DNA from: an uncultured Clostridia bacterium
Lineage (GTDB): Bacteria; Bacillota; Clostridia; Christensenellales; UBA1242
Length of the DNA: 60,830 bases
Reading direction: 5' to 3'
Assembly: GCA_944377315.1 (NCBI GenBank)
Contig: CALWEM010000021.1
Location: 1 to 60,830, forward strand
Part shown: positions 1 through 60,830 of the stretch, one piece after another
How positions within the stretch are numbered: position 1 is the stretch's first letter
Layout of the letters: every line of letters begins with the position of its first letter
Program-made: the position numbers and the translations under genes
Notes under the pieces: model-generated
Told to the model about the DNA's origin: nothing
Database searches by the model: none
The model's input: only the letters and a program-made list of their open reading frames with translations

Positions 1-2725
1 CATTTTCAGCAGGGTTAACTTTCCAAGTGTATGTAAAATCCCAAGGATATTCGCTGTTCCAAGTGCCAGCAGTGTTATCAACAAACCATTCCTTTGTTTT
101 TGCATCAGTTTCAATTGTTGAAAGATACTCCGCCTGACCTTCAACATCAATGTTATTTATTCCACCAATATCTCCATAATCGCCTCCATAGTAAGAATTA
201 AGAATGGTAGAATTTTCATCTTCAGTATTCACAAGTCCAATAATTCCACCAGTATTAACTCGAGCGATCACCATTCCAACATTAAATGTGTTTATAACTT
301 GTGATGCACCAATATGTCCAACAATTCCAGCACCACTTCCTCCTGTAAAAGATTGTATTTTCCCACCATTAAACGCGTTTGAAATTAAACCATTTAATGT
401 GTTTGCTCCAAAAATACCACCAACATTTGCCCTTTCACCATAAATATTACCAAAATTATACACATTGCAGGCATCCGAAGTGACATTATGCCCAACAATT
501 CCACCAGTATTAATTTGAGCATAAACACTGCCTTCATTCCAAGTGTTTTCAATTTCATTTCTTTTTGATATACTTGAAAGATAGGCAGCGTAGCCAGCAA
601 TTCCACCAACATTAATTCCGCCATAAACTCTATTGTGGTTTGATGAGTTAATTATGTTACTACTTGAAGAAAAGCCAATTATTCCACCAACATTATCTTC
701 GTTACCTAAAATTATTCCAAAATTATGACAATTTGAAATGGTTATATAGTGTGCTCCGCCAACAATTCCAGCAACCAGTCTTTCACCTTGAATGAGAGAA
801 TTCACAACACTGATATTCTTAATTCCAACATCAATAGTCGAATTTAGCCCATTCATAGAACCGAAAAAGCCTTGGTTGGCATACTCATCAGTTTCACCAT
901 ATGGCGTAAAGATTCCTGAAACCGTATGATTGTCACCATCATAGTTCCCGCGAAAAGAAAGTGCATTCGTCCCGATTGCGTCCCACCAATATTTGGAAAC
1001 ATCAATGTCGGCAGTTTGCTTGAAATATTTTCCAGCGTATGTCTGTCCGCCAAAGTTGGCATTATATGCAAGCCCAGCAAGTTCACTAGGCGTGGAGATA
1101 AGATATGGGTCATCTGCCGTGCCACTCCCTTCAAAAGTGGTTTTGATTTCACTTCGCACTTCTTCATCCGTCCACATATAGTCCACATTTTCTGGCATAT
1201 ATTCTTCCACAACACTGCCTTGAAAATATGGCAATGCTTGATTTGCCCAAGGATGAATTGTCCAAATATCTCCAAATTGCCACGGACTTTCCGAATTCCA
1301 AATTGAAGAAGAATACCACTCAACATTTTGTGCATCGCTCTTGATTGTGGCAAGATACTCCGCTTGTCCTTCAACATCAACTCTCTTGATTCCACCAATA
1401 TTTTCGCAGTCGCCACCATAGTATGAATTTGTCACCACACAATTTGCAAGATTTTCACCAACAACACCGCCCACTTTGCTGAAAGTGGTGTCCACATCCA
1501 AAGAAGCGACATTGAAACTGTTTTTTATCACTGAACTATTTGAGTTTCGTCCAACCACGCCACCAACCAAATCATATTCTGATTGAACTCTTCCAGCATT
1601 ATAAACATTATTCACCGTTGCGTTGTTAAAATTATTTCCAACAACACCACCCACAGCAAGATATTGGTCAAAATTAGCAAGGACTGTTCCAAGGTTATAT
1701 GAATTTTCAAGAACAGCAACATCATTTCTTCCCAAAACGCCACCAAGATTGCCACACCCACACACTATGCCGTAATTAAAGAGTTTTGATGCTGTCCCAT
1801 AATAGTTATCACCCAAAACGCCACCAATTGCGATGATATCGCCGTCTTGATGTTGAATATGTTTGTTTGAAACATTTCCAAAGTTTGTCAAATCACTGAC
1901 TTCGCCATTGTTGTTATGCCCAATGACTCCACCAACAGAACTGTTTTCATTTATCTCACCATAAATATTTCCGCTGTTTAAACAATCCTTAACTTCACAT
2001 ATATTATACCCGACAATTCCGCCGACATACCTTTTTGAAGACACATCTCCAGTGTTTTCACAACCTTGCACCAAGGATGAATTGATGGTGTATCCAACAA
2101 TACCACCCGTGCTTCCTTCTCCAATCACATCACTGTCGTTTTTGCAATTTAAAATCTTTGAACTTGAACAAAATCCAACAATCCCGCCAACATAGTCACT
2201 TCCTTGAATCAAAGAATCTTCAAGAAAAATATTCTTTATTTCGGCATCCAAAATTCTGCCAAAAATTCCTTGATAATTCTGTCCGTTTTGTGTGTATACT
2301 CCTTTAATTGTGTGGCTCAAACCATCATATATACCAGAAAAATTTTTATCTTTTCCAATCGATGTCCAATAATATGCTGACAAATCAATATCTTTTGTTT
2401 GTGAGAAATATATGTTTAAATATGTTGTTCCACTGTTGACATTAAACGCCAACAACGCAAGTTGTCCAGCAGTGGAGATGAGATATGGGTCATCTGCCGT
2501 GCCAGAACCACCAGCAAAACTATCTGCACAGTGATTTATCCAATTCTCATTCGGATTGTTCGGCTCTTTCGCGTTTAAAACTATACTTTCATTTTGCGAA
2601 GTGCCAAATTCCCCCCCCCGCTTGTCAGAGTGAAGAGAATTAAGACTTGAAAATAAAAAACTTCCGCCCAAACTTGCAGAAAGAAGAAACAAAAATGAAA
2701 ATACAAACAACAGAGTCCTTTTCAT
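1..2725 (-). CDS. Secreted GLUG-repeat surface protein (3' end beyond window)
   Basis: The frame stays open from the ATG to the left edge (at least 908 codons), so the C-terminus and any wall anchor are unseen. Residues 1-30 form a signal peptide: MKR, then a hydrophobic core. Next come two large modules of about 400-450 residues, each opening with GSGTADDPYLIST (near residues 75 and 530) and closing with VEGQAEYL. Inside each module short GGIVGxN/GGVVGxN units recur, the GLUG motif (Pfam Glug) found in beta-helical bacterial surface proteins. The gene is probably a cell-surface adhesin or matrix protein; the exact role is unknown. Codons 36-39 contain a run of nine G in the coding strand, a candidate slippage site. 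A promoter-like TTGATT-N18-TATAAT ends 7 nt before the ATG and no Shine-Dalgarno sequence is visible. Confidence 0.85.
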   Translation of the reverse strand, partial: MKRTLLFVFSFLFLLSASLGGSFLFSSLNSLHSDKRGGEFGTSQNESIVLNAKEPNNPNENWINHCADSFAGGSGTADDPYLISTAGQLALLAFNVNSGTTYLNIYFSQTKDIDLSAYYWTSIGKDKNFSGIYDGLSHTIKGVYTQNGQNYQGIFGRILDAEIKNIFLEDSLIQGSDYVGGIVGFCSSSKILNCKNDSDVIGEGSTGGIVGYTINSSLVQGCENTGDVSSKRYVGGIVGYNICEVKDCLNSGNIYGEINENSSVGGVIGHNNNGEVSDLTNFGNVSNKHIQHQDGDIIAIGGVLGDNYYGTASKLFNYGIVCGCGNLGGVLGRNDVAVLENSYNLGTVLANFDQYLAVGGVVGNNFNNATVNNVYNAGRVQSEYDLVGGVVGRNSNSSVIKNSFNVASLDVDTTFSKVGGVVGENLANCVVTNSYYGGDCENIGGIKRVDVEGQAEYLATIKSDAQNVEWYSSSIWNSESPWQFGDIWTIHPWANQALPYFQGSVVEEYMPENVDYMWTDEEVRSEIKTTFEGSGTADDPYLISTPSELAGLAYNANFGGQTYAGKYFKQTADIDVSKYWWDAIGTNALSFRGNYDGDNHTVSGIFTPYGETDEYANQGFFGSMNGLNSTIDVGIKNISVVNSLIQGERLVAGIVGGAHYITISNCHNFGIILGNEDNVGGIIGFSSSSNIINSSNHNRVYGGINVGGIAGYAAYLSSISKRNEIENTWNEGSVYAQINTGGIVGHNVTSDACNVYNFGNIYGERANVGGIFGANTLNGLISNAFNGGKIQSFTGGSGAGIVGHIGASQVINTFNVGMVIARVNTGGIIGLVNTEDENSTILNSYYGGDYGDIGGINNIDVEGQAEYLSTIETDAKTKEWFVDNTAGTWNSEYPWDFTYTWKVNPAEN
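2611..2619 (-). repeat. Poly-G (G9) tract inside the coding region
   Basis: Nine consecutive C on the + strand read as G9 in the GLUG-protein gene, directly after the signal peptide. With nine G the frame runs on into the GLUG modules. With eight or ten G a stop codon follows within 10 codons. A G run of this length is exceptional in such AT-rich DNA and is the classical substrate for slipped-strand phase variation. Confidence 0.75.
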
Positions 2726-2732
2726 ATAAATT

Positions 2733-2762
2733 ATTATATATTATTTTCTTTTTTAAAATCAA
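2733..2762 (-). promoter_or_regulatory. Promoter of the GLUG protein gene
   Basis: Minus-strand TTGATT (2757-2762), 18-nt spacer, TATAAT (2733-2738). Only 7 nt separate the -10 box from the ATG, so the transcript should begin at or next to the start codon. Confidence 0.5.
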
Positions 2763-2819
2763 ATATTTTTCACCAATTTGAAAATATTTTTATTTTTTAT
2801 CCACAAAACTGTTTGCAAG

Positions 2820-2916
2820 GGTGCATCTTGCACCGCGAAACGAGTTTCGCGGGAAGAGCCAATTCGCAAAGGAATTGGCTCGCTGGCGACTTCCGGTCGC
2901 CAGCACAAGATGCACC
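2820..2916. repeat. 97-bp cloverleaf-like element with three nested hairpins
   Basis: An 11-bp outer stem (2820-2830 with 2906-2916, perfect) encloses three perfect hairpins: 2833-2840/2845-2852 (8 bp, 4-nt loop), 2856-2865/2872-2881 (10 bp, 6-nt loop) and 2882-2890/2896-2904 (9 bp, 5-nt loop). The element is markedly more GC-rich than its surroundings. It begins 3 nt after the stop codon of the DUF4363 gene and lies upstream of the surface-protein promoter. It has no T tract, so it is not a normal intrinsic terminator, and no tRNA-type anticodon or T-loop. It could be a repetitive extragenic palindrome, a miniature mobile element or a structured RNA. I cannot tell which from one copy. Confidence 0.8.
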
Positions 2917-2919
2917 GCG

Positions 2920-3324
2920 TCACAACACATTACGAAAATCAGCACCCATAAAATGATGATATTGATCAGCATAAAGTTTGATTAATCTTAAAGAAACTGA
3001 AAATTCTTTGATATCATCCTGTTCAAGATAGGTTTTAAGTTTGATGATTTCCACGCCAATTTCCTGCATTGACTTATGATTGGCAACAAAGCACAATTTG
3101 CTTTCATCTGAAAGCCAAGAATATTCCAAATTTTCCACCAAAGAGTTAACTTTGGTGTTTTTTATTCCTTCATTTTCAACAACGGCATTTTCAATTTGAT
3201 AGCAATATTCTTTCACATTTGAAAGGGCGTCTTGAACAAGTTTGTCTTCCACCACACAAATTGTTGTCAAAAGGGCGATGATAACAAAAATTGAAACAAG
3301 CTGAAACCACATAAATCTTGTCAT
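2920..3324 (-). CDS. DUF4363-like single-pass membrane protein
   Basis: This 134-aa protein has one N-terminal membrane segment (about residues 5-25) followed by an acidic, helical domain with no cysteine pair or catalytic motif that I can see. Size, layout and position directly after a DUF421 gene match the DUF4363 family of clostridia, whose function is unknown. Its ATG overlaps the stop of the upstream DUF421 gene as ATGA, so the two are translationally coupled and probably act together at the membrane. The 97-bp hairpin element follows the stop almost at once. Confidence 0.6.
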   Translation of the reverse strand: MTRFMWFQLVSIFVIIALLTTICVVEDKLVQDALSNVKEYCYQIENAVVENEGIKNTKVNSLVENLEYSWLSDESKLCFVANHKSMQEIGVEIIKLKTYLEQDDIKEFSVSLRLIKLYADQYHHFMGADFRNVL

Positions 3325-4040
3325 TCGCTCACCTGCCCAAGTGGCTCAACATTAAAAGTTATGTATTTGTCATAAAAAGGTTGAGCAAAAACCGAACCAT
3401 TTTTATCAATTGTCAACACCAAGCAATCTTTAACCTTTTTTATGTTGGCATCTTTGAGAAGCTTCAAAACAAAATTTTCATCAATCTTGGCGATTTCCAA
3501 ATTATTTTTCAAAATCTTGCCTTCGCTTATAATATTGATCGGCAAAGCACTTTTTTCCACATCAAGTTTCATATCACCCACCGTGAGTGGAGCAAATTCG
3601 CTTTTTGGAAAGACGGACATTTTCCCATTTGTTTCCATAATCGCATACTGCACTTGTTCCAATTTGAAATATCCAGCACCACGCACCGCTTCAGTGATAT
3701 CATCAATTGACAAGTTAAGATTTTTGAGTGCTTTATAATCAATCCCATTTGGGTTTATCACAATCACCGGTTTTCCGCTGACAAAATGTGAAAATTTTGT
3801 GGATGCCTTACTCAAAAGAGTGATGGCAAAATGAATCAAAACCAAAGTGAAAAGCGGAACAATTCCTTCCAAAACCGGCACTGAAACTTCTGCCATTGGA
3901 ATGGTGGCAAGGTCGGCAATAATCAAGGTCAGGACAAGTTCAAAAGGTTGCATTTGTCCCAGTTGTCTTTTCCCCATAAGTCGATAGAGAAAAAGCACAA
4001 TAATATATATTATCATCACTCTCACAATTGTTGTCAACAT
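3321..4040 (-). CDS. DUF421 (YetF-like) membrane protein
   Basis: I start at the ATG giving MLTTIVRVMIIYIIV (239 aa); a longer in-frame reading only adds a Lys-rich stretch that runs back into the flippase gene. Three membrane helices occupy about residues 1-85, including the family sequence YRLMGKRQLGQMQPFEL. A soluble domain follows with GKPVIVINPNGI and an LEQVQYAIMETNGKMSVFP-like block, typical of DUF421/YetF proteins. These are membrane proteins of the Bacillus/Clostridium group with an unclear, possibly envelope-related role. The 4-nt overlap with the DUF4363 gene marks an operon. A possible promoter (TTGATT at 4071-4076, N18, AATAAT at 4047-4052) ends 6 nt before the ATG. Confidence 0.8.
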   Translation of the reverse strand: MLTTIVRVMIIYIIVLFLYRLMGKRQLGQMQPFELVLTLIIADLATIPMAEVSVPVLEGIVPLFTLVLIHFAITLLSKASTKFSHFVSGKPVIVINPNGIDYKALKNLNLSIDDITEAVRGAGYFKLEQVQYAIMETNGKMSVFPKSEFAPLTVGDMKLDVEKSALPINIISEGKILKNNLEIAKIDENFVLKLLKDANIKKVKDCLVLTIDKNGSVFAQPFYDKYITFNVEPLGQVSE

Positions 4041-4101
4041 ATTTTTATTATTGATTAAACTTGGAAAAATAATCAAAAATTGGCAAAAAACAACAAAAAT
4101 T

Positions 4102-5649
4102 TTAATTTTTTTCGATTTTTTTGCGTTTTTTCTTACCTTTTTTGAGATTTTTAAATTTTTCTTTGAACAAAACAACATAGCCGTGCACACTCACCACATT
4201 AAAAACAAGACAAAGTGTCACAAAAGAAAGTGTGGCAATTATGGTGGCAAAAAAGATGGTGAAAAACAAAGGCAATATATATGAAAGGAGCGAACCAGAG
4301 AAGGATGCAAGTGCGATTGCTGGCAGAGAAAGAAAGATAAGTAAAAGAAGTTGTTTGAGAATTTTTACTTCAATTTTAAGTTTTCGTTTGAGCATAAAGA
4401 TATTCAAAATCGCCGTGATTGTCATACTCACACCCATACCAAGTGGAAGAGAATTCACACCCATATATTTTGTCAAAAAAACAACTGACAAAAAGGTGAA
4501 AATTCCGCCGATGATATAGTTGACAAACGACTTAACTTCCAAACCAACCGAATTCAAAATTGCCGAAGTTATGTTTGTTATTCCCATCGGTATCATTATC
4601 CAAGCAGAAAATTCAAGAAGAGTTCCACTCAAGACCTCGCCAAACAAAAACTTTCCAATCATCTCTCCCACACCCATATATATTGTCATAAAAATAAAGG
4701 TGATGAGAAGAGAAAAACCGATGGAAGAAGTGACCCGCTTTTGAATATGCTCACTGTCATTTTGCACCATCGCCATTGAAATGTCTGGAACAAGTGCAGT
4801 TGAAAGCGAACCAATCAAGGTGGTCGGAAGGAAAAGAAGCGGATATGTCATCCCCAATGCTATTCCATACACACTCATTGCTTGCTCCACCGTGTAGCCA
4901 AACGAAATTAGGCGTGCAGGCAAAATGAGAGCGATGAGTGGTTGCACCAAACTTCCAGCCACACGCACCATTGTGATTGGAGTGGACTGCTTCAAAATTG
5001 TGCGATAAATTTTGTTAGGTTTAGAGAGTTTGCCACCATAGGAAAAATATAAAATAACCACAAACACTGCCGAAAGAACACAAGAAATTGTGAATGACCA
5101 AGCCACTGTGACCGCCCCGGCAAGAGCCGTCATTCCAGCGTTTAGTAACAAAACACAAAGAACAATTTTGACCACCATTTCAAAAAGTTCGGAAATGCAA
5201 AGAGCAAAATAGTTGTCATACCCCCACATTGCTCCACGAAAAACAGAATAAACAGAAGAGAAAACAAGTGACGGAAGCAAAATAATCAAAATGTTAATGC
5301 AATTTTCATCAGAAAAAAGATGAGAAAACAAATTTCTGAAAACAAAAACAATCAAACATAACAAAACACTGACTGCAAGTCCAATGAAAAGCCCAGAAGA
5401 AACCAACGCACCAATTTGTTTTTTGTCGCCAGTCACACGATAACTTGCTGTGAGTCGCGATATTATCAAAGTCAAACCACTCGACACAATCGTCAAAAGA
5501 ACCATAAAAATTGACAGTGCCACTTGATAGAGACCAAGGGCTTCTGCTCCAATCGTCCGCGACAACAAAATTCTCAACAAAAATCCCAACAGTCGGGTTA
5601 ATACTGAAAAAACAGTGATTATTGCCACATTTTTAAAAATTGATTTCAT
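4102..5649 (-). CDS. SpoVB/MurJ-type polysaccharide flippase
   Basis: This 515-aa polytopic protein begins MKSIFKNVAIITVFSVL followed by RLLGFLLRILLSRTIGAEALGLY, the characteristic start of the SpoVB branch of the MATE/MOP superfamily. About 12-14 hydrophobic helices follow, then a Lys-rich cytoplasmic tail. Family members flip lipid-linked sugars (lipid II or exopolysaccharide units) across the cytoplasmic membrane. Whether this one serves vegetative peptidoglycan or sporulation cannot be read from the sequence. The start is chosen where family similarity begins; upstream in-frame codons are low-complexity and no good Shine-Dalgarno sequence marks any of the candidates. It diverges from the LysM gene and runs toward DUF421. 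Confidence 0.85.
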   Translation of the reverse strand: MKSIFKNVAIITVFSVLTRLLGFLLRILLSRTIGAEALGLYQVALSIFMVLLTIVSSGLTLIISRLTASYRVTGDKKQIGALVSSGLFIGLAVSVLLCLIVFVFRNLFSHLFSDENCINILIILLPSLVFSSVYSVFRGAMWGYDNYFALCISELFEMVVKIVLCVLLLNAGMTALAGAVTVAWSFTISCVLSAVFVVILYFSYGGKLSKPNKIYRTILKQSTPITMVRVAGSLVQPLIALILPARLISFGYTVEQAMSVYGIALGMTYPLLFLPTTLIGSLSTALVPDISMAMVQNDSEHIQKRVTSSIGFSLLITFIFMTIYMGVGEMIGKFLFGEVLSGTLLEFSAWIMIPMGITNITSAILNSVGLEVKSFVNYIIGGIFTFLSVVFLTKYMGVNSLPLGMGVSMTITAILNIFMLKRKLKIEVKILKQLLLLIFLSLPAIALASFSGSLLSYILPLFFTIFFATIIATLSFVTLCLVFNVVSVHGYVVLFKEKFKNLKKGKKKRKKIEKN

Positions 5650-5715
5650 ACAAAATAATTCTATCGTCATTTTTTCGTAAATATGACAATAAAATATAAA
5701 AATGAAGGAGAAAAA

Positions 5716-5883
5716 ATGAGTGTCAAAAAAATTTCTTTTCCATACTATAAAGTCAAAAAAGGCGAAAACTTGAAAACAATATCTCAAAAATTTAACATTG
5801 AAAGCACAGAGATTTTGTTGGATAATAACCTTTCGCCAAAACAAATCAAAGAAGGCGTTTTTATTTTAATTAAAAACGATTAA
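5716..5883 (+). CDS. Small stand-alone LysM-domain protein
   Basis: This 55-aa product is essentially one LysM motif: YKVKKGENLKTIS near the start and LSPKQIKEGVFILI at the end. The ATG is fixed by a good AAGGAG 5 nt upstream. LysM domains bind N-acetylglucosamine-containing polymers such as peptidoglycan. There is no signal peptide, so it either stays in the cytoplasm or exits by another route; single LysM proteins of this size are also often annotated as spore-coat or envelope accessories. It diverges from the flippase gene 67 bp away, which suggests, but does not prove, an envelope role. Confidence 0.7.
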   Translation: MSVKKISFPYYKVKKGENLKTISQKFNIESTEILLDNNLSPKQIKEGVFILIKND

Positions 5884-5946
5884 AATAAAAAAATAAATAT
5901 TAAAAAATTAAAAAAATATTAAAAAATCATATTTTTTCGCATTTTT

Positions 5947-7080
5947 TCACGATTTTTTAATATTTTTCTTTGATTTTTTGTTTTCTTTTAATTTTTCTCT
6001 AAATTCATTTTTATTCTCTTGTTCGCCATCAACCTTTTTTTCTTCCATATTTTCTTTTTCAATTTGAGCGTTTTCTTTGTTTTCTGCCTTCTTCTTTTTA
6101 TCCTTGTTTTTAAACAATTTGAAGATGAAATTTTCAATTTGTTTTTGATATTTATACGACAAAACGATAACCACAATAATCGCGACAATAATAACCGCCC
6201 AAACAGCCAAACCCCAGCCGTGATACGGAATGAGATAACCACTTCCAAAGTAGCTCACCGTCAAAATTCCAATTGGTCGACAGATAATGTTTGTGACAGT
6301 GAAAAATGTCCAACTCATATTTGTCAGCCCAGCCACCAAACATAGAACATCATCTGGAAAGATTGGAAGAAGCATCATAATGAAGAAAGAATATTTTGCG
6401 CCATTCAAAAAATTTACCCATTTTTCGCAAGTTTTTTTCCCAACCATAAAAACCACAAGTTTTCTGCCAAAAAATCTTCCCAGAAAGAATGCCAGCAAAC
6501 TTCCCAAAAGTATTCCCGCCAGCGAAAGAAGTGATGCTTGAAGCGGACCATAAAGTAACGCACCCGCAATAATCGTCACCGTGGACGGAATTGGAATGAA
6601 TGTGACTTGCAAAAATGATATCAATGTGAAGCCCAATCTTCCCCAAAATCCCCACGACAAAATCAAATCTTTGAGTTTTTCTGCAGTGTTAATTTTTTCC
6701 CAAACACCCGTCCAAACGAGAGTGTAATAGCCAAGCACCAAAAGTCCAGCAACCACAAAAATGACAATTGTGGAGCGAATTATTTTGCTTTTGAGCGAAA
6801 GTTCTTTTTTGTCAGTTTCGGCAATTTTTGTGTCGGTTTTATTTATATTTTCTTTCTCAACAACTTCTACTTTTTCTTTGGCAATATTTTGACCTTTTTT
6901 TGTTATTTTGTTTACTTTCTCTTCAACATTTTTGTTTTTTTCAATTTTCTCATCAAAAATGCCATTTTCAACATTCTTCTCCACTTTTTGAAGAACGCTC
7001 TCTTCCATAATAGAAGCTTCAACATTTTGTGTTGATTTTTCCACCACTTTTTTTCTTCTTTCTTTTTTCAAATCACTCAT
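5947..7080 (-). CDS. TVP38/TMEM64 (DedA superfamily) membrane protein with charged tails
   Basis: The 377-aa protein has a Lys/Glu-rich N-terminal region of about 95 residues, then 5-6 membrane helices with the VTT/SNARE-associated signatures (IPIPSTVTIIAGALLYGP, then GRFFGRKLV and LLPIFPDDVLCLVAGLTNM), and a C-terminal Lys/Glu-rich tail of about 60 residues. DedA/VTT proteins are implicated in lipid scrambling and envelope homeostasis. The two long charged cytoplasmic tails are unusual for the family. A TATAAT (7091-7096, minus strand) lies 10 nt before the ATG and no ribosome binding site is present, so the mRNA may be nearly leaderless. Confidence 0.8.
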   Translation of the reverse strand: MSDLKKERRKKVVEKSTQNVEASIMEESVLQKVEKNVENGIFDEKIEKNKNVEEKVNKITKKGQNIAKEKVEVVEKENINKTDTKIAETDKKELSLKSKIIRSTIVIFVVAGLLVLGYYTLVWTGVWEKINTAEKLKDLILSWGFWGRLGFTLISFLQVTFIPIPSTVTIIAGALLYGPLQASLLSLAGILLGSLLAFFLGRFFGRKLVVFMVGKKTCEKWVNFLNGAKYSFFIMMLLPIFPDDVLCLVAGLTNMSWTFFTVTNIICRPIGILTVSYFGSGYLIPYHGWGLAVWAVIIVAIIVVIVLSYKYQKQIENFIFKLFKNKDKKKKAENKENAQIEKENMEEKKVDGEQENKNEFREKLKENKKSKKNIKKS

Positions 7081-7130
7081 ATATTAATATATTATACCTT
7101 AAAGAAAGAAATTTACAAAATATTTTACTC

Positions 7131-8744
7131 TTAAATTCCATATTCGCTTGGATTTTCTTTCAAAAGTTTGTTTTTGACATTCTCTTCGCTTTGTTTTGTC
7201 ACCTTTTGTGGCTTTATTATCGTCACATCATTCGGTGGCAAGGTCATACCTTCACCAAGTTCTTCAACACCTTCCATTATTATACCATCTTGAGCGTTAT
7301 AAAAGTCGTGCCGTATTTCTTTCTCTTTAATAAGTTCGCCATCTTTGTAATATTTCAAATATGCCTTACTTTCATAGCCTTCGCGTGGATATTTGACACG
7401 ATAAAACTCGCCTTTATATAAAATTTTATCCGCATACTTTCCTTCCGTGTCAGGCAAAATTTTGTCACCGTTATGTCCCAAAACTTTCACAAGTTCGGCG
7501 TGGCGTTCAATCGTCACCCCCGAAGTGTCTTGACCAAAAATTTCCACCTTGACTTCATTTTCATCGACACTTGAACGAATGTAAATCGGCTTTTCCAGAT
7601 TGTTTGTGAACACAAGGTCGGCATAATCAGATGACACCATTGCATCAAATGAAAGTGGAACATATGAACTTGGCAAAGTGTGATGGCAAACTTTGTTAAT
7701 TTCAATATCAGCAAGAAGAAGGGCGTTATATAATGTTGTGGATGCTTGACACACTCCACCGCCAACTCCATCAACATAGACACCATTATAAATTATATGT
7801 GCTTTTTGATAGCCATTCTCTTCCGTTCGAGCACCAGTCGTTTCGTTGAATGAAACACTTTCTCCACTTTCAACCACCATTCCATTGAACGCTTCCATAG
7901 CCTTTTTGATGTTGTTTTTGCGTTTTTGATTGCTGTTTTTTATTGAAGTTGAAAATTCACTCCTTTTGACAACACTCTTAAGCATTTCTTCTTCATCAAA
8001 TTCCGGAGCAATTTCCACAATTGGAATTTCAATATCCACAATTTTCCCCTTTTTCAAACCATCGTCAAGTTTGGAATAAAGTTCATCGCGAAGAACAGTC
8101 ACACTCTCTTGACCTTTGTCCACTTCAAATGGAAAATCTTTTGAAGTGTCAAAAACAAGACTTGCTGGAATTTGTGGTCGTTCCACTTCTTCAATAATCT
8201 CATTCAGTTTTTCATCAAAGTTTGCCAAAACATTTTTATATGATATTTGAAAATCCAATCCGTTTTCTTCAATCTCCTTTTTCTTTTTGAGATTTTGAAA
8301 ATAATTCCCAGTTTTGCCATAGGAAGCAATTTCCTTGATATATGGTTGAATTTTGTTGGTCACCTCAAAATCCGTCCCCTTAAGTTGCCAATTTTTATCT
8401 TTATATTTCAGATTTATTTCAATCTCATTACGGCTTGTCAGCATATCAGTCAAAACCACATTTTCTGCTTCTGCCATCGTCATCGAAGAAACATCAATGC
8501 CATTTATTTTTGTGTTTTCATAAAATTTTGCATTGCTGGTCAAAGAATTTTCAAAGAAAAATTGACACACCAAAAGACAGACGACTGCAATCGCCGAAAT
8601 TGAAATAAACCAAACAAATCCACCACTTTTCTTTGTTTTTTGTGGTTTTTCTTCATTTTTTTCAATTTTTTTTGAATTTTTAACTGATTTTTTTGTATTT
8701 TTAACTGATTTTTTTGTATTTTTTGTTTTTTCGCTCTTTTTCAT
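7131..8744 (-). CDS. VanW family protein
   Basis: The 537-aa protein has a short Lys/Ser-rich cytoplasmic N-terminus containing a duplicated KKSVKNT unit, one membrane anchor (about residues 46-68), a YoaR-like putative peptidoglycan-binding region, and a VanW domain recognised by VSFNETTGARTEENGY and GGGVCQASTTLYNALLLADI. VanW proteins occur in vancomycin clusters, but chromosomal copies without the other van genes are common in clostridia and have no proven resistance role; no van gene is visible here. The most likely role is extracytoplasmic and cell-wall associated. A TAGGAG lies very close (2 nt) before the ATG. Confidence 0.85.
   Translation of the reverse strand: MKKSEKTKNTKKSVKNTKKSVKNSKKIEKNEEKPQKTKKSGGFVWFISISAIAVVCLLVCQFFFENSLTSNAKFYENTKINGIDVSSMTMAEAENVVLTDMLTSRNEIEINLKYKDKNWQLKGTDFEVTNKIQPYIKEIASYGKTGNYFQNLKKKKEIEENGLDFQISYKNVLANFDEKLNEIIEEVERPQIPASLVFDTSKDFPFEVDKGQESVTVLRDELYSKLDDGLKKGKIVDIEIPIVEIAPEFDEEEMLKSVVKRSEFSTSIKNSNQKRKNNIKKAMEAFNGMVVESGESVSFNETTGARTEENGYQKAHIIYNGVYVDGVGGGVCQASTTLYNALLLADIEINKVCHHTLPSSYVPLSFDAMVSSDYADLVFTNNLEKPIYIRSSVDENEVKVEIFGQDTSGVTIERHAELVKVLGHNGDKILPDTEGKYADKILYKGEFYRVKYPREGYESKAYLKYYKDGELIKEKEIRHDFYNAQDGIIMEGVEELGEGMTLPPNDVTIIKPQKVTKQSEENVKNKLLKENPSEYGI
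8677..8718. repeat. 21-bp tandem duplication at the start of the vanW-like gene
   Basis: Two perfect head-to-tail 21-bp copies (8677-8697 and 8698-8718) encode the repeated KKSVKNT unit of the cytoplasmic N-terminus. Because the period is a multiple of three, copy-number change would keep the frame. Confidence 0.85.
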
Positions 8745-8793
8745 ACTCCTAGTATGTTCAAAAGTAAAATAAATATAACAAACACGAGATTTG

Positions 8794-10023
8794 TTATATT
8801 TGAAGTTCTCTGTCTATTGCTTGCAATAAATCTTCTTTTTCATTTCTGACCTTTCCATCAAAAACTTTGTTTAAAAGCATTTCCAAAAATCTGTCATAAC
8901 TTCGCTTGTCAAGTTTTGGAAAATTTTTCTCAATGTCATCTTTGCCAATTTTTAAATCACTCACCCTGACCACCAAGCCATATCTGTTGATATATTTATA
9001 GAAAAACAAATATTTATTCATCAAATGCTTGCTCTTTTTGGCAAGAAGTGGAAAAATCACATTGACGTATTCATAATATTTGAAAAAATATTCCTTGTTT
9101 TTCATCTTGTTGAGTCCATTATAAAAGCCTGCAAGATAGATAAAGATTTTTTGAATTTGTTTCAAAGTAAAACCAAATTGATTCTTCAAAAAATCTTCAA
9201 TGAAGGTTTGAAGGCACTCCGGCTTCACGCTGTCCACAATGTCAATCAAAAGTCCAAGCACGCGGTCGTCCACCTTTTTCACCATTTTATATTTTATGCT
9301 CTTGACTGGCAAACCAAAAAATTGCCAAATACCCAATTTGTTTAAGAGTTTCAAAGATTTCACAAAATTTCCCGGAGTTTCCTTATATCTTTTGTCACAA
9401 TACAAAATTTTTTCCAATTCGGCAAATTTTCTCAATGAAGAAATATCTCCCACATTTTTTGCCATTAGATGAGCATATTTCAAAGTTTCCTTGTCAATTT
9501 TGAGATTTAACTCACCCACAATACGCACCATTCTCAAAATTCTTTCACCATCGTTTTTCAAAACTTCTTCTGGCGAATTAATACACCTTAAAACACGCTG
9601 TTTGCAATCAATTAGTCCGTGATATGGGTCGACAATAATGTCTTTTGAGATGTTATAGTAAATGGAATTTATGGTGAAGTCGCGTCTTTTTGCATCCTCT
9701 TCCAAACTTGCCGTTCGTTCCACTTTGATTGGTTCGTGACTGCCGTTATCGTCATAAAAATCTTTTCTAAAAGATGTAAATTCATAGTTTTCATTGTTTT
9801 TTGAGATGGCAAGTGCGAAATATTTGGCGTTTTTAACTTTGACTTTGTATCCATTTTCTTTCAAAATTTTCGTCACTTCTTCAATATCCATATTACTTGC
9901 AAGGTCGATATCTGAACTTTTGATGTTTAGAAGGCAATTTCGCACATAACCACCCACAACATACAAGTCTTCCTTGAAAAGCTTACTCAATTTTATCAAA
10001 TTTTCAGAAACTGGAATAAACAT
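8794..10023 (-). CDS. cca: CCA-adding tRNA nucleotidyltransferase
   Basis: This 409-aa enzyme adds or repairs the CCA 3' end of tRNAs. The class II nucleotidyltransferase head shows YVVGGYVRNCLL and SDIDLAS (catalytic acidic residues), followed by KRRDFTINSIYYN and GERILRMVRIV of the neck. A helical tRNA-binding body makes up the rest. I start at the ATG preceded by GGGGTG rather than at an in-frame TTG four codons earlier. Both tRNAs seen in this window encode CCA, so here the enzyme may mainly serve repair or other tRNAs. Confidence 0.9.
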   Translation of the reverse strand: MFIPVSENLIKLSKLFKEDLYVVGGYVRNCLLNIKSSDIDLASNMDIEEVTKILKENGYKVKVKNAKYFALAISKNNENYEFTSFRKDFYDDNGSHEPIKVERTASLEEDAKRRDFTINSIYYNISKDIIVDPYHGLIDCKQRVLRCINSPEEVLKNDGERILRMVRIVGELNLKIDKETLKYAHLMAKNVGDISSLRKFAELEKILYCDKRYKETPGNFVKSLKLLNKLGIWQFFGLPVKSIKYKMVKKVDDRVLGLLIDIVDSVKPECLQTFIEDFLKNQFGFTLKQIQKIFIYLAGFYNGLNKMKNKEYFFKYYEYVNVIFPLLAKKSKHLMNKYLFFYKYINRYGLVVRVSDLKIGKDDIEKNFPKLDKRSYDRFLEMLLNKVFDGKVRNEKEDLLQAIDRELQI

Positions 10024-10087
10024 ATAACACCCCAAAAAACTTCCAAATCAAAAATTTGATTTGGCTATATAATAAAAATAAAACAAA

Positions 10088-10104
10088 TTGACACAAAATG
10101 TCAA
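10088..10104. promoter_or_regulatory. Inverted repeat TTGACA-N5-TGTCAA between cca and the ATPase gene
   Basis: A perfect 6-bp inverted repeat with a 5-nt spacer sits in the divergent intergenic region. Each arm is also a consensus -35 hexamer, one per strand. It could be an operator or simply back-to-back promoter elements. Confidence 0.35.
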
Positions 10105-10158
10105 GAAAATTGCTTTAATGTTTGACTTTTTTGTTAAAAATTTATAAACTATAAAGGA

Positions 10159-12777
10159 ATGAAAAACAAAAAATTTGTGAGTAAGAAAAAAAAGAATATT
10201 GAAAGGGATTTTCCAATTGTTCGCTATCAAACAGACAGGGAACACGGTCTTTCCGAGGAACAAATTGCCGAACGCAAAGAACACAAACTTGTCAACGACA
10301 CCAAAATCAAAACTTCCAACTCTGTTCTTTCCATCATCTGTAAAAATGTTTTCACTTTCTTCAACTGCATTTGGCTCATTATTGCCATTGCTTTGATGTG
10401 TGTGGGCGCTTGGGGTGATTTACTTTTCCTTTTTGTCGTCATTGCAAACACCGCAATTTCAATCATTCAAGAAATAAAATCCAAAAAAACTGTGGAAAGA
10501 TTGTCAATGGTCACTGCACCAAAAATCAAAGTCATACGAACTGGGCTTCAAATGGAAATCCGTGGCGAAGACTTGCTTCTTGACGACATTATGCTCCTTG
10601 AAAACGGCAATCAAATTCCGGCAGACTGCATTATTGTTGAAGGGACAGCAGAAGCAAATGAAAGTCTACTTACCGGCGAAAGTAACCTTATAAAGAAAAA
10701 AATTGGAGATATTTTGCTTGCCGGTTCTTTCCTTGTTTCCGGTCAGTGCTATGCAAGGGTTGATAAAGTCGGCAAAGACAACTATATTCAAACAGTTGCA
10801 GAGCGCACAAAAGACTTTAAACCGCAATCCTCCAACCTTTTCAAAGATTTGAACAACTTAATTAAAGTCATCATTTTGATTTTGATTCCGCTGGGCGTTT
10901 TAACCTTCTTCAAAGAAAGCGTCCTTCTTGGCAAAGATATTCAAGAATCCATCACCAGCACAAGCGGTGCACTCACCGGAATGATACCGGCAGGAATGTA
11001 TCTTTTAATCACAGTCGGTCTGTCTGTCGGCGTTATCAAACTTGCAAGGAAGAAAACGCTTGTCAAAAATTTGTATTCCATTGAAATGCTTGCAAGAGCA
11101 AATATTCTTTGTCTTGACAAAACAGGAACGATAACTGACGGCACAATGAATGTGGTGGAATATGGGACATATAATGGTGCCAATAAATCAAAAATTGAAA
11201 AAGTGATGGCAACAATCTTGCAACACCAAAAATCGATGAACGCAACAAGCATCGCACTTTTCAGCCATTTTGGCAAAGACACCGAAAGTCAAGTGAAGGA
11301 AGTTATTGAGTTTTCGTCCGAGAGAAAATATAGTGCAACCACCTTCAAAAATGGCAAAACCTATTATCTCGGCGCGCCAACTTTCATCAAATGTCCAATA
11401 AGTGCCGAGCAAAAAGAATATATCAACAAAAATATGGAAAAAGGCTTTCGCGTCATCGCACTTTGCGAAAGTGCTGGCTCGTATGATGAAAAAAATGCCG
11501 GCAAAAATGGAAAACTTGTGGCTATTTTTGTTCTTGAAGACCACATAAGAAAAGATGCCATCGAAACAATTGAATGGTTCAAGAAAAATGATGTGCAAAT
11601 CAAAATCATCTCCGGTGATGACGCCGTCACGGTTTCCAAAATTGCCAAGCGTGTTGGAGTTGAAGGCTATGACAAATATGTTTCTTTGGAAAATATCAGT
11701 CTTCAAGAAGTCGCTCAACTTGCCAACAAATTCACCGTCTTCGGACGCGTGACTCCTGAACAAAAACATATCATCATCAAAACTTTGAAAACACAGGGAA
11801 ATGTGGTGGCAATGACCGGGGATGGCGTCAACGATACCCTTGCTCTTAAAGAAGCCAACTGCTCAATCGCAATGGCAGACGGAAGCGAAGTTGCCAGAAA
11901 CATCTCACACCTTGTCCTTTTGGAAAGTAACTTTTCCGCTCTTCCAAGCATCGTCAATGAAGGCAGGCAAATTGTGAACAATGTTCAAAAATCTTCCGTT
12001 CTCTATCTGATGAAAACGCTGTTCACAATAATGCTTTGCATCACCACACTTGTCTTGAGAATTCAATATCCATTCACTCCAAAACAATTACTTCTTCTTG
12101 AAATGTTTGTGATCGGACTTCCATCCTTCATTCTGACCTTCCAGCCGAACAGCGACATCATACGAGGAAATTTCATACCGCAAGTTTTGAAAAAATCAAT
12201 TCCTGCCGCGTTTGTGATGTTCATTAATGTGCTTATTGTGGTGATTTTGGACAATAACACCGTGACCCTTTCAGATGACGAATTTTCGTCACTTTCCACT
12301 CTTCTCGTTCTCTTCACTGGCTACATTAACCTTGTTTGGACCTGCCTGCCACTAAATCTTTTGAAAACAATTTGTGTCACACTTTCCGCCGTCTTGATTG
12401 CCGGTGCACTTGCAGGACTCAGTTCCTTCTTTGGTATCACCACATATTCTCTTCCAGTTATTGTGACACTTTCGGCAATGCTTTTGACTTCAATCTTGGT
12501 CATCGTCATCGCTTTCTATATTAAAGAGTGGTATTTCCGCAAAAAATACGGCATTGAAGATATCACAAAAGTCAAGAAAACAGAGAGCGAGTTTGACAAA
12601 AAATTCAACAAACTTCTTCAAAAACTTGCCAAAAAGAAAAAGAAAGATGAAGTTTATGTGGAAGACAAAAAGACTCGCGAACTTCTTGAAAGTTTGAAAG
12701 CAAGTGGAAAAGCACACTTGACCGAAGAAAAGAGATTTAATGAACTTAAAAATCGACTCAACACTTTGAAAAAATAA
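10159..12777 (+). CDS. P-type cation-transporting ATPase
   Basis: The 872-aa membrane pump has the full P-type set: actuator LLTGES (T172-S175), M4 GMIPAGMYLL, the phosphorylation site LDKTGTITDG (Asp320), and the hinge MTGDGVNDTLALKEAN. Pairs of helices flank these domains and a Lys-rich cytoplasmic tail of about 90 residues follows. It has no N-terminal heavy-metal domain and no CPC motif, so it is not a copper or zinc pump. It resembles the Exp7-like and calcium-type P2 pumps of Gram-positive bacteria, but the ion cannot be assigned. TTGACT (10122-10127) and TATAAA (10143-10148) lie close upstream. AAAGGA abuts the ATG with no spacing, so it is unlikely to act as a normal ribosome binding site. 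Confidence 0.88.
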   Translation: MKNKKFVSKKKKNIERDFPIVRYQTDREHGLSEEQIAERKEHKLVNDTKIKTSNSVLSIICKNVFTFFNCIWLIIAIALMCVGAWGDLLFLFVVIANTAISIIQEIKSKKTVERLSMVTAPKIKVIRTGLQMEIRGEDLLLDDIMLLENGNQIPADCIIVEGTAEANESLLTGESNLIKKKIGDILLAGSFLVSGQCYARVDKVGKDNYIQTVAERTKDFKPQSSNLFKDLNNLIKVIILILIPLGVLTFFKESVLLGKDIQESITSTSGALTGMIPAGMYLLITVGLSVGVIKLARKKTLVKNLYSIEMLARANILCLDKTGTITDGTMNVVEYGTYNGANKSKIEKVMATILQHQKSMNATSIALFSHFGKDTESQVKEVIEFSSERKYSATTFKNGKTYYLGAPTFIKCPISAEQKEYINKNMEKGFRVIALCESAGSYDEKNAGKNGKLVAIFVLEDHIRKDAIETIEWFKKNDVQIKIISGDDAVTVSKIAKRVGVEGYDKYVSLENISLQEVAQLANKFTVFGRVTPEQKHIIIKTLKTQGNVVAMTGDGVNDTLALKEANCSIAMADGSEVARNISHLVLLESNFSALPSIVNEGRQIVNNVQKSSVLYLMKTLFTIMLCITTLVLRIQYPFTPKQLLLLEMFVIGLPSFILTFQPNSDIIRGNFIPQVLKKSIPAAFVMFINVLIVVILDNNTVTLSDDEFSSLSTLLVLFTGYINLVWTCLPLNLLKTICVTLSAVLIAGALAGLSSFFGITTYSLPVIVTLSAMLLTSILVIVIAFYIKEWYFRKKYGIEDITKVKKTESEFDKKFNKLLQKLAKKKKKDEVYVEDKKTRELLESLKASGKAHLTEEKRFNELKNRLNTLKK

Positions 12778-12791
12778 AATTTCAAAGTTTG

Positions 12792-12830
12792 AAAAAAGGA
12801 GTTATGCATCGAAAGCAAAACTCCTTTTTT
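12792..12830. terminator. Bidirectional intrinsic terminator
   Basis: A 12-bp stem (12792-12803 with 12819-12830) has A-rich and T-rich flanks on both sides. It lies between the convergent P-type ATPase and DUF2207 genes and can serve both. Confidence 0.85.
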
Positions 12831-12838
12831 TATTTTAA

Positions 12839-14023
12839 TTATTTCTTACTTTTCTTTTTCGAACCGCCAAACAAGTCGCCGAATATGGCAACCCCTTCGC
12901 CAAAGATAAAAAGTGCACTCAAAAGAGCAATTCCAGCAATAATTTCATTCCTTTCTTTCTTGTTTATCGTTTTAACAAAGTTATATTTCTCAATCCATTC
13001 ATCGCTCACATTCAAAACATATGCATACGGAATTATGTTATAAAAATTTTCTGGGTTTTCTTTTATTAACATCTCGATTTTTTCTTTTTCGGTTATTTCA
13101 AGATATCTTTTAAGCCCAAGCAATCTTCCGACCACAAATCTTCCTTCTTTGGTTCGATATTCCAAAAATGGACAAAGAATATATGTTACAAGGCAAAGCA
13201 AAGTGGCAATGGCAATCAAAAGAGTGATGTAAAGATTTGTGAACGAAAACGCCAAATTAAGTGTGGCAAAAAGCAAGAATAAAACGATGCCTGCAATATA
13301 TAAGCACAGTGATTTAAACTTTTTTTGAATATAGACTTTGTTCGAAATGTTTGAAAATATTGTGCTGATAGCAAAAATAATCACACCACAAATTATGCAA
13401 AATGTTCCGCCACCACCAAAAAAGTAGGAAATGCAAACAAGCAGGCAAGTAATTCCCAAAGTGAGCCAAGTTGATGCACTTTCAATTTTTGAATTAAAAT
13501 ATTTTTTGTTGTTTTCTTCGCGAATTTGATTTTTGATTGTCCAAACAACTGGTTTTATCATATTTGGCAAATCATTCAAATTTACTTCATCTCTTTGAGA
13601 AAAAATCGCAGTGAACATTGTCTTCTCATACGATTTCATCTTATCGTCAGCATCTTTTATTTTTTTCAAATTGACAGACTTGTCTTCATTCTGTTCAATT
13701 TTGATATATTTTTTCTCTGCCCAAAAAATTAGGAGTGCGCTTATGTCTTTGTCGTTTATATCTTTGTCAATAATATAACCTGCGTCTGTCGGCGTCATAT
13801 TGTCTGGTGCTGAAAATTCAACAACTTCAATAACCTTTCTTTTTCTGTTTATTATGACAAAAACGATTAAACCAATTAAATAAATTCCGCACAAAACCGA
13901 GAAAATTATGAATGCGATAAAATTTGAATCCACATTAGTCCACATTTCAAGCGGAATAACGCTCAACCCAACAAACAAAAATATCAAAATGAAAATGCCA
14001 ATTCCAATCAAATTTTTTTTCAT
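12839..14023 (-). CDS. DUF2207-type membrane protein lacking the N-terminal domain
   Basis: The 394-aa protein starts with two membrane helices (about residues 5-25 and 33-58), continues with a cytoplasmic domain containing PDNMTPTDAGYIIDK and ALLIFWAEKKYIKIE, then a further hydrophobic region and a GLKRYLEITEKE block. This is the C-terminal half of the DUF2207/YciQ family, whose function is unknown. Usual members are longer, with an exported N-terminal domain before the first helix; that domain is missing here. The ATG has a GGAG 6 nt upstream, so the short form looks intact rather than truncated by a frameshift. Confidence 0.75.
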   Translation of the reverse strand: MKKNLIGIGIFILIFLFVGLSVIPLEMWTNVDSNFIAFIIFSVLCGIYLIGLIVFVIINRKRKVIEVVEFSAPDNMTPTDAGYIIDKDINDKDISALLIFWAEKKYIKIEQNEDKSVNLKKIKDADDKMKSYEKTMFTAIFSQRDEVNLNDLPNMIKPVVWTIKNQIREENNKKYFNSKIESASTWLTLGITCLLVCISYFFGGGGTFCIICGVIIFAISTIFSNISNKVYIQKKFKSLCLYIAGIVLFLLFATLNLAFSFTNLYITLLIAIATLLCLVTYILCPFLEYRTKEGRFVVGRLLGLKRYLEITEKEKIEMLIKENPENFYNIIPYAYVLNVSDEWIEKYNFVKTINKKERNEIIAGIALLSALFIFGEGVAIFGDLFGGSKKKSKK

Positions 14024-14066
14024 ATTTTCTCCAAAGATAACATATTTTTTATTTGATTTTGGAGGA

Positions 14067-15473
14067 TTAGTTTAATTTTGAGATTTCATAGCCGTCTTTA
14101 TTGTCTTTAATCTCATAACCGGCTTGCAAAACTTCTTCTCTCAAACTGTCGGCAAGCGAAAAATTTCTTTCTTTTTTTGCTTGCCAGCGTTTTTCTGCCA
14201 AGGCTTTTATCTCGCTTGGTATTTCACTCTCATACTTTTTGTCCGTTTCTTCCACAAATTTCTTTGGATTTTCTTTGAATAACCCTAAAAGTGAATATGT
14301 TTTGAGAACGCTGTTCAAGGTTGCAACCACACTTTTGTCACCTTTTGAAATTTTGTCCTTGGCATCTTTGAAGATTCCAAACAAATAGGAAATTGCCTTT
14401 GAAGTGTTCAAATCGTCTTTCATCGCTTCATCAAAATCCTTATCGATTTTTTCATCTTCACCAGAAAATTTGCCAAATTTTTCTTCGGCTTCCAAAAGCA
14501 CTTTATAGAAATTATATAGATGTTTTTCGGTGTCCAAAAAGAGTTTGTCGGTGATGTTAATGTCAGTGTGATAAGAATTTTGAAGAAGAGCCATTTTGAT
14601 GACTTCAATATGATAATTTTTTCGCAAATCTTTCATCAAAAGCGAATTACCCAAACTTTTGCTCATCTTTTGTCCATTGACGCGAATAAGTCCATTGTGA
14701 ATCCAATATTTTGCAAATGGTTTCCCTGTCAAACTTTCCGTCTGCGCAATTTCATTTTCGTGGTGTGGGAAAAGCAAATCTCTTCCGCCACCGTGAATAT
14801 CAATTTGGTCGCCAAAAGTCACATAGTTCATAACAGAACATTCAATATGCCAACCCGGTCGTCCCTTTCCCCACGGCGAATTCCAATATGGCTCGCCCGG
14901 TTTTGCCGACTTCCAAAGAGCAAAATCAAGCGGACTTTTCTTTTCTTCATCATTTTCCACTCTGACTCCGTCAAGTGCTTCTTCTGTGCGTCTGCCAGAA
15001 AGTTTGCCATATTCTTTGAAGGTGTCGACTGAAAAATAAACATCGCCATTGTCTGTTGCATATGCTTTGCCTTTTTCAATCAATTTTTCGATGAATTTTA
15101 TCATATCATCAATGGTTGAAGTGGCATAAAGCCAAATATCCGGCTCGCCAATTTGAAAAGCCCTCATCTCTTTGTCGATTTTTTCAATCATCTCTTGCGC
15201 ATAATCTTTTGCCGGCACTTTCAGTTCATTACTTTTTGCAATAATCTTGTCATCAACATCGGTGTAGTTTCTTGCATACACCACATTAAAGCCAATTTTG
15301 ACAAGGAATTTTCTCATTATATCATAAATGAGCGCTTGATAGAGATGCCCAATATGTGCTTCGGCTGATGGTGTGATACCACAAGCATACATCTTCACAT
15401 TTTTGCCATCAAGTGGCACAAATTTTTCTTTTTGCCTTGTCAAAGAGTTATAAAATTTTATATCTTTTTCCAT
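14067..15473 (-). CDS. cysS: Cysteinyl-tRNA synthetase
   Basis: This 468-aa class I synthetase charges tRNA-Cys. The HIGH signature is at residues 40-43 ([10 protein letters not shown]), a zinc-ligand Cys at 31 (YACGITP), further ligands around GWHIECSV and FPHHENE, and KMSKS at 269-273. The C-terminal DALR/anticodon region is present and the length is normal. It starts 17 nt after the marR stop, so the two are probably cotranscribed. In Bacillus cysS precedes mrnC-rlmB-sigH; here that group is 25 kb away, so the ancestral cluster has been split. Confidence 0.95.
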
Positions 15474-15490
15474 ATTAATCCCTAATTTCT

Positions 15491-15874
15491 TTATATTTTT
15501 TTATTCAAAAACACATTCAAAGTTTCAATTGCTTTTGAAACTTCCATATCATCTTCATCAAAGTTTTTCCCAACTTGCAAAAGATATTCACTCAAAACTT
15601 TCTTACCTTTTTCGGTCAAAAAAAGCATACGACAGCGCTTGTCAATCTCGCCCTGCTTTGAATATATGAGTTTTTCTTTTTCGAGTTCCCTTGTCATAAG
15701 AGCAAAGTTGGATTTCTTGATGCCCAATTTGTCAATAATCATCCCAACCGACAAATTTTCATATTCTTCAATGAAATACAAAATCTTCATTTTAAGAAGA
15801 TTGTTTCCAGCACAGTGCTTGGTGATATTTTCAAGGAGTGCTTCAATTTCAATTATTTTTTCATAATTTTTCAT
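15491..15874 (-). CDS. MarR-type transcriptional regulator
   Basis: The 127-aa protein has a winged helix: LSVGMIIDKLGIKKSNFALMTREL as the helix-turn-helix and ELEKEKLIYSKQGEIDKRCRMLFLTEKG as recognition helix end and wing, with the D-x-R wing signature of MarR regulators. The N- and C-terminal helices would dimerise. The ligand is unknown. It diverges from recD2 across 81 bp and is followed closely by cysS. Its promoter, TTGCAA-N17-TATAAT, ends 8 nt before the ATG, with no Shine-Dalgarno sequence. Confidence 0.8.
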   Translation of the reverse strand: MKNYEKIIEIEALLENITKHCAGNNLLKMKILYFIEEYENLSVGMIIDKLGIKKSNFALMTRELEKEKLIYSKQGEIDKRCRMLFLTEKGKKVLSEYLLQVGKNFDEDDMEVSKAIETLNVFLNKKI

Positions 15875-15882
15875 ACATAATA

Positions 15883-15911
15883 ATTATATAAAACTAAATT
15901 TTTTTTTGCAA
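15883..15911 (-). promoter_or_regulatory. Promoter of marR (leaderless type)
   Basis: TTGCAA (15906-15911), 17-nt spacer, TATAAT (15883-15888). The ATG begins 8 nt downstream of the -10 box, so the transcript would start at about the start codon. Confidence 0.6.
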
Positions 15912-15920
15912 CTATTTTGC

Positions 15921-15949
15921 TTGCTTTTTAAAGAAAAAATTACTAAAAT
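15921..15949 (+). promoter_or_regulatory. Promoter of recD2 (leaderless type)
   Basis: TTGCTT (15921-15926), 17-nt spacer, TAAAAT (15944-15949), then 6 nt to the ATG, with no ribosome binding site. It lies back to back with the marR promoter. Confidence 0.5.
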
Positions 15950-15955
15950 ATTAAT

Positions 15956-18196
15956 ATGGCTTTAATAGGAACAATTGAAGATATCGTTTTTCGCAACGAT
16001 GAAAATGGATACACTGTCGCAAAACTTGAAAAAGATGGCTCACTTGTCACGGTTGTGGGCAAATTTATTGATGTTCAAGTAGGGGCAACAGTTTCTTTGG
16101 AAGGAAAGTTTGAACGCTCAAAATTTGGCGTCCAATATGCTTTCACTTCATATGAACTCACGCTTCCAAAAACAATTGCTGGGATTGAAAAATATCTTGG
16201 CTCTGGACTTATTCGTGGAGTTGGTCCAATCACTGCAAAAAATATTGTGGAAAAATTTGGTGCTGAAACCTTGGAAGTCCTTGAATACACTCCTGAAAAA
16301 CTCGCTCAAATTCGTGGCATAAGCGACAAAAAGGCGATTGAAATCGGATTTTCATATCGTGAACATAAAGAGGTGCAAAACACCATAATCTTTTTGCAAT
16401 CCTACAATATCTCCACAAATATGTCGCTGAAAATATATAATGTCTATCGCGAAAAAACCACGGAAATTGTCAAAAATAACCCATACAAACTTATTGAAGA
16501 TATTGACGGCATCGGTTTCACCACCGCTGATCGCATTGCAAAAAACATCGGCATTCCGTCCGACAGCGAATTCCGTGTGCGTGCTGGACTTATTCATATT
16601 CTCAAGCAAAGTTGTGAAAAAAATGGCAACACCTATCTCCCAAAAGAATTACTTTTCTCGGAAAGTGCCAAAGCCCTTGACCTTCCATATGAAGAAAATG
16701 AAGAATTATACACCAAAACTTTTGACACGCTCTGTCTTGACAAAACTTGCGTGACGCTGTGGCAAGACAACAGAGAAATTGTTATGTTGTCAAAATATTA
16801 CTATTATGAAAACTCCATTGCCCAAAAACTGGCTTGGCTTAAAAATTGCAGTAAGATTGAAGATGCCGATGTCAACGATGAAATTGAAAATTTCCAACAA
16901 AAAAACAAAATAACCTTCCACGAAGAGCAGAAAAATGCTGTGAAAGGTGCGATAAAAAATGGTGTGTATGTCATAACTGGTGGGCCGGGAACTGGAAAAA
17001 CCACCATCATAAAATGCATCCTTGAAATTTTGGAAAATATGCAAAAGAAAGTGGCTCTTGTTGCACCGACCGGTCGTGCTTCCAAAAGAATGAGCGATTC
17101 AACTGGTCGTGAAGCAAAAACAATCCACCGACTTCTTGAAGTGAATGTCATCAAAACAACTGAAAGTTATTTTGTTCATAATGAACTTAATCCTTTGAAA
17201 GTTGATGCTGTGATTGTCGATGAAGTTTCAATGGTGGACGCTGCACTTATGTGTCACCTTTTGAAAGCCCTTCCGCGCGACTGCAAAATTATTTTGGTCG
17301 GCGACAAAGACCAGTTGCCAAGTGTTGGTGCGGGAAATGTCTTGGGTGATATTTTGTCAAGCGGTGTCATTCCATTTTGTATGCTGACAAAGATTTTCCG
17401 CCAAAGTGAAAAAAGTTTGATTATCACCAACGCTCATCTAATTAATGAAGGAAAAATGCCGATGATTGACAATTCAAGTATGGACTTTTTCTTTGAAAGC
17501 AAGAACGACCCAGAACTTATCAAAAACACCATTGTCAATCTTGTGACAGCGCGCTTGCCAAAATTTTTGAAAGTCGAACCAAAAGAAATTCAAGTGCTTG
17601 CACCAATGAAAGCAGGTGTCTGCGGAATTGAGAATTTGAACAAAACTTTGCAACAAGAAATTAACCCACCTTCTGCCAGCAAACCACAGATTGAAGTTGG
17701 TCAAACCATCTTCCGTTTGGGCGATAAAGTGATGCAAATCACAAACAACTATGACCTTGTTTGGAAAAAGCAAGGGAAATATGCAATGGAAGAAGGGCAA
17801 GGTGTTTTCAATGGCGATATCGGATATATCACATTGATTGACACAAACACTTCGGAAGTTAATGTGGAATTTGAAGACGGCAGAAATTGCCTATACACTC
17901 GACCTGACCTTCTTGACTTGTCACTTTCATACGCCATCACAATCCACAAAAGCCAAGGCTCGGAATTTGACACCATAATAATTCCAGCCATCGCTGGGCC
18001 AAGCATCATTTTGACACGAAATCTTATATACACCGCTGTCACCCGTGCTAAAAAAATGGTGGTGATTGTCGGTGAAAAACAATACCTTAAAAGAATGGTT
18101 TCCAACAAATACACTGTGACTCGCTTCACACTTTTGAAAACTCTTTTGAAAAATGCTGAAGAGCGAATGGAAAAACTTTTCAGTGAAGAAAATTAA
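15956..18196 (+). CDS. recD2: RecD2-type 5'-3' DNA helicase
   Basis: This 746-aa SF1B helicase belongs to the RecBC-independent RecD2 group. The N-terminal OB-like region (TIEDIVFRNDENGYTVAKLE) is followed by helix-hairpin-helix segments (GSGLIRGVGPITAKNIV and LIEDIDGIGFTTADRIA). The motor carries Walker A GGPGTGKTT (about residue 342), Walker B VDEVSMVD (about residue 422) and a C-terminal YAITIHKSQGSEFD (motif V/VI). RecD2 works in replication-fork maintenance and repair. Length is normal for the family. A strong hairpin terminator follows. Confidence 0.93.
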   Translation: MALIGTIEDIVFRNDENGYTVAKLEKDGSLVTVVGKFIDVQVGATVSLEGKFERSKFGVQYAFTSYELTLPKTIAGIEKYLGSGLIRGVGPITAKNIVEKFGAETLEVLEYTPEKLAQIRGISDKKAIEIGFSYREHKEVQNTIIFLQSYNISTNMSLKIYNVYREKTTEIVKNNPYKLIEDIDGIGFTTADRIAKNIGIPSDSEFRVRAGLIHILKQSCEKNGNTYLPKELLFSESAKALDLPYEENEELYTKTFDTLCLDKTCVTLWQDNREIVMLSKYYYYENSIAQKLAWLKNCSKIEDADVNDEIENFQQKNKITFHEEQKNAVKGAIKNGVYVITGGPGTGKTTIIKCILEILENMQKKVALVAPTGRASKRMSDSTGREAKTIHRLLEVNVIKTTESYFVHNELNPLKVDAVIVDEVSMVDAALMCHLLKALPRDCKIILVGDKDQLPSVGAGNVLGDILSSGVIPFCMLTKIFRQSEKSLIITNAHLINEGKMPMIDNSSMDFFFESKNDPELIKNTIVNLVTARLPKFLKVEPKEIQVLAPMKAGVCGIENLNKTLQQEINPPSASKPQIEVGQTIFRLGDKVMQITNNYDLVWKKQGKYAMEEGQGVFNGDIGYITLIDTNTSEVNVEFEDGRNCLYTRPDLLDLSLSYAITIHKSQGSEFDTIIIPAIAGPSIILTRNLIYTAVTRAKKMVVIVGEKQYLKRMVSNKYTVTRFTLLKTLLKNAEERMEKLFSEEN

Positions 18197-18214
18197 AAAT
18201 AAAAGAAAAATCAT

Positions 18215-18255
18215 CAAAAAAACAAGAAAAAATCAATTTTTTTCTTGTTTTTTTG
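18215..18255. terminator. Long bidirectional terminator after recD2
   Basis: An 18-bp perfect stem (18215-18232 with 18238-18255) made mostly of A/T pairs lies just after recD2 and before the convergent symporter gene. The remaining DNA to 18407 is A/T homopolymer runs without a gene. Confidence 0.75.
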
Positions 18256-18407
18256 ACAAAATTTGCATTTTTTTATTTTTTAAATATTTTTTATTGTTTT
18301 TTTTGATATATTTTTCTCGTTGAAAAAATGGGATTTTAAAGAATTTTTGTTTTATTTTTTTTAACTTTAATGAATTTTTATTTTTTTAAATTAAACAAAT
18401 CTATTTT

Positions 18408-19847
18408 TTATTTATTTTCAATTTCTTTTATTTGCACCTTCAAAACATCCGCTCTTTTAATTTTGTATGTCGAGAAAATTAATATTGCAACACTTATGGC
18501 AATCGCACTTCCAAAAAAGACGATTTTTCCAAGGCCCGCTTGCACAGAAAGTGCTTGGACAGGTTCAGTGGAATCAAACTTGATTAAATCCAGCAATAAT
18601 CCAATGACAAGCAAGGTTACCGAATTTGTGAAATTGTATGTGAAAGTGTAATAGCCCGTGAACCTGCCAGCGTTGTTTTGTTTTGTTTTGAATTGTTCCA
18701 TCGTGACCACATCAGCATACATCGAATGTGGCAGACTATATAATGCTCCCGACCCCAATCCACAAACAAAAATGCAAGGCAAGACAAACCAAAAAATAAA
18801 GTCGCTGGTGCAATATGTTCGGAACAAAAATGTCACACTTGTGAGCCCAATGCCCACCAAAAGTAGACAAAGAGCGAAGATAAGTGTCTGTTTTTTATCA
18901 TATTTTTTGACCAAATTTACCCATAAAACTTGGGAAAGTATCGCACCACCAAAAAGGCATATCATTATCACAGAAATTTGAGTGCTGGAAAAATGATAGC
19001 AAAAGGTGAAAAGATGCATACCAACAGAAGTGATGAAAATTGAGGCGATGAGAGAAACCGAATAGCCGAGCATAACCGTTCTGAAATCTCTCTTTTTCAA
19101 TGTGTCAAAATAGCCACCAACAATCTTGCCAAAGCCGTGTTTTTCTGGTTTTTTGTCGCCATTTTCCTCTTCAAAAGCACTTTTTTCATAGTTCGGCATT
19201 GAAACCACTCTTTTTCGCGTCCCAAAAACCGAAATAAGCCCACAGATTATCACCAAAATCGAGTTCACAAGAGCAATATAGATGTATCCATCCTTATTAA
19301 ATTGTGTTTGCATTCCAAGTTTCGCCGTTGGCATAAAAATATACATCAAAATGCTGGGCATAATCATTCCCAAAATATAGAAAACCGACTTAAAACTCTG
19401 CATTTTTGTTTGGTCATTATAGTCAGGTGCAATGTCAATGCAAAGTGCGGAATATGGCGTGGCGAAAAAAGTGTTGAAAGTTTCTTGCAAAAGAAGAAAC
19501 ATCATTATCCACACAATCGCCATCGAAGAACCTTTTTCGACCGGACAACTCCAAAGAAGTAGGTTTGTGATAGCAAGCAAAAAAGAAGCACAAAGCATAT
19601 GGAGAAGCCGTCTGCCAAAAAATTTGTTTTTCGTTCGGTCGGAAAAATAGCCAATGATAGGGTCAGAAACGCCATCCCAAAGCGAAGTTATGGCAATGGT
19701 TGCGCCCACCAAAACACCCGAAAGTCCCATCACAGATGTGGCAAAAAACATAATGAAAGAATTGACAGTTTGTCCCATACTGCCATATCCAAGATTGCCA
19801 ATTCCATATGATAACTTTGTCCAAAACCCCAACTTCTTTTTGTTCAT
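18408..19847 (-). CDS. GPH-family (MelB-like) sugar:cation symporter
   Basis: The 479-aa protein has 12 predicted membrane helices. The N-terminal LSYGIGNLGYGSMGQTVNSF, the loop DGVSDPIIGYFSDRTKNKFFGRR and AISLWD-like IAITSLWDGVSDP are signatures of the glycoside-pentoside-hexuronide:cation symporters. It should import a sugar or glycoside with Na+ or H+; the substrate cannot be read. No glycoside hydrolase or sugar regulator lies next to it. A perfect palindrome upstream may bind a regulator. Confidence 0.85.
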   Translation of the reverse strand: MNKKKLGFWTKLSYGIGNLGYGSMGQTVNSFIMFFATSVMGLSGVLVGATIAITSLWDGVSDPIIGYFSDRTKNKFFGRRLLHMLCASFLLAITNLLLWSCPVEKGSSMAIVWIMMFLLLQETFNTFFATPYSALCIDIAPDYNDQTKMQSFKSVFYILGMIMPSILMYIFMPTAKLGMQTQFNKDGYIYIALVNSILVIICGLISVFGTRKRVVSMPNYEKSAFEEENGDKKPEKHGFGKIVGGYFDTLKKRDFRTVMLGYSVSLIASIFITSVGMHLFTFCYHFSSTQISVIMICLFGGAILSQVLWVNLVKKYDKKQTLIFALCLLLVGIGLTSVTFLFRTYCTSDFIFWFVLPCIFVCGLGSGALYSLPHSMYADVVTMEQFKTKQNNAGRFTGYYTFTYNFTNSVTLLVIGLLLDLIKFDSTEPVQALSVQAGLGKIVFFGSAIAISVAILIFSTYKIKRADVLKVQIKEIENK

Positions 19848-19860
19848 AAATTAATATATG

Positions 19861-19878
19861 AAAATTGATGTCAATTTT
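19861..19878. promoter_or_regulatory. Palindrome upstream of the symporter gene
   Basis: Perfect 8-bp arms (AAAATTGA/TCAATTTT) separated by 2 nt lie 14 bp upstream of the start codon and cover a minus-strand TTGACA. This placement is typical of a repressor operator. No candidate regulator gene adjoins it. Confidence 0.45.
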
Positions 19879-19953
19879 ATTTCATAAATTGCAAGAAAAT
19901 TAATTTGTTGTGTCCTACATAAAAAACGCCAAGGTATTTTCTTGCATTCCTAA

Positions 19954-19983
19954 AAAAAAGATGAAAACAAATTCATCTTTTTT
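19954..19983 (-). terminator. Terminator of the CYTH-like gene
   Basis: A 12-bp stem (19954-19965 with 19972-19983) reads on the minus strand into a T run directly after the stop codon of the next gene. Confidence 0.8.
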
Positions 19984-19990
19984 ATGAATA

Positions 19991-20791
19991 TCAAGTATTT
20001 TCTTCCTTTTTCTCTTCTTCGCCGTCTGCACCTTTCTTTTTTTTCTTTAACTTTATATCTTCTTTTTGTTTTTTCAAATCTTCTTTGGAAATTTCTCGAA
20101 TCTTGACAGCGGTTTCAGCAATTTCAAACCTGTTTTTGTTTACTGGAGTGAGTTCTTTGCAATATCTGCCGATAACCCATTCAACGTGCTCACGCTCTTT
20201 TTGATAGTTTGGGTCATCCTCCATTTTGATTGAAAAAATGCGTCTTTTGGCTTTTTTGCCCGTCCTTTCATCTCTTATTTTCAAGTTTTCAAAAGAAATC
20301 GTCATTTCATAGCCTGTTCCGCTAATAATTTTATATCTATTTCCACGGATTTCAATGCTAATGTATGGCGAAGTGTGTTTAATTATATCCACCAAATCAA
20401 TTGTGAAAAGATTATTGAAAATGCTGTTCACTTCTTCAGCAATTTGAGTTGGAAAATCGCAAGGTTCATCGGTGATATCGCATTCGCCAAGAAAAGATTT
20501 TTTCTCACGAAGTTGCTGTGCAGAAGTTATGTTGTTGATACGCACAAGAGAAAAGTATGTTCTTCCAGGAACAATTTTTTTTCGAAGATTAAGCCCAACA
20601 CCTGTCAAAAGTTTTTTGTCAGTGTCATAGACAATCTCTCTTTCTTTGATTTTCTCTTCAAAGCGAACGGTGTAGAAACCAAGTTTTGCCACAAGTTTGT
20701 TGATTGTCATCGCTTCATTGTCAATGATAAGATAAAAATTCTTTCTTATTGTGCTGTATTTTGATGGCTTGCCTTTATCACCCAAAAACAT
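19991..20791 (-). CDS. Uncharacterised protein with a possible CYTH-like fold
   Basis: The 266-aa protein is soluble, with no signal peptide, and ends in a Lys/Glu-rich tail of about 35 residues. Residues 45-85 read EKIKEREIVYDTDKKLL, then LNLRKKI and YFSLVRI. This spacing resembles the YYDT..LL..G..LR.R..L.LK pattern of CYTH/triphosphate tunnel proteins, and later basic strands (SIEIRGNRYKI, RRIFSIKME) would fit the second half of such a barrel. The key CYTH N-terminal ExExK is not evident, so the assignment is tentative. GAGGTG precedes the ATG. It diverges from rubrerythrin. Confidence 0.5.
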   Translation of the reverse strand: MFLGDKGKPSKYSTIRKNFYLIIDNEAMTINKLVAKLGFYTVRFEEKIKEREIVYDTDKKLLTGVGLNLRKKIVPGRTYFSLVRINNITSAQQLREKKSFLGECDITDEPCDFPTQIAEEVNSIFNNLFTIDLVDIIKHTSPYISIEIRGNRYKIISGTGYEMTISFENLKIRDERTGKKAKRRIFSIKMEDDPNYQKEREHVEWVIGRYCKELTPVNKNRFEIAETAVKIREISKEDLKKQKEDIKLKKKKKGADGEEEKKEENT

Positions 20792-20888
20792 ATTTCACCT
20801 CAACTAATTATATTGTAAACAAAAAATTCAAAAAAAGCAAACGAATATTAAAGATAAATTGGGCAATATTAATTTTGAGGTGAAAAAT

Positions 20889-21485
20889 ATGGATTTTAAT
20901 GAAAGCACAACAAAAATAAATTTGGCAAGAAGTTTCTCTGCAGAGTGCCAAGCCGGAGCGAGATATCAATTCATAAGCAAGATAGCTCTGTCGGACAGTC
21001 AAAAATTTCTTTCCGACACAATGAAAACTCTGGCAAAAAATGAAATGGCTCACGCCAAGGTCTTTTATGACTATATCATCGAAAAATCGGCAGGAAAGAG
21101 CAAAAACATCGGCATTGAAGCTGGTTATCCTTTTGAAAGCCCTGAACTTAAAACTTCGCTCAACAGTTCAGCCGAAACCGAACTTTCCGAAGCCAAAAAC
21201 ATCTATCCTTCTTTTGCAAAAATTGCCTATGATGAAGGCTTTGATGATATCGGAAAATCTTTTGAGATGGTGGCAAGAGTGGAAGAAACACATTATGAAA
21301 TTTTGGATTATCTTTCAAAACTATATAAGAGTGGTAATATGTATAAAAGAAAAATTCCAACCAAATGGAAATGCTCGCTTTGCGGATATGTGGAAAACGC
21401 CAAAAATGGCTTTAAAGAATGCCCACTTTGTAAAGCACCACAAGGCTTTATTATTATTGACATTGAAAAAGAAGACACAAAGTGA
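20889..21485 (+). CDS. rbr: Rubrerythrin
   Basis: This 198-aa protein reduces hydrogen peroxide in anaerobes. The N-terminal four-helix ferritin-like domain carries the di-iron glutamates (AECQAGARYQF, NEMAHAKVFYDYI, AETELSEAKNIYPSFAKIA, VEETHYEILD). A C-terminal rubredoxin-like domain has CSLCGY and CPLCKAP for one Fe(Cys)4 centre. The ATG has GAGGTG 6 nt upstream; an in-frame TTG further upstream is not needed. It indicates an oxygen-sensitive host that detoxifies peroxide. It is transcribed alone, with a terminator shared with the convergent HU gene. Confidence 0.93.
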   Translation: MDFNESTTKINLARSFSAECQAGARYQFISKIALSDSQKFLSDTMKTLAKNEMAHAKVFYDYIIEKSAGKSKNIGIEAGYPFESPELKTSLNSSAETELSEAKNIYPSFAKIAYDEGFDDIGKSFEMVARVEETHYEILDYLSKLYKSGNMYKRKIPTKWKCSLCGYVENAKNGFKECPLCKAPQGFIIIDIEKEDTK

Positions 21486-21579
21486 TTTATTATTTCAAGT
21501 AAGAAAAATGAGCTTTTTCAAACCTATGCACTGCTTACTTTTTTGGCAAGGCAAAATTCTTGATGATTCATTAAAACAA

Positions 21580-21608
21580 AAAAATATCGGACAAGTCCGA
21601 TATTTTTT
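21580..21608. terminator. Bidirectional terminator between rubrerythrin and HU genes
   Basis: The stem ATATCGGA/TCCGATAT with loop CAAG is flanked by A and T runs on both sides and lies between the two convergent genes. Confidence 0.85.
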
Positions 21609-21622
21609 TTCACAAAGAATAA

Positions 21623-21898
21623 TTAGTCATTAAAAATGGCTTTAAAACTCTTGCCGAATTTAAACTTTGGCACTTTGCAAGCAGCAACCTTAACAGGTTT
21701 CTTTGTGAGAGGATTGATTTTTGTTGTTGCCTTTTTGGAAACGAGTTCAAAAGAACCGAAGCCAGGAATAACAATTTTGTCTCCTCCTTTAAGAGTGCTT
21801 ACGATTGTGTCAACAACAGCGTCAAACACAATGCCAGCATCTTTTTGTGTGCAGTTTGCTTTGTCAGCAACAGCTTTAACGAATTCACCTTTATTCAT
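21623..21898 (-). CDS. hup: HU-family DNA-binding protein
   Basis: This 91-aa histone-like protein bends and compacts DNA. MNKGEFVKAVADKA opens the helical dimer domain; GSFELVSKKATTKINPLTKKPVKV contains the beta arm with the Asn-Pro-turn region, and CKVPKFKFGKSFK ends the fold. Length is typical. A strong AGGAG precedes the ATG. Its promoter region holds a perfect inverted repeat over the -10 box. Confidence 0.95.
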   Translation of the reverse strand: MNKGEFVKAVADKANCTQKDAGIVFDAVVDTIVSTLKGGDKIVIPGFGSFELVSKKATTKINPLTKKPVKVAACKVPKFKFGKSFKAIFND

Positions 21899-21930
21899 AA
21901 TATATTCTCCTTTTTGTGAATTTTAGCACA

Positions 21931-21973
21931 TTTATGCTAATTCTATAATAGCATAAACCTTCGTAAAATCCAA
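21931..21973 (-). promoter_or_regulatory. hup promoter with overlapping 9-bp inverted repeat
   Basis: The minus strand shows TTGGAT (21968-21973), a 17-nt spacer and TATTAT (21945-21950). Across the -10 box lies a perfect inverted repeat TTTATGCTA-N9-TAGCATAAA (21931-21939 and 21949-21957), placed to block or modulate RNA polymerase. A regulator or HU itself could bind. Confidence 0.55.
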
Positions 21974-21983
21974 ACGATTTTCA

Positions 21984-22808
21984 CTATCTTGCAAAAAATT
22001 CTTCAACTTGGCGATAATAAAAACCAATAACTTGCAAAATTCTGTTGCCAAAAGAGTAGTCATACACGATTATATCCACATTTCCGACCACTTGGTCAAG
22101 GTCAAAAAATCCGTATGAGCGACTATCTTTTGAGTTCCCACGATTATCACCCAAACAAAAAACGCTGTCTTGTGGCACTTCCACATAGATAAGCCCATTT
22201 TCAGAAGTGAAAGTGTTATATGTCGAGTCTTTCAAAAATTTGTTGTAAAAACTTGCTTCATAAATATATTTTCCAACTGAAACACCTTCTTTTGAACTAA
22301 ACCAAGCGTCATAATCGATGGAATAGTCAAAATTTCTTTCGTTTTCTTCAAGCCGTGCCATACTGTCATCAAAATCGGTGATAAGTCCGTCATCAGTTTC
22401 AATCATTTCTTCTTTTGGGATTCTGTGAACATAATATTGCGATTTGTCTTCAACGATTGTGACATAATCTCCTGCCGTTGCCATCACTCTTTTGATGATT
22501 GAATCGTCTGCTTCAATAACCACAATATCGCCAAATTCGATTTTTCCATAAATATTGATATACACCGCATCCTTGCTGTCGGTGTCACGAAAAATCCCTT
22601 CGTTTAAGGTTGGTTGCATTGATGGACCTTCAACAATATAATATCTGTGCGTCACCAAAAACCAAGTATACCAAGCAAAAAATATAAGAAAAAAAATAAG
22701 GAGAATATACAAAGTTATATGCGTTGTCAAATACCACGCAATCGACCTTGTTTCCTTGTTTTTCTTTTTGTTGCTATATTGAATATAATCTTCGTTTTGA
22801 AAATTCAA
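21984..22808 (-). CDS. lepB: Signal peptidase I
   Basis: The 274-aa membrane protease removes signal peptides of secreted proteins. One membrane helix (about residues 30-55) is followed by the catalytic Ser in EGPSMQPTL (Ser63) and Lys in SIIKRVMATAGD (Lys106), then box E GDNRGNSKDSR. An insert of roughly 60 acidic residues separates boxes D and E. I place the start at a TTG that overlaps the queH stop as TTGA, preceded by AGGAG, rather than at the upstream in-frame TTG 11 codons earlier. The overlap makes translation coupled to queH. The GLUG surface protein is a plausible substrate. Confidence 0.9.
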   Translation of the reverse strand: MNFQNEDYIQYSNKKKNKETRSIAWYLTTHITLYILLIFFLIFFAWYTWFLVTHRYYIVEGPSMQPTLNEGIFRDTDSKDAVYINIYGKIEFGDIVVIEADDSIIKRVMATAGDYVTIVEDKSQYYVHRIPKEEMIETDDGLITDFDDSMARLEENERNFDYSIDYDAWFSSKEGVSVGKYIYEASFYNKFLKDSTYNTFTSENGLIYVEVPQDSVFCLGDNRGNSKDSRSYGFFDLDQVVGNVDIIVYDYSFGNRILQVIGFYYRQVEEFFAR

Positions 22809-23344
22809 TTTTCTCTCCTGATTGAGTATCTGCACCCACAATAATTTTGCCTGTAAAGTGAAAGTTCTTTGGAAAGGTTAATACTGCGAAGGTATCCATC
22901 CTTTTTTTTGAAACTCTCTTCAAGGAATAAAATACCACTTTCCTTTTCAATTTCCTTTCCAACTTTGTTGATGATTAATGTCGATTTATGCGGACTTACC
23001 GTGAGAGTTGTGCCAAATTTGTCAAAACCTTGTTCTTTGGCTTTCACTGCTGTTTCTTGAAGACGAAAACGGAAGCATTTTTCACATCTCGCACCACCTT
23101 CTTTTTCTTCTTCCAAACCGCTCACAAATTTCAGCCATTTTTCTTCATCATAGTCGCCATCAATGACTGGAACACCAAAAAATTCACAAACTTTCTTTTG
23201 ATTTTCCTTTCTTTTTTCGTATTCTTCTTTTGGATATATGTTTGGATTGAAATAAAATATGGTTAAATCATAATTATCTTTTAACCTTTCAATGCAAACA
23301 GTGGAGCAAGGTCCACAACAAGAATGAAGAAGTAATTTTTCCAT
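22805..23344 (-). CDS. queH: Epoxyqueuosine reductase QueH
   Basis: This 179-aa iron-sulphur enzyme performs the last step of queuosine synthesis in tRNA. LLLHSCCGPCS at residues 5-15, the FYFNPNIYP block, EGGARCEKCFRFRL and the C-terminal NYCGCRYS are the conserved QueH (former DUF208) cysteine motifs. No other queuosine gene is in the window. TTTACA-N17-TATAAT ends 9 nt before the ATG with no Shine-Dalgarno sequence, so the mRNA is probably almost leaderless. Its stop overlaps the TTG start of signal peptidase I. Confidence 0.92.
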   Translation of the reverse strand: MEKLLLHSCCGPCSTVCIERLKDNYDLTIFYFNPNIYPKEEYEKRKENQKKVCEFFGVPVIDGDYDEEKWLKFVSGLEEEKEGGARCEKCFRFRLQETAVKAKEQGFDKFGTTLTVSPHKSTLIINKVGKEIEKESGILFLEESFKKKDGYLRSINLSKELSLYRQNYCGCRYSIRREN

Positions 23345-23353
23345 AGTGAGAAC

Positions 23354-23382
23354 ATTATATCACACCAATCACTCTTTGTAAA
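23354..23382 (-). promoter_or_regulatory. Promoter of the queH-lepB operon
   Basis: TTTACA (23377-23382), 17-nt spacer, TATAAT (23354-23359); the ATG is 9 nt further on, predicting a leader of at most 2-3 nt. Confidence 0.6.
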
Positions 23383-23419
23383 GCAAAAAGTGACGAGAAA
23401 GGTCTTAAAATTCCACAAT

Positions 23420-24502
23420 TTATTCTTCTTCCAAAAGTTCCGCTCTTTCCTTCAAAATCATCGCTTCAATGAATTCTTCAATATCGCCATTCAAAACACC
23501 TTCCAAATCATATGAAGAAAGATTTGTGCGGTGGTCTGTCACTCTGCCCTGTGGATAGTTGTATGTTCTTATTCTCTCATTCCGATTTCCGCGACCCACC
23601 TGGCTTTTGCGGTTTTGCTCATATTCACTGTCGCGTTGTTCGCGATAGTAATCATAGAGTTTACTCTTCAAAATATTCATTGCTTTTTCTTTGTTTTTAA
23701 GTTGCGAACGCTCATCTTGGCAAGTGACCACAGTACCCGTTGGCAAGTGTGTTATTCTTATGGCACTTTCCGTTTTGTTGACGTGCTGACCGCCAGCACC
23801 ACCGCTTCTGTATGTATCAATTTTAAGGTCGGTGTCAAGAATTTCAAAATCAATATCTTCAATTTCCGGCAACACTGCCACAGTCGCAGTGGAAGTGTGA
23901 ATACGCCCACCGCTTTCCGTTTCTGGCACGCGTTGCACTCTGTGAACACCGCTTTCATATTTGAGTTTTGAATACGCTCCTTTGCCACGAAAAAGAACAG
24001 TGCATTCTTTCACGCCACCCAGTTCAGTTTCGTTGATATCAAGAATTTCAGTTTTCCAGCGGTTTTTGTCAGCAAAGTGTGTATACATTCTCAATAATTC
24101 CATTCCAAAAAGAGCACTTTCTTCACCACCCGCTGCCGAGCGTATTTCCAAAATGGCGTTGCTGTCATCATTTTCATCTTTTGGAAGAAGCAAAATTCTG
24201 ATATTTTCCACTTCACTCTCGATTTTCTCTTTCAAATCCTTTATTTCACTTTCAAAAAGTGCTTTCATTTCGCTGTCTTTTTCATTTTTCAAGTCTTCTT
24301 CACAACTTTCCAAATTTTGTGACAGAGAAAGAAGAGAAGAGTGTGCGTTTGCGATATCTTCCAGTCTTGCTCTTTCCTTGACCAACTTTTTCCACTCCTT
24401 ATTGTCGGCAATCACTTCTGGTTTCATCACAAGAAGAGTGAGTTCATCGTATCGTTCTTTCGATTTTTTTGTTTTTTCCAAGTAGACTTTATAATTTTCC
24501 AT
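23420..24502 (-). CDS. prfA: Peptide chain release factor 1
   Basis: This 360-aa factor recognises UAA and UAG. The catalytic GGQ lies in RSGGAGGQHVNKTESA, the preceding stretch ESGVHRVQRVPETESGGRIHTS is highly conserved, and the PxT-type codon-reading region precedes it. I start at MENYKVYLEK, which has AAAGGG 6 nt upstream and overlaps the end of the prmC frame by 14 bp. PrmC methylates this protein's GGQ glutamine, so enzyme and substrate are cotranscribed. Confidence 0.95.
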   Translation of the reverse strand: MENYKVYLEKTKKSKERYDELTLLVMKPEVIADNKEWKKLVKERARLEDIANAHSSLLSLSQNLESCEEDLKNEKDSEMKALFESEIKDLKEKIESEVENIRILLLPKDENDDSNAILEIRSAAGGEESALFGMELLRMYTHFADKNRWKTEILDINETELGGVKECTVLFRGKGAYSKLKYESGVHRVQRVPETESGGRIHTSTATVAVLPEIEDIDFEILDTDLKIDTYRSGGAGGQHVNKTESAIRITHLPTGTVVTCQDERSQLKNKEKAMNILKSKLYDYYREQRDSEYEQNRKSQVGRGNRNERIRTYNYPQGRVTDHRTNLSSYDLEGVLNGDIEEFIEAMILKERAELLEEE

Positions 24503-26165
24503 AAATAACCCTTTCAATTTTGTTATAATCTTTGATGATTTTAATTTCTTTAAAGCCGTTTTCCTTCATAATTTTCTTGACTGCACTTGCTTGTCCTTTT
24601 CCAACTTCATAGAAAAGCATTCCACAGTTTGATAAATGCTTGACCGCACCACTTGTTATTTCTCGATAAAAATCAAGACCATCCTCGCCACCATCAAGAG
24701 CGATTTTTGGGTCGCATTCGCGTACATTGACATCAAGTTTTGCGATGTCCTTTGTTGGAATATACGGCGGATTTGACACAATTATATCAAACTTTCTCTT
24801 CTTTTTCAAGTTTTCAAAGAGATTTGACAAAATAAATTCAATTTTCACACCATTATTCTTGGCATTGTTTTGTGCTGTGATAAGCGCTGACTTCGACACA
24901 TCAAGTGCTGACACTTCCGCTTCACTTGTTTTGGCAATTGTGATTGCAATCGCACCACTGCCCGTCCCAACATCCAATATTTTCGTCTTTTTTTCAGCAA
25001 ACTTCAAAACCTGTTCCACCAAAATTTCAGTTTCCATTCGTGGCGTCAGAACTTTTTTGTTAACTTCGAAACGAAGCCCAAAAAATTCAGTAAAACCAAA
25101 AATATTGTCCACACTCTCACCATTTGCTCGGCGAGTTGTTGCCTTCATAATTTCGCGATATTCCTTGTCACTGACACTTTCCACAAGTTTTATTTCCGCA
25201 CGATTTTTGTTGAGCACATTGGCAATAATCCAATCGGCGTCAGATTTTTCATTAATCTTGTTCGCCAAAAGTTTGTTCCTAACTTCGGAGTATACCAATG
25301 AAAAAGGTTTTCTTGATTTGTCATTCATAACATTCCTTTCCTTTTGTGTTGTCAAAAAATTTATTTCCGTCAAACTTGTCAAAACTGTTTCAATATGCGT
25401 GGTGGAAGGTCTCATTGTCACAAAAAACGAAGTCACAAAGCACAACGATTTAACCACACTCAAATTGATTTTGTCAAAAAGCCACAAGATTTCATATGAA
25501 AAACTGACCACGATAATAAAAATGGCAAGATTGACCAAAAAGTTCAGAAAAAAGCCCAAACTTACTCCAATAAATGTTACCACAAAAATGTCCAAAAAGA
25601 AAACTAAAACAAGGAAGTTCAAAAAATTTAGTGGCTCGCATAACCCCGTTTTCACCTTGCCACGACAATTTTCTCCATAAATCGACACAAGGTCACCTGC
25701 TCGATTGAAGCGAAAAAGCTCACGCATTGATGGAAAACACTTCAAAAAAAGAAGAAAAAGCATAAAAATGACAACTCTGAAAAAAGAAATGATGAAGTTA
25801 CGAAGAAGCGTCGAGCCGTTTGCTCCAACAACAAAATATCCCAATTTTCCCGGCAAAAGTCCCAAAACGATTCCGGCAAAAACAACTCCCAAAACACCTG
25901 CCAAGATTTCAAAAACAATCTCTTTTTTCTTCTTTTTTTCATCGCACACACTGCTTGCCCAAAAAAGGCACTCAAAAAATGCCACAAGACCGCAAAAAAA
26001 GAATTGGAGTCCTCTTGCAAAAGGAAAATGCCAAAACACAATTTTGTTTTTGGTGTTTTCGCTAAACAAATTTCTTGCTCCTTTGCAATCAATCAAAGAG
26101 ATTGCCCGTTTTCCATCAAACTGGCAAACCACTCCATTGGGACAAGGAAAAAACATCTTTTTCAT
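24489..26165 (-). CDS. prmC: Fused degenerate DUF1385 (YqhQ-like) membrane domain and PrmC methyltransferase
   Basis: The 558-aa frame joins two proteins that are usually neighbours. Residues 1-279 are a membrane region aligned with DUF1385 by position and helix pattern, but where the family normally has YHGAEHK and HPRCGT this protein has FRFNRAGDLV and GLCEPLN, so the hallmark residues are lost. Residues 280-558 are PrmC: N-terminal helical domain, the SAM site ILDVGTGSGAIAI and the catalytic SNPPYIP, which methylates the GGQ glutamine of release factors. Met280 (at 25328) is preceded by AAGGAAAGGA, so PrmC may also be made alone by internal initiation. The stop overlaps prfA. Confidence 0.85.
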   Translation of the reverse strand: MKKMFFPCPNGVVCQFDGKRAISLIDCKGARNLFSENTKNKIVFWHFPFARGLQFFFCGLVAFFECLFWASSVCDEKKKKKEIVFEILAGVLGVVFAGIVLGLLPGKLGYFVVGANGSTLLRNFIISFFRVVIFMLFLLFLKCFPSMRELFRFNRAGDLVSIYGENCRGKVKTGLCEPLNFLNFLVLVFFLDIFVVTFIGVSLGFFLNFLVNLAIFIIVVSFSYEILWLFDKINLSVVKSLCFVTSFFVTMRPSTTHIETVLTSLTEINFLTTQKERNVMNDKSRKPFSLVYSEVRNKLLANKINEKSDADWIIANVLNKNRAEIKLVESVSDKEYREIMKATTRRANGESVDNIFGFTEFFGLRFEVNKKVLTPRMETEILVEQVLKFAEKKTKILDVGTGSGAIAITIAKTSEAEVSALDVSKSALITAQNNAKNNGVKIEFILSNLFENLKKKRKFDIIVSNPPYIPTKDIAKLDVNVRECDPKIALDGGEDGLDFYREITSGAVKHLSNCGMLFYEVGKGQASAVKKIMKENGFKEIKIIKDYNKIERVIYGKL

Positions 26166-26201
26166 AGAAAAATTGTGGACAAAATTTTGTGAAATTAAAC
26201 T

Positions 26202-26396
26202 TTAAATAAACTGCCTTGCATTACTGCAACAACATCCGCTCGAATTCCCCCACCAAGAGTTTGAGGAATTGTTGGAATTGTTGCTTAAGCCCAACAAAAG
26301 AAGAAGCAAAATGTTTGTGTTTGTGGCAAGATTTGTTCCATTTTGAGAACTCAAAGTGGAAAGCAAAAAGACCCATAAAAATTCTTGTGATGACAT
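26202..26396 (-). CDS. Tiny Leu-rich, Asn/Ser/Cys-tailed protein
   Basis: I do not recognise this 64-aa product. A very good AGGAGG lies 6 nt before the ATG, and TTGACA (26431-26436) with TTAGAT (26408-26413) at 17-nt spacing stands upstream, so expression is likely. The protein has an N-terminal hydrophobic stretch, a poly-Leu membrane-like segment (about residues 28-37), then a low-complexity Asn/Ser tail with WWG and a CCC triplet. It is first in the transcript leading to the DUF1385-PrmC gene, 36 nt upstream. Small Asn/Gly/Cys-rich membrane peptides are seen in clostridia, but I know of no function. Confidence 0.55.
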   Translation of the reverse strand: MSSQEFLWVFLLSTLSSQNGTNLATNTNILLLLLLGLSNNSNNSSNSWWGNSSGCCCSNARQFI

Positions 26397-26407
26397 ATTT
26401 CCCTCCT

Positions 26408-26436
26408 ATCTAACAAAAAGTCATAAATACTGTCAA
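26408..26436 (-). promoter_or_regulatory. Promoter of the small protein / DUF1385-prmC-prfA operon
   Basis: TTGACA with a 17-nt spacer and a weak -10 (TTAGAT) on the minus strand, followed after about 6 nt by the AGGAGG of the 64-aa gene. Confidence 0.45.
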
Positions 26437-26521
26437 ACTTTGCAAAACGAGTTTTCATATTTTTTTGACTTTTTCTCTTTTGTTTGGCAAAATATCAATG
26501 TTACATTAATTTCTATGCTCA

Positions 26522-26535
26522 CACAAAATATTGTG
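26522..26535. promoter_or_regulatory. Operator-like palindrome upstream of arsR
   Basis: CACAA-N4-TTGTG is a perfect inverted repeat 21 bp upstream of the ArsR start codon. The position suits autoregulation, as usual for this family. Confidence 0.4.
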
Positions 26536-26555
26536 ACACAAAAAAGGAGAAGCAA

Positions 26556-26891
26556 ATGGAAAAATTCATAAAAATCAATGAGAGAAGCAAATTTGAAGTG
26601 CAGAAAATAATGCCGAACGATGAAATAATGTCAAAACTCGCCGGCTATTTTCAAAGTTTTTCTGACTCAACACGCCTTAAAATTCTTTCCTGTCTTTCCA
26701 TTATGAATTTATGTGTGAACGACTTGTCGATGGTTTTGGGAATCAATCAAACCACAATTTCGCACCAATTAAAAACATTAAAAGACCAAAATCTTGTTGA
26801 CTTTAAACGCGAAGGCAAAATTCTTGTCTATCACATAAAATCTCAAAATGTGGAAGAGATGATGATGTATGCCACAAATATGATTCAATAA
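26556..26891 (+). CDS. ArsR/SmtB-type winged-helix regulator
   Basis: This 111-aa protein starts at the ATG preceded by AAAGGAGA. Residues 25-90 form the fold: FSDSTRLKILSCL, then NLCVNDLSMVLGINQTTISHQLKTLKDQNLV as helix-turn-helix, and FKREGKILVYHI as wing. The usual metal site ELCVCDL appears as NLCVND with a single Cys, and no His/Asp cluster is clear at the C-terminus, so metal sensing is uncertain. No transporter or efflux gene adjoins it; the target is unknown. Confidence 0.82.
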   Translation: MEKFIKINERSKFEVQKIMPNDEIMSKLAGYFQSFSDSTRLKILSCLSIMNLCVNDLSMVLGINQTTISHQLKTLKDQNLVDFKREGKILVYHIKSQNVEEMMMYATNMIQ

Positions 26892-26942
26892 ATATGTTTA
26901 TATAAAGTTATAACACTCAAAACGCTTTTTTGAAAGTGTGAT

Positions 26943-26976
26943 AAAAAAACGCCTTAAACTTATAAAGCGTTTTTTT
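26943..26976. terminator. Bidirectional terminator between arsR and rpmE
   Basis: A 10-bp stem (26943-26952 with 26967-26976) is flanked by A and T runs, between the convergent arsR and ribosomal protein genes. Confidence 0.8.
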
Positions 26977-27015
26977 AATTAAGCCAAAAAGCCTAACATT
27001 AAATTGTCAATCAAA

Positions 27016-27222
27016 TTAACCACGGTTATATTTTTTGTTGAATTTTTCCACATTACCAGATGCGTCAACAACCTTCTTTTTGCCGGTGTAGAATGGGTGG
27101 CACTTGTTGCAAATATCAATTTTGATGGTGTCGCCCTTAACACAAGAACCTGTTTTGAAAGTGTTTCCACAAGCGCAAGTAACTGTGACTTCGTGGTAGT
27201 TTGGGTGAATACTATCTTTCAT
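27016..27222 (-). CDS. rpmE: 50S ribosomal protein L31 (zinc-binding form)
   Basis: The 68-aa protein begins [12 protein letters not shown] and contains CACGNTF, GSC and [14 protein letters not shown], giving the four zinc-ligand cysteines of the C+ (RpmE) form. It lies 12 nt after rpsR and so belongs to the rpsF-ssb-rpsR transcript, an uncommon extension. In many clostridia rpmE lies next to DUF1385-prmC-prfA, which is also close here, across the arsR gene. Confidence 0.95.
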
Positions 27223-27234
27223 TTTTCTCTCCTT

Positions 27235-27492
27235 TTAGTCACCAACATATGGAAGTAATGCCATATTTCTTGCTCTTTTGATGGCATTTGCAAGTTCTCT
27301 TTGGTGATGAGAGCAAACACCAGTTTGGCGTCTTGGCAAAATCTTACCTTTTTCTGTGACATATTTTCTTATTTTTGCAATATCTTTATAATCGATTGTT
27401 TTTTCACCAGCAACACAGAAAGCACAAACTTTCTTCTTTGATGGCTTACGATATTTTTTAACAACCTTTTCTTCGGTTTTAACTTCGCTCAT
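27235..27492 (-). CDS. rpsR: 30S ribosomal protein S18
   Basis: This 85-aa protein has the S18 core [19 protein letters not shown] and [16 protein letters not shown], plus an N-terminal CAFC pair. The start MSEVKTEEK is set by AAGGAG 6 nt upstream. S18 binds S6 on the platform of the small subunit, matching its location in the rpsF-ssb-rpsR operon. Confidence 0.95.
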
Positions 27493-27589
27493 TTTTAACT
27501 CCTTTTGCACCACAAAAAGTGGATTTCTTTATAATTTTTAACTCAAACCCTAAAATCTTGTTTCAAGATTTCAAAAACGACATAATCTC

Positions 27590-28012
27590 CTAGAATGGAA
27601 GAGTGTCGTCATCAATTTCTTCAAGTTCTGCGGTTTGTTTTGGTTGAGATTTTGGCTCTTGAGTTGGAGCAACATAATCTCCGCCTTCGCTTGCACGATT
27701 TGTGCTGATAAACTCAACATCATCGGCAACAACATCGGTTGTGTAGCGTTTTGAGCCATCTTGTGCTTCATAGCTTGAAGTTTGAAGACGACCAACAACG
27801 GCACATTTTGAACCTTTTTTCAAAAATTTGTGGCAAATATCTGCAAGGTTTCTCCAAACAACAATATTGATGAAATCTGCATCTCTTTCGCCGTCAGAAT
27901 TTTGAAATCTTCTTGTCACTGCAAGAGAGAAACGGCAAACTGACACACCACTGTTGGTGGTTGTGAGTTCTGGGTCTCTTGTCAAGTTTCCAACTAAAAT
28001 AACTTTGTTCAT
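27590..28012 (-). CDS. ssb: Single-stranded DNA-binding protein
   Basis: This 140-aa protein has an OB fold (MNKVILVGNLTRDPELTTTNSGV, AVTRRF, DFINIVVWRNLADICHKFLKKGSKCAVVGRLQ), a short flexible linker, and the acidic tip DDDTLPF that recruits repair and replication partners. It coats ssDNA and sits in the conserved place between rpsF and rpsR. Confidence 0.96.
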   Translation of the reverse strand: MNKVILVGNLTRDPELTTTNSGVSVCRFSLAVTRRFQNSDGERDADFINIVVWRNLADICHKFLKKGSKCAVVGRLQTSSYEAQDGSKRYTTDVVADDVEFISTNRASEGGDYVAPTQEPKSQPKQTAELEEIDDDTLPF

Positions 28013-28022
28013 AATCTTTCTC

Positions 28023-28304
28023 CTATTTTCTTACAAACATTTGACGAACAATACCGTCAGTGATTGTCATAAGTTTGTTCATTGCATCAACTTCTTCTGG
28101 GTTGAAGACCATATTGAAAATCACATAATAGCCTTCATTTTTGAAGTTGATTGGATAAGCAAACTTTTTCATCCCAACTTTCTCAACGCCTTCGATTTGA
28201 CCGCCGTGAGATTCAACATAAGACTTAAATTTTGCAATAAGTTCTTCTCTTTTCTCTTCGGCAACATCTTGCGCGATGATAAACATAAGTTCATACTTAT
28301 TCAT
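28023..28304 (-). CDS. rpsF: 30S ribosomal protein S6
   Basis: The 93-aa protein (MNKYELMFIIAQDVAEEKREEL, GMKKFAYPINFKNEGYYVIFN, ITDGIVRQMFVRK) is S6. The ATG is set by an ideal AAGGAGGT 6 nt upstream; upstream in-frame codons belong to the leader. It is the first gene of rpsF-ssb-rpsR-rpmE. Confidence 0.95.
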   Translation of the reverse strand: MNKYELMFIIAQDVAEEKREELIAKFKSYVESHGGQIEGVEKVGMKKFAYPINFKNEGYYVIFNMVFNPEEVDAMNKLMTITDGIVRQMFVRK

Positions 28305-28409
28305 CTTTCTACCTCCTTTTGGACTGATGGTTTTTGCCTTTAAAGCAAAAACAAGGACAGTATTTTCAACTGCTTTGTGCATTTTAACACATAAAAATCT
28401 TTTTGTCAA
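28305..28409 (-). promoter_or_regulatory. rpsF operon promoter and leader
   Basis: TTGACA (28404-28409), 17-nt spacer, TAAAAT (28381-28386) gives a strong promoter. The leader of about 70 nt contains a hairpin TTTTTGC/GCAAAAA around 28335-28355, before the AAGGAGGT. In Firmicutes the S6:S18 pair can bind its own leader for feedback control. The hairpin is compatible with that, but I could not confirm the known motif. Confidence 0.65.
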
Positions 28410-28641
28410 GCGTTTATTCAATATTAGTTTATAATATATATAATCCAAAATTTTCAAAAAAGGAAAAACAAAAAGAACTTTCAAAAAAATAATTTTGTTT
28501 TTTAAGAAATTCAAAAAAATAAATAAAAAAATAAATAATTAATTCATTAATTTCAAAAAAAATCTTTTTCGCTCAAAATTTGCCATTGAAAAATATTTAT
28601 AAAAAAAATTAAAATTTTTTTAAAAATTTATTAAAATCGTT
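28410..28641. other. Gene-free A/T-rich spacer
   Basis: About 230 bp of A and T runs separate the divergent rpsF and pilin-like genes. I see no reading frame with a ribosome binding site, no RNA gene and no clear hairpin terminator here. Confidence 0.6.
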
Positions 28642-28669
28642 TTGAAATATTTTTTTTATGTGCTATTAT
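28642..28669 (+). promoter_or_regulatory. Promoter of the pilin-like gene
   Basis: TTGAAA (28642-28647), 16-nt spacer, TATTAT (28664-28669), then a leader of about 60 nt ending in AGGAGG before the ATG. Confidence 0.5.
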
Positions 28670-28735
28670 ATGCATATCAAAGTGAAGAATATTTCTTCAT
28701 AATTTGAAAAAAATAATTTTAATAGGAGGGAAATT

Positions 28736-29143
28736 ATGACTTGGTCGCAAATTATTGAAGATTATGCTGGTGCAAGTGCAAGCGGTTGGCTTCCACAACT
28801 CTTGTCAACTCTTGAATGGGTTTTGTGGGTGGCTCTTATCATCACAGCGGCTGCTGGTGCAATATACGCTATCTATGTTGGCGTTAAAATGGCAAGAGCG
28901 GACTCATCTGAACAAAGAGAGGAATCCAAGAAAAGATTGATTAACATCATTGTTGCAATTGTTGTAACCATTGCATTGATTTTGTTCTTCAACGTTCTTT
29001 TACCAATGATTCTTGATGCAACCGGCGTTTTCGAAGGTGCATTTGGTGATGGCAAGCCATCAGGTGGCGATAATGAAAATGCAGGTGGCACAGCCTTAAT
29101 CACAACAATTGTCAACACTGCCAAAGTTTTGCTTAAAATCTAA
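28736..29143 (+). CDS. VirB2/Mbov_0395-like two-helix (pilin-like) membrane protein
   Basis: The 135-aa protein has two membrane helices (about residues 24-50 and 68-92) separated by a basic loop with VGVKMARADSSEQREESKKRLINI, then a short Gly-rich exported stretch and a third amphipathic segment. The layout and loop are very similar to the pilin-like conjugal-transfer proteins (TrbC/VirB2, Mbov_0395 type) of Firmicutes and mycoplasmas. No cleavable signal peptide is evident, and no VirB4, VirD4 or relaxase gene lies nearby, so a role in conjugation is unsupported. A strong ribosome binding site and its own terminator suggest an abundant single-gene product. Confidence 0.6.
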   Translation: MTWSQIIEDYAGASASGWLPQLLSTLEWVLWVALIITAAAGAIYAIYVGVKMARADSSEQREESKKRLINIIVAIVVTIALILFFNVLLPMILDATGVFEGAFGDGKPSGGDNENAGGTALITTIVNTAKVLLKI

Positions 29144-29175
29144 TTGCTCGTCCTATTTATATTAATATAAACAAG

Positions 29176-29206
29176 AAGAAAAGCGTTTTTGCTTTTCTTT
29201 TTTTTG
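29176..29206 (+). terminator. Terminator of the pilin-like gene
   Basis: A 9-bp stem (29176-29184 with 29191-29199), 6-nt loop and T run. Confidence 0.88.
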
Positions 29207-29253
29207 TTTTTCTCAAAATATCAAAATTTGAATCTTCAAACTTTTCACTTTGG

Positions 29254-29282
29254 TTGACTTAAATTTTTCAATGTGATATAAA
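29254..29282 (+). promoter_or_regulatory. Promoter of the acetyltransferase gene (leaderless type)
   Basis: TTGACT (29254-29259), 17-nt spacer, TATAAA (29277-29282). The ATG follows 6 nt later, so transcription should begin on the start codon. Confidence 0.6.
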
Positions 29283-29288
29283 AAAGAT

Positions 29289-29810
29289 ATGTTAGAAGAA
29301 AAAATCAAACTTAAGAATGGAAAATTCGTGACAATCGACCTTTTGGAAACAAAAGATAATTTTCTTGTGTCCGCTGTTGATGAAAATGGCGAAATCGTCG
29401 GCAAATGCGTTTTTGAAATTTGCTCACGCACAGTCAAGGAACTTCCAAAAATGAATTTTGGCAGAAAATACATAATAAAAGACACCAATATCAAAAATGG
29501 TGCAATCACCTGCCTGCCGATTGTCAAAAAAATCGAAGTGAGCCCAAAAGTTTGCAAACTCTGCCAAATTGAAATCACTTCCGACAACTTTTTCCAAATC
29601 GGGCTGGGTTCGATGATGATGAAGAAAATGGAAGAATTTGTCCGCACAAAAAACTGCAACGAAATCAACGGCTGGTTTTTCGCCTATGGCAATTTTTGGT
29701 ATGGCTCAAAAGATTTTTACATAAAAAACGGCTTCTCTTTCGAAAAAGACGACAGCGGAATGGTGAACATCAAAAAAGACCTTCAAAACACACCCCGCCT
29801 TTCTCTTTGA
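29289..29810 (+). CDS. GNAT-like N-acetyltransferase
   Basis: The 173-aa protein has the GNAT acetyl-CoA signature in IEITSDNFFQIGLGSMMMKKMEEFVRT (Q-x-x-G-x-G/S type) and ends with DFYIKNGFSFEKD, the usual C-terminal strand-helix. The first 75 residues form a beta-rich extension. The substrate is unknown. No Shine-Dalgarno sequence is present; see the leaderless promoter upstream. It is convergent with the HD-domain gene, 10 bp away, without a visible terminator between them. Confidence 0.72.
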   Translation: MLEEKIKLKNGKFVTIDLLETKDNFLVSAVDENGEIVGKCVFEICSRTVKELPKMNFGRKYIIKDTNIKNGAITCLPIVKKIEVSPKVCKLCQIEITSDNFFQIGLGSMMMKKMEEFVRTKNCNEINGWFFAYGNFWYGSKDFYIKNGFSFEKDDSGMVNIKKDLQNTPRLSL

Positions 29811-29820
29811 GATTTCTCTC

Positions 29821-30852
29821 TTAAAAATCTCGTATATCACTCAAATATAAATAATCATTCATATCAAACAGAAAATTTTTTTCAATTTCTTTTTTCGTTG
29901 CCTCGTCAATTTTCGACATTCTTTCACCCTTGCAAAGTGGGTCAATATATCTTGTTTTGGCACGAATTTTCACTTGGTAAATTCCGTCAATTTTGTCTTT
30001 TGACCTTTCAAGATGTGAGGCTTGTGACCAAATTTTGAAATATTCACCATATTTTGAGTTTTTGATGATTTCAATCACTTCCTTTTCTGAAAGTTTGAAT
30101 AAATCATCTTTTTTTATCACCTTTTCTTCATTCAATTTCTTGACAATATCAGCCAAAAACTGCATCGAATATCTGGACACTTCTCCGCGATAAATCTTGG
30201 ACAATTTGCAAGCAAGAAAAGCAAAATCTCTTGCGACATCTTTATCTTTGAAACCAATTTCAATTTCGCCATTTTCATTTTTTTGAATTTCAAGATTATT
30301 AAAGTATCTTTTGATGTTTTCCATTTTCTCAATGCCATACACCAAAAGTGCATTTGAAAGCGTATATTCAAGTCTGTCCGCCGAAAGAAGTGGAGTTTCG
30401 TTGTCTGCAATTGGATAGATTTTATAGTTATCAACTTCACTTATGGAAATTCCGTCCCTTTTCAAAAGTTGCATTATTTCTTTTGAATTTTCAATGATTT
30501 TTGAAGTCAACTCTTCTGTCGACTCTTGCTTTTCATAGTCACCATTCAAAAAATCAATTGCGTGTTTGAACACTGGTGTGGAAATGTCGTGAAAAAGTCC
30601 GGCAAGTGTCATTTTTTTGTCCTTTGTGAAATGCCAAATGATGAGAGCAACACCAATGGAATGAGCAAGTGAAGAGAAGTGGGATTTATTCTTCAGCAAC
30701 GAAGAATAGTAAGTGCCACAAGTGACACTCACTCCGTCTAACCTTTCCATTTCACGGCACGAAATATATTCATCAAGCCAATTTGGAAAACTTGGCGACA
30801 AAATTTTGAAATATTCTTTTATTTTTTCATCAAAACTCTCAAATTTTTTCAT
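29821..30852 (-). CDS. HD-domain phosphohydrolase
   Basis: The 343-aa protein starts at MKKFESFDEK, one base after the secA stop. Metal ligands of an HD domain are visible: His64 (SSLAHSIGV), His88-Asp89 (AGLFHDIST) and a later Asp in PLLSADRLEYTL. This resembles the dGTPase/YfbR-like group more than cyclic-dinucleotide HD-GYP enzymes, since no GYP motif exists. The C-terminal half is charged and helical. The substrate is unknown, possibly a nucleotide. The position directly after secA implies cotranscription; no strong ribosome binding site is present, so translation probably relies on coupling. Confidence 0.75.
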   Translation of the reverse strand: MKKFESFDEKIKEYFKILSPSFPNWLDEYISCREMERLDGVSVTCGTYYSSLLKNKSHFSSLAHSIGVALIIWHFTKDKKMTLAGLFHDISTPVFKHAIDFLNGDYEKQESTEELTSKIIENSKEIMQLLKRDGISISEVDNYKIYPIADNETPLLSADRLEYTLSNALLVYGIEKMENIKRYFNNLEIQKNENGEIEIGFKDKDVARDFAFLACKLSKIYRGEVSRYSMQFLADIVKKLNEEKVIKKDDLFKLSEKEVIEIIKNSKYGEYFKIWSQASHLERSKDKIDGIYQVKIRAKTRYIDPLCKGERMSKIDEATKKEIEKNFLFDMNDYLYLSDIRDF

Positions 30853-30853
30853 T

Positions 30854-33571
30854 TTATCGTTCGTTTTTAAGCATACAACAATTTTTATACTTCTTTCCGC
30901 TTCCGCACGGACAAGGGTCGTTTCTGCCAATCTTTTTCTCGGTGTTCACCACAGTTTTTTGGATTTTTTGTTCCTTTGGTTGTTCGCCCGGGTCATATTT
31001 TTTTGCTTCGGTGTTTTTGAGATTATTTTCTGGTCTTGCCGGTTCTTTTCTTCTTATTTCAATGTTTGTGTTGAGAAGGAAAAGGCAAGTCGTTTCCTTG
31101 ATTCTTTCCACCATTTTGTCAAACATTTCAAAACCATCTTTTTTGTATGCAAGAATTGGGTCCTGGTTTCCAAAACCGCGTGCAAAAATCTCGTTTTTCA
31201 TTATTTGCATATCATCAATATGATTCATCCAATTGCTGTCAACAACACGAAGAAGGATAAATTTTTCAACAACTTTTTCAAAATCAATTCCCAATTTCCC
31301 TGCTTCTTGCATACGATTTTGATATCTCGCCTTGACAAGTTCCACCACTTTGTCGCGGAAATCTTCAATGTCAAAGCCTTCACACATATCTTCATTGATG
31401 ATGTTTTTCCCACGCTCCAAAAGCCCATTTTCAAGTTCTTTGTTGATTTTTTCATAGTCCCAATCAAAATATGGTTTCTCTGGGTCAACACAGCGGTTGA
31501 CAAAGGTGGTGACAACTGTTGGAATCATATTCATTATCTGCTCGTGCACGCTCTCGCCATCCAAAACACTGTTTCTTTGAGCATATATAATCTCTCTTTG
31601 TGCGTTCAAAACATCGTCAAATTGAAGCACTGTTTTTCTTATGGCAAAGTTTTGCATTTCAATCTTTTTTTGTGCTGTTTCAATCTGCTTGGAGAGTATT
31701 TTGAGTTGGATTGGCGTGTCTTCTTCAAGTTTGAAGAATGTGGCAATTTTTTTGAATTTTTCGCCCGCAAATCTTCTTATTAAATCATCCTCAAAAGAAA
31801 TGAAGAAAACGCTTGAACCTGGGTCGCCTTGTCTTGAAGCACGACCACGAAGTTGGTTGTCAATACGCCTTGATTCGTGTCGTTCTGTGCCGACAATATG
31901 AAGACCGCCTGCCTTTTTCACTTCTTCTTTTTCGGCATCAGTCACCTTCTTAAACTCGGCGAATAATTCATTATATCTTTCTCTTGCCCGATTGAGTTCC
32001 TTGTCGTCAACCGTGTTAAAAGCAGTGGCATATGAAATTTGCTCATCCGTGAAATTCTCGTCTTTCATCTTCTTTTTCGCCATAAATTCAGGATTTCCGC
32101 CCAGCAAAATATCCGTTCCACGCCCTGCCATATTGGTGGCAATGGTCACCGCGCCTTTTCTTCCCGCTTGTGCCACAATCTGACTTTCCATTTCGTTGTT
32201 TTTGGCGTTCAAAACGGTATGCTTAATCTTCGCTTCTTTAAGTGCTTTTGAGATAAGTTCACTCTTTTCAATCGTGATTGTGCCGACCAAAATTGGCTGT
32301 CCCAAAGCATTTCTTCTTTTGATTTCTTCCACAATTGCCTTGATTTTTCCGCGTTCGGTGGAAAAAATAATGTCCGGCTCGTCTTGTCGAATATTTGGCA
32401 AATTTGACGGGATTGTGACAACATCAAGGTTATAAATTGCTCTGAATTCTCCTTCTTCTGTCTTCGCCGTTCCTGTCATACCTGAAAGTTTGTGATAAAG
32501 ACGGAAATAGTTTTGAAAAGTGATGGTTGCAAGAGTTTTGTTCTCATCTTTTATCTCCACACCTTCTTTCGCTTCAATTGCCTGATGAAGTCCGTCACTA
32601 TATCTTCTTCCCGGCATCAAACGCCCGGTAAATTCGTCAACAATAATAACTTCGCCGTCTTTCACAATATAGTTTTCATCTTTAAACATCACAAAATTTG
32701 CCTTCAAAGCATTGTTTATGTGATGATTGAGTTCCAAATTGTCAATGTCAGAAAGGTTGTCCAACTTGAAATATCTCTCCGCTTTTTCAATTCCACTTTC
32801 CGTCAAATTAAGTTGTTTGGTTTTTTCGTCCTTTTCATAATCTTCACTTTTCAAAGTCTTGACAAATTTTTGCGCAGAAAGATAACTGTCGCTGGATTTT
32901 ATTCCGCGTCCAGAAATAATGAGTGGCGTTCTTGCTTCATCAATCAAAATGGAGTCCACTTCATCGACAATGGCAAAAGCGTGACCGCGTTGCACTCTCT
33001 GTTCTTTGGTCACAGCCATATTGTCACGAAGATAATCAAACCCAAGTTCATTGTTTGTGCAGTAAGTAATGTCAGCCAAATACGCCTTTCTCTTTTCGCT
33101 CTCTTGCATATTTGACACAGCAATGCCAACAGAAAGTCCCAAAAAGCGATATACCTTTCCCATCCACTCTGCGTCACGCTTTGCAAGATATTCATTGACT
33201 GTGACCACGTGCACACCTTGACCGGTTAAGGCATTGAGATATGCTGGAAGGGTTGCCACAAGGGTTTTACCTTCACCAGTCGCCATTTCAGCAATACGCC
33301 CTTGATGAAGAGCAATACCACCAAGAATTTGCACATAGAAATGACGCATTTTCAAGACTCTGTCAGACGCTTCACGCATAACTGCGTATGCTTCTGGCAA
33401 CAAGTCCATCAAGGTTTCACCATTTTTGTATCTCTCCTTGAATTTTTGCGTGCACGCTCTTAACTCTTCGTCCGAAAATTCGCGATATTTGTCTTCAAGT
33501 GCCACCACTTTGTCGGCTATCTTTTTAAGTTTTTTTACTTGTGATTTGTTTTCATTTCCAAAAAGTCCCAT
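30854..33571 (-). CDS. secA: Preprotein translocase motor SecA
   Basis: The 905-aa ATPase drives proteins through SecYEG. It starts at MGLFGNENKSQ behind AGAGGGAA. Walker A is in MATGEGKTLVA and Walker B in DEVDSILIDEARTPL; the DEAD-like motor, preprotein cross-linking domain and helical scaffold follow in order. The C-terminus is IGRNDPCPCGSGKKYKNCC, the zinc SEC-C motif for SecB or lipid contact. Length is usual. It is followed with no gap by the HD-domain gene. Confidence 0.96.
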   Translation of the reverse strand: MGLFGNENKSQVKKLKKIADKVVALEDKYREFSDEELRACTQKFKERYKNGETLMDLLPEAYAVMREASDRVLKMRHFYVQILGGIALHQGRIAEMATGEGKTLVATLPAYLNALTGQGVHVVTVNEYLAKRDAEWMGKVYRFLGLSVGIAVSNMQESEKRKAYLADITYCTNNELGFDYLRDNMAVTKEQRVQRGHAFAIVDEVDSILIDEARTPLIISGRGIKSSDSYLSAQKFVKTLKSEDYEKDEKTKQLNLTESGIEKAERYFKLDNLSDIDNLELNHHINNALKANFVMFKDENYIVKDGEVIIVDEFTGRLMPGRRYSDGLHQAIEAKEGVEIKDENKTLATITFQNYFRLYHKLSGMTGTAKTEEGEFRAIYNLDVVTIPSNLPNIRQDEPDIIFSTERGKIKAIVEEIKRRNALGQPILVGTITIEKSELISKALKEAKIKHTVLNAKNNEMESQIVAQAGRKGAVTIATNMAGRGTDILLGGNPEFMAKKKMKDENFTDEQISYATAFNTVDDKELNRARERYNELFAEFKKVTDAEKEEVKKAGGLHIVGTERHESRRIDNQLRGRASRQGDPGSSVFFISFEDDLIRRFAGEKFKKIATFFKLEEDTPIQLKILSKQIETAQKKIEMQNFAIRKTVLQFDDVLNAQREIIYAQRNSVLDGESVHEQIMNMIPTVVTTFVNRCVDPEKPYFDWDYEKINKELENGLLERGKNIINEDMCEGFDIEDFRDKVVELVKARYQNRMQEAGKLGIDFEKVVEKFILLRVVDSNWMNHIDDMQIMKNEIFARGFGNQDPILAYKKDGFEMFDKMVERIKETTCLFLLNTNIEIRRKEPARPENNLKNTEAKKYDPGEQPKEQKIQKTVVNTEKKIGRNDPCPCGSGKKYKNCCMLKNER

Positions 33572-33707
33572 AAATTCCCTCTGCATACATAATTTAGACT
33601 ATTTTAACAAAAATAACAAAAAAATACAACCTTTTTTGTGGTGTTTTAAATAGAAAACTTGTCAAAATTGCTCATTTGAAATATTTTATCTTATTTTTAG
33701 CCAAAAT

Positions 33708-33736
33708 TTGACAAGATAGTGTCATTATGGTATAAT
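33708..33736 (+). promoter_or_regulatory. Perfect-consensus sigma-A promoter
   Basis: TTGACA (33708-33713), exactly 17 nt, TATAAT (33731-33736). It is the only promoter I found in the window matching both boxes and the spacing perfectly, and it drives the giant coiled-coil gene through a short leader with GGGAGGA. Confidence 0.85.
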
Positions 33737-33758
33737 GAGAAAAGTAACGGGAGGAATT

Positions 33759-36700
33759 ATGGCAGAATCAGCAACATTAACAACCGAATATGCATTTAAC
33801 CCAGCTTTATTGTCAACATTTGCTCACAATTTGACTGGCGAACCAATTGACGAAGAAACTTTGTATGACAATTACACTCAAAATGTCAAAAAGAAACCAG
33901 GAACGGTTATTGAACAAACTGAAAGAATTGTGAGAAATGCAAAATTTACTTCACCAAAAGAGCGCAAAATCATCCTTCAATATGCTCCAAAGTATATTGC
34001 GTCACACATTTCAGAAATCGGCACCGATTTTCCAGTGGAAATTCGTGGTGACAAAATCTTTTTTAAAGGTGAAGATGGCGTAAGCAAAGAGATAAGCGAA
34101 CAACAAATTTTCAATATTATCGGTGCTCAACTTGAAAAAGATGCTGTTGGCACAACGGCAGTGTTCAAGTCGTATATGAAGCAAGATAATCTTCCAACTG
34201 ACCCGAAAATTATCATTTCCGACACACTTTCAACTTCAAGAGCCAAAGACGGAAAGTCACAAAAAGTGACGGCGTATATGCTTGACGGCGTTAATCTTGG
34301 AAGTGGTGTGCCAATCAAAGTTGGTGGAATGGAAAAAAGCCAAGAAATCGTGGCAAGTAATGACACCAAAAATTTGATTAGCATCGTTCAAGATGGGAAA
34401 ATTCTTGGAACAATTGAAAGAAACGGCGCTGGAACAAAATTGGTCTTCAAAGATGAAGAATTCAAGAAAAAGTTTGCCGACTTTTATCAAGCATATCCAG
34501 CCGGCAAAAAACAAAAATTTTCAATGAGCGACAACGAAATCCCATTGTCAAAAGTGGAAGTGGACAGCAAACTTGATGTTCGCGTGGGCGTGGCAAACAC
34601 TGATATCGCCGCTCTCTTCACTGCATATGGCTCACAAATCGTTGACAATGAGAAACATTCTGCTGTTCACAGAGGAAAATCTCCAATTTCTTTCGTCATC
34701 AGTGACGAATTCAAAAAAGATGCTTTTGTGGGCAAAAATGGTTGCTCAATTAACACTGACAAAGTCACCACAGCTGTTGAAACTTTGCTTGTCAGCCAAA
34801 TGATTCAAAACCATAAATTGAAAAAGCCAAACGAAAAAATCACAAACATTAAATATGGTGGAAATGGAAAAAGAGAATTCAATTTGACCACAATTTCCAC
34901 TGAAACATATAAGCGTGACGCAAGTGGTTACGCCATTGACTATGACCAAAACGGCAAACCAAAAGGCAAAGAGACTGCCGATTTAAGATTTATGGAAGTG
35001 ACAACTCCAACCGGTAAAAACCCAGCACTTAAGTTTTATTGTTCGCTCGAAGTTCCAGATGCGCAAAACAGCAAAAAACACGAAAAGGCAAAAACCGGTT
35101 TCTATGATGTTTTGGACATTGAAATCTTCGATAATGAAAATAAAGACGCCACACAATATAAAGATATAAAGAATATGCCAACAAAGGGAAAATTCCTTCG
35201 TGTTATGGTGAAAGGCGAAGGTAAAGGGAAGGCATATGCTTTGACATACCCAATAACTGAAAACAACAAGGAGCTTGAAAATCTTGTCACAAACTGGCAA
35301 AAAACTTATGGCAAGGAAAGTTTGAGAGAAAACCAAGGAGCGGTTAACGCTTCAAACGAAGAAATTGCACTTGCAAAAACATACAGCGAAGGCGAAGTCG
35401 CTTCAATCACCAAAAGTAAACCAAAAGAAGGCTCCCCTGAACGCGATGTGGTTGACAATCAACCTTTCACTGTGGTCTATGACACTGAAAGAATCATTGA
35501 GCGTGATTATGACAACCTCACCGAAGTTCGTCCTGACCCAAAAATACAACAACATCTTCTCGTTATTTCAGAAAAATTGGAGGAATTGACAAAATCCCAA
35601 CAAGAATTAAGAGATGAGCAAAAGCGTCTTGCTGATGAGCAAAAACAATTGACAGAAGAAAACAAAGAAGCACAAGGGAAATTGGACAAAGTGCTGGAAG
35701 AAAACAAAAAGGCACAAGAAAATGTTTCAAAAGAACTTCAACAAGTCAACACAGCAATTTCTGAATTGAAAAAGAATTTGAGTGGACTTAAAGAAAATGT
35801 TGGCGGAATGAAAGAGCAATTGACAAACATTGACAATGCCATAAAAGAAAAGGCACAAAAAGACGCTGACGAATTTGCCAAAGTTCACCAAGAAATTGAC
35901 GAACACCGCAAAGAAACCGAAAAAGGCTTTAGCGAAGTTCACAAAAACATCGACGAAACCAAAGAAAAAATCACCAATCTTGAGGGAAAAGTTGATGAAG
36001 GAATGGAGAAAATCGACAATCTTCAATCATACACACAACAAATTGATCAAGACATAAAAGATTATCAGGCAAGAACCAATGAGAATTTTAATATACTGTG
36101 GAAAGTAACAAAAAATGAAATTAATAAATCTGCAGATGATATTAGAAATGAAATTAACCAATCCACACAAAATATCAGAGACAAAATTGATCAAACAAGA
36201 GATGATTTAAGCCGTGAAATGCAAGGTATTAAAGACTCTGTGGAAGAAAACCATAATTTAGTGCAAGATATTGGCCTTGATGTGAAAAATTTGAGCAATT
36301 CTGTAGCCCAAAATTCAAGAGATATCAACTCCTTAACAAGCGGGGTGAACGAACTAAAGCGTTTAGCGGGTGAAGCCGCCAATGCATCAGCAGCTGCACA
36401 AGAATCTTCAAGAAGAACAGAGAGCGCTGTTGTTAATCTTGAAAAAAGATTCACCGAACACCAAGAAGAAACAGACCAAAAGATTCAAACACTTTTGGAA
36501 ATAACGCAAAAACTGGCGGAACAAAATCAACAACTTTTAAAACAAAATCAACAAATTTTAGAACAAAATCAACAACTTTCTGAAAAAGTTGATAATCTTT
36601 CGCAAGGCGGAAGAGGCAAAGATGGCGATGGTCAGACCGGTGGTGGACAGACCGGTGGTGGACAGACCGGCGGTGGCGATGGACAAACCGGTGGTGAAGG

Positions 36701-38822
36701 TGGCAAAGGTGATGACGGCAAAGGCGGCGATGGTCTAACCACTGGCGGTGGCGGAACAACTGGTGGTGGAACAATTGGTGGCGATGGACAAACCGGTGGC
36801 GGAACAACTGGTGGCGATGGACAAACCGGCGGTGGCGATGGTGGCAAAGGCGATGACGGAAATGGTGGCGGCGGATTAACAGAGCCACCTGTTCAAGAAC
36901 CTGAAAACACTGATCGTGAATATATCCGTCAAGACAATAAAACTTTTAAGGAAAAAGAAAAATTAAAAGACCCTGATGAGAATAATGATAAAAAGGGTAA
37001 AAAGCCAGCGCATTTTTGGCAAATCCGATCTTTTTGGGTAACGGCAGGCGTTTTGACAGGAATTTTGAGTGTGTTTATTCCATTCCCAGTTTTCTTGCCA
37101 GTTGCTCTTATTGGGTTGGGTGTGAGCAGATTTTGGACTTGGCCAAAAAGAATTAAAAACGCAATAAGGAATATAAGAAATAGATTTATTGACAAATATA
37201 ACGACAATATTAAGCAAAATCAACTTACGCGCAATAAACTCAATGAAACGGCAAAAAATGCAAATATAGAACGCAACAACCTTAATCGAACAAGAGCTCA
37301 ACTTGTGGAAACCGCGAAAGCGCTCAATGAAAAAAGCGGTGCTCGCCGATTGACACAGAAAGAGCGTAAAAATCTTGAAGTAAAATTGGCAAAAGCGAAA
37401 GAAAGACTCAAAAAAATCAATGGCAAGATTCAAGAAGCAAGAACAGTTGAAATTGAAAACTTGAAAAGCAAACTCAACTTGATTAACATTGAAGAAGAAA
37501 ATCGAAAGAACTTGGCAGATGCTCGTGCACAAGAATCAGCATTAAAAAACGGCACTTCAACATATGATAAGCAAATAAAAGAACTCGAAAATCAGAAAAA
37601 TGCCAACAACAGTGAGCTTGATGAAAAACTTGCTTATATCAACACCAATCCAGAACTGCAACCTTTGGATGCATACTCTCCTGAAGCGGCTTCAATGTCA
37701 GTAAGCGAAATTGAAGAAGAAAACAAACGAAGAGAAGCAGAGAGAAAACAACAAATTGCTGAATTCAATGCAGATTATGACCAAAGAAATGGTTTAATTG
37801 ACAGCCAAATCAAAACAATTCAAGAACAAAAAGAAGGTGCCCTTAAGAAGGCAAGCGAAAAAGTTAAATTCTTCAATGCAAAAGTTTCTGAATCTGAAAA
37901 ACTGAAAACAGAATTTGATGGAATTGTCAACGAAACCACAAGAAAAAATACTCTTGATCTTCTTGAAAGCGAGCGTGATGCCGTTAACTCTGAAATTGAA
38001 CAAATCAGCAGTCAAATTTCACACGAACAATTCCTTGATGCAATAGGCGTGATGACACAAGAACAAATTGATGAAGCAAAACGCTTAACTGATGAACAAA
38101 TTAGCGCCATTGATTCGCGTCTAGGAAATTTGGCTCAAATGGGAACGAATATTGGTCAAGCTCGTAAATTATTAGATAACCCAAATTTCCAATTCACAAA
38201 TAATTCACAAATAATGCAAGAACTTAACCAGCAAATGGATGATAATTATTACTACTCAAACAATCCAAATGTAGTGATGGATAAAGCTAAAGCCGTGATT
38301 GCTAATAGTGACAGAATTGGACAAATAGACCCGCAACTCCAAAGTGATGTTTCCAAATTTGTCATTCCATACCTTCAAGACTATACCCCGACTGGCAAAA
38401 CAAAAAATGAACAACTTAAGAGTGTTCAAGAGCGTAATCAACAAATAACTAAAAACTTGGATATAATTGAGCAAAATTATATGGAAACAATCAGAAAGAC
38501 AAGCGGTGATGATGTTGCCAAAGCGTATCACGAACTCAAAAGGTTGAATGAAGAAATAAGAAATGAATCTGACCCAGCAAAACAAGCGCAATTGAAAACT
38601 GAAGAAGCTAAATACTTGGATCAAATTGACACTTTGAAGAAAAGTAGCCCAGAAAAAAGAGCAGAACTTGAAAAACACGATGAGAACTTGAATGTTATCA
38701 ACACAATGAGAGCTAATAATCGTGACAAGGCAAACACTGCAACAGAAACAATTGAATCAAATTTCTCTTCAAAACCTCAAACAAGAACACGATCAAACAC
38801 TGGTCGCAGTTCAGGAAAATAA
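33759..38822 (+). CDS. Giant coiled-coil membrane protein of unknown function
   Basis: I do not recognise this 1,687-aa protein. The start follows GGGAGGA by 4 nt; an ATG eight codons earlier overlaps the -10 box. Layout: residues 1-590 globular without a signal peptide; about 594-945 long coiled coil rich in Glu/Lys/Gln, ending in three NQQ(L/I)L-type repeats; 947-1041 Gly-rich repeats (GQTGGG, GKGDDGKGG); 1092-1126 one long hydrophobic segment with a central PFPVFLP that could be a hairpin or a single helix; 1137-1687 a second coiled coil with a Ser/Arg-rich end. A structural scaffold linked to the membrane is the simplest inference. It is transcribed alone from the strongest promoter in the window and has its own terminator. 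Confidence 0.8.
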   Translation: MAESATLTTEYAFNPALLSTFAHNLTGEPIDEETLYDNYTQNVKKKPGTVIEQTERIVRNAKFTSPKERKIILQYAPKYIASHISEIGTDFPVEIRGDKIFFKGEDGVSKEISEQQIFNIIGAQLEKDAVGTTAVFKSYMKQDNLPTDPKIIISDTLSTSRAKDGKSQKVTAYMLDGVNLGSGVPIKVGGMEKSQEIVASNDTKNLISIVQDGKILGTIERNGAGTKLVFKDEEFKKKFADFYQAYPAGKKQKFSMSDNEIPLSKVEVDSKLDVRVGVANTDIAALFTAYGSQIVDNEKHSAVHRGKSPISFVISDEFKKDAFVGKNGCSINTDKVTTAVETLLVSQMIQNHKLKKPNEKITNIKYGGNGKREFNLTTISTETYKRDASGYAIDYDQNGKPKGKETADLRFMEVTTPTGKNPALKFYCSLEVPDAQNSKKHEKAKTGFYDVLDIEIFDNENKDATQYKDIKNMPTKGKFLRVMVKGEGKGKAYALTYPITENNKELENLVTNWQKTYGKESLRENQGAVNASNEEIALAKTYSEGEVASITKSKPKEGSPERDVVDNQPFTVVYDTERIIERDYDNLTEVRPDPKIQQHLLVISEKLEELTKSQQELRDEQKRLADEQKQLTEENKEAQGKLDKVLEENKKAQENVSKELQQVNTAISELKKNLSGLKENVGGMKEQLTNIDNAIKEKAQKDADEFAKVHQEIDEHRKETEKGFSEVHKNIDETKEKITNLEGKVDEGMEKIDNLQSYTQQIDQDIKDYQARTNENFNILWKVTKNEINKSADDIRNEINQSTQNIRDKIDQTRDDLSREMQGIKDSVEENHNLVQDIGLDVKNLSNSVAQNSRDINSLTSGVNELKRLAGEAANASAAAQESSRRTESAVVNLEKRFTEHQEETDQKIQTLLEITQKLAEQNQQLLKQNQQILEQNQQLSEKVDNLSQGGRGKDGDGQTGGGQTGGGQTGGGDGQTGGEGGKGDDGKGGDGLTTGGGGTTGGGTIGGDGQTGGGTTGGDGQTGGGDGGKGDDGNGGGGLTEPPVQEPENTDREYIRQDNKTFKEKEKLKDPDENNDKKGKKPAHFWQIRSFWVTAGVLTGILSVFIPFPVFLPVALIGLGVSRFWTWPKRIKNAIRNIRNRFIDKYNDNIKQNQLTRNKLNETAKNANIERNNLNRTRAQLVETAKALNEKSGARRLTQKERKNLEVKLAKAKERLKKINGKIQEARTVEIENLKSKLNLINIEEENRKNLADARAQESALKNGTSTYDKQIKELENQKNANNSELDEKLAYINTNPELQPLDAYSPEAASMSVSEIEEENKRREAERKQQIAEFNADYDQRNGLIDSQIKTIQEQKEGALKKASEKVKFFNAKVSESEKLKTEFDGIVNETTRKNTLDLLESERDAVNSEIEQISSQISHEQFLDAIGVMTQEQIDEAKRLTDEQISAIDSRLGNLAQMGTNIGQARKLLDNPNFQFTNNSQIMQELNQQMDDNYYYSNNPNVVMDKAKAVIANSDRIGQIDPQLQSDVSKFVIPYLQDYTPTGKTKNEQLKSVQERNQQITKNLDIIEQNYMETIRKTSGDDVAKAYHELKRLNEEIRNESDPAKQAQLKTEEAKYLDQIDTLKKSSPEKRAELEKHDENLNVINTMRANNRDKANTATETIESNFSSKPQTRTRSNTGRSSGK
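36600..36880. repeat. Gly-rich coding repeats in the giant gene
   Basis: Imperfect tandem copies of 15-bp units (GGACAGACCGGTGGT and variants with GGCGATGGACAAACC) form a GC-rich island in AT-rich DNA. They encode GQTGG and GKGDDG repeats and could change length by recombination or slippage in steps of whole codons. Confidence 0.85.
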
Positions 38823-38848
38823 AGCATTGAGTTCAAAAATAAATAAGA

Positions 38849-38886
38849 AACGGGAAGAAAATCAAAGTTCTTCCTGTTTTTTTTGT
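38849..38886 (+). terminator. Terminator of the giant gene
   Basis: A 12-bp stem with one G-U pair (38849-38860 with 38869-38880), followed by a T run. Confidence 0.85.
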
Positions 38887-38915
38887 AACTTTTTAATGAT
38901 AATATCAAATATTTA

Positions 38916-38944
38916 TTGTAAAAATTTTGGATATTTGATATAAT
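38916..38944 (+). promoter_or_regulatory. Promoter of ychF
   Basis: TTGTAA (38916-38921), 17-nt spacer, TATAAT (38939-38944), with a leader of about 45 nt ending in GGAGAAAA. Confidence 0.6.
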
Positions 38945-38996
38945 CTAACTTGAAAACAAAGAAGTTTTTAATATTACTTATAACGGAGAAAAATAA

Positions 38997-40091
38997 ATGA
39001 AAATTGGTATTGTTGGATTGCCAAATGTTGGCAAAAGTTCACTCTTTAACGCCATAACAAATGCTGGCGCGGAAAGTTCAAACTATCCTTTCTGCACAAT
39101 TGAACCAAATGTTGGCGTGGTTGATGTTCCGGATGAAAGATTGGATGTCCTTGGAAAGATGTATAACACTTTGAAAATCACACCGGCTGTTATTGAATTT
39201 GTCGATATTGCTGGACTTGTGGCTGGTGCAAGCCACGGCGAAGGACTTGGAAACAAGTTTTTGAGCCATATTCGCGAAGTTGACGCCATTGTCCACGTTG
39301 TTCGCTGTTTTGATAACGACAAAATTATTCACGTGAGTGGAACTGTGGACCCTAAACGCGATATTGAAACCATTGAAATGGAACTTGCACTCTCTGACCT
39401 TGAGCAAGTGGACAAATATCTTGAGAAAAATTCCAAACTCGTCAAAACAACCGGCGACAAAAGTTTGCTTGTCACCGTCAATATGTTAAAAAAAATCAAA
39501 GATATTCTTGAAAAAGGTGGACAAGCGCGTAATCTTGAATATAGCGATGAAGAACAAAAAATTCTCAAAAATTTTGCTCTGCTCACATCAAAACCAGTCA
39601 TATATGTCGCTAATATTGGCGAAAATGACCTTGCAAAAGAAACCAATGAATATGTTGAAATCGTCAAAGATATTGCAAAAACTGAAAATGCCAAAGTGGT
39701 TGCTCTTTGCACAAAAATCGAAGAAGAACTCGCACTTTTGGACAAAGATGAACGACAACTTTTCAAAGAAGAATTGGGCATCAAGTCAAGCGGGCTCGAA
39801 AAACTCGTCAAAGCAAGTTATGACCTTCTTGGACTTATGAGTTATCTCACCGCTGGCGAAAAGGAAGTGCGTGCTTGGACAATCACAAAAGGCACAAAAG
39901 CACTACAAGCTGCTGGAAAAATCCACACAGACTTTGAAAAAGGCTTCATCAAAGCGGAAGTTGTCTCCTATGATGACCTTGTCGAAGCCGGTTCATTTTT
40001 GAAAGCAAAAGAAAAAGGAAAGGTGCGAATGGAAGGCAAAGAATTTGTGATGCAAGATGGCGATGTCGTTCTTTTCCGCTTTAATAACTAA
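38997..40091 (+). CDS. ychF: YchF/OLA1-type P-loop NTPase
   Basis: The 364-aa Obg-family protein binds ATP in preference to GTP and associates with ribosomes. G1 [13 protein letters not shown] is at residues 7-19, G3 is in [18 protein letters not shown], and the NxxE-type G4 is in [10 protein letters not shown] coiled-coil insert and a C-terminal TGS domain ([27 protein letters not shown]) complete the fold. Length is as usual. Its stop is 10 nt before mrnC, so they form one operon. Confidence 0.95.
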
Positions 40092-40101
40092 AGGAAAAAT
40101 T

Positions 40102-40479
40102 ATGGAAATCTATGAAAAATTATCACCACTTGCACTCGCGTTTATTGGAGATGCCATTCACACGGCATATGTCAGACAATATGTCTTGACACACGAGGAT
40201 GGCTTGAAACTTTCCAACTATCACAACGAAGCCAAAAAATTTTGTAATGCCAAAACACAAAAAGAAGTGCTGAAAAAACTCCAAGAAAATTTAACCGAAA
40301 AAGAAAAAGAAATTGTCAGGCGTGCAAGGAATTCAAAATATAAACATAAAGCCAAAAATTTTGATGAAGAAGAATATAAAAAAGCAACATCTTTTGAAGC
40401 TCTTGTTGGCTATTTGTTTTTATCAAATCAGCAAGAAAGATTAAAAGAAATTTTGGATTTTTCAGTGAAAATATCATAA
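40102..40479 (+). CDS. mrnC: Mini-ribonuclease III
   Basis: The 125-aa protein is an RNase III domain without a dsRNA-binding domain; LSPLALAFIGDAIHTAYVRQYVL and ALVGYLFLSNQQERLKEI are the conserved helices. In Bacillus it trims 23S rRNA precursor ends. The start is set by AAGGAAAAA. It lies before rlmB, as in Bacillus (yazC-yacO), supporting a joint 23S rRNA maturation role, though 187 bp of A/T-rich DNA separates them here. Confidence 0.92.
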   Translation: MEIYEKLSPLALAFIGDAIHTAYVRQYVLTHEDGLKLSNYHNEAKKFCNAKTQKEVLKKLQENLTEKEKEIVRRARNSKYKHKAKNFDEEEYKKATSFEALVGYLFLSNQQERLKEILDFSVKIS

Positions 40480-40666
40480 AAATCACAAAAAAACATTATT
40501 TTTTAGCTATTTTATTGATTTTTTAAAAAAATAATTAAAAAAATAATAAAAAATGGCAAATATACAATAAAAAAAGATGGAAAAATACAATAAAAAATAA
40601 TTTTTGTTTAATTTTTAATGATTTTTTGGTGAATTTTTTAATAAAAATCAAAAAAAGGAAGGAAAA

Positions 40667-41395
40667 ATGAATTTAGAAGGAAAAAATCAAGTTCTGGAAG
40701 GAATTAAAAATGGTGCAACAATCAACAAACTTATTGTTGACAAAAATTTCGAACATCGAAAAGATGAAATTGTTTTTCTCGCAAAAAAGAACCATATCAA
40801 AATGGAATTCTTGCCAAAGAAAATTATGGACAAAATTGCCAAAACTGAACATCATCAAGGATATATTGCCGAAACAGTCGAATTTGAATATTCTGACATC
40901 GCTGACATTCTTTCTCTTTCAAAGGAGAAAGGCAAAGACCCTTTTGTTGTCCTTCTTGACGGCATTGAAGATCCTCACAATTTTGGTGCTATTATCCGCT
41001 CTTGTGAATGTGCTGGCGTGGACGGAATTATCATTCCAAAAATTCGTGCTTGCCAAGTGAATGAAACAGTGGTGCGAACAAGTGCTGGTGCAATTTCAAA
41101 TATGAAAATCGCCCGTGTGACCAACCTTAAAGATGCCATTAAGGATTTGAAAGATGCTGGACTTTGGATATATTCGGCAGAAATTGGCGGAGAAGACATC
41201 TATAAAACCGACCTAACTGGGCCAATCGGCATTGTTATCGGCTCGGAAGGTGAAGGCACAAAACCATCAATTATCTCCCACTGTGACGGCGTTGTCACCC
41301 TTCCACTTTTCGGGTCGGTCAATTCATTGAATGCCAGTGTGAGTGCCGGAATTGTTGTCTATGAAGTGGTAAGACAAAGACAAATGAAAAAATGA
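40667..41395 (+). CDS. rlmB: RlmB-like 23S rRNA 2'-O-ribose methyltransferase (SpoU family)
   Basis: The 242-aa enzyme has an N-terminal substrate-binding domain (GKNQVLEGIKNGATINKLIVD) and a SPOUT domain with the knot motifs DPHNFGAIIRSCECAGVDG, IGIVIGSEGEG and LFGSVNSLNASVSAGIVVYE. The homolog methylates a guanosine of 23S rRNA. AAGGAAGGA precedes the ATG. Its stop overlaps the ATG of the comF gene as ATGA, so the two are coupled. Confidence 0.92.
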   Translation: MNLEGKNQVLEGIKNGATINKLIVDKNFEHRKDEIVFLAKKNHIKMEFLPKKIMDKIAKTEHHQGYIAETVEFEYSDIADILSLSKEKGKDPFVVLLDGIEDPHNFGAIIRSCECAGVDGIIIPKIRACQVNETVVRTSAGAISNMKIARVTNLKDAIKDLKDAGLWIYSAEIGGEDIYKTDLTGPIGIVIGSEGEGTKPSIISHCDGVVTLPLFGSVNSLNASVSAGIVVYEVVRQRQMKK

Positions 41396-42174
41396 AAGAG
41401 ATTGAAAAACTATTAAAAAATAAAGAAAAAACGCAAAAAAATCAAAAAAAATCGAGTTTTTTAATGAAAATATCATCTTTGATTGACAAATTGCTTTTCC
41501 CAGATGATATTAAGTGTATCTTCTGCGGTCGCGATATTCCAACATTTTATGACAAGCCATATTGCAATGAATGTGAGAAATCTCTCCCTTTCAACAATAC
41601 AAATCGTTGTCTTATTTGTGATATGCCAATTGAAAGCGAAGCCAAAATTTGTGACTTTTGTCAAAACAACAAAAGATTTTTCAAGAAAGCATACTCTCCT
41701 TTTATTTATGACGGCGTCGTTCGTCAAAGCATTCTTTCCTACAAATTTAATAATAATAGATATCTTGCCAAAGGTTTCGCCATCATCATTGCAAAATATA
41801 TCAAAAATCTCAAGATTGATTTTATCACTTTCGTGCCAATGACCAAGAAAAAGTTTAAAGAACGCTCCTTCAATCAATCTGAAAGACTTGCCGAAGAAAT
41901 TGGTAAAATTTTGAATGTGAAAGTTATCAAAACTCTTAACAAAATCAAAGACACCGGTGAGCAGAAAGTTTTGAATTATAAAGAAAGAAGCAAAAATTTG
42001 AAAGATGCTTTTGCGGTTATGAACAAAGACTTAATCAAAGGTAAAAGTGTTTTGCTTGTTGATGATGTTATCACAACTTGTGCCACGGTCAACACCTGTG
42101 CTGAATATCTTTCAAAATATTCCACCGTCTTTGTCACGGCAATCGCCAGAAATTTTCCAACCGACAAAAACTGA
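41392..42174 (+). CDS. ComF-family phosphoribosyltransferase-like protein
   Basis: The 260-aa protein has a Lys-rich start, a zinc ribbon of CxxC pairs (CIFCGRD, YCNEC, CLICD, CDFC) and a PRTase-like domain ending in VLLVDDVITTCATVN, the PRPP-binding loop. Members include ComFC, needed for DNA uptake in competent bacteria; many non-competent species retain it and the substrate is unknown. It replaces yacP in the Bacillus order rlmB-yacP-sigH. Confidence 0.88.
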   Translation: MKEIEKLLKNKEKTQKNQKKSSFLMKISSLIDKLLFPDDIKCIFCGRDIPTFYDKPYCNECEKSLPFNNTNRCLICDMPIESEAKICDFCQNNKRFFKKAYSPFIYDGVVRQSILSYKFNNNRYLAKGFAIIIAKYIKNLKIDFITFVPMTKKKFKERSFNQSERLAEEIGKILNVKVIKTLNKIKDTGEQKVLNYKERSKNLKDAFAVMNKDLIKGKSVLLVDDVITTCATVNTCAEYLSKYSTVFVTAIARNFPTDKN

Positions 42175-42217
42175 CTTCTCTCCCAAACAAATTTTACTCT
42201 GTGCTTATAAACAAAAA

Positions 42218-42236
42218 AAACAGCTTATTGCTGTTT
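42218..42236 (-). terminator. Terminator of tRNA-Glu
   Basis: AAACAGC/GCTGTTT with loop AATAA, followed by T8 on the minus strand. The stem starts at the last base of the tRNA CCA end. Confidence 0.75.
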
Positions 42237-42310
42237 GGTGATCTCGAGGGGACTCGAACCCCTGATACCGCCGTGAAAGGGCGGTGTCTTAACCACTTGA
42301 CCACGAGACC
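42236..42310 (-). tRNA. tRNA-Glu (anticodon TTC)
   Basis: A complete cloverleaf. The acceptor GGTCTCG pairs with CGAGATC; the D arm is GTC...GAC; the anticodon stem CCGCC/GGCGG holds the loop CTTTCAC; the T arm is GGGG-TTCGAGT-CCCC. Discriminator A and CCA are encoded. Confidence 0.97.
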
Positions 42311-42417
42311 AAATTGATATTGCTTTCAAAGTATAATATAATTTGGCTTGCTTTGTCAAGTATTTTTTTAAATTTTATCAAAAAGTTGTCAAATTTTTGT
42401 TAAAACAACTTTTTCTG

Positions 42418-42915
42418 TCAATTTATCACCTTCCCACTTTGGTCCAACAGTTTTGTCCCACTCATAATTTTGATTTTATAATTTTGAGCATTCACGCTTT
42501 CATTCCAACAAATTTTGAAATTAATTTCCTTTGTTTTTTCTGTCACAATTGGATAAATATTGAAAAAGTCTTGCCTTTGCCCATCAATTTTCACAAACAT
42601 ATCCACAAAAGTAACCCCATCGATTTCAATGGTTGTTTTGGCGTGGTCATCAATCTCTTTTGGAGCGATAATCTTGAGCCCAATGCGGTTTCCCGCTTCC
42701 CAATTTCTTGCCAAATCTTTGTCATAGAACTGAATAAACTCTCCTTCTCCGCCAACACTTATTTCTCGCAATTTTTCATCATAAACAAAAGTTAAATTCC
42801 CACCCACAAACTCATCATCGCGAGTGATTTTTGCCGACGAAACTTCCTTTCCGCACCCTGAAAACGACAAAATTGAACAAAGAATTAAGAAAACAACAAG
42901 ACATCTATATTTCAT
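42418..42915 (-). CDS. Small lipoprotein of unknown function
   Basis: The 165-aa protein has a lipoprotein signal peptide with lipobox LSFSGC, lipidated Cys21. The mature part is beta-rich with repeated Gly-Glu turns and no recognisable catalytic motif. It would sit on the outer face of the membrane. No Shine-Dalgarno sequence is clear; a minus-strand TATAAA lies about 27 nt upstream. It stands alone between tRNA-Glu and sigH. Confidence 0.75.
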   Translation of the reverse strand: MKYRCLVVFLILCSILSFSGCGKEVSSAKITRDDEFVGGNLTFVYDEKLREISVGGEGEFIQFYDKDLARNWEAGNRIGLKIIAPKEIDDHAKTTIEIDGVTFVDMFVKIDGQRQDFFNIYPIVTEKTKEINFKICWNESVNAQNYKIKIMSGTKLLDQSGKVIN

Positions 42916-42998
42916 ATTTCTAGTTTGTTTGGCAATCGAAAATTTATACTATATATTTTGAAATTAAATAATATTTTGTCAAATTAGCACAAATCGCA

Positions 42999-43026
42999 TT
43001 GAAAAATTTGGAAAATATGTTAAAAT
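42999..43026 (+). promoter_or_regulatory. Promoter of sigH (leaderless type)
   Basis: TTGAAA (42999-43004), 16-nt spacer, TAAAAT (43021-43026), 6 nt to the ATG, no ribosome binding site. Confidence 0.55.
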
Positions 43027-43032
43027 ATACCT

Positions 43033-43623
43033 ATGACCGATGAAGAACTTGTCACTCTTTCCAAAAATGGAAATGAAAGTGCAGAAAATGAACTCTTGGA
43101 AAAATATAAAGACCTTGTGGTGAAAATTTCCAGAAGTTATTTTATCATTGGTGGCGAACTTGAAGATATTGTTCAAGAAGGAATGATTGGGCTTTACAAA
43201 GCCATAAAAAACTATGATTCATCAAAATCCGCTTCCTTCAAAACTTTTGCCATTATGTGTGTCAAGCACCAAATTCAAACCGCTATCAAAAAAGCCAACA
43301 CAAAGAAAAATATGACACTTTCAAACTCGGTGTCACTTCAAAGTTTTTCCGAAAAAAATGATGAGGAAGACTTTTTGCCAATGAACCTGATTTTTCAGGT
43401 GTCACCCGATGAAAAAGTGATAAGCCGAGAGAACTATAAGGACCTTATTTTGAAAATCAAAAACATTCTCTCCAAAAAAGAATATGAAGTTTTGAAATTT
43501 TATCTTCGTGGTTATTCCTACAAAGAAATTGCCAAAATCTTGGGTCTAAATGAAAAAAGCATCGACAATTCTTTAAGTCGCATTAAAAACAAGATAAAAA
43601 ATCTGAAAATCGACAACACATAA
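43033..43623 (+). CDS. sigH: Sigma-70-family factor, SigH-like
   Basis: The 196-aa factor has region 2 (ENELLEKYKDLVVKISRSYF, then ELEDIVQEGMIGLYKAIKNYD and SFKTFAIMCVKHQI) and region 4 (LSKKEYEVLKFYLRGYSYKEIAKILGLNEKSIDNSLSRIKNKI). Regions 1 and 3 are missing. Size and its place near mrnC-rlmB match sigma-H of Bacillus and Clostridium, which governs early stationary phase, competence or sporulation. The only other sporulation-related gene in the window is the SpoVB-like flippase. Confidence 0.8.
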   Translation: MTDEELVTLSKNGNESAENELLEKYKDLVVKISRSYFIIGGELEDIVQEGMIGLYKAIKNYDSSKSASFKTFAIMCVKHQIQTAIKKANTKKNMTLSNSVSLQSFSEKNDEEDFLPMNLIFQVSPDEKVISRENYKDLILKIKNILSKKEYEVLKFYLRGYSYKEIAKILGLNEKSIDNSLSRIKNKIKNLKIDNT

Positions 43624-43633
43624 TTTTCTTTTG

Positions 43634-43662
43634 TTGACAATTTTGAATTTTAATTTTATACT
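43634..43662 (+). promoter_or_regulatory. Promoter of glnS
   Basis: TTGACA (43634-43639), 17-nt spacer, TATACT (43657-43662), followed by TAGGAG and the ATG. Confidence 0.7.
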
Positions 43663-43682
43663 TAACTTATTAGGAGTCTTAT

Positions 43683-45353
43683 ATGAAAATCATTGAACCA
43701 TCCAACTTTATTGAAGAAGAAATAAACAAGGACCTTGAAAACGGAAAAGCAAAAGAAGTTATCACACGTTTTCCACCTGAACCATCTGGCTATTGGCACA
43801 TTGGACACTGCAAGGCTATCACTTTCAACTTTGAAATTGCCAAAAAATATGGTGGATACACATATTTGAGAATGGATGACACGAATCCAACCAAAGAAGA
43901 TGGCGACTTTGCTGACAGTTACCTTGCCGACCTTAAATGGCTGGGATATCAACCAAAAAAACTTATCTACGCAAGTGAAGCATACTTTGAAGATATGTAT
44001 CATTTTGCCGAAAACCTAATTAAAAGCGGTGATGCCTATATTGACGAGCAATCTCAAGAAGAAGTTTCCAAATCACGCGGAACATTAACCACTCCGGGCA
44101 CAGAAAGTCCATATCGCAATCGTCCAGTTGAAGAAAGTTTGCAAATCTTTCGTGATATGCGCGCTGGAAAATATGATGACGGACAAGTCGTTTTGCGTGC
44201 CAAAATTGATATGGCTCATCCAAATATGAATATGCGTGACCCTGTCATTTATCGTGTGCAAAAAGTAAAGCATTATCGCACAGGCAACAAGTGGTGCATC
44301 TATCCAATGTATGACTTTGCTCACCCGCTTGAAGATGCTCTTGAAGGTGTCACCTTCAGTTTGTGTGATATGAGTTTTGAAGACCATAGACCACTATATA
44401 ACTGGGTTTTGGAAAAATGCTGGAAAAAGCCATATCCACCACGCCAAATTGAATTTGCCAGACTTAACCTTGAAAATGTTTTGCTGGGAAAAAGGTTTTT
44501 GCGAAGAGTTGTCAATGAAAAAAAGGTTATGGGTTGGGATGACCCTCGCCTTTTCACTCTCGTTGGAATGAGAAGACGCGGTTTCACTGCAAAAGGCATC
44601 AAAGATTTCATTTTGAGCGCTGGCGTGACAAAAGCCGATGCCACCGTTCCTCAATCCGCCCTTAATTTCCATATCAGAAATGACTTAAACAATATTGCCA
44701 CGCGTGCAATGGTGGTTTTGGACCCACTGAAAGTGGTTATCACCAATCTTGACAAAAGCGAAGAAATTGAAATTGAAAACAATCCAAATGATGAAAATGC
44801 TGGCTCGCATAAATCACTCTTCAGTCGTGAAATTTTCATTGAAAAAGAAGATTTTTCTTTGAACCCACCACCAAAATATAATCGTCTGGTTGAAGGTGGC
44901 ATTGTCCGTCTTAAAGGTGCCTACATCATTCGATGCGATAAAGTTGTTTTCAATGAAAATGGCGAAATTGACCATCTTGAATGTGAATATCTGCCAGAAA
45001 CCAAAAGCGGTCAAGATAACTCTGGCATCAAATGTAAGGGAACAATTCACTTTGTTTCAGCAGAAAACTATTTTCCTGTCACCATTCGCGAATTTAAAAA
45101 TCTTTTCAAGGAAGAAATCACCGACCCGACAAAAGCACTCATTGAAGGCGCTTCACTTGATGATATTTTGGAACCAAATTCTCTTGTCAATCGAACAGCA
45201 TATGCCGAAAACTTCCTTAAAACAGCAAAAGTGGAAGATAGGTTCCAATTTATGAGAAAAGGCTATTATTGTCTTGATAAAGACTCGACAGCCGACAACT
45301 TGATTTTCAATTTGACCATCAATTTGAAAGATTCTTTCAAGCCGACAAAATAA
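43683..45353 (+). CDS. glnS: Glutaminyl-tRNA synthetase
   Basis: The 556-aa class I synthetase charges tRNA-Gln directly. HIGH lies in PEPSGYWHIGHCKA (near residue 37) and the KMSKS position reads VLLGKRFLRR. The two-barrel anticodon domain begins near residue 340 with DPLKVVITN. The specificity of the GlnRS branch, rather than GluRS, is shown by RMDDTNPTKE and the C-terminal barrels. Possession of GlnRS suggests that tRNA-Gln does not depend only on the GatCAB route. Confidence 0.94.
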   Translation: MKIIEPSNFIEEEINKDLENGKAKEVITRFPPEPSGYWHIGHCKAITFNFEIAKKYGGYTYLRMDDTNPTKEDGDFADSYLADLKWLGYQPKKLIYASEAYFEDMYHFAENLIKSGDAYIDEQSQEEVSKSRGTLTTPGTESPYRNRPVEESLQIFRDMRAGKYDDGQVVLRAKIDMAHPNMNMRDPVIYRVQKVKHYRTGNKWCIYPMYDFAHPLEDALEGVTFSLCDMSFEDHRPLYNWVLEKCWKKPYPPRQIEFARLNLENVLLGKRFLRRVVNEKKVMGWDDPRLFTLVGMRRRGFTAKGIKDFILSAGVTKADATVPQSALNFHIRNDLNNIATRAMVVLDPLKVVITNLDKSEEIEIENNPNDENAGSHKSLFSREIFIEKEDFSLNPPPKYNRLVEGGIVRLKGAYIIRCDKVVFNENGEIDHLECEYLPETKSGQDNSGIKCKGTIHFVSAENYFPVTIREFKNLFKEEITDPTKALIEGASLDDILEPNSLVNRTAYAENFLKTAKVEDRFQFMRKGYYCLDKDSTADNLIFNLTINLKDSFKPTK

Positions 45354-45398
45354 CTCGAAAATAAATTTTTAAATAACAAAAAACTTGTCTAAATCATT

Positions 45399-45426
45399 TT
45401 GCAAATTCGTCATTTTTGTTTATAAT
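45399..45426 (+). promoter_or_regulatory. Promoter of the 245-aa membrane protein gene (leaderless type)
   Basis: TTGCAA (45399-45404), 16-nt spacer, TATAAT (45421-45426), 8 nt to the ATG, no ribosome binding site. Confidence 0.55.
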
Positions 45427-45434
45427 AAAGATAT

Positions 45435-46172
45435 ATGTTGATGATTTCGCTCATTATTATTTTTGTCGCAAGCGGACTTTTGAGTGTTTCCACCATTTTT
45501 ATCAAGAAAAAAGGTGTGTTATACTTTTCTCTTTCCGCTCTGTCACTTATGGCAATCATCATTTGCGGAATCTTGAGTGCTAACTATCAAAATAATTTTG
45601 GCGGTTTCAGCATTATTTTGATTATCTCTTTTGTGCCACTTTTTCTTTCTTTCTTTGAACTTAAACCAAAAGAAATCGTCAAAGAGGAAGGCGTTGAAGA
45701 AGAGAATGTTGAAGAAAAAACCGATGAGAAAATTAATGGAAAGAAAAAGAAACTAAATCTTTCAAAAGCCTTTCAAGAAAGCGAAGGAAGAATTTTTGAA
45801 AGTATCGCCTTCACAGCATCTTCATTTCTTGTCGCCTTTGCTGGGCTGTATCTTGGCAAAGAAACGCCGTTTGGGCTTTTGATGGGCATTCCTTTTGCCA
45901 TTATTGGACTTTTCTTGACAATGCTCCGAAAAAACCACAATCCTTTTGATTTACTTTCCAATTCCTTGAATTTTATGTCGGTTGGTTTCTTGCTGGGACA
46001 AGTTTTGGCTGTTGTTGTCTATTCTTTTGCCTTGCCAAACATTCTTTATTCTCTTTCCCTTCTTGTGTTAAGTGGTTATATTCTTGCAACCACCTTCACA
46101 AAAGAACGCCGAATAAACATCATCTTGTTTGTCGCACTCTTGCTTCTTTGCATCACCATAATTTTCTTCTAA
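45435..46172 (+). CDS. Polytopic membrane protein of unknown function
   Basis: I do not recognise this 245-aa protein. It has about three helices before residue 75, a charged Lys/Glu loop (residues 77-110), then about five more helices with LYLGKETPFGLLMGIPFAIIG and a final hydrophobic end. No transporter signature or catalytic residue stands out. It has its own promoter and terminator and no functional neighbour. Confidence 0.7.
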   Translation: MLMISLIIIFVASGLLSVSTIFIKKKGVLYFSLSALSLMAIIICGILSANYQNNFGGFSIILIISFVPLFLSFFELKPKEIVKEEGVEEENVEEKTDEKINGKKKKLNLSKAFQESEGRIFESIAFTASSFLVAFAGLYLGKETPFGLLMGIPFAIIGLFLTMLRKNHNPFDLLSNSLNFMSVGFLLGQVLAVVVYSFALPNILYSLSLLVLSGYILATTFTKERRINIILFVALLLLCITIIFF

Positions 46173-46194
46173 TTAAATGTGAACACAAAAAATG

Positions 46195-46219
46195 AAAAGG
46201 TTGATGGCAACCTTTTTTT
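46195..46219 (+). terminator. Terminator of the membrane protein gene
   Basis: Stem AAAAGGTTG/CAACCTTTT (46195-46203 with 46208-46216), 4-nt loop, T run. Confidence 0.85.
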
Positions 46220-46256
46220 ATTTGAAAGTTTTAAATACTCGGTTATTTTTTGAATT

Positions 46257-46280
46257 AAAAGTGTTGTCAAAAGTGTTGTC
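46257..46280. repeat. Direct repeat of 12 bp
   Basis: AAAAGTGTTGTC occurs twice head to tail in the spacer downstream of tRNA-fMet. Read on the other strand, each copy contains a TTGACA-like box. No function is evident. Confidence 0.6.
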
Positions 46281-46314
46281 AAAATTGAAAATTGAGAAAA
46301 AATTTACAAAATGA

Positions 46315-46357
46315 AAAATCGCCACAAGTGTTTATTTTAGGCACTCATAGCGATTTT
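46315..46357 (-). terminator. Terminator of tRNA-fMet
   Basis: An 8-bp stem AAAATCGC/GCGATTTT encloses a smaller AGTG/CACT hairpin, and T residues follow on the minus strand. Confidence 0.6.
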
Positions 46358-46362
46358 ATATT

Positions 46363-46439
<77 letters not shown>

Positions 46440-46552
46440 TCATAGCATATAGTTATTATATGCTAATCTTATTTTTTTGTCAAGAGTTATTCGAAAATTT
46501 TTGCAAGTTATCGTTTTTTCTTTCAAATTATTTGTGTTTCATTTTTGAAATA

Positions 46553-47743
46553 TTAATTTACTCTCTCTTTTTCCAAAATCTTTTTTGGCTTTTGTTCCTT
46601 TTCGATATGCTCAAGATTGGTCATAATTTTTTCCGCACCGCTTTTCACACCTTCATAATATATGTCAATAAGGTCATCAATATTATGAGTTGTCACCGCT
46701 TTGTCAATGGCATTAAAATATTCTTTGGTTTTCTTGTAGCCAATCGAAACTGTTGGCATTTCATCGCGAATCAAAATATAGTTTGAGAGAATTCTGCCTG
46801 TTCTGCCATTTCCGTCCATAAAAGGATGAATACGGATGAACTCGGCGTGCGTTATGGCTGCTTTTTCAATTGGATTGAGATTTCCACTTTGTTTCCCGTC
46901 TGTCACCCACTTACTCAACAATTCAAGTTGCGACAAAAACACATCTTCGCTTGGTGGTGCCCATTCTGCTGATTTGACATATATCGGAATATTTCTGAAC
47001 AATGTTTCTCTTCCAAAGATAAGAGAGTGAATATTCAAAATCAAGTCGACAAATTCAAAACTTTTGTCACCTTCTTCTTCCTTTGCTTGACCCATCATTT
47101 TTCTGTCATATTTGGCACATTTATAAGCATATTTGAAAGCAATGAAGTGTCTTAAGGTTTCTTCTCGAAGAAAATGCTTTTTGTTTTTGCCTTCAATAAT
47201 CATAATGCCATTGTTTTTCGAATTACGCTCTTTCAAAATTTCGCACTGATGCATAAGTTTTTTGTAATACTCATATTTATCAAACGGCTTATCTTTGTCA
47301 GGGTCAGTGTCAATCATTTCGTGAAGTTTAACTTTGAAACTCAACAAATCATATGAAAAATCATCAATAATCCCCTCAATGGCATTGCTTTCTCTCGAAA
47401 AATCCAGCCAAACATTACGATTAAAACTCTTCACGCCTTCAAGATTATATCCTTTTGCCTTCATTTCTTCTTCTTTGATTGTTATCGCTCCCAAAAGTGC
47501 ATTAAGGTCAGAATAATCGTGTTCTTTGTAGGCATAAAAATTGGAAAACTTTTCTCTTTCGCTCTTTCTTTTCGGCTTGGAATTAATGAAAATATGTCTG
47601 TCATTTTCATTAATCAACTTCAAAATCATTGTGTCATAAAAATATTGGTCTACCGCATCAAATCGTCTTAAAATTGTGGACTCTTCTTGTTGCTTTTGTG
47701 TGGTTTTATAAAGTGCTTTATCCAATTTAAAATGTTTTTTCAT
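46553..47743 (-). CDS. fic: Class II Fic-domain protein (AMPylase)
   Basis: The 396-aa protein starts at MKKHFKLDKA behind AGGAG. The catalytic loop is HPFMDGNGRTGR (about residues 304-315), the complete active Fic motif. SNAIEG (residues 119-124) matches the S/T-x-x-x-E-G/N inhibitory helix on the N-terminal side, so it is a class II Fic that restrains itself with the Glu. Fic enzymes transfer AMP from ATP to target proteins. Some bacterial Fic toxins modify GyrB and ParE, and gyrB is its divergent neighbour. No antitoxin gene is visible, as expected for class II. Confidence 0.88.
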   Translation of the reverse strand: MKKHFKLDKALYKTTQKQQEESTILRRFDAVDQYFYDTMILKLINENDRHIFINSKPKRKSEREKFSNFYAYKEHDYSDLNALLGAITIKEEEMKAKGYNLEGVKSFNRNVWLDFSRESNAIEGIIDDFSYDLLSFKVKLHEMIDTDPDKDKPFDKYEYYKKLMHQCEILKERNSKNNGIMIIEGKNKKHFLREETLRHFIAFKYAYKCAKYDRKMMGQAKEEEGDKSFEFVDLILNIHSLIFGRETLFRNIPIYVKSAEWAPPSEDVFLSQLELLSKWVTDGKQSGNLNPIEKAAITHAEFIRIHPFMDGNGRTGRILSNYILIRDEMPTVSIGYKKTKEYFNAIDKAVTTHNIDDLIDIYYEGVKSGAEKIMTNLEHIEKEQKPKKILEKERVN

Positions 47744-47781
47744 ATCCGCTCCTAGTTTTAGAATAACATCAAAACCTTTCT

Positions 47782-47803
47782 TTGTCAATAGTCTTGTTGA
47801 CAA
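47782..47803. promoter_or_regulatory. Inverted repeat in the fic-gyrB intergenic region
   Basis: TTGTCAA-N8-TTGACAA forms 7-bp perfect arms. One arm supplies the minus-strand TTGACA -35 of fic, which has TATTCT 17 nt further on. The site could be an operator acting on fic, or also on gyrB. Confidence 0.45.
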
Positions 47804-47831
47804 TATTTTACATTTTTTTTGACAAAACCTT

Positions 47832-47860
47832 TTGATTTTTCCTTTAATATATGTTATAAT
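47832..47860 (+). promoter_or_regulatory. Promoter of gyrB
   Basis: TTGATT (47832-47837), 17-nt spacer, TATAAT (47855-47860), with a leader of about 30 nt containing AAAGGAAA. Confidence 0.55.
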
Positions 47861-47891
47861 ATAGTATATTTATATAATATAAAGGAAATAA

Positions 47892-49880
<1,989 letters not shown>

Positions 49881-49893
49881 TATAGGAGAAAAT

Positions 49894-50289
49894 ATGGATT
49901 TTAAAAATTATCTAAAAGCAACACATTTCAATATCACAGAAGAGGAAGAAATTAAACCTTATGAATATGATTTCCCAGTTGCTGGCTCTTCCAATTTGGA
50001 CGCAACAACGCACCCAACACGAACACTCAAATTTGTCACAAAAGCTGATATGAAACGCCTTGTGGCAACTTATTGCTATCTCGTGCAATTTCAACGCGTG
50101 TCATATGAAGATTTTTCATATATGATAAAAGATATGCCAAAGTATTTGGAAACCTTGAATCGTCACCCACAAAAAGATTACACCAGAAAAATGGAGCGAC
50201 TTATGACCGGCGGACCAAGGATGTTCGCACAAGAAATTGAAGATAATGAAATAAAGTTGGCAAATCAAAAAGAAAAAACTTTGAATTAG
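49894..50289 (+). CDS. Unknown protein between gyrB and gyrA (first)
   Basis: I do not recognise this 131-aa protein. The ATG follows an AGGAG and lies 13 nt after the gyrB stop. It is soluble, with an acidic N-terminus, a middle TLKFVTKADMKRLVATYCYLVQF, and a basic helical end (RKMERLMTGG). No motif suggests an enzyme. It is cotranscribed with both gyrase genes, so it may act with gyrase or only share its expression. Confidence 0.7.
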   Translation: MDFKNYLKATHFNITEEEEIKPYEYDFPVAGSSNLDATTHPTRTLKFVTKADMKRLVATYCYLVQFQRVSYEDFSYMIKDMPKYLETLNRHPQKDYTRKMERLMTGGPRMFAQEIEDNEIKLANQKEKTLN

Positions 50290-50300
50290 GGAAGTAAAAT

Positions 50301-50717
50301 ATGGATTTTTTTAGTTGGCTTAAAGAAAACAAAATAAAATTAAACAAAAACCCAAAACACTATAAATTCAGTGTCAAAAACAAGTCCGGCAAAGTGCAGA
50401 CGCTTGAGTTTCCTTTCGTTTCTTTTTCAGAATACTACAAAATTGAAACAATGTTTTGGTATTTGAAAGAGAATGCTGAAATCGAAAATGATGTTTTTTA
50501 TGTCGATATTGAAGACGAGCCAAAACTTAAGAACTTCGCAAAAATATTTGACAATTTTTCAAAGCCACTTGAAAAAATCGAACTTTTGAAAAACACCACC
50601 CCTCTTGACTTTGTGGAAGTTTTAAACAAGCAACGAAAATTTGAACATACCATCAAAACAAACAAATTACTAAAAGAATCCAGAGTGTTTCTCGACGATG
50701 ACGGAAAAACAAAATAA
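50301..50717 (+). CDS. Unknown protein between gyrB and gyrA (second)
   Basis: I do not recognise this 138-aa protein. It lies 11 nt after the previous gene and 12 nt before gyrA. It is a charged, helical, soluble protein, with MDFFSWLKENKIKL at the start and TTPLDFVEVLNKQRKFEHTI toward the end, and no signal peptide. Its Lys/Glu richness resembles the previous gene product. The tight spacing argues for a real gene. Confidence 0.68.
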   Translation: MDFFSWLKENKIKLNKNPKHYKFSVKNKSGKVQTLEFPFVSFSEYYKIETMFWYLKENAEIENDVFYVDIEDEPKLKNFAKIFDNFSKPLEKIELLKNTTPLDFVEVLNKQRKFEHTIKTNKLLKESRVFLDDDGKTK

Positions 50718-50729
50718 AAGGAAAACAAA

Positions 50730-53324
50730 ATGAGCAAGATTGATGAAGAAAAGAAAAAGAGTTTGAAAGAACTTTTTGAAAACGAAAAAATTGAAAAAGT
50801 GGAAGTTGTGGGAGAACTCAAAAAATCCTTTATCTCCTACGCTATGGCTGTCAATGTCAGCCGTGCCATTCCTGATGTTCGCGATGGGCTTAAACCTGTT
50901 CACCGCAGAATTCTTTTTTCAATGGGCGAACTTAATAATTTCTATGACAAACCACACAAGAAAAGTGCAAGAATTGTCGGCGAAGTTATGGGTAAATATC
51001 ACCCACACGGCGACAGTTCGATATATGATGCTCTCGTGCGTCTTGCACAAGACTTCTCCATTCGATATCCACTTGTGGATGGGCACGGAAACTTTGGTTC
51101 GGTCGATGGTGACCCTCCTGCTGCACAGCGTTACACTGAAGCCCGTTTAAGCAAAATTGCTTCCTTGATGCTGGAAGATATCGACAAGGAAACGGTCGAC
51201 TTTTATCCTAACTTTGATGACACTTTGATGCAACCAACCGTGCTTCCGGCAAAATTCCCAAATCTTCTTGTCAATGGTGCGGATGGTATCGCTGTTGGTA
51301 TGGCAACAAACATTCCACCACACAATTTGAAAGAAGTTATCTCTGGTGTGCAAGCACTTATCGACAATCCTGATATCGACATTGATGAACTCATAAAAAT
51401 TATTCCAGCGCCTGACTATCCAACTGGTGGCATAATTATGGGCAGAACTGCCATTAAACACGCCTACAAAACCGGTCATGGCGGAATCTTGGTGAGAGGT
51501 CGTGCCGAAATTGAAGAAACTTCAACTGGACGCGCCAGAATCGTCATCACAGAACTTCCATATCAAGTCAACAAAGCTCGTTTCATCACACAGATGGCTG
51601 ATATGGTGAAAAACAAAAAAATTGAAGGTATCGCCGACATCAAAGAAGAAAGTGACCGAGAAGGCTTACGCGTTGTTGTCGATGTCAAGAAAGATGCCAA
51701 TGCTCAAGTTGTTTTGAATTCGTTATATAAACACACAATGCTTCAACAATCAAGTGGAATTATTATGCTTGCTCTTGTCAATGGCACTCCACGCATTTTG
51801 AATCTTAAAGAAATGCTATACTACTATCTTGAACACCAAAAAGAAGTGCTGATACGAAAAACTCGTTTCGACCTTAAAAAAGCACAAGAGCGTGAACATA
51901 TTGTCAAAGGACTTGTCATCGCCCTTGCAAATATTGATGAAGTAATCAAAATCATCAAGTCTTCAAAAGACAAACAAGACGCCCTTCAAAATCTCACCAC
52001 AAACTTTGAACTTGATGAAATTCAAGCAAATGCGATTCTTGAAATGAAACTTTCAAAACTCACAAGTTTGGAAGTGGAAAAACTCAAAGAAGAACTTATG
52101 GAACTTGAAAGAACAATCGCCGACCTTCAAAATATCTTGGAAACTCCTTCTCGCGTCCTTCAAATTATTCGCGATAATCTTGAAGTTATCAAAAACACTT
52201 ATGGCGATGAGCGAAAAACTGAAATTAGTTTGGAAATGGGCGGTATTGACATTGAAGACCTTATCGCCGAAGAAGATGTCATCATCTCAATGACACATAT
52301 GGGCTATATCAAGCGTATGGCAATGAGTGAATATAAAGCACAACACCGCGGTGGCGTGGGAATATCTGCTCACAAAACAAAGGATGAGGACTTTGTGGAA
52401 AAGATTATTGTCTCCTCCACTCACGACGATCTGTTCTTCTTCACAAACCTTGGCAGAGTATACAGTTTGAAAGCCTATGAAATTCCAGAAGCACAACGCC
52501 AGGCAAAAGGACGCGCAATGATAAACCTTTTGGAACTTTCAGTTGGTGAAAAAGTGGCAATGATAATTGCTGGAAAGAAAGGAGAAAAGGGCAATTTGAT
52601 TTTGGCAACCAGAAATGGACTTATCAAAAAGACACCGCTCTCTGAATATGAAAACATCCGAAAAGGCGGAAAAATTGCCATCAAACTTCTTGACGGCGAT
52701 GAACTTATCGGCGTGGGAGTGACAAGTGGCAGAGATGACATCCTTATCTGCTCTCGCGAAGGAAAATGTATACGCTTCAATGAAACAGATGTTCGTCAAG
52801 TGGGCAGAGACAGCCAAGGCGTGAAGAGTATGAAACTTAACTCTGGCGACTATATTGTTGATATGGCAATAATAAAAGATGAAAACGACAAAGTTTTGAC
52901 CATCACAGAAAACGGCTATGGCAAACAAACCCTTGTGGAAGAATTCCGACTTCAACAACGCGGTGGTATGGGTGTCAAAGCGTGCGTTTTGAGCGAAAAA
53001 ACCGGTAAACTTGTGGCAATGAAACTTGTTGAAGATAATGGCGATATTGTTGTGATTGCCGACACCGGAATCATCATTCGCACTCATATTGACAGCATAA
53101 GCACACTTTCGCGTGTCAGCCAAGGCGTCAAGATTATGCGCCTACGAAATGACGCCAAAATTGTCAGCGTGGCACTCACCAAGCGTGAAGAAGACGAAGA
53201 AGTGGAAGAAATCACTCCTGACAGTGAAAATGCGGAAGAAAAGGTGGAAGACGCCACGATGGAAGAAGTGACAACGGAAGAAAATCCACAAGAAAACACT
53301 TATGAAGACGATGATGAAGAATAG
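50730..53324 (+). CDS. gyrA: DNA gyrase subunit A
   Basis: The 864-aa subunit cuts and reseals DNA. The active Tyr is in [14 protein letters not shown], the quinolone-determining region reads [20 protein letters not shown], with the usual Ser, and the C-terminal domain has six-blade repeats with the GyrA box QRGGMGVKA; the earlier blade QHRGGVGIS is also clear. A long acidic tail (about residues 815-864, mostly Glu/Asp) ends the protein, as in some other gyrases where it tunes supercoiling. A terminator follows. Confidence 0.96.
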
Positions 53325-53345
53325 TTTTTACCTATAAAAGAAATT

Positions 53346-53369
53346 TGGTGCAGTTTTGCACCATTTTTT
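53346..53369 (+). terminator. Terminator of the gyrase operon
   Basis: TGGTGCA/TGCACCA stem (53346-53352 with 53357-53363), GTTT loop, T6. Confidence 0.9.
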
Positions 53370-53486
53370 ATTATTAATCACAGTTTAATAAAAAATTTGA
53401 AAAAGTTTAACAAAACAATAGATTTTTATCAACAAAATATGTTATAATATCGCGAGTAAAATTTTTACTTTTAAAAAGAGGTAAAA

Positions 53487-55547
53487 ATGGAAAAGAAAAT
53501 TCTTCAAGAAGAAAAAGAATACCTTAAAATTGTGGAAAATGAAATCGACAATTTGGGAATTAAAACCGCCGAAAATATCAGGCAAAACAAAGAAGAGATT
53601 GAAGAGCAAAAAAAATTCTTTGCAGAAAATTTTTATGAACTTAAACAAAACTATGGCAACGAGCTTGCCGATATCAACACACGAATTGAAAACCTTGAGC
53701 TTAACAATGACCGCTTGGTGAAATTTTCTTCGCGTCTTAAAAAACAGAAAAAATCACCATATTTTGGACGCTTTGATTTCAAAACCAATCGCGAAAAGAA
53801 TTTCAAGCCATATTACATCGGAATTGGGCATATTGAAAACAGTGAAAAGAAAAAATTTTATGTTCTCGATTGGCGTGCAGACATTTCATCTTTATACTAC
53901 GATGACGAACAAGGTCAAGTTTCCTATAACTGTCCAAATGGAAAAGTGAATGGTGAGCTTTCGCTCAAACGCCAATTTAAGATTGAAAACGGCTCTTTGA
54001 AATATTATATCGACTCAAACTTGGTTATTGATGACAACATTTTGATGGAAGAACTTTCGCGTAATTCAACTGCAAAAATGCACGACATTGTTTCCACCAT
54101 TCAAAAAGAACAAAATGTTTTGATAAGAGCAAATGAACTCAAAAATCTTATCGTTCAAGGCGTGGCAGGCAGTGGTAAAACTTCAGTTGCGATGCATCGC
54201 GTTTCCTATCTTCTATACAAATATCGTGACACATTGAAGACTGATGACATTTTGATTCTCTCTCCTTCTGAACTTTTTGCTGACTATATTGAAGATGTTT
54301 TGCCGTCACTTGGTGATGACAAACCATACACCACCACATTCAACAATATTTCAAGACGCCTTCTTGGTGAAAACTATAAAACACGAGAAGAGTTACTTGA
54401 CAATCTCATCACAGTCGGCACGCAAAAAGACTTTGAAAATATTGCCATTAAGTATAGTTTTGAATTTTTGGAAGATTTCAAAAATTTCCTTAATAATGAT
54501 ATATGTAACCTGTTCGTTCCAAAAACTTTGGTGTTTGGAAATCTTGTGATTGAAGAAAAGGATATGCGTGACATATACTATAACAAACTCAAAAATCTGC
54601 CAATCTATAAGCGTATTGAGGCCATTGCCGAACATATTGTCGACCTTTTCAATATTCCACCATCAAAAAATATGGCTTTCTATGAGCGTGCCAAGAAAAT
54701 TTTGTATTCCAAAATGATAACCACCGACCCGATGAGAATATACAACATTTTTCTTCGCTCAATGGAGCTTGACGAGATTCAAGAAATTGGTGCATATGAT
54801 ATTGCACAAATTCTTCTCATCAAAGAAAACTTGTTTGGTTTTCATCACAACTATGATGCAAAATATGTCATTATTGATGAAATGCAAGACTACACTCCTT
54901 GCCACTTCTATCTTTTTGACAAAATTTGGCATTGTCCAAAGATGTTTTTGGGTGATATCAACCAAAGCATTGACAAAAGTTTGAGTGATGATTATTTGAA
55001 ATTGCTCGCCAAAGAAACCAAATCAAAAATTTGTTATTTGACGAAATCTTATCGTAGCACACTTCAAATCTCGCGTTTTTCACAAAAAATACTTGGCAAA
55101 AAAGTGGCAAACAATGTCAACCGCTCCGGCGAAGAAGTGCAATTCATAAAGGCTCGAAACCAAATTAAAGCGCTTGAAAAACTCATCAAAGAAAAACAAG
55201 AGAAAAACAAGTCAAAAACTCTTTGCATCATCTGCAAAGACCGACAAGAAATTGCCAGATTGCAAGAAGAAAGCGATTTGTTGAACAAGTTTGCCGTTTT
55301 GGACGAAACCACGGAAATGAATGGCTCAAAACTTATTATGACCACAATTTTGAATGCCAAAGGTGTGGAGTTTGACATTGTTGTCATTCCATTTGCCAAC
55401 GATGAAAACTATCAAACCGAACTCGACAGAAATCTCTTGTATGTCGCCTGCACGCGTGCCCTTCACAACCTATACTTCATCGCCGACAAAAAGCCAAGCA
55501 GGTTTTTGGTGAAAGAGATGGATAAAAAGACAGCGGGCAAAAAATAA
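53487..55547 (+). CDS. helD: HelD-like SF1 ATPase (RNA polymerase recycling factor)
   Basis: The 686-aa protein has an N-terminal antiparallel coiled coil (residues 1-75), the HelD-specific PYFGRFDFKT, YVLDWRADISSLYYDDEQG and LMEELSRNSTAKMHDIVSTIQKEQN, then a UvrD-like motor with Walker A GVAGSGKTS and Walker B IIDEMQDYTP, and a C-terminal YVACTRALHNLYF. HelD removes stalled RNA polymerase from DNA. AAGAGG precedes the ATG. Its location beside gyrase and a DnaA-box cluster is suggestive, but it has its own transcription unit. Confidence 0.9.
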   Translation: MEKKILQEEKEYLKIVENEIDNLGIKTAENIRQNKEEIEEQKKFFAENFYELKQNYGNELADINTRIENLELNNDRLVKFSSRLKKQKKSPYFGRFDFKTNREKNFKPYYIGIGHIENSEKKKFYVLDWRADISSLYYDDEQGQVSYNCPNGKVNGELSLKRQFKIENGSLKYYIDSNLVIDDNILMEELSRNSTAKMHDIVSTIQKEQNVLIRANELKNLIVQGVAGSGKTSVAMHRVSYLLYKYRDTLKTDDILILSPSELFADYIEDVLPSLGDDKPYTTTFNNISRRLLGENYKTREELLDNLITVGTQKDFENIAIKYSFEFLEDFKNFLNNDICNLFVPKTLVFGNLVIEEKDMRDIYYNKLKNLPIYKRIEAIAEHIVDLFNIPPSKNMAFYERAKKILYSKMITTDPMRIYNIFLRSMELDEIQEIGAYDIAQILLIKENLFGFHHNYDAKYVIIDEMQDYTPCHFYLFDKIWHCPKMFLGDINQSIDKSLSDDYLKLLAKETKSKICYLTKSYRSTLQISRFSQKILGKKVANNVNRSGEEVQFIKARNQIKALEKLIKEKQEKNKSKTLCIICKDRQEIARLQEESDLLNKFAVLDETTEMNGSKLIMTTILNAKGVEFDIVVIPFANDENYQTELDRNLLYVACTRALHNLYFIADKKPSRFLVKEMDKKTAGKK

Positions 55548-55776
55548 AATTTTGAAAAAATGCTTTTTCAAAAAAGAAATTTCAAAATAAAATCTATTGA
55601 AAGATATTGAAAAAAGAATGCATTAATATTCACCAAATGAAAAGTTCTCTTTTGAAAGATTAATAAATACTCATTTCAATGCATAACTATCAAAAGAAGA
55701 CGAAAATTATATGCTTGTTAATTTTAAATTAGAAGGCTTGTTTGGTGCGAAATTTGTCCATTTTTTGAAAAAACAG

Positions 55777-55898
55777 TGTGGAAATGTGGATAACTTATGT
55801 GGAAAACCCCATATTTATCCACTTTTTTTCACTTCTGCATATTCATAAAGAGAAATGTATAATTATAATTTGTGGATAAATTACAAAATTGTGCATAA
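55777..55898. other. Cluster of DnaA boxes (candidate replication origin)
   Basis: In a gene-free stretch of about 440 bp between helD and hisS, several copies match the DnaA box TTATNCACA or its close variants. Two perfect TTATCCACA lie at 55785-55793 and 55871-55879 (minus strand). TTTTCCACA is at 55798-55806 and TTATGCACA at 55890-55898 (both minus strand), and TTATCCACT at 55815-55823 (plus strand). A weaker ATTTCCACA is at 55777-55785. The sequence around them is very A/T-rich, as expected for an unwinding element. No dnaA or dnaN is in the window. The region 55548-55776 holds no gene or RNA I can recognise. Confidence 0.6.
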
Positions 55899-55990
55899 GT
55901 TTTCAAAATGATTTTGTAAAACTTTAATAACCATAAACAATTGACTTTTTTTCTCTTTTTCGCTATACTTATATAATTAAAGAGGTAAAT

Positions 55991-57310
55991 ATGACTGATA
56001 AAAAGTTGATAACACCAAGAAAGTTGCAAGGCTTTTGGGAACTTATGCCAAATGAAGAAATGGTCTTTGAAGATATGCTGGACAAACTCAAAAAATGCTT
56101 CAAAGATAATTGCTTTGTGCCACTCGACACTCCAAATGTGGAATACAGTGAAATTTTGCTTGCCAAAAGTGGTGGCGACCTTGACAAAGAAATCTATCGC
56201 TTCACAAAAGGCAACAATGATATCTGTTTACGCTATGATTTGACTGTTCCTCTCGCTCGTTTTGTGAGTATGAACCTAAACACTTTGGATTTTCCTTTCA
56301 AACGCTTTCAAATTGGCAAAGTCTATCGTGGTGAACGACCACAAAAAGGGCGTTTTCGTGAATTTTATCAATGTGATGCCGACATTATTTCAGAAAACTT
56401 GCCACTGACATATGACGCTGAATGCATCAAACTCTATGAAAACTGCTTCAAAGCTCTTAACCTTGAAGTTGTGGTGGAAATTTCAAACCGCAAAATCTTG
56501 GAAGGCTTCTTCAAAAGTTTGAAGCTTGAAGAAAAAATTGTCGAACTTATGATTATCGTTGACAAAGTGGATAAATTGCCAAAAAAAGAAATAATTGCGA
56601 TGTTTGAAGAAAATGGTTTGAAAAAGAAAGATATTTCCGACCTTTTCAAAATCTTAAACTCTAAAGGTGATATTGCCGAAATCAAAAAACAAATTGGCGA
56701 AATAACTCAAGACTCCACCTTCCAAGAAGGGGTAACTGAACTTGAAGTCATCTCTTCTCGCCTGGAAGCGATGTGTATGAAAAAAGAAAATTTCACATTC
56801 AACCTTTCCATTGTTCGTGGACATAATTATTACACCGGCACAGTTTTTGAAGCATTCCTTAAAGACAAAAGAAATCTCGGTGCGATTGGCGGTGGTGGAA
56901 GATACAACAACCTTTGCGGATATTTCATCGACAAAAATATGCAAGGAGTTGGAATGAGCATCGGTATCACCCGCCTGTTTGACATTTTGAAAAGCGAAAA
57001 TTTGGTTAAATTTCCTTCATCTTTCATTGATCTTGCCATCATTTCTTTTGACGAAAACACACTTAACTATGCTCTTACACTTATGACAAAACTCCGGGCA
57101 GAAGGTGTGAAAGCGGAAGTTTTGAATGAAGAAAAAAGTTTCAAATCCAAAATGAAAGAAGCAAACAAAAAAGAAATTCCATTTGTCGCTATTTGTGGCG
57201 AAGATGAAATGAAATTAAATAAATACACGATCAAGAATATGACAACTGGCGAACAAAAAACTTGCTCTTTTGAAGAATTATTAAAATTAATTGGAAAAAT
57301 CGAGGATTAA
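55991..57310 (+). CDS. hisS: Histidyl-tRNA synthetase
   Basis: The 439-aa class II synthetase has motif 1 (PLDTPNVEYSEIL), the binding block DLTVPLARFV, motif 2 KVYRGERPQKGRFREFYQCD, the histidine-binding IVRGHNYYTGTVFEAF, and motif 3 region GVGMSIGITRLFDIL, then an anticodon domain. An AGAGG 7 nt upstream marks the start. A TTGACT lies about 45 nt upstream, next to the DnaA-box cluster. No T-box leader is visible. It is followed closely by metG. Confidence 0.94.
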   Translation: MTDKKLITPRKLQGFWELMPNEEMVFEDMLDKLKKCFKDNCFVPLDTPNVEYSEILLAKSGGDLDKEIYRFTKGNNDICLRYDLTVPLARFVSMNLNTLDFPFKRFQIGKVYRGERPQKGRFREFYQCDADIISENLPLTYDAECIKLYENCFKALNLEVVVEISNRKILEGFFKSLKLEEKIVELMIIVDKVDKLPKKEIIAMFEENGLKKKDISDLFKILNSKGDIAEIKKQIGEITQDSTFQEGVTELEVISSRLEAMCMKKENFTFNLSIVRGHNYYTGTVFEAFLKDKRNLGAIGGGGRYNNLCGYFIDKNMQGVGMSIGITRLFDILKSENLVKFPSSFIDLAIISFDENTLNYALTLMTKLRAEGVKAEVLNEEKSFKSKMKEANKKEIPFVAICGEDEMKLNKYTIKNMTTGEQKTCSFEELLKLIGKIED

Positions 57311-57311
57311 T

Positions 57312-59009
57312 ATGGAAAATAAAAGAAAAAAAATACTTGTCACATCAGCATTATTATATATCAACGGCTTGCCACATTTGGGACACGTGGTTGGTTGTTG
57401 GCTTCCTGGCGATGTTTTCACAAGATTTCACAAAACTTTTGGCGATGACACAATCTATGTCAGCGGGACGGACGACCACGGCACTGCAAGTTACATAAGT
57501 GCCAAGGAACTCAATATGGACATCAATGAGTATATTGCCAAAATGAACAGCAAAATGAAAGAAATTGCCAAAAAATTATCAATAAATTTTGATATTTTCA
57601 GTGGCACAAACACCAAAGTTCATCACGAAGTTACTTGCGAAGTTTTCAATGAACTCAACAAAAATGGGTATATCAGCGAAAAAGAAAGCAAAATGTGCTT
57701 CTGCGAACACGACAAGATTGCACTTGCTGACCGTTTTGTTTTCGGCACTTGCCCATATTGTGGCTATGACAAGGCGTATGGCGACCAATGCGACAACTGC
57801 GGAAAGACATATGATTTGGAAGAACTCAAAAACCCAAAATGCTCTTTCTGCGGACAAGATGCTGTCTTCAAAAACACCAAGCACCTATATATCCGCCTTG
57901 ACAAACTTCAAAATGATTTGAAAAAATGGATTGACACAAAGAAAGATATCTTCCGTCCTCACGTATATAATATGGCATACAAATGGATTAACGAAGGGCT
58001 CAAGTCTCGTTGCATCACCCGCGATATTCCTTGGGGAATCAAAGTGCCACTCCCAGATTTTCAAGACAAAGTTTTCTATGTTTGGTTTGACGCACCAATC
58101 GGCTATATCTCCATCACAAAAGAATTGGGCGGAGAAGAAATGGTGAAAGAACGCTGGCAAAATGAAGATTGTGAGATATATAACTTCATCGGCAAAGATA
58201 ACATTGATTTTCACGCAGTTTTCTTTCCTTGCATTGAACTTGGAAGCAAAAAATATCAACTCGCACAAAATGTTGTTGGCTTCAATTTCTTGAATTTTGA
58301 AGGTCAAAAATTTTCCAAATCGAAAAAGGTCGGAATTTTCTGCGAAAAACTTTTGGACAGCGACATTGATATCGACACTTTGCGTGCATATCTCCTTTCA
58401 ATTTTCCCAGAAAACAAAGACAGCGACTTCTCATATGAAGGTTTCAAACTCAACACAAATGCTGAACTTGTTGGAAAATATGGCAACTTCTTCAACCGCA
58501 CTCTCAATATGATAAACAAAAACTTTGCTGGCGAATTGGGAATATGTTTTGATGACATTAAAGACAATTTGAATGAAAATGACAAAGAAATAATTGATGC
58601 GATTGAAAACTGCCCAAATGAAATTGCAAATTTGTTCTCAAAAACCGAATTTAGAGCAGCCTATAAAGAAATTATGCGTTTTGCTTCCATCGGTAATACC
58701 TATCTTGAAAAAACAGCACCTTGGTCACTTATCAAAAATGGTGAAATTGAAAATGCCAAAAAAGTTCTCTATCTTTGCCTTAATATGGCAAAATCACTCG
58801 CCATTGTGGCAAGTCCAATAATGCCAACAAAGACAAAAGAAATATATGAGCAATTGGGCTTCACTGGTTCACCCGATGCACAAGATAACTGGCTTGAAGC
58901 AAGAAAAATTAACCTTCCAAAAACTCACAAAATCGGCACGCCAAAACCACTTTTTGCTCGCCTTGACGATGAGATGATTGAAAGATACAAATCTGAACTT
59001 GAAGGCTGA
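57312..59009 (+). CDS. metG: Methionyl-tRNA synthetase
   Basis: The 565-aa class I enzyme has the HIGH-type YINGLPHLGHVVG, two zinc knuckles (CPYCGYDKAYGDQCDNC and CSFCG), the KFSKSKK form of KMSKS, and a C-terminal anticodon helix bundle. The C-terminal tRNA-binding dimerisation domain of some MetRS is missing, which is normal for this two-knuckle type. I start at MENKRKKILVTSALL, 1 nt after the hisS stop, with GAGG overlapping the end of hisS. It is coupled to hisS. Confidence 0.94.
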   Translation: MENKRKKILVTSALLYINGLPHLGHVVGCWLPGDVFTRFHKTFGDDTIYVSGTDDHGTASYISAKELNMDINEYIAKMNSKMKEIAKKLSINFDIFSGTNTKVHHEVTCEVFNELNKNGYISEKESKMCFCEHDKIALADRFVFGTCPYCGYDKAYGDQCDNCGKTYDLEELKNPKCSFCGQDAVFKNTKHLYIRLDKLQNDLKKWIDTKKDIFRPHVYNMAYKWINEGLKSRCITRDIPWGIKVPLPDFQDKVFYVWFDAPIGYISITKELGGEEMVKERWQNEDCEIYNFIGKDNIDFHAVFFPCIELGSKKYQLAQNVVGFNFLNFEGQKFSKSKKVGIFCEKLLDSDIDIDTLRAYLLSIFPENKDSDFSYEGFKLNTNAELVGKYGNFFNRTLNMINKNFAGELGICFDDIKDNLNENDKEIIDAIENCPNEIANLFSKTEFRAAYKEIMRFASIGNTYLEKTAPWSLIKNGEIENAKKVLYLCLNMAKSLAIVASPIMPTKTKEIYEQLGFTGSPDAQDNWLEARKINLPKTHKIGTPKPLFARLDDEMIERYKSELEG

Positions 59010-59055
59010 TATTGACAAAAGAATAAAACAAAAAATATATATTGATATAAACGAA

Positions 59056-59092
59056 AAAGAACATATTGATTGTAATTTTCAATATGTTCTTT
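59056..59092. terminator. Bidirectional terminator between metG and the last gene
   Basis: A 14-bp stem (59056-59069 with 59079-59092) is flanked by A-rich and T-rich runs. Confidence 0.8.
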
Positions 59093-59171
59093 CTTTTCTA
59101 ATCATTTTAAAATAAACAACATCACTTTAATATCTTTTTTTGGCATTTTTCAAATTTTCCAGCAAACTTCC

Positions 59172-60830
59172 TTATGCCACTTGCGTCTCCATATATTTCT
59201 GACGGTAATATTCGTTGGTGTATAATTTCTTTCCGCCAACAACATTTCCGCTGTTGTCTTCATAACTTGATTTGAGAATGTAGGATGCCGTGTTATATTC
59301 CAATGTGTTTTCACCCCAATCACTTTCTTTTGAATACAAATCGAAAGTTAAAGTCATTTTGGTTAGTTCGGTTATGATAGGCAGTGAAATTTCAAAGTCT
59401 TCAAAGCTCTCAATAAAGCCAAATTTTCTCGATGTTCCATCACTTTGTTGATAGTTCTTTATAGCCAATGTTATATTTGAAGTTCCAGCACCATCAATCC
59501 CTGTTATGTCTTCCATATCAAGCGACAGGGTCATTTTGTCAAGTGTTTCATTTGCAGAAAATCCTAAAATCGACCTTTCTAGGGACGGATTTATGTCAAG
59601 CATTTCCATAATTGAAGTTATAATATCAATCGTGTTTCCAAGAAGTGGTATTTCTTCCTTGATACCCATTGAATTCATAATTATAGAAACAATATTACCC
59701 ATAATTTCATTTGATTGATAACTTGCAGTCACATCTTCCTTAACTTCTGTCCATTTTTTCCCTATCCAATCCGTCCACGTTGTATGAGTTCTACTTTTGA
59801 TTGAATATCTATGGAATGTTAAGATGCCATCCTTAAATTCATATGTGACCATCCTTGTGTCAAAATCACCTTCAAACATCATTGAAGCAATTCCACCTGA
59901 ACCAATGGAAACTTGGGCATAGATATATGGATTGTCAAGATTTTCAATGCTGGCGTGTAAATCAATGCTTAAATCAACATTACCTAATGGAATATTAACA
60001 CCAATTTTTCCTTTGTATGTGAAATTCTTTGTGTTCAAAGTGTTGATTGCTGTGTCCATAAACTCTGGGAAATTGCTTAAATCAAAATGCTTTTCAGCTG
60101 GATTTGAAGCAAAATAGTCAAAGTTTGCGCTGTCAAAATCTTCAATTGTGATTGTGGCATTCAAAATGTCTTCCCCTAAATTTATGTTGGAAACTTGAAT
60201 TTTTCGAAGTTTGTTGACAATTTCATCATTAACCCTTTCTTCATTCAAGGTTATCACCACGCTTCCAATCGTTTCATTAATCTTCAAACTAATTTCAAGT
60301 TCGGTCTTGTCAAGTCCGTTTTCTTCGGTTTTTCTCAACTCAATATTTTCAAGCATCTCCAACATTTTTGCTGTGTCAGTTAAAATCTCATCAACTTGTG
60401 AAATATCGCCTGAAACATCGTTTTGTCCAATTCCAAGAATTGAATGAACAAAACTGAAATCTGTTGTGCTTTTCTCTAAATTCCAACTTTCCATTGTCTC
60501 TTCGCCCAGCTCAATATTCAAAAAGCCAAGAATGAAAGAAATCATATCACTCATATTCAAATTATCAATTCTTCCACGGAAAGCATCACCGCTTGAAATA
60601 TATTCTCCGTGAGAATAAGTGATGTAAAGTCCGCCATAATTTTCATTAAATTGCCCTGATGCATCTCTTTCATCGCTATCATAAAGAATAGAAATAAGAT
60701 GCCGAACCCCACTCATAACAAGACTTAAATCGCCTTGAACTTGCAAGTTCTTTCCGCCAAATAATTCGAAAATATCATCACGGGCTTCTGTTTCTTCCGC
60801 ATCAGTAACATCAACATTAATATCTCCGCT
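59172..60830 (-). CDS. Large protein of unknown function (5' end beyond window)
   Basis: The frame is open from the right edge to a stop at 59172, giving at least 552 residues with the N-terminus missing. An in-frame TTG at 60746 is probably not the start, because the frame continues upstream without a stop. The visible part is Asp/Ser/Thr-rich, beta-strand-rich with alternating hydrophobics (for example GLYITYSHGEYIS, DVSLSIDLHASIE-like stretches and TKMTLTFDLYSKESD), low in Lys, and free of membrane segments and cysteine. This is typical of an exported or lipoprotein-type domain, but no signal sequence is in view and I recognise no family. Confidence 0.75.
   Translation of the reverse strand, partial: SGDINVDVTDAEETEARDDIFELFGGKNLQVQGDLSLVMSGVRHLISILYDSDERDASGQFNENYGGLYITYSHGEYISSGDAFRGRIDNLNMSDMISFILGFLNIELGEETMESWNLEKSTTDFSFVHSILGIGQNDVSGDISQVDEILTDTAKMLEMLENIELRKTEENGLDKTELEISLKINETIGSVVITLNEERVNDEIVNKLRKIQVSNINLGEDILNATITIEDFDSANFDYFASNPAEKHFDLSNFPEFMDTAINTLNTKNFTYKGKIGVNIPLGNVDLSIDLHASIENLDNPYIYAQVSIGSGGIASMMFEGDFDTRMVTYEFKDGILTFHRYSIKSRTHTTWTDWIGKKWTEVKEDVTASYQSNEIMGNIVSIIMNSMGIKEEIPLLGNTIDIITSIMEMLDINPSLERSILGFSANETLDKMTLSLDMEDITGIDGAGTSNITLAIKNYQQSDGTSRKFGFIESFEDFEISLPIITELTKMTLTFDLYSKESDWGENTLEYNTASYILKSSYEDNSGNVVGGKKLYTNEYYRQKYMETQVA

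Follow-up and report, generated by a model that had tools for sequence, protein, structure and literature searches.

A genus-wide, highly variable giant protein encoded between secA and ychF in uncultured Clostridia, with a layout suggestive of a membrane-tied scaffold

In this work we have analysed a stretch of 60,830 nucleotides from an uncultured Clostridia bacterium, which we call the window, and in it a gene for a giant protein that lies on the forward strand between two housekeeping genes. Its divergent neighbour is secA (30854-33571, reverse strand) and ychF follows it downstream (38997-40091, forward strand); comparison of loci showed that the synteny is conserved on both sides. The gene is preceded by a sigma-70 promoter of exact consensus (33708-33736, forward strand), with TTGACA at 33708-33713, a spacer of 17 nucleotides and TATAAT at 33731-33736, and the -10 box is additionally extended by a preceding TGn. 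A ribosome-binding site, GGGAGGA, occupies positions 33749-33755 of the same strand, and the frame of 1,687 codons runs from an ATG at 33759 to 38822. The mechanically called open reading frame has eight more codons, but the first ATG in it shares bases with the -10 box. The initial annotation had drawn attention to a perfect promoter, a strong GGGAGGA and a protein of 1,687 residues, and all three were found where it had placed them. A count over the whole genome (1,012,251 bases, 98.5% complete) gave 39 perfect TTGACA-N16-18-TATAAT sites versus none of the reversed control pattern; a perfect site is uncommon in this genome, though the one before the giant gene is not unique. The only other perfect TTGACA-N17-TATAAT of the window is on the reverse strand at 46455-46483, just downstream of a gene for a Fic/DOC-domain protein (46553-47803, reverse strand). 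When the best site within 220 bases before the start was taken at each of 62 orthologous loci, the promoter was perfect at 33 of them and scored at least 11 of 12 at 51, mostly lying 50-70 bases ahead of the start. The same kind of test gave no perfect site for secA (0/64), ychF (0/57), mrnC (0/50) or trmH (0/54), 0/225 in total, and two in 25 for glnRS. Because perfect sites so outnumber the reversed control, and because the orthologues keep theirs far above the level of the neighbouring genes, the promoter of the giant gene is not a chance occurrence; it is a conserved trait specific to this gene. Does it also mean very high expression, as was first proposed? Codon use, compared with that of ribosomal proteins after correction for amino-acid content and with one ribosomal gene cluster as the reference, placed the gene fifth among 43 genes of the window (ratio 1.095; ribosomal proteins 1.09-1.43). 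Its adaptation is above average, which agrees with the proposal, but lower than that of most ribosomal proteins. On these sequence grounds a very high abundance of the giant protein is plausible.

All parts of the protein are given here by their forward-strand positions. It begins with a variable region (residues 1-161, 33759-34241), the length and content of which differ between orthologues and which can hold extra copies of a module that also lies in the head. The conserved, beta-rich head itself (residues 162-553, 34242-35417) is the part common to the family and was recognised by profile searches and a fold model of an orthologue. In its second half is the module (residues 321-552, 34719-35414), a predicted PH-like barrel with a helix, which is present in one to six copies per orthologous protein and which gives poor alignments when taken alone. 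A coiled coil (residues 617-952, 35607-36614) has heptad z values of 4.1-7.8 and compositional matches to SMC, EzrA and laminin II. The hinge that follows (residues 953-1046, 36615-36896) is rich in glycine, which makes up 55% of residues 953-1008, and is replaced in orthologues by Pro/Gln-rich or charged linkers. It is encoded by short G-rich repeats in which slippage could alter the length, and the orthologous linkers are unrelated to it. A hydrophobic hairpin at about residues 1091-1128 (FWVTAGVLTGILSVFIPFPVFLPVALIGLGVSRFW; 37029-37142), with a Trp/Lys juxtamembrane segment after it, leads to a C-terminal region (residues 1139-1687, 37173-38819) whose sequence character is charged and helix-like. 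The order described initially, with head, coiled coil, glycine-rich hinge and membrane hairpin, is borne out by heptad pattern, composition and hydrophobicity. Less remains of the second coiled coil that had been placed after the hairpin: the tail is indeed charged and helix-like, but its heptads are weak, with a clear signal at residues 1345-1400 only (z 3.1).

The hairpin is the sole hydrophobic stretch of the giant protein, in which we found no signal peptide or hydrophobic N-terminus. Exactly one hairpin of about 38 residues, often ending in KPW, is present in all 35 of the relatives from clade A of the genus that were read first, and nearly all proteins of clade B also have one, a few of them with weak extra stretches, some of which stem from over-called starts. 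There is a proline in the middle of the hairpin in 52 of 57 proteins. The mean net charge is +1.4 for the N-terminal flank (zero or above in 42 of the 57) and +1.7 for the C-terminal flank (49 of 57), so that on average, if not in every member, both flanks are net positive and by the positive-inside rule both ends should lie inside. With a single hairpin, its flanks charged in this way, and no signal at the N-terminus, the sequence argues for a cytoplasmic position of both large parts of the protein. This is consistent with the internal, membrane-tied scaffold which had been suggested from the order of the parts and the absence of a signal peptide.

Is such a protein related to anything already described? 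Profiles from Pfam, PHROGs, NCBIfam and PADLOC matched it by coiled-coil composition only, over residues ~570-1227, and none of weight fell in the head or the C-terminal part. A profile of the head found no match among PDB sequences, the head itself had none in 50,697 phage records (tblastn) or in plasmid records, no relative was confirmed when the whole protein was scanned against IMG/VR, and we found no literature on the gene. The earlier statement that the protein matches no known family thus agrees with the profile, PDB, phage and plasmid searches. The composition matches could be taken to mean that it is an anti-phage defence protein or a tape-measure-like remnant of a prophage, since there are weak profile hits to the coiled coils of JetC, ZorA and LmuB and a hit to the tape-measure family PHROG 4704 (E 2e-6, residues 829-1227), yet all of these are confined to the coiled coil, hinge and hairpin. 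Phage tail tape-measure proteins are alike in being very long and fast evolving, with coiled coil, hydrophobic segments and no signal peptide; the giant gene, however, is chromosomal between secA and ychF throughout the genus, with no phage genes near. Similarly, SMC and MukB-like proteins, JetC included, share the long coiled coil and the hinge, but the giant protein has no ATPase head, a scan for the Walker A motif G....GK[ST] was negative, and the profile matches extend over the coiled coil only. With neither phage nor plasmid relatives found, and with one fixed place in every member of the genus read, unlike defence islands or prophages, we consider a defence protein or a prophage remnant highly improbable. 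A match to a phage-tail or plasmid-mobilisation family, which the initial annotation had named as grounds for giving up the idea of a new system, did not appear: PHROG 4704 lies off the head and the neighbours are housekeeping genes.

The gene has a wide distribution within one genus. All 62 of the secA-side slots that were read contain a gene of this kind, nearly always between a divergent secA and a co-directional ychF, and secA, ychF, mrnC and trmH are its neighbours in nearly all loci. The initial remark that so expensive a product must matter to the cell is in keeping with this fixed position in every member read. A single-sequence search with the head reached five of 61 genomes, among them that of the window; all five belong to the genus and have the gene between secA and ychF in the same orientations. 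A profile of six heads matched 36 of 112 genomes of the genus and none outside it among 297 genomes of the order. In clade B the slot beside secA is occupied by a gene with this layout too, although BLAST made no link to its product from the window protein; iteration of the profile unites the clades, taking in 39 of the 40 proteins of clade A and 14 of the 22 of clade B. The mixed profile found 62 genomes of the genus and, outside it, a single marginal place (E 7.8e-4), and the union of both head profiles covers 83 of the 112, again with only one marginal match outside the genus. Other genera of the family, read at six loci, differ in what surrounds secA, and among 810 proteins encoded at loci of other lineages the head profiles had no match. 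The homologues range from 741 to 2,461 residues, and the nearest named records come from uncultured Clostridia MAGs, many of them from animal guts. Such families stay hidden because a search with one member finds few of the others; the link between members comes from synteny. Judged by sequence and position, the giant protein belongs to an undescribed, genus-restricted and positionally fixed family of hypervariable, giant, putative membrane proteins. The initial annotation missed this family, which is more surprising than what it described.

The constant vicinity of secA raises another question. Could the protein assist SecA, or protein export in general, as an accessory factor tied to the divergent gene with which it shares an intergenic region? 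SecA is highly conserved, however, and the giant protein is not, sister genera carry secA without a giant gene, and the synteny with ychF is equally tight, all of which makes this explanation very improbable.

The divergence of the gene is as striking as its position is stable. Between near relatives its dN/dS was 0.17-0.61, compared with 0.01-0.07 for secA, ychF, trmH and glnRS, and in one pair of relatives the giant proteins were 37% identical, whereas SecA was 98% and YchF 97% identical. Conservation is usually better in the head and the hairpin and poorest in the linker, the N-terminal region and the C-terminal part. Identity of the heads tracks that of YchF (Mantel r 0.64, p 0.001), and descent of the gene is therefore mostly vertical. 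Its dS departs from that of its neighbours both upward and downward, which suggests some exchange of alleles, although dS is unreliable at this divergence and does not distinguish selection from exchange. A gene that is fixed in place across a genus, is driven by an exceptional promoter and diverges this fast is unusual for an intracellular protein. Variability of this strength counts against an internal scaffold, being more typical of surface molecules. The main rival of a scaffold is thus a surface-exposed or partner-facing molecule with its head or tail outside, anchored by the hairpin and driven to diversify by phages, the immunity of the host or partner bacteria. A strong promoter would be expected of an abundant envelope protein, and a survey proposes a partner-dependent life for UBA1242, a small-genome family of Christensenellales with many genera of ~1 Mb (PMC12306168), in which the present lineage probably belongs. 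On the other hand, besides lacking a signal peptide and any N-terminal hydrophobic segment, the protein has no LPXTG-like tail (nor, by the same sequence scan, a WXG motif), the hairpin flanks point to both ends being inside, and it is the head which is better conserved. Taken together, we regard an exposed molecule as unlikely.

Structure prediction, which had been advised from the start, gave a partial answer for the head. The AlphaFold model of the window head reached a pLDDT of 54, its first half alone being fair to confident, and the head of an orthologue with a better alignment (locus L116) reached a pLDDT of 79 and a pTM of 0.76. For the second half of the window model Ran-binding domains lead the structural matches (best Z 6.2, rmsd 4.0 A over 114 residues), and for that of the L116 model the PH domains of FACT and Rtt106 (best Z 6.2, rmsd 3.1 A over 78 residues), the first match there that is not PH-like standing at Z 3.6. 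We kept the PH-like match of the window model because the orthologue repeated it. The module is predicted to resemble the PH superfold (Ran-binding, EVH1, and the PH pairs of FACT and Rtt106) in having seven strands and a C-terminal helix, but it has no detectable sequence relation to these domains. Since Z is only about 6, and values below 8 can reflect a common arrangement, the PH-like fold of the module is a lead and not an assignment to the superfold. Searches of the head models with Foldseek, and a fold search of BFVD, gave no match at E <= 0.001, and neither model yielded a named fold for the head's first half.

What, then, would a protein of this layout do? A scaffold of coiled coils anchored in the membrane is the most economical reading of what kind of protein it is. 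The best explanation that we can offer, and one to which we give about an even chance, is an abundant, genus-specific cytoplasmic scaffold that is fastened to the membrane on its inner side. The hairpin would insert in the membrane in such a way that its two ends stay cytoplasmic, partner proteins or lipid head groups may dock on the PH-like modules, and the coiled coils might oligomerise, so that modules, coiled coils and hairpin would form a submembrane lattice or an organising platform for cell shape, division or envelope organisation. Provided that the layout is preserved, the sequence could be free to drift or could even be under pressure to change. A membrane-anchored cytoplasmic coiled-coil scaffold of Bacillota is already known in EzrA, the septation ring regulator of Bacillus (PF06160 / NF003413), which has a single N-terminal transmembrane helix and spectrin-like repeats. 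Unlike EzrA, the giant protein has a central hairpin, a large beta-rich head and no N-terminal transmembrane helix, and EzrA profiles scored it far below their cut-offs (19.3 bits against 556 for NCBIfam and 19.9 against 39.6 for Pfam). In the genome, 98.5% complete, we found a match of the MreB family and none of DivIVA, and the search for EzrA returned only the sub-cut-off match to the coiled coil of the giant gene itself. The lack of a DivIVA match and of a true EzrA match leaves room for a membrane coiled-coil scaffold peculiar to the lineage, and a role of such a scaffold in organising shape, division or envelope would be in keeping with this. A bolder formulation, which we offer tentatively and hold to be rather doubtful as a whole, is that of a new kind of bacterial protein, belonging to the core set and strongly expressed, that builds a lattice at the membrane inside the cell from PH-like repeats and coiled coils. 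Its sequence would diversify roughly ten times as fast as that of its neighbours while layout and promoter are kept, which would make it an internal scaffold under diversifying pressure in small-genome and possibly partner-dependent gut bacteria. Either the family illustrates the freedom that an internal scaffold of bacteria has to drift, or it betrays an arms race, or a surface for partner recognition, hitherto hidden in small-genome gut Clostridia.

A different setting is raised by a gene 5 kb from the giant gene. It encodes a protein of 135 residues (28736-29143, forward strand) that resembles pilins of type IV secretion systems, with PF18895 just over the cut-off and near the Mbov_0395 family of ICE pilins; its codon adaptation is at the level of ribosomal proteins, and it recurs near secA in several relatives. 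Together with an ATPase of the VirB4/TraG type elsewhere in the genome, it suggests an abundant chromosomal apparatus similar to a type IV secretion system. Perhaps the giant protein is a structural or exported part of this apparatus, which the lineage seems to carry? The giant gene does not adjoin other apparatus genes, however, no conjugation family is among the profile matches of its product, and its distance from the pilin-like gene varies between relatives, so that we find such a role quite improbable.

The surroundings of secA hold further large proteins. At three clade B loci (L087, L092 and L107) the slot contains an additional gene for 567-752 residues before that of the hairpin protein. 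In sister genera (L096, L098 and L125) a multi-transmembrane protein of 725-909 residues is encoded near secA on the giant-gene side and may, from its look, be a TrbL/VirB6-like membrane protein of an ICE. In more distant lineages two large proteins encoded near secA have one main hydrophobic stretch (L126:8921-11833, 970 residues; L127:14364-17837, 1157 residues); these are proteins which the head profiles did not match and which are possible functional counterparts of the giant protein. Finally, on the far side of secA at four clade B loci (L106, L109, L110 and L119), very large proteins with a C-terminal membrane helix, 967 to 1469 residues of them in view, are encoded at a similar position and look like big surface proteins.
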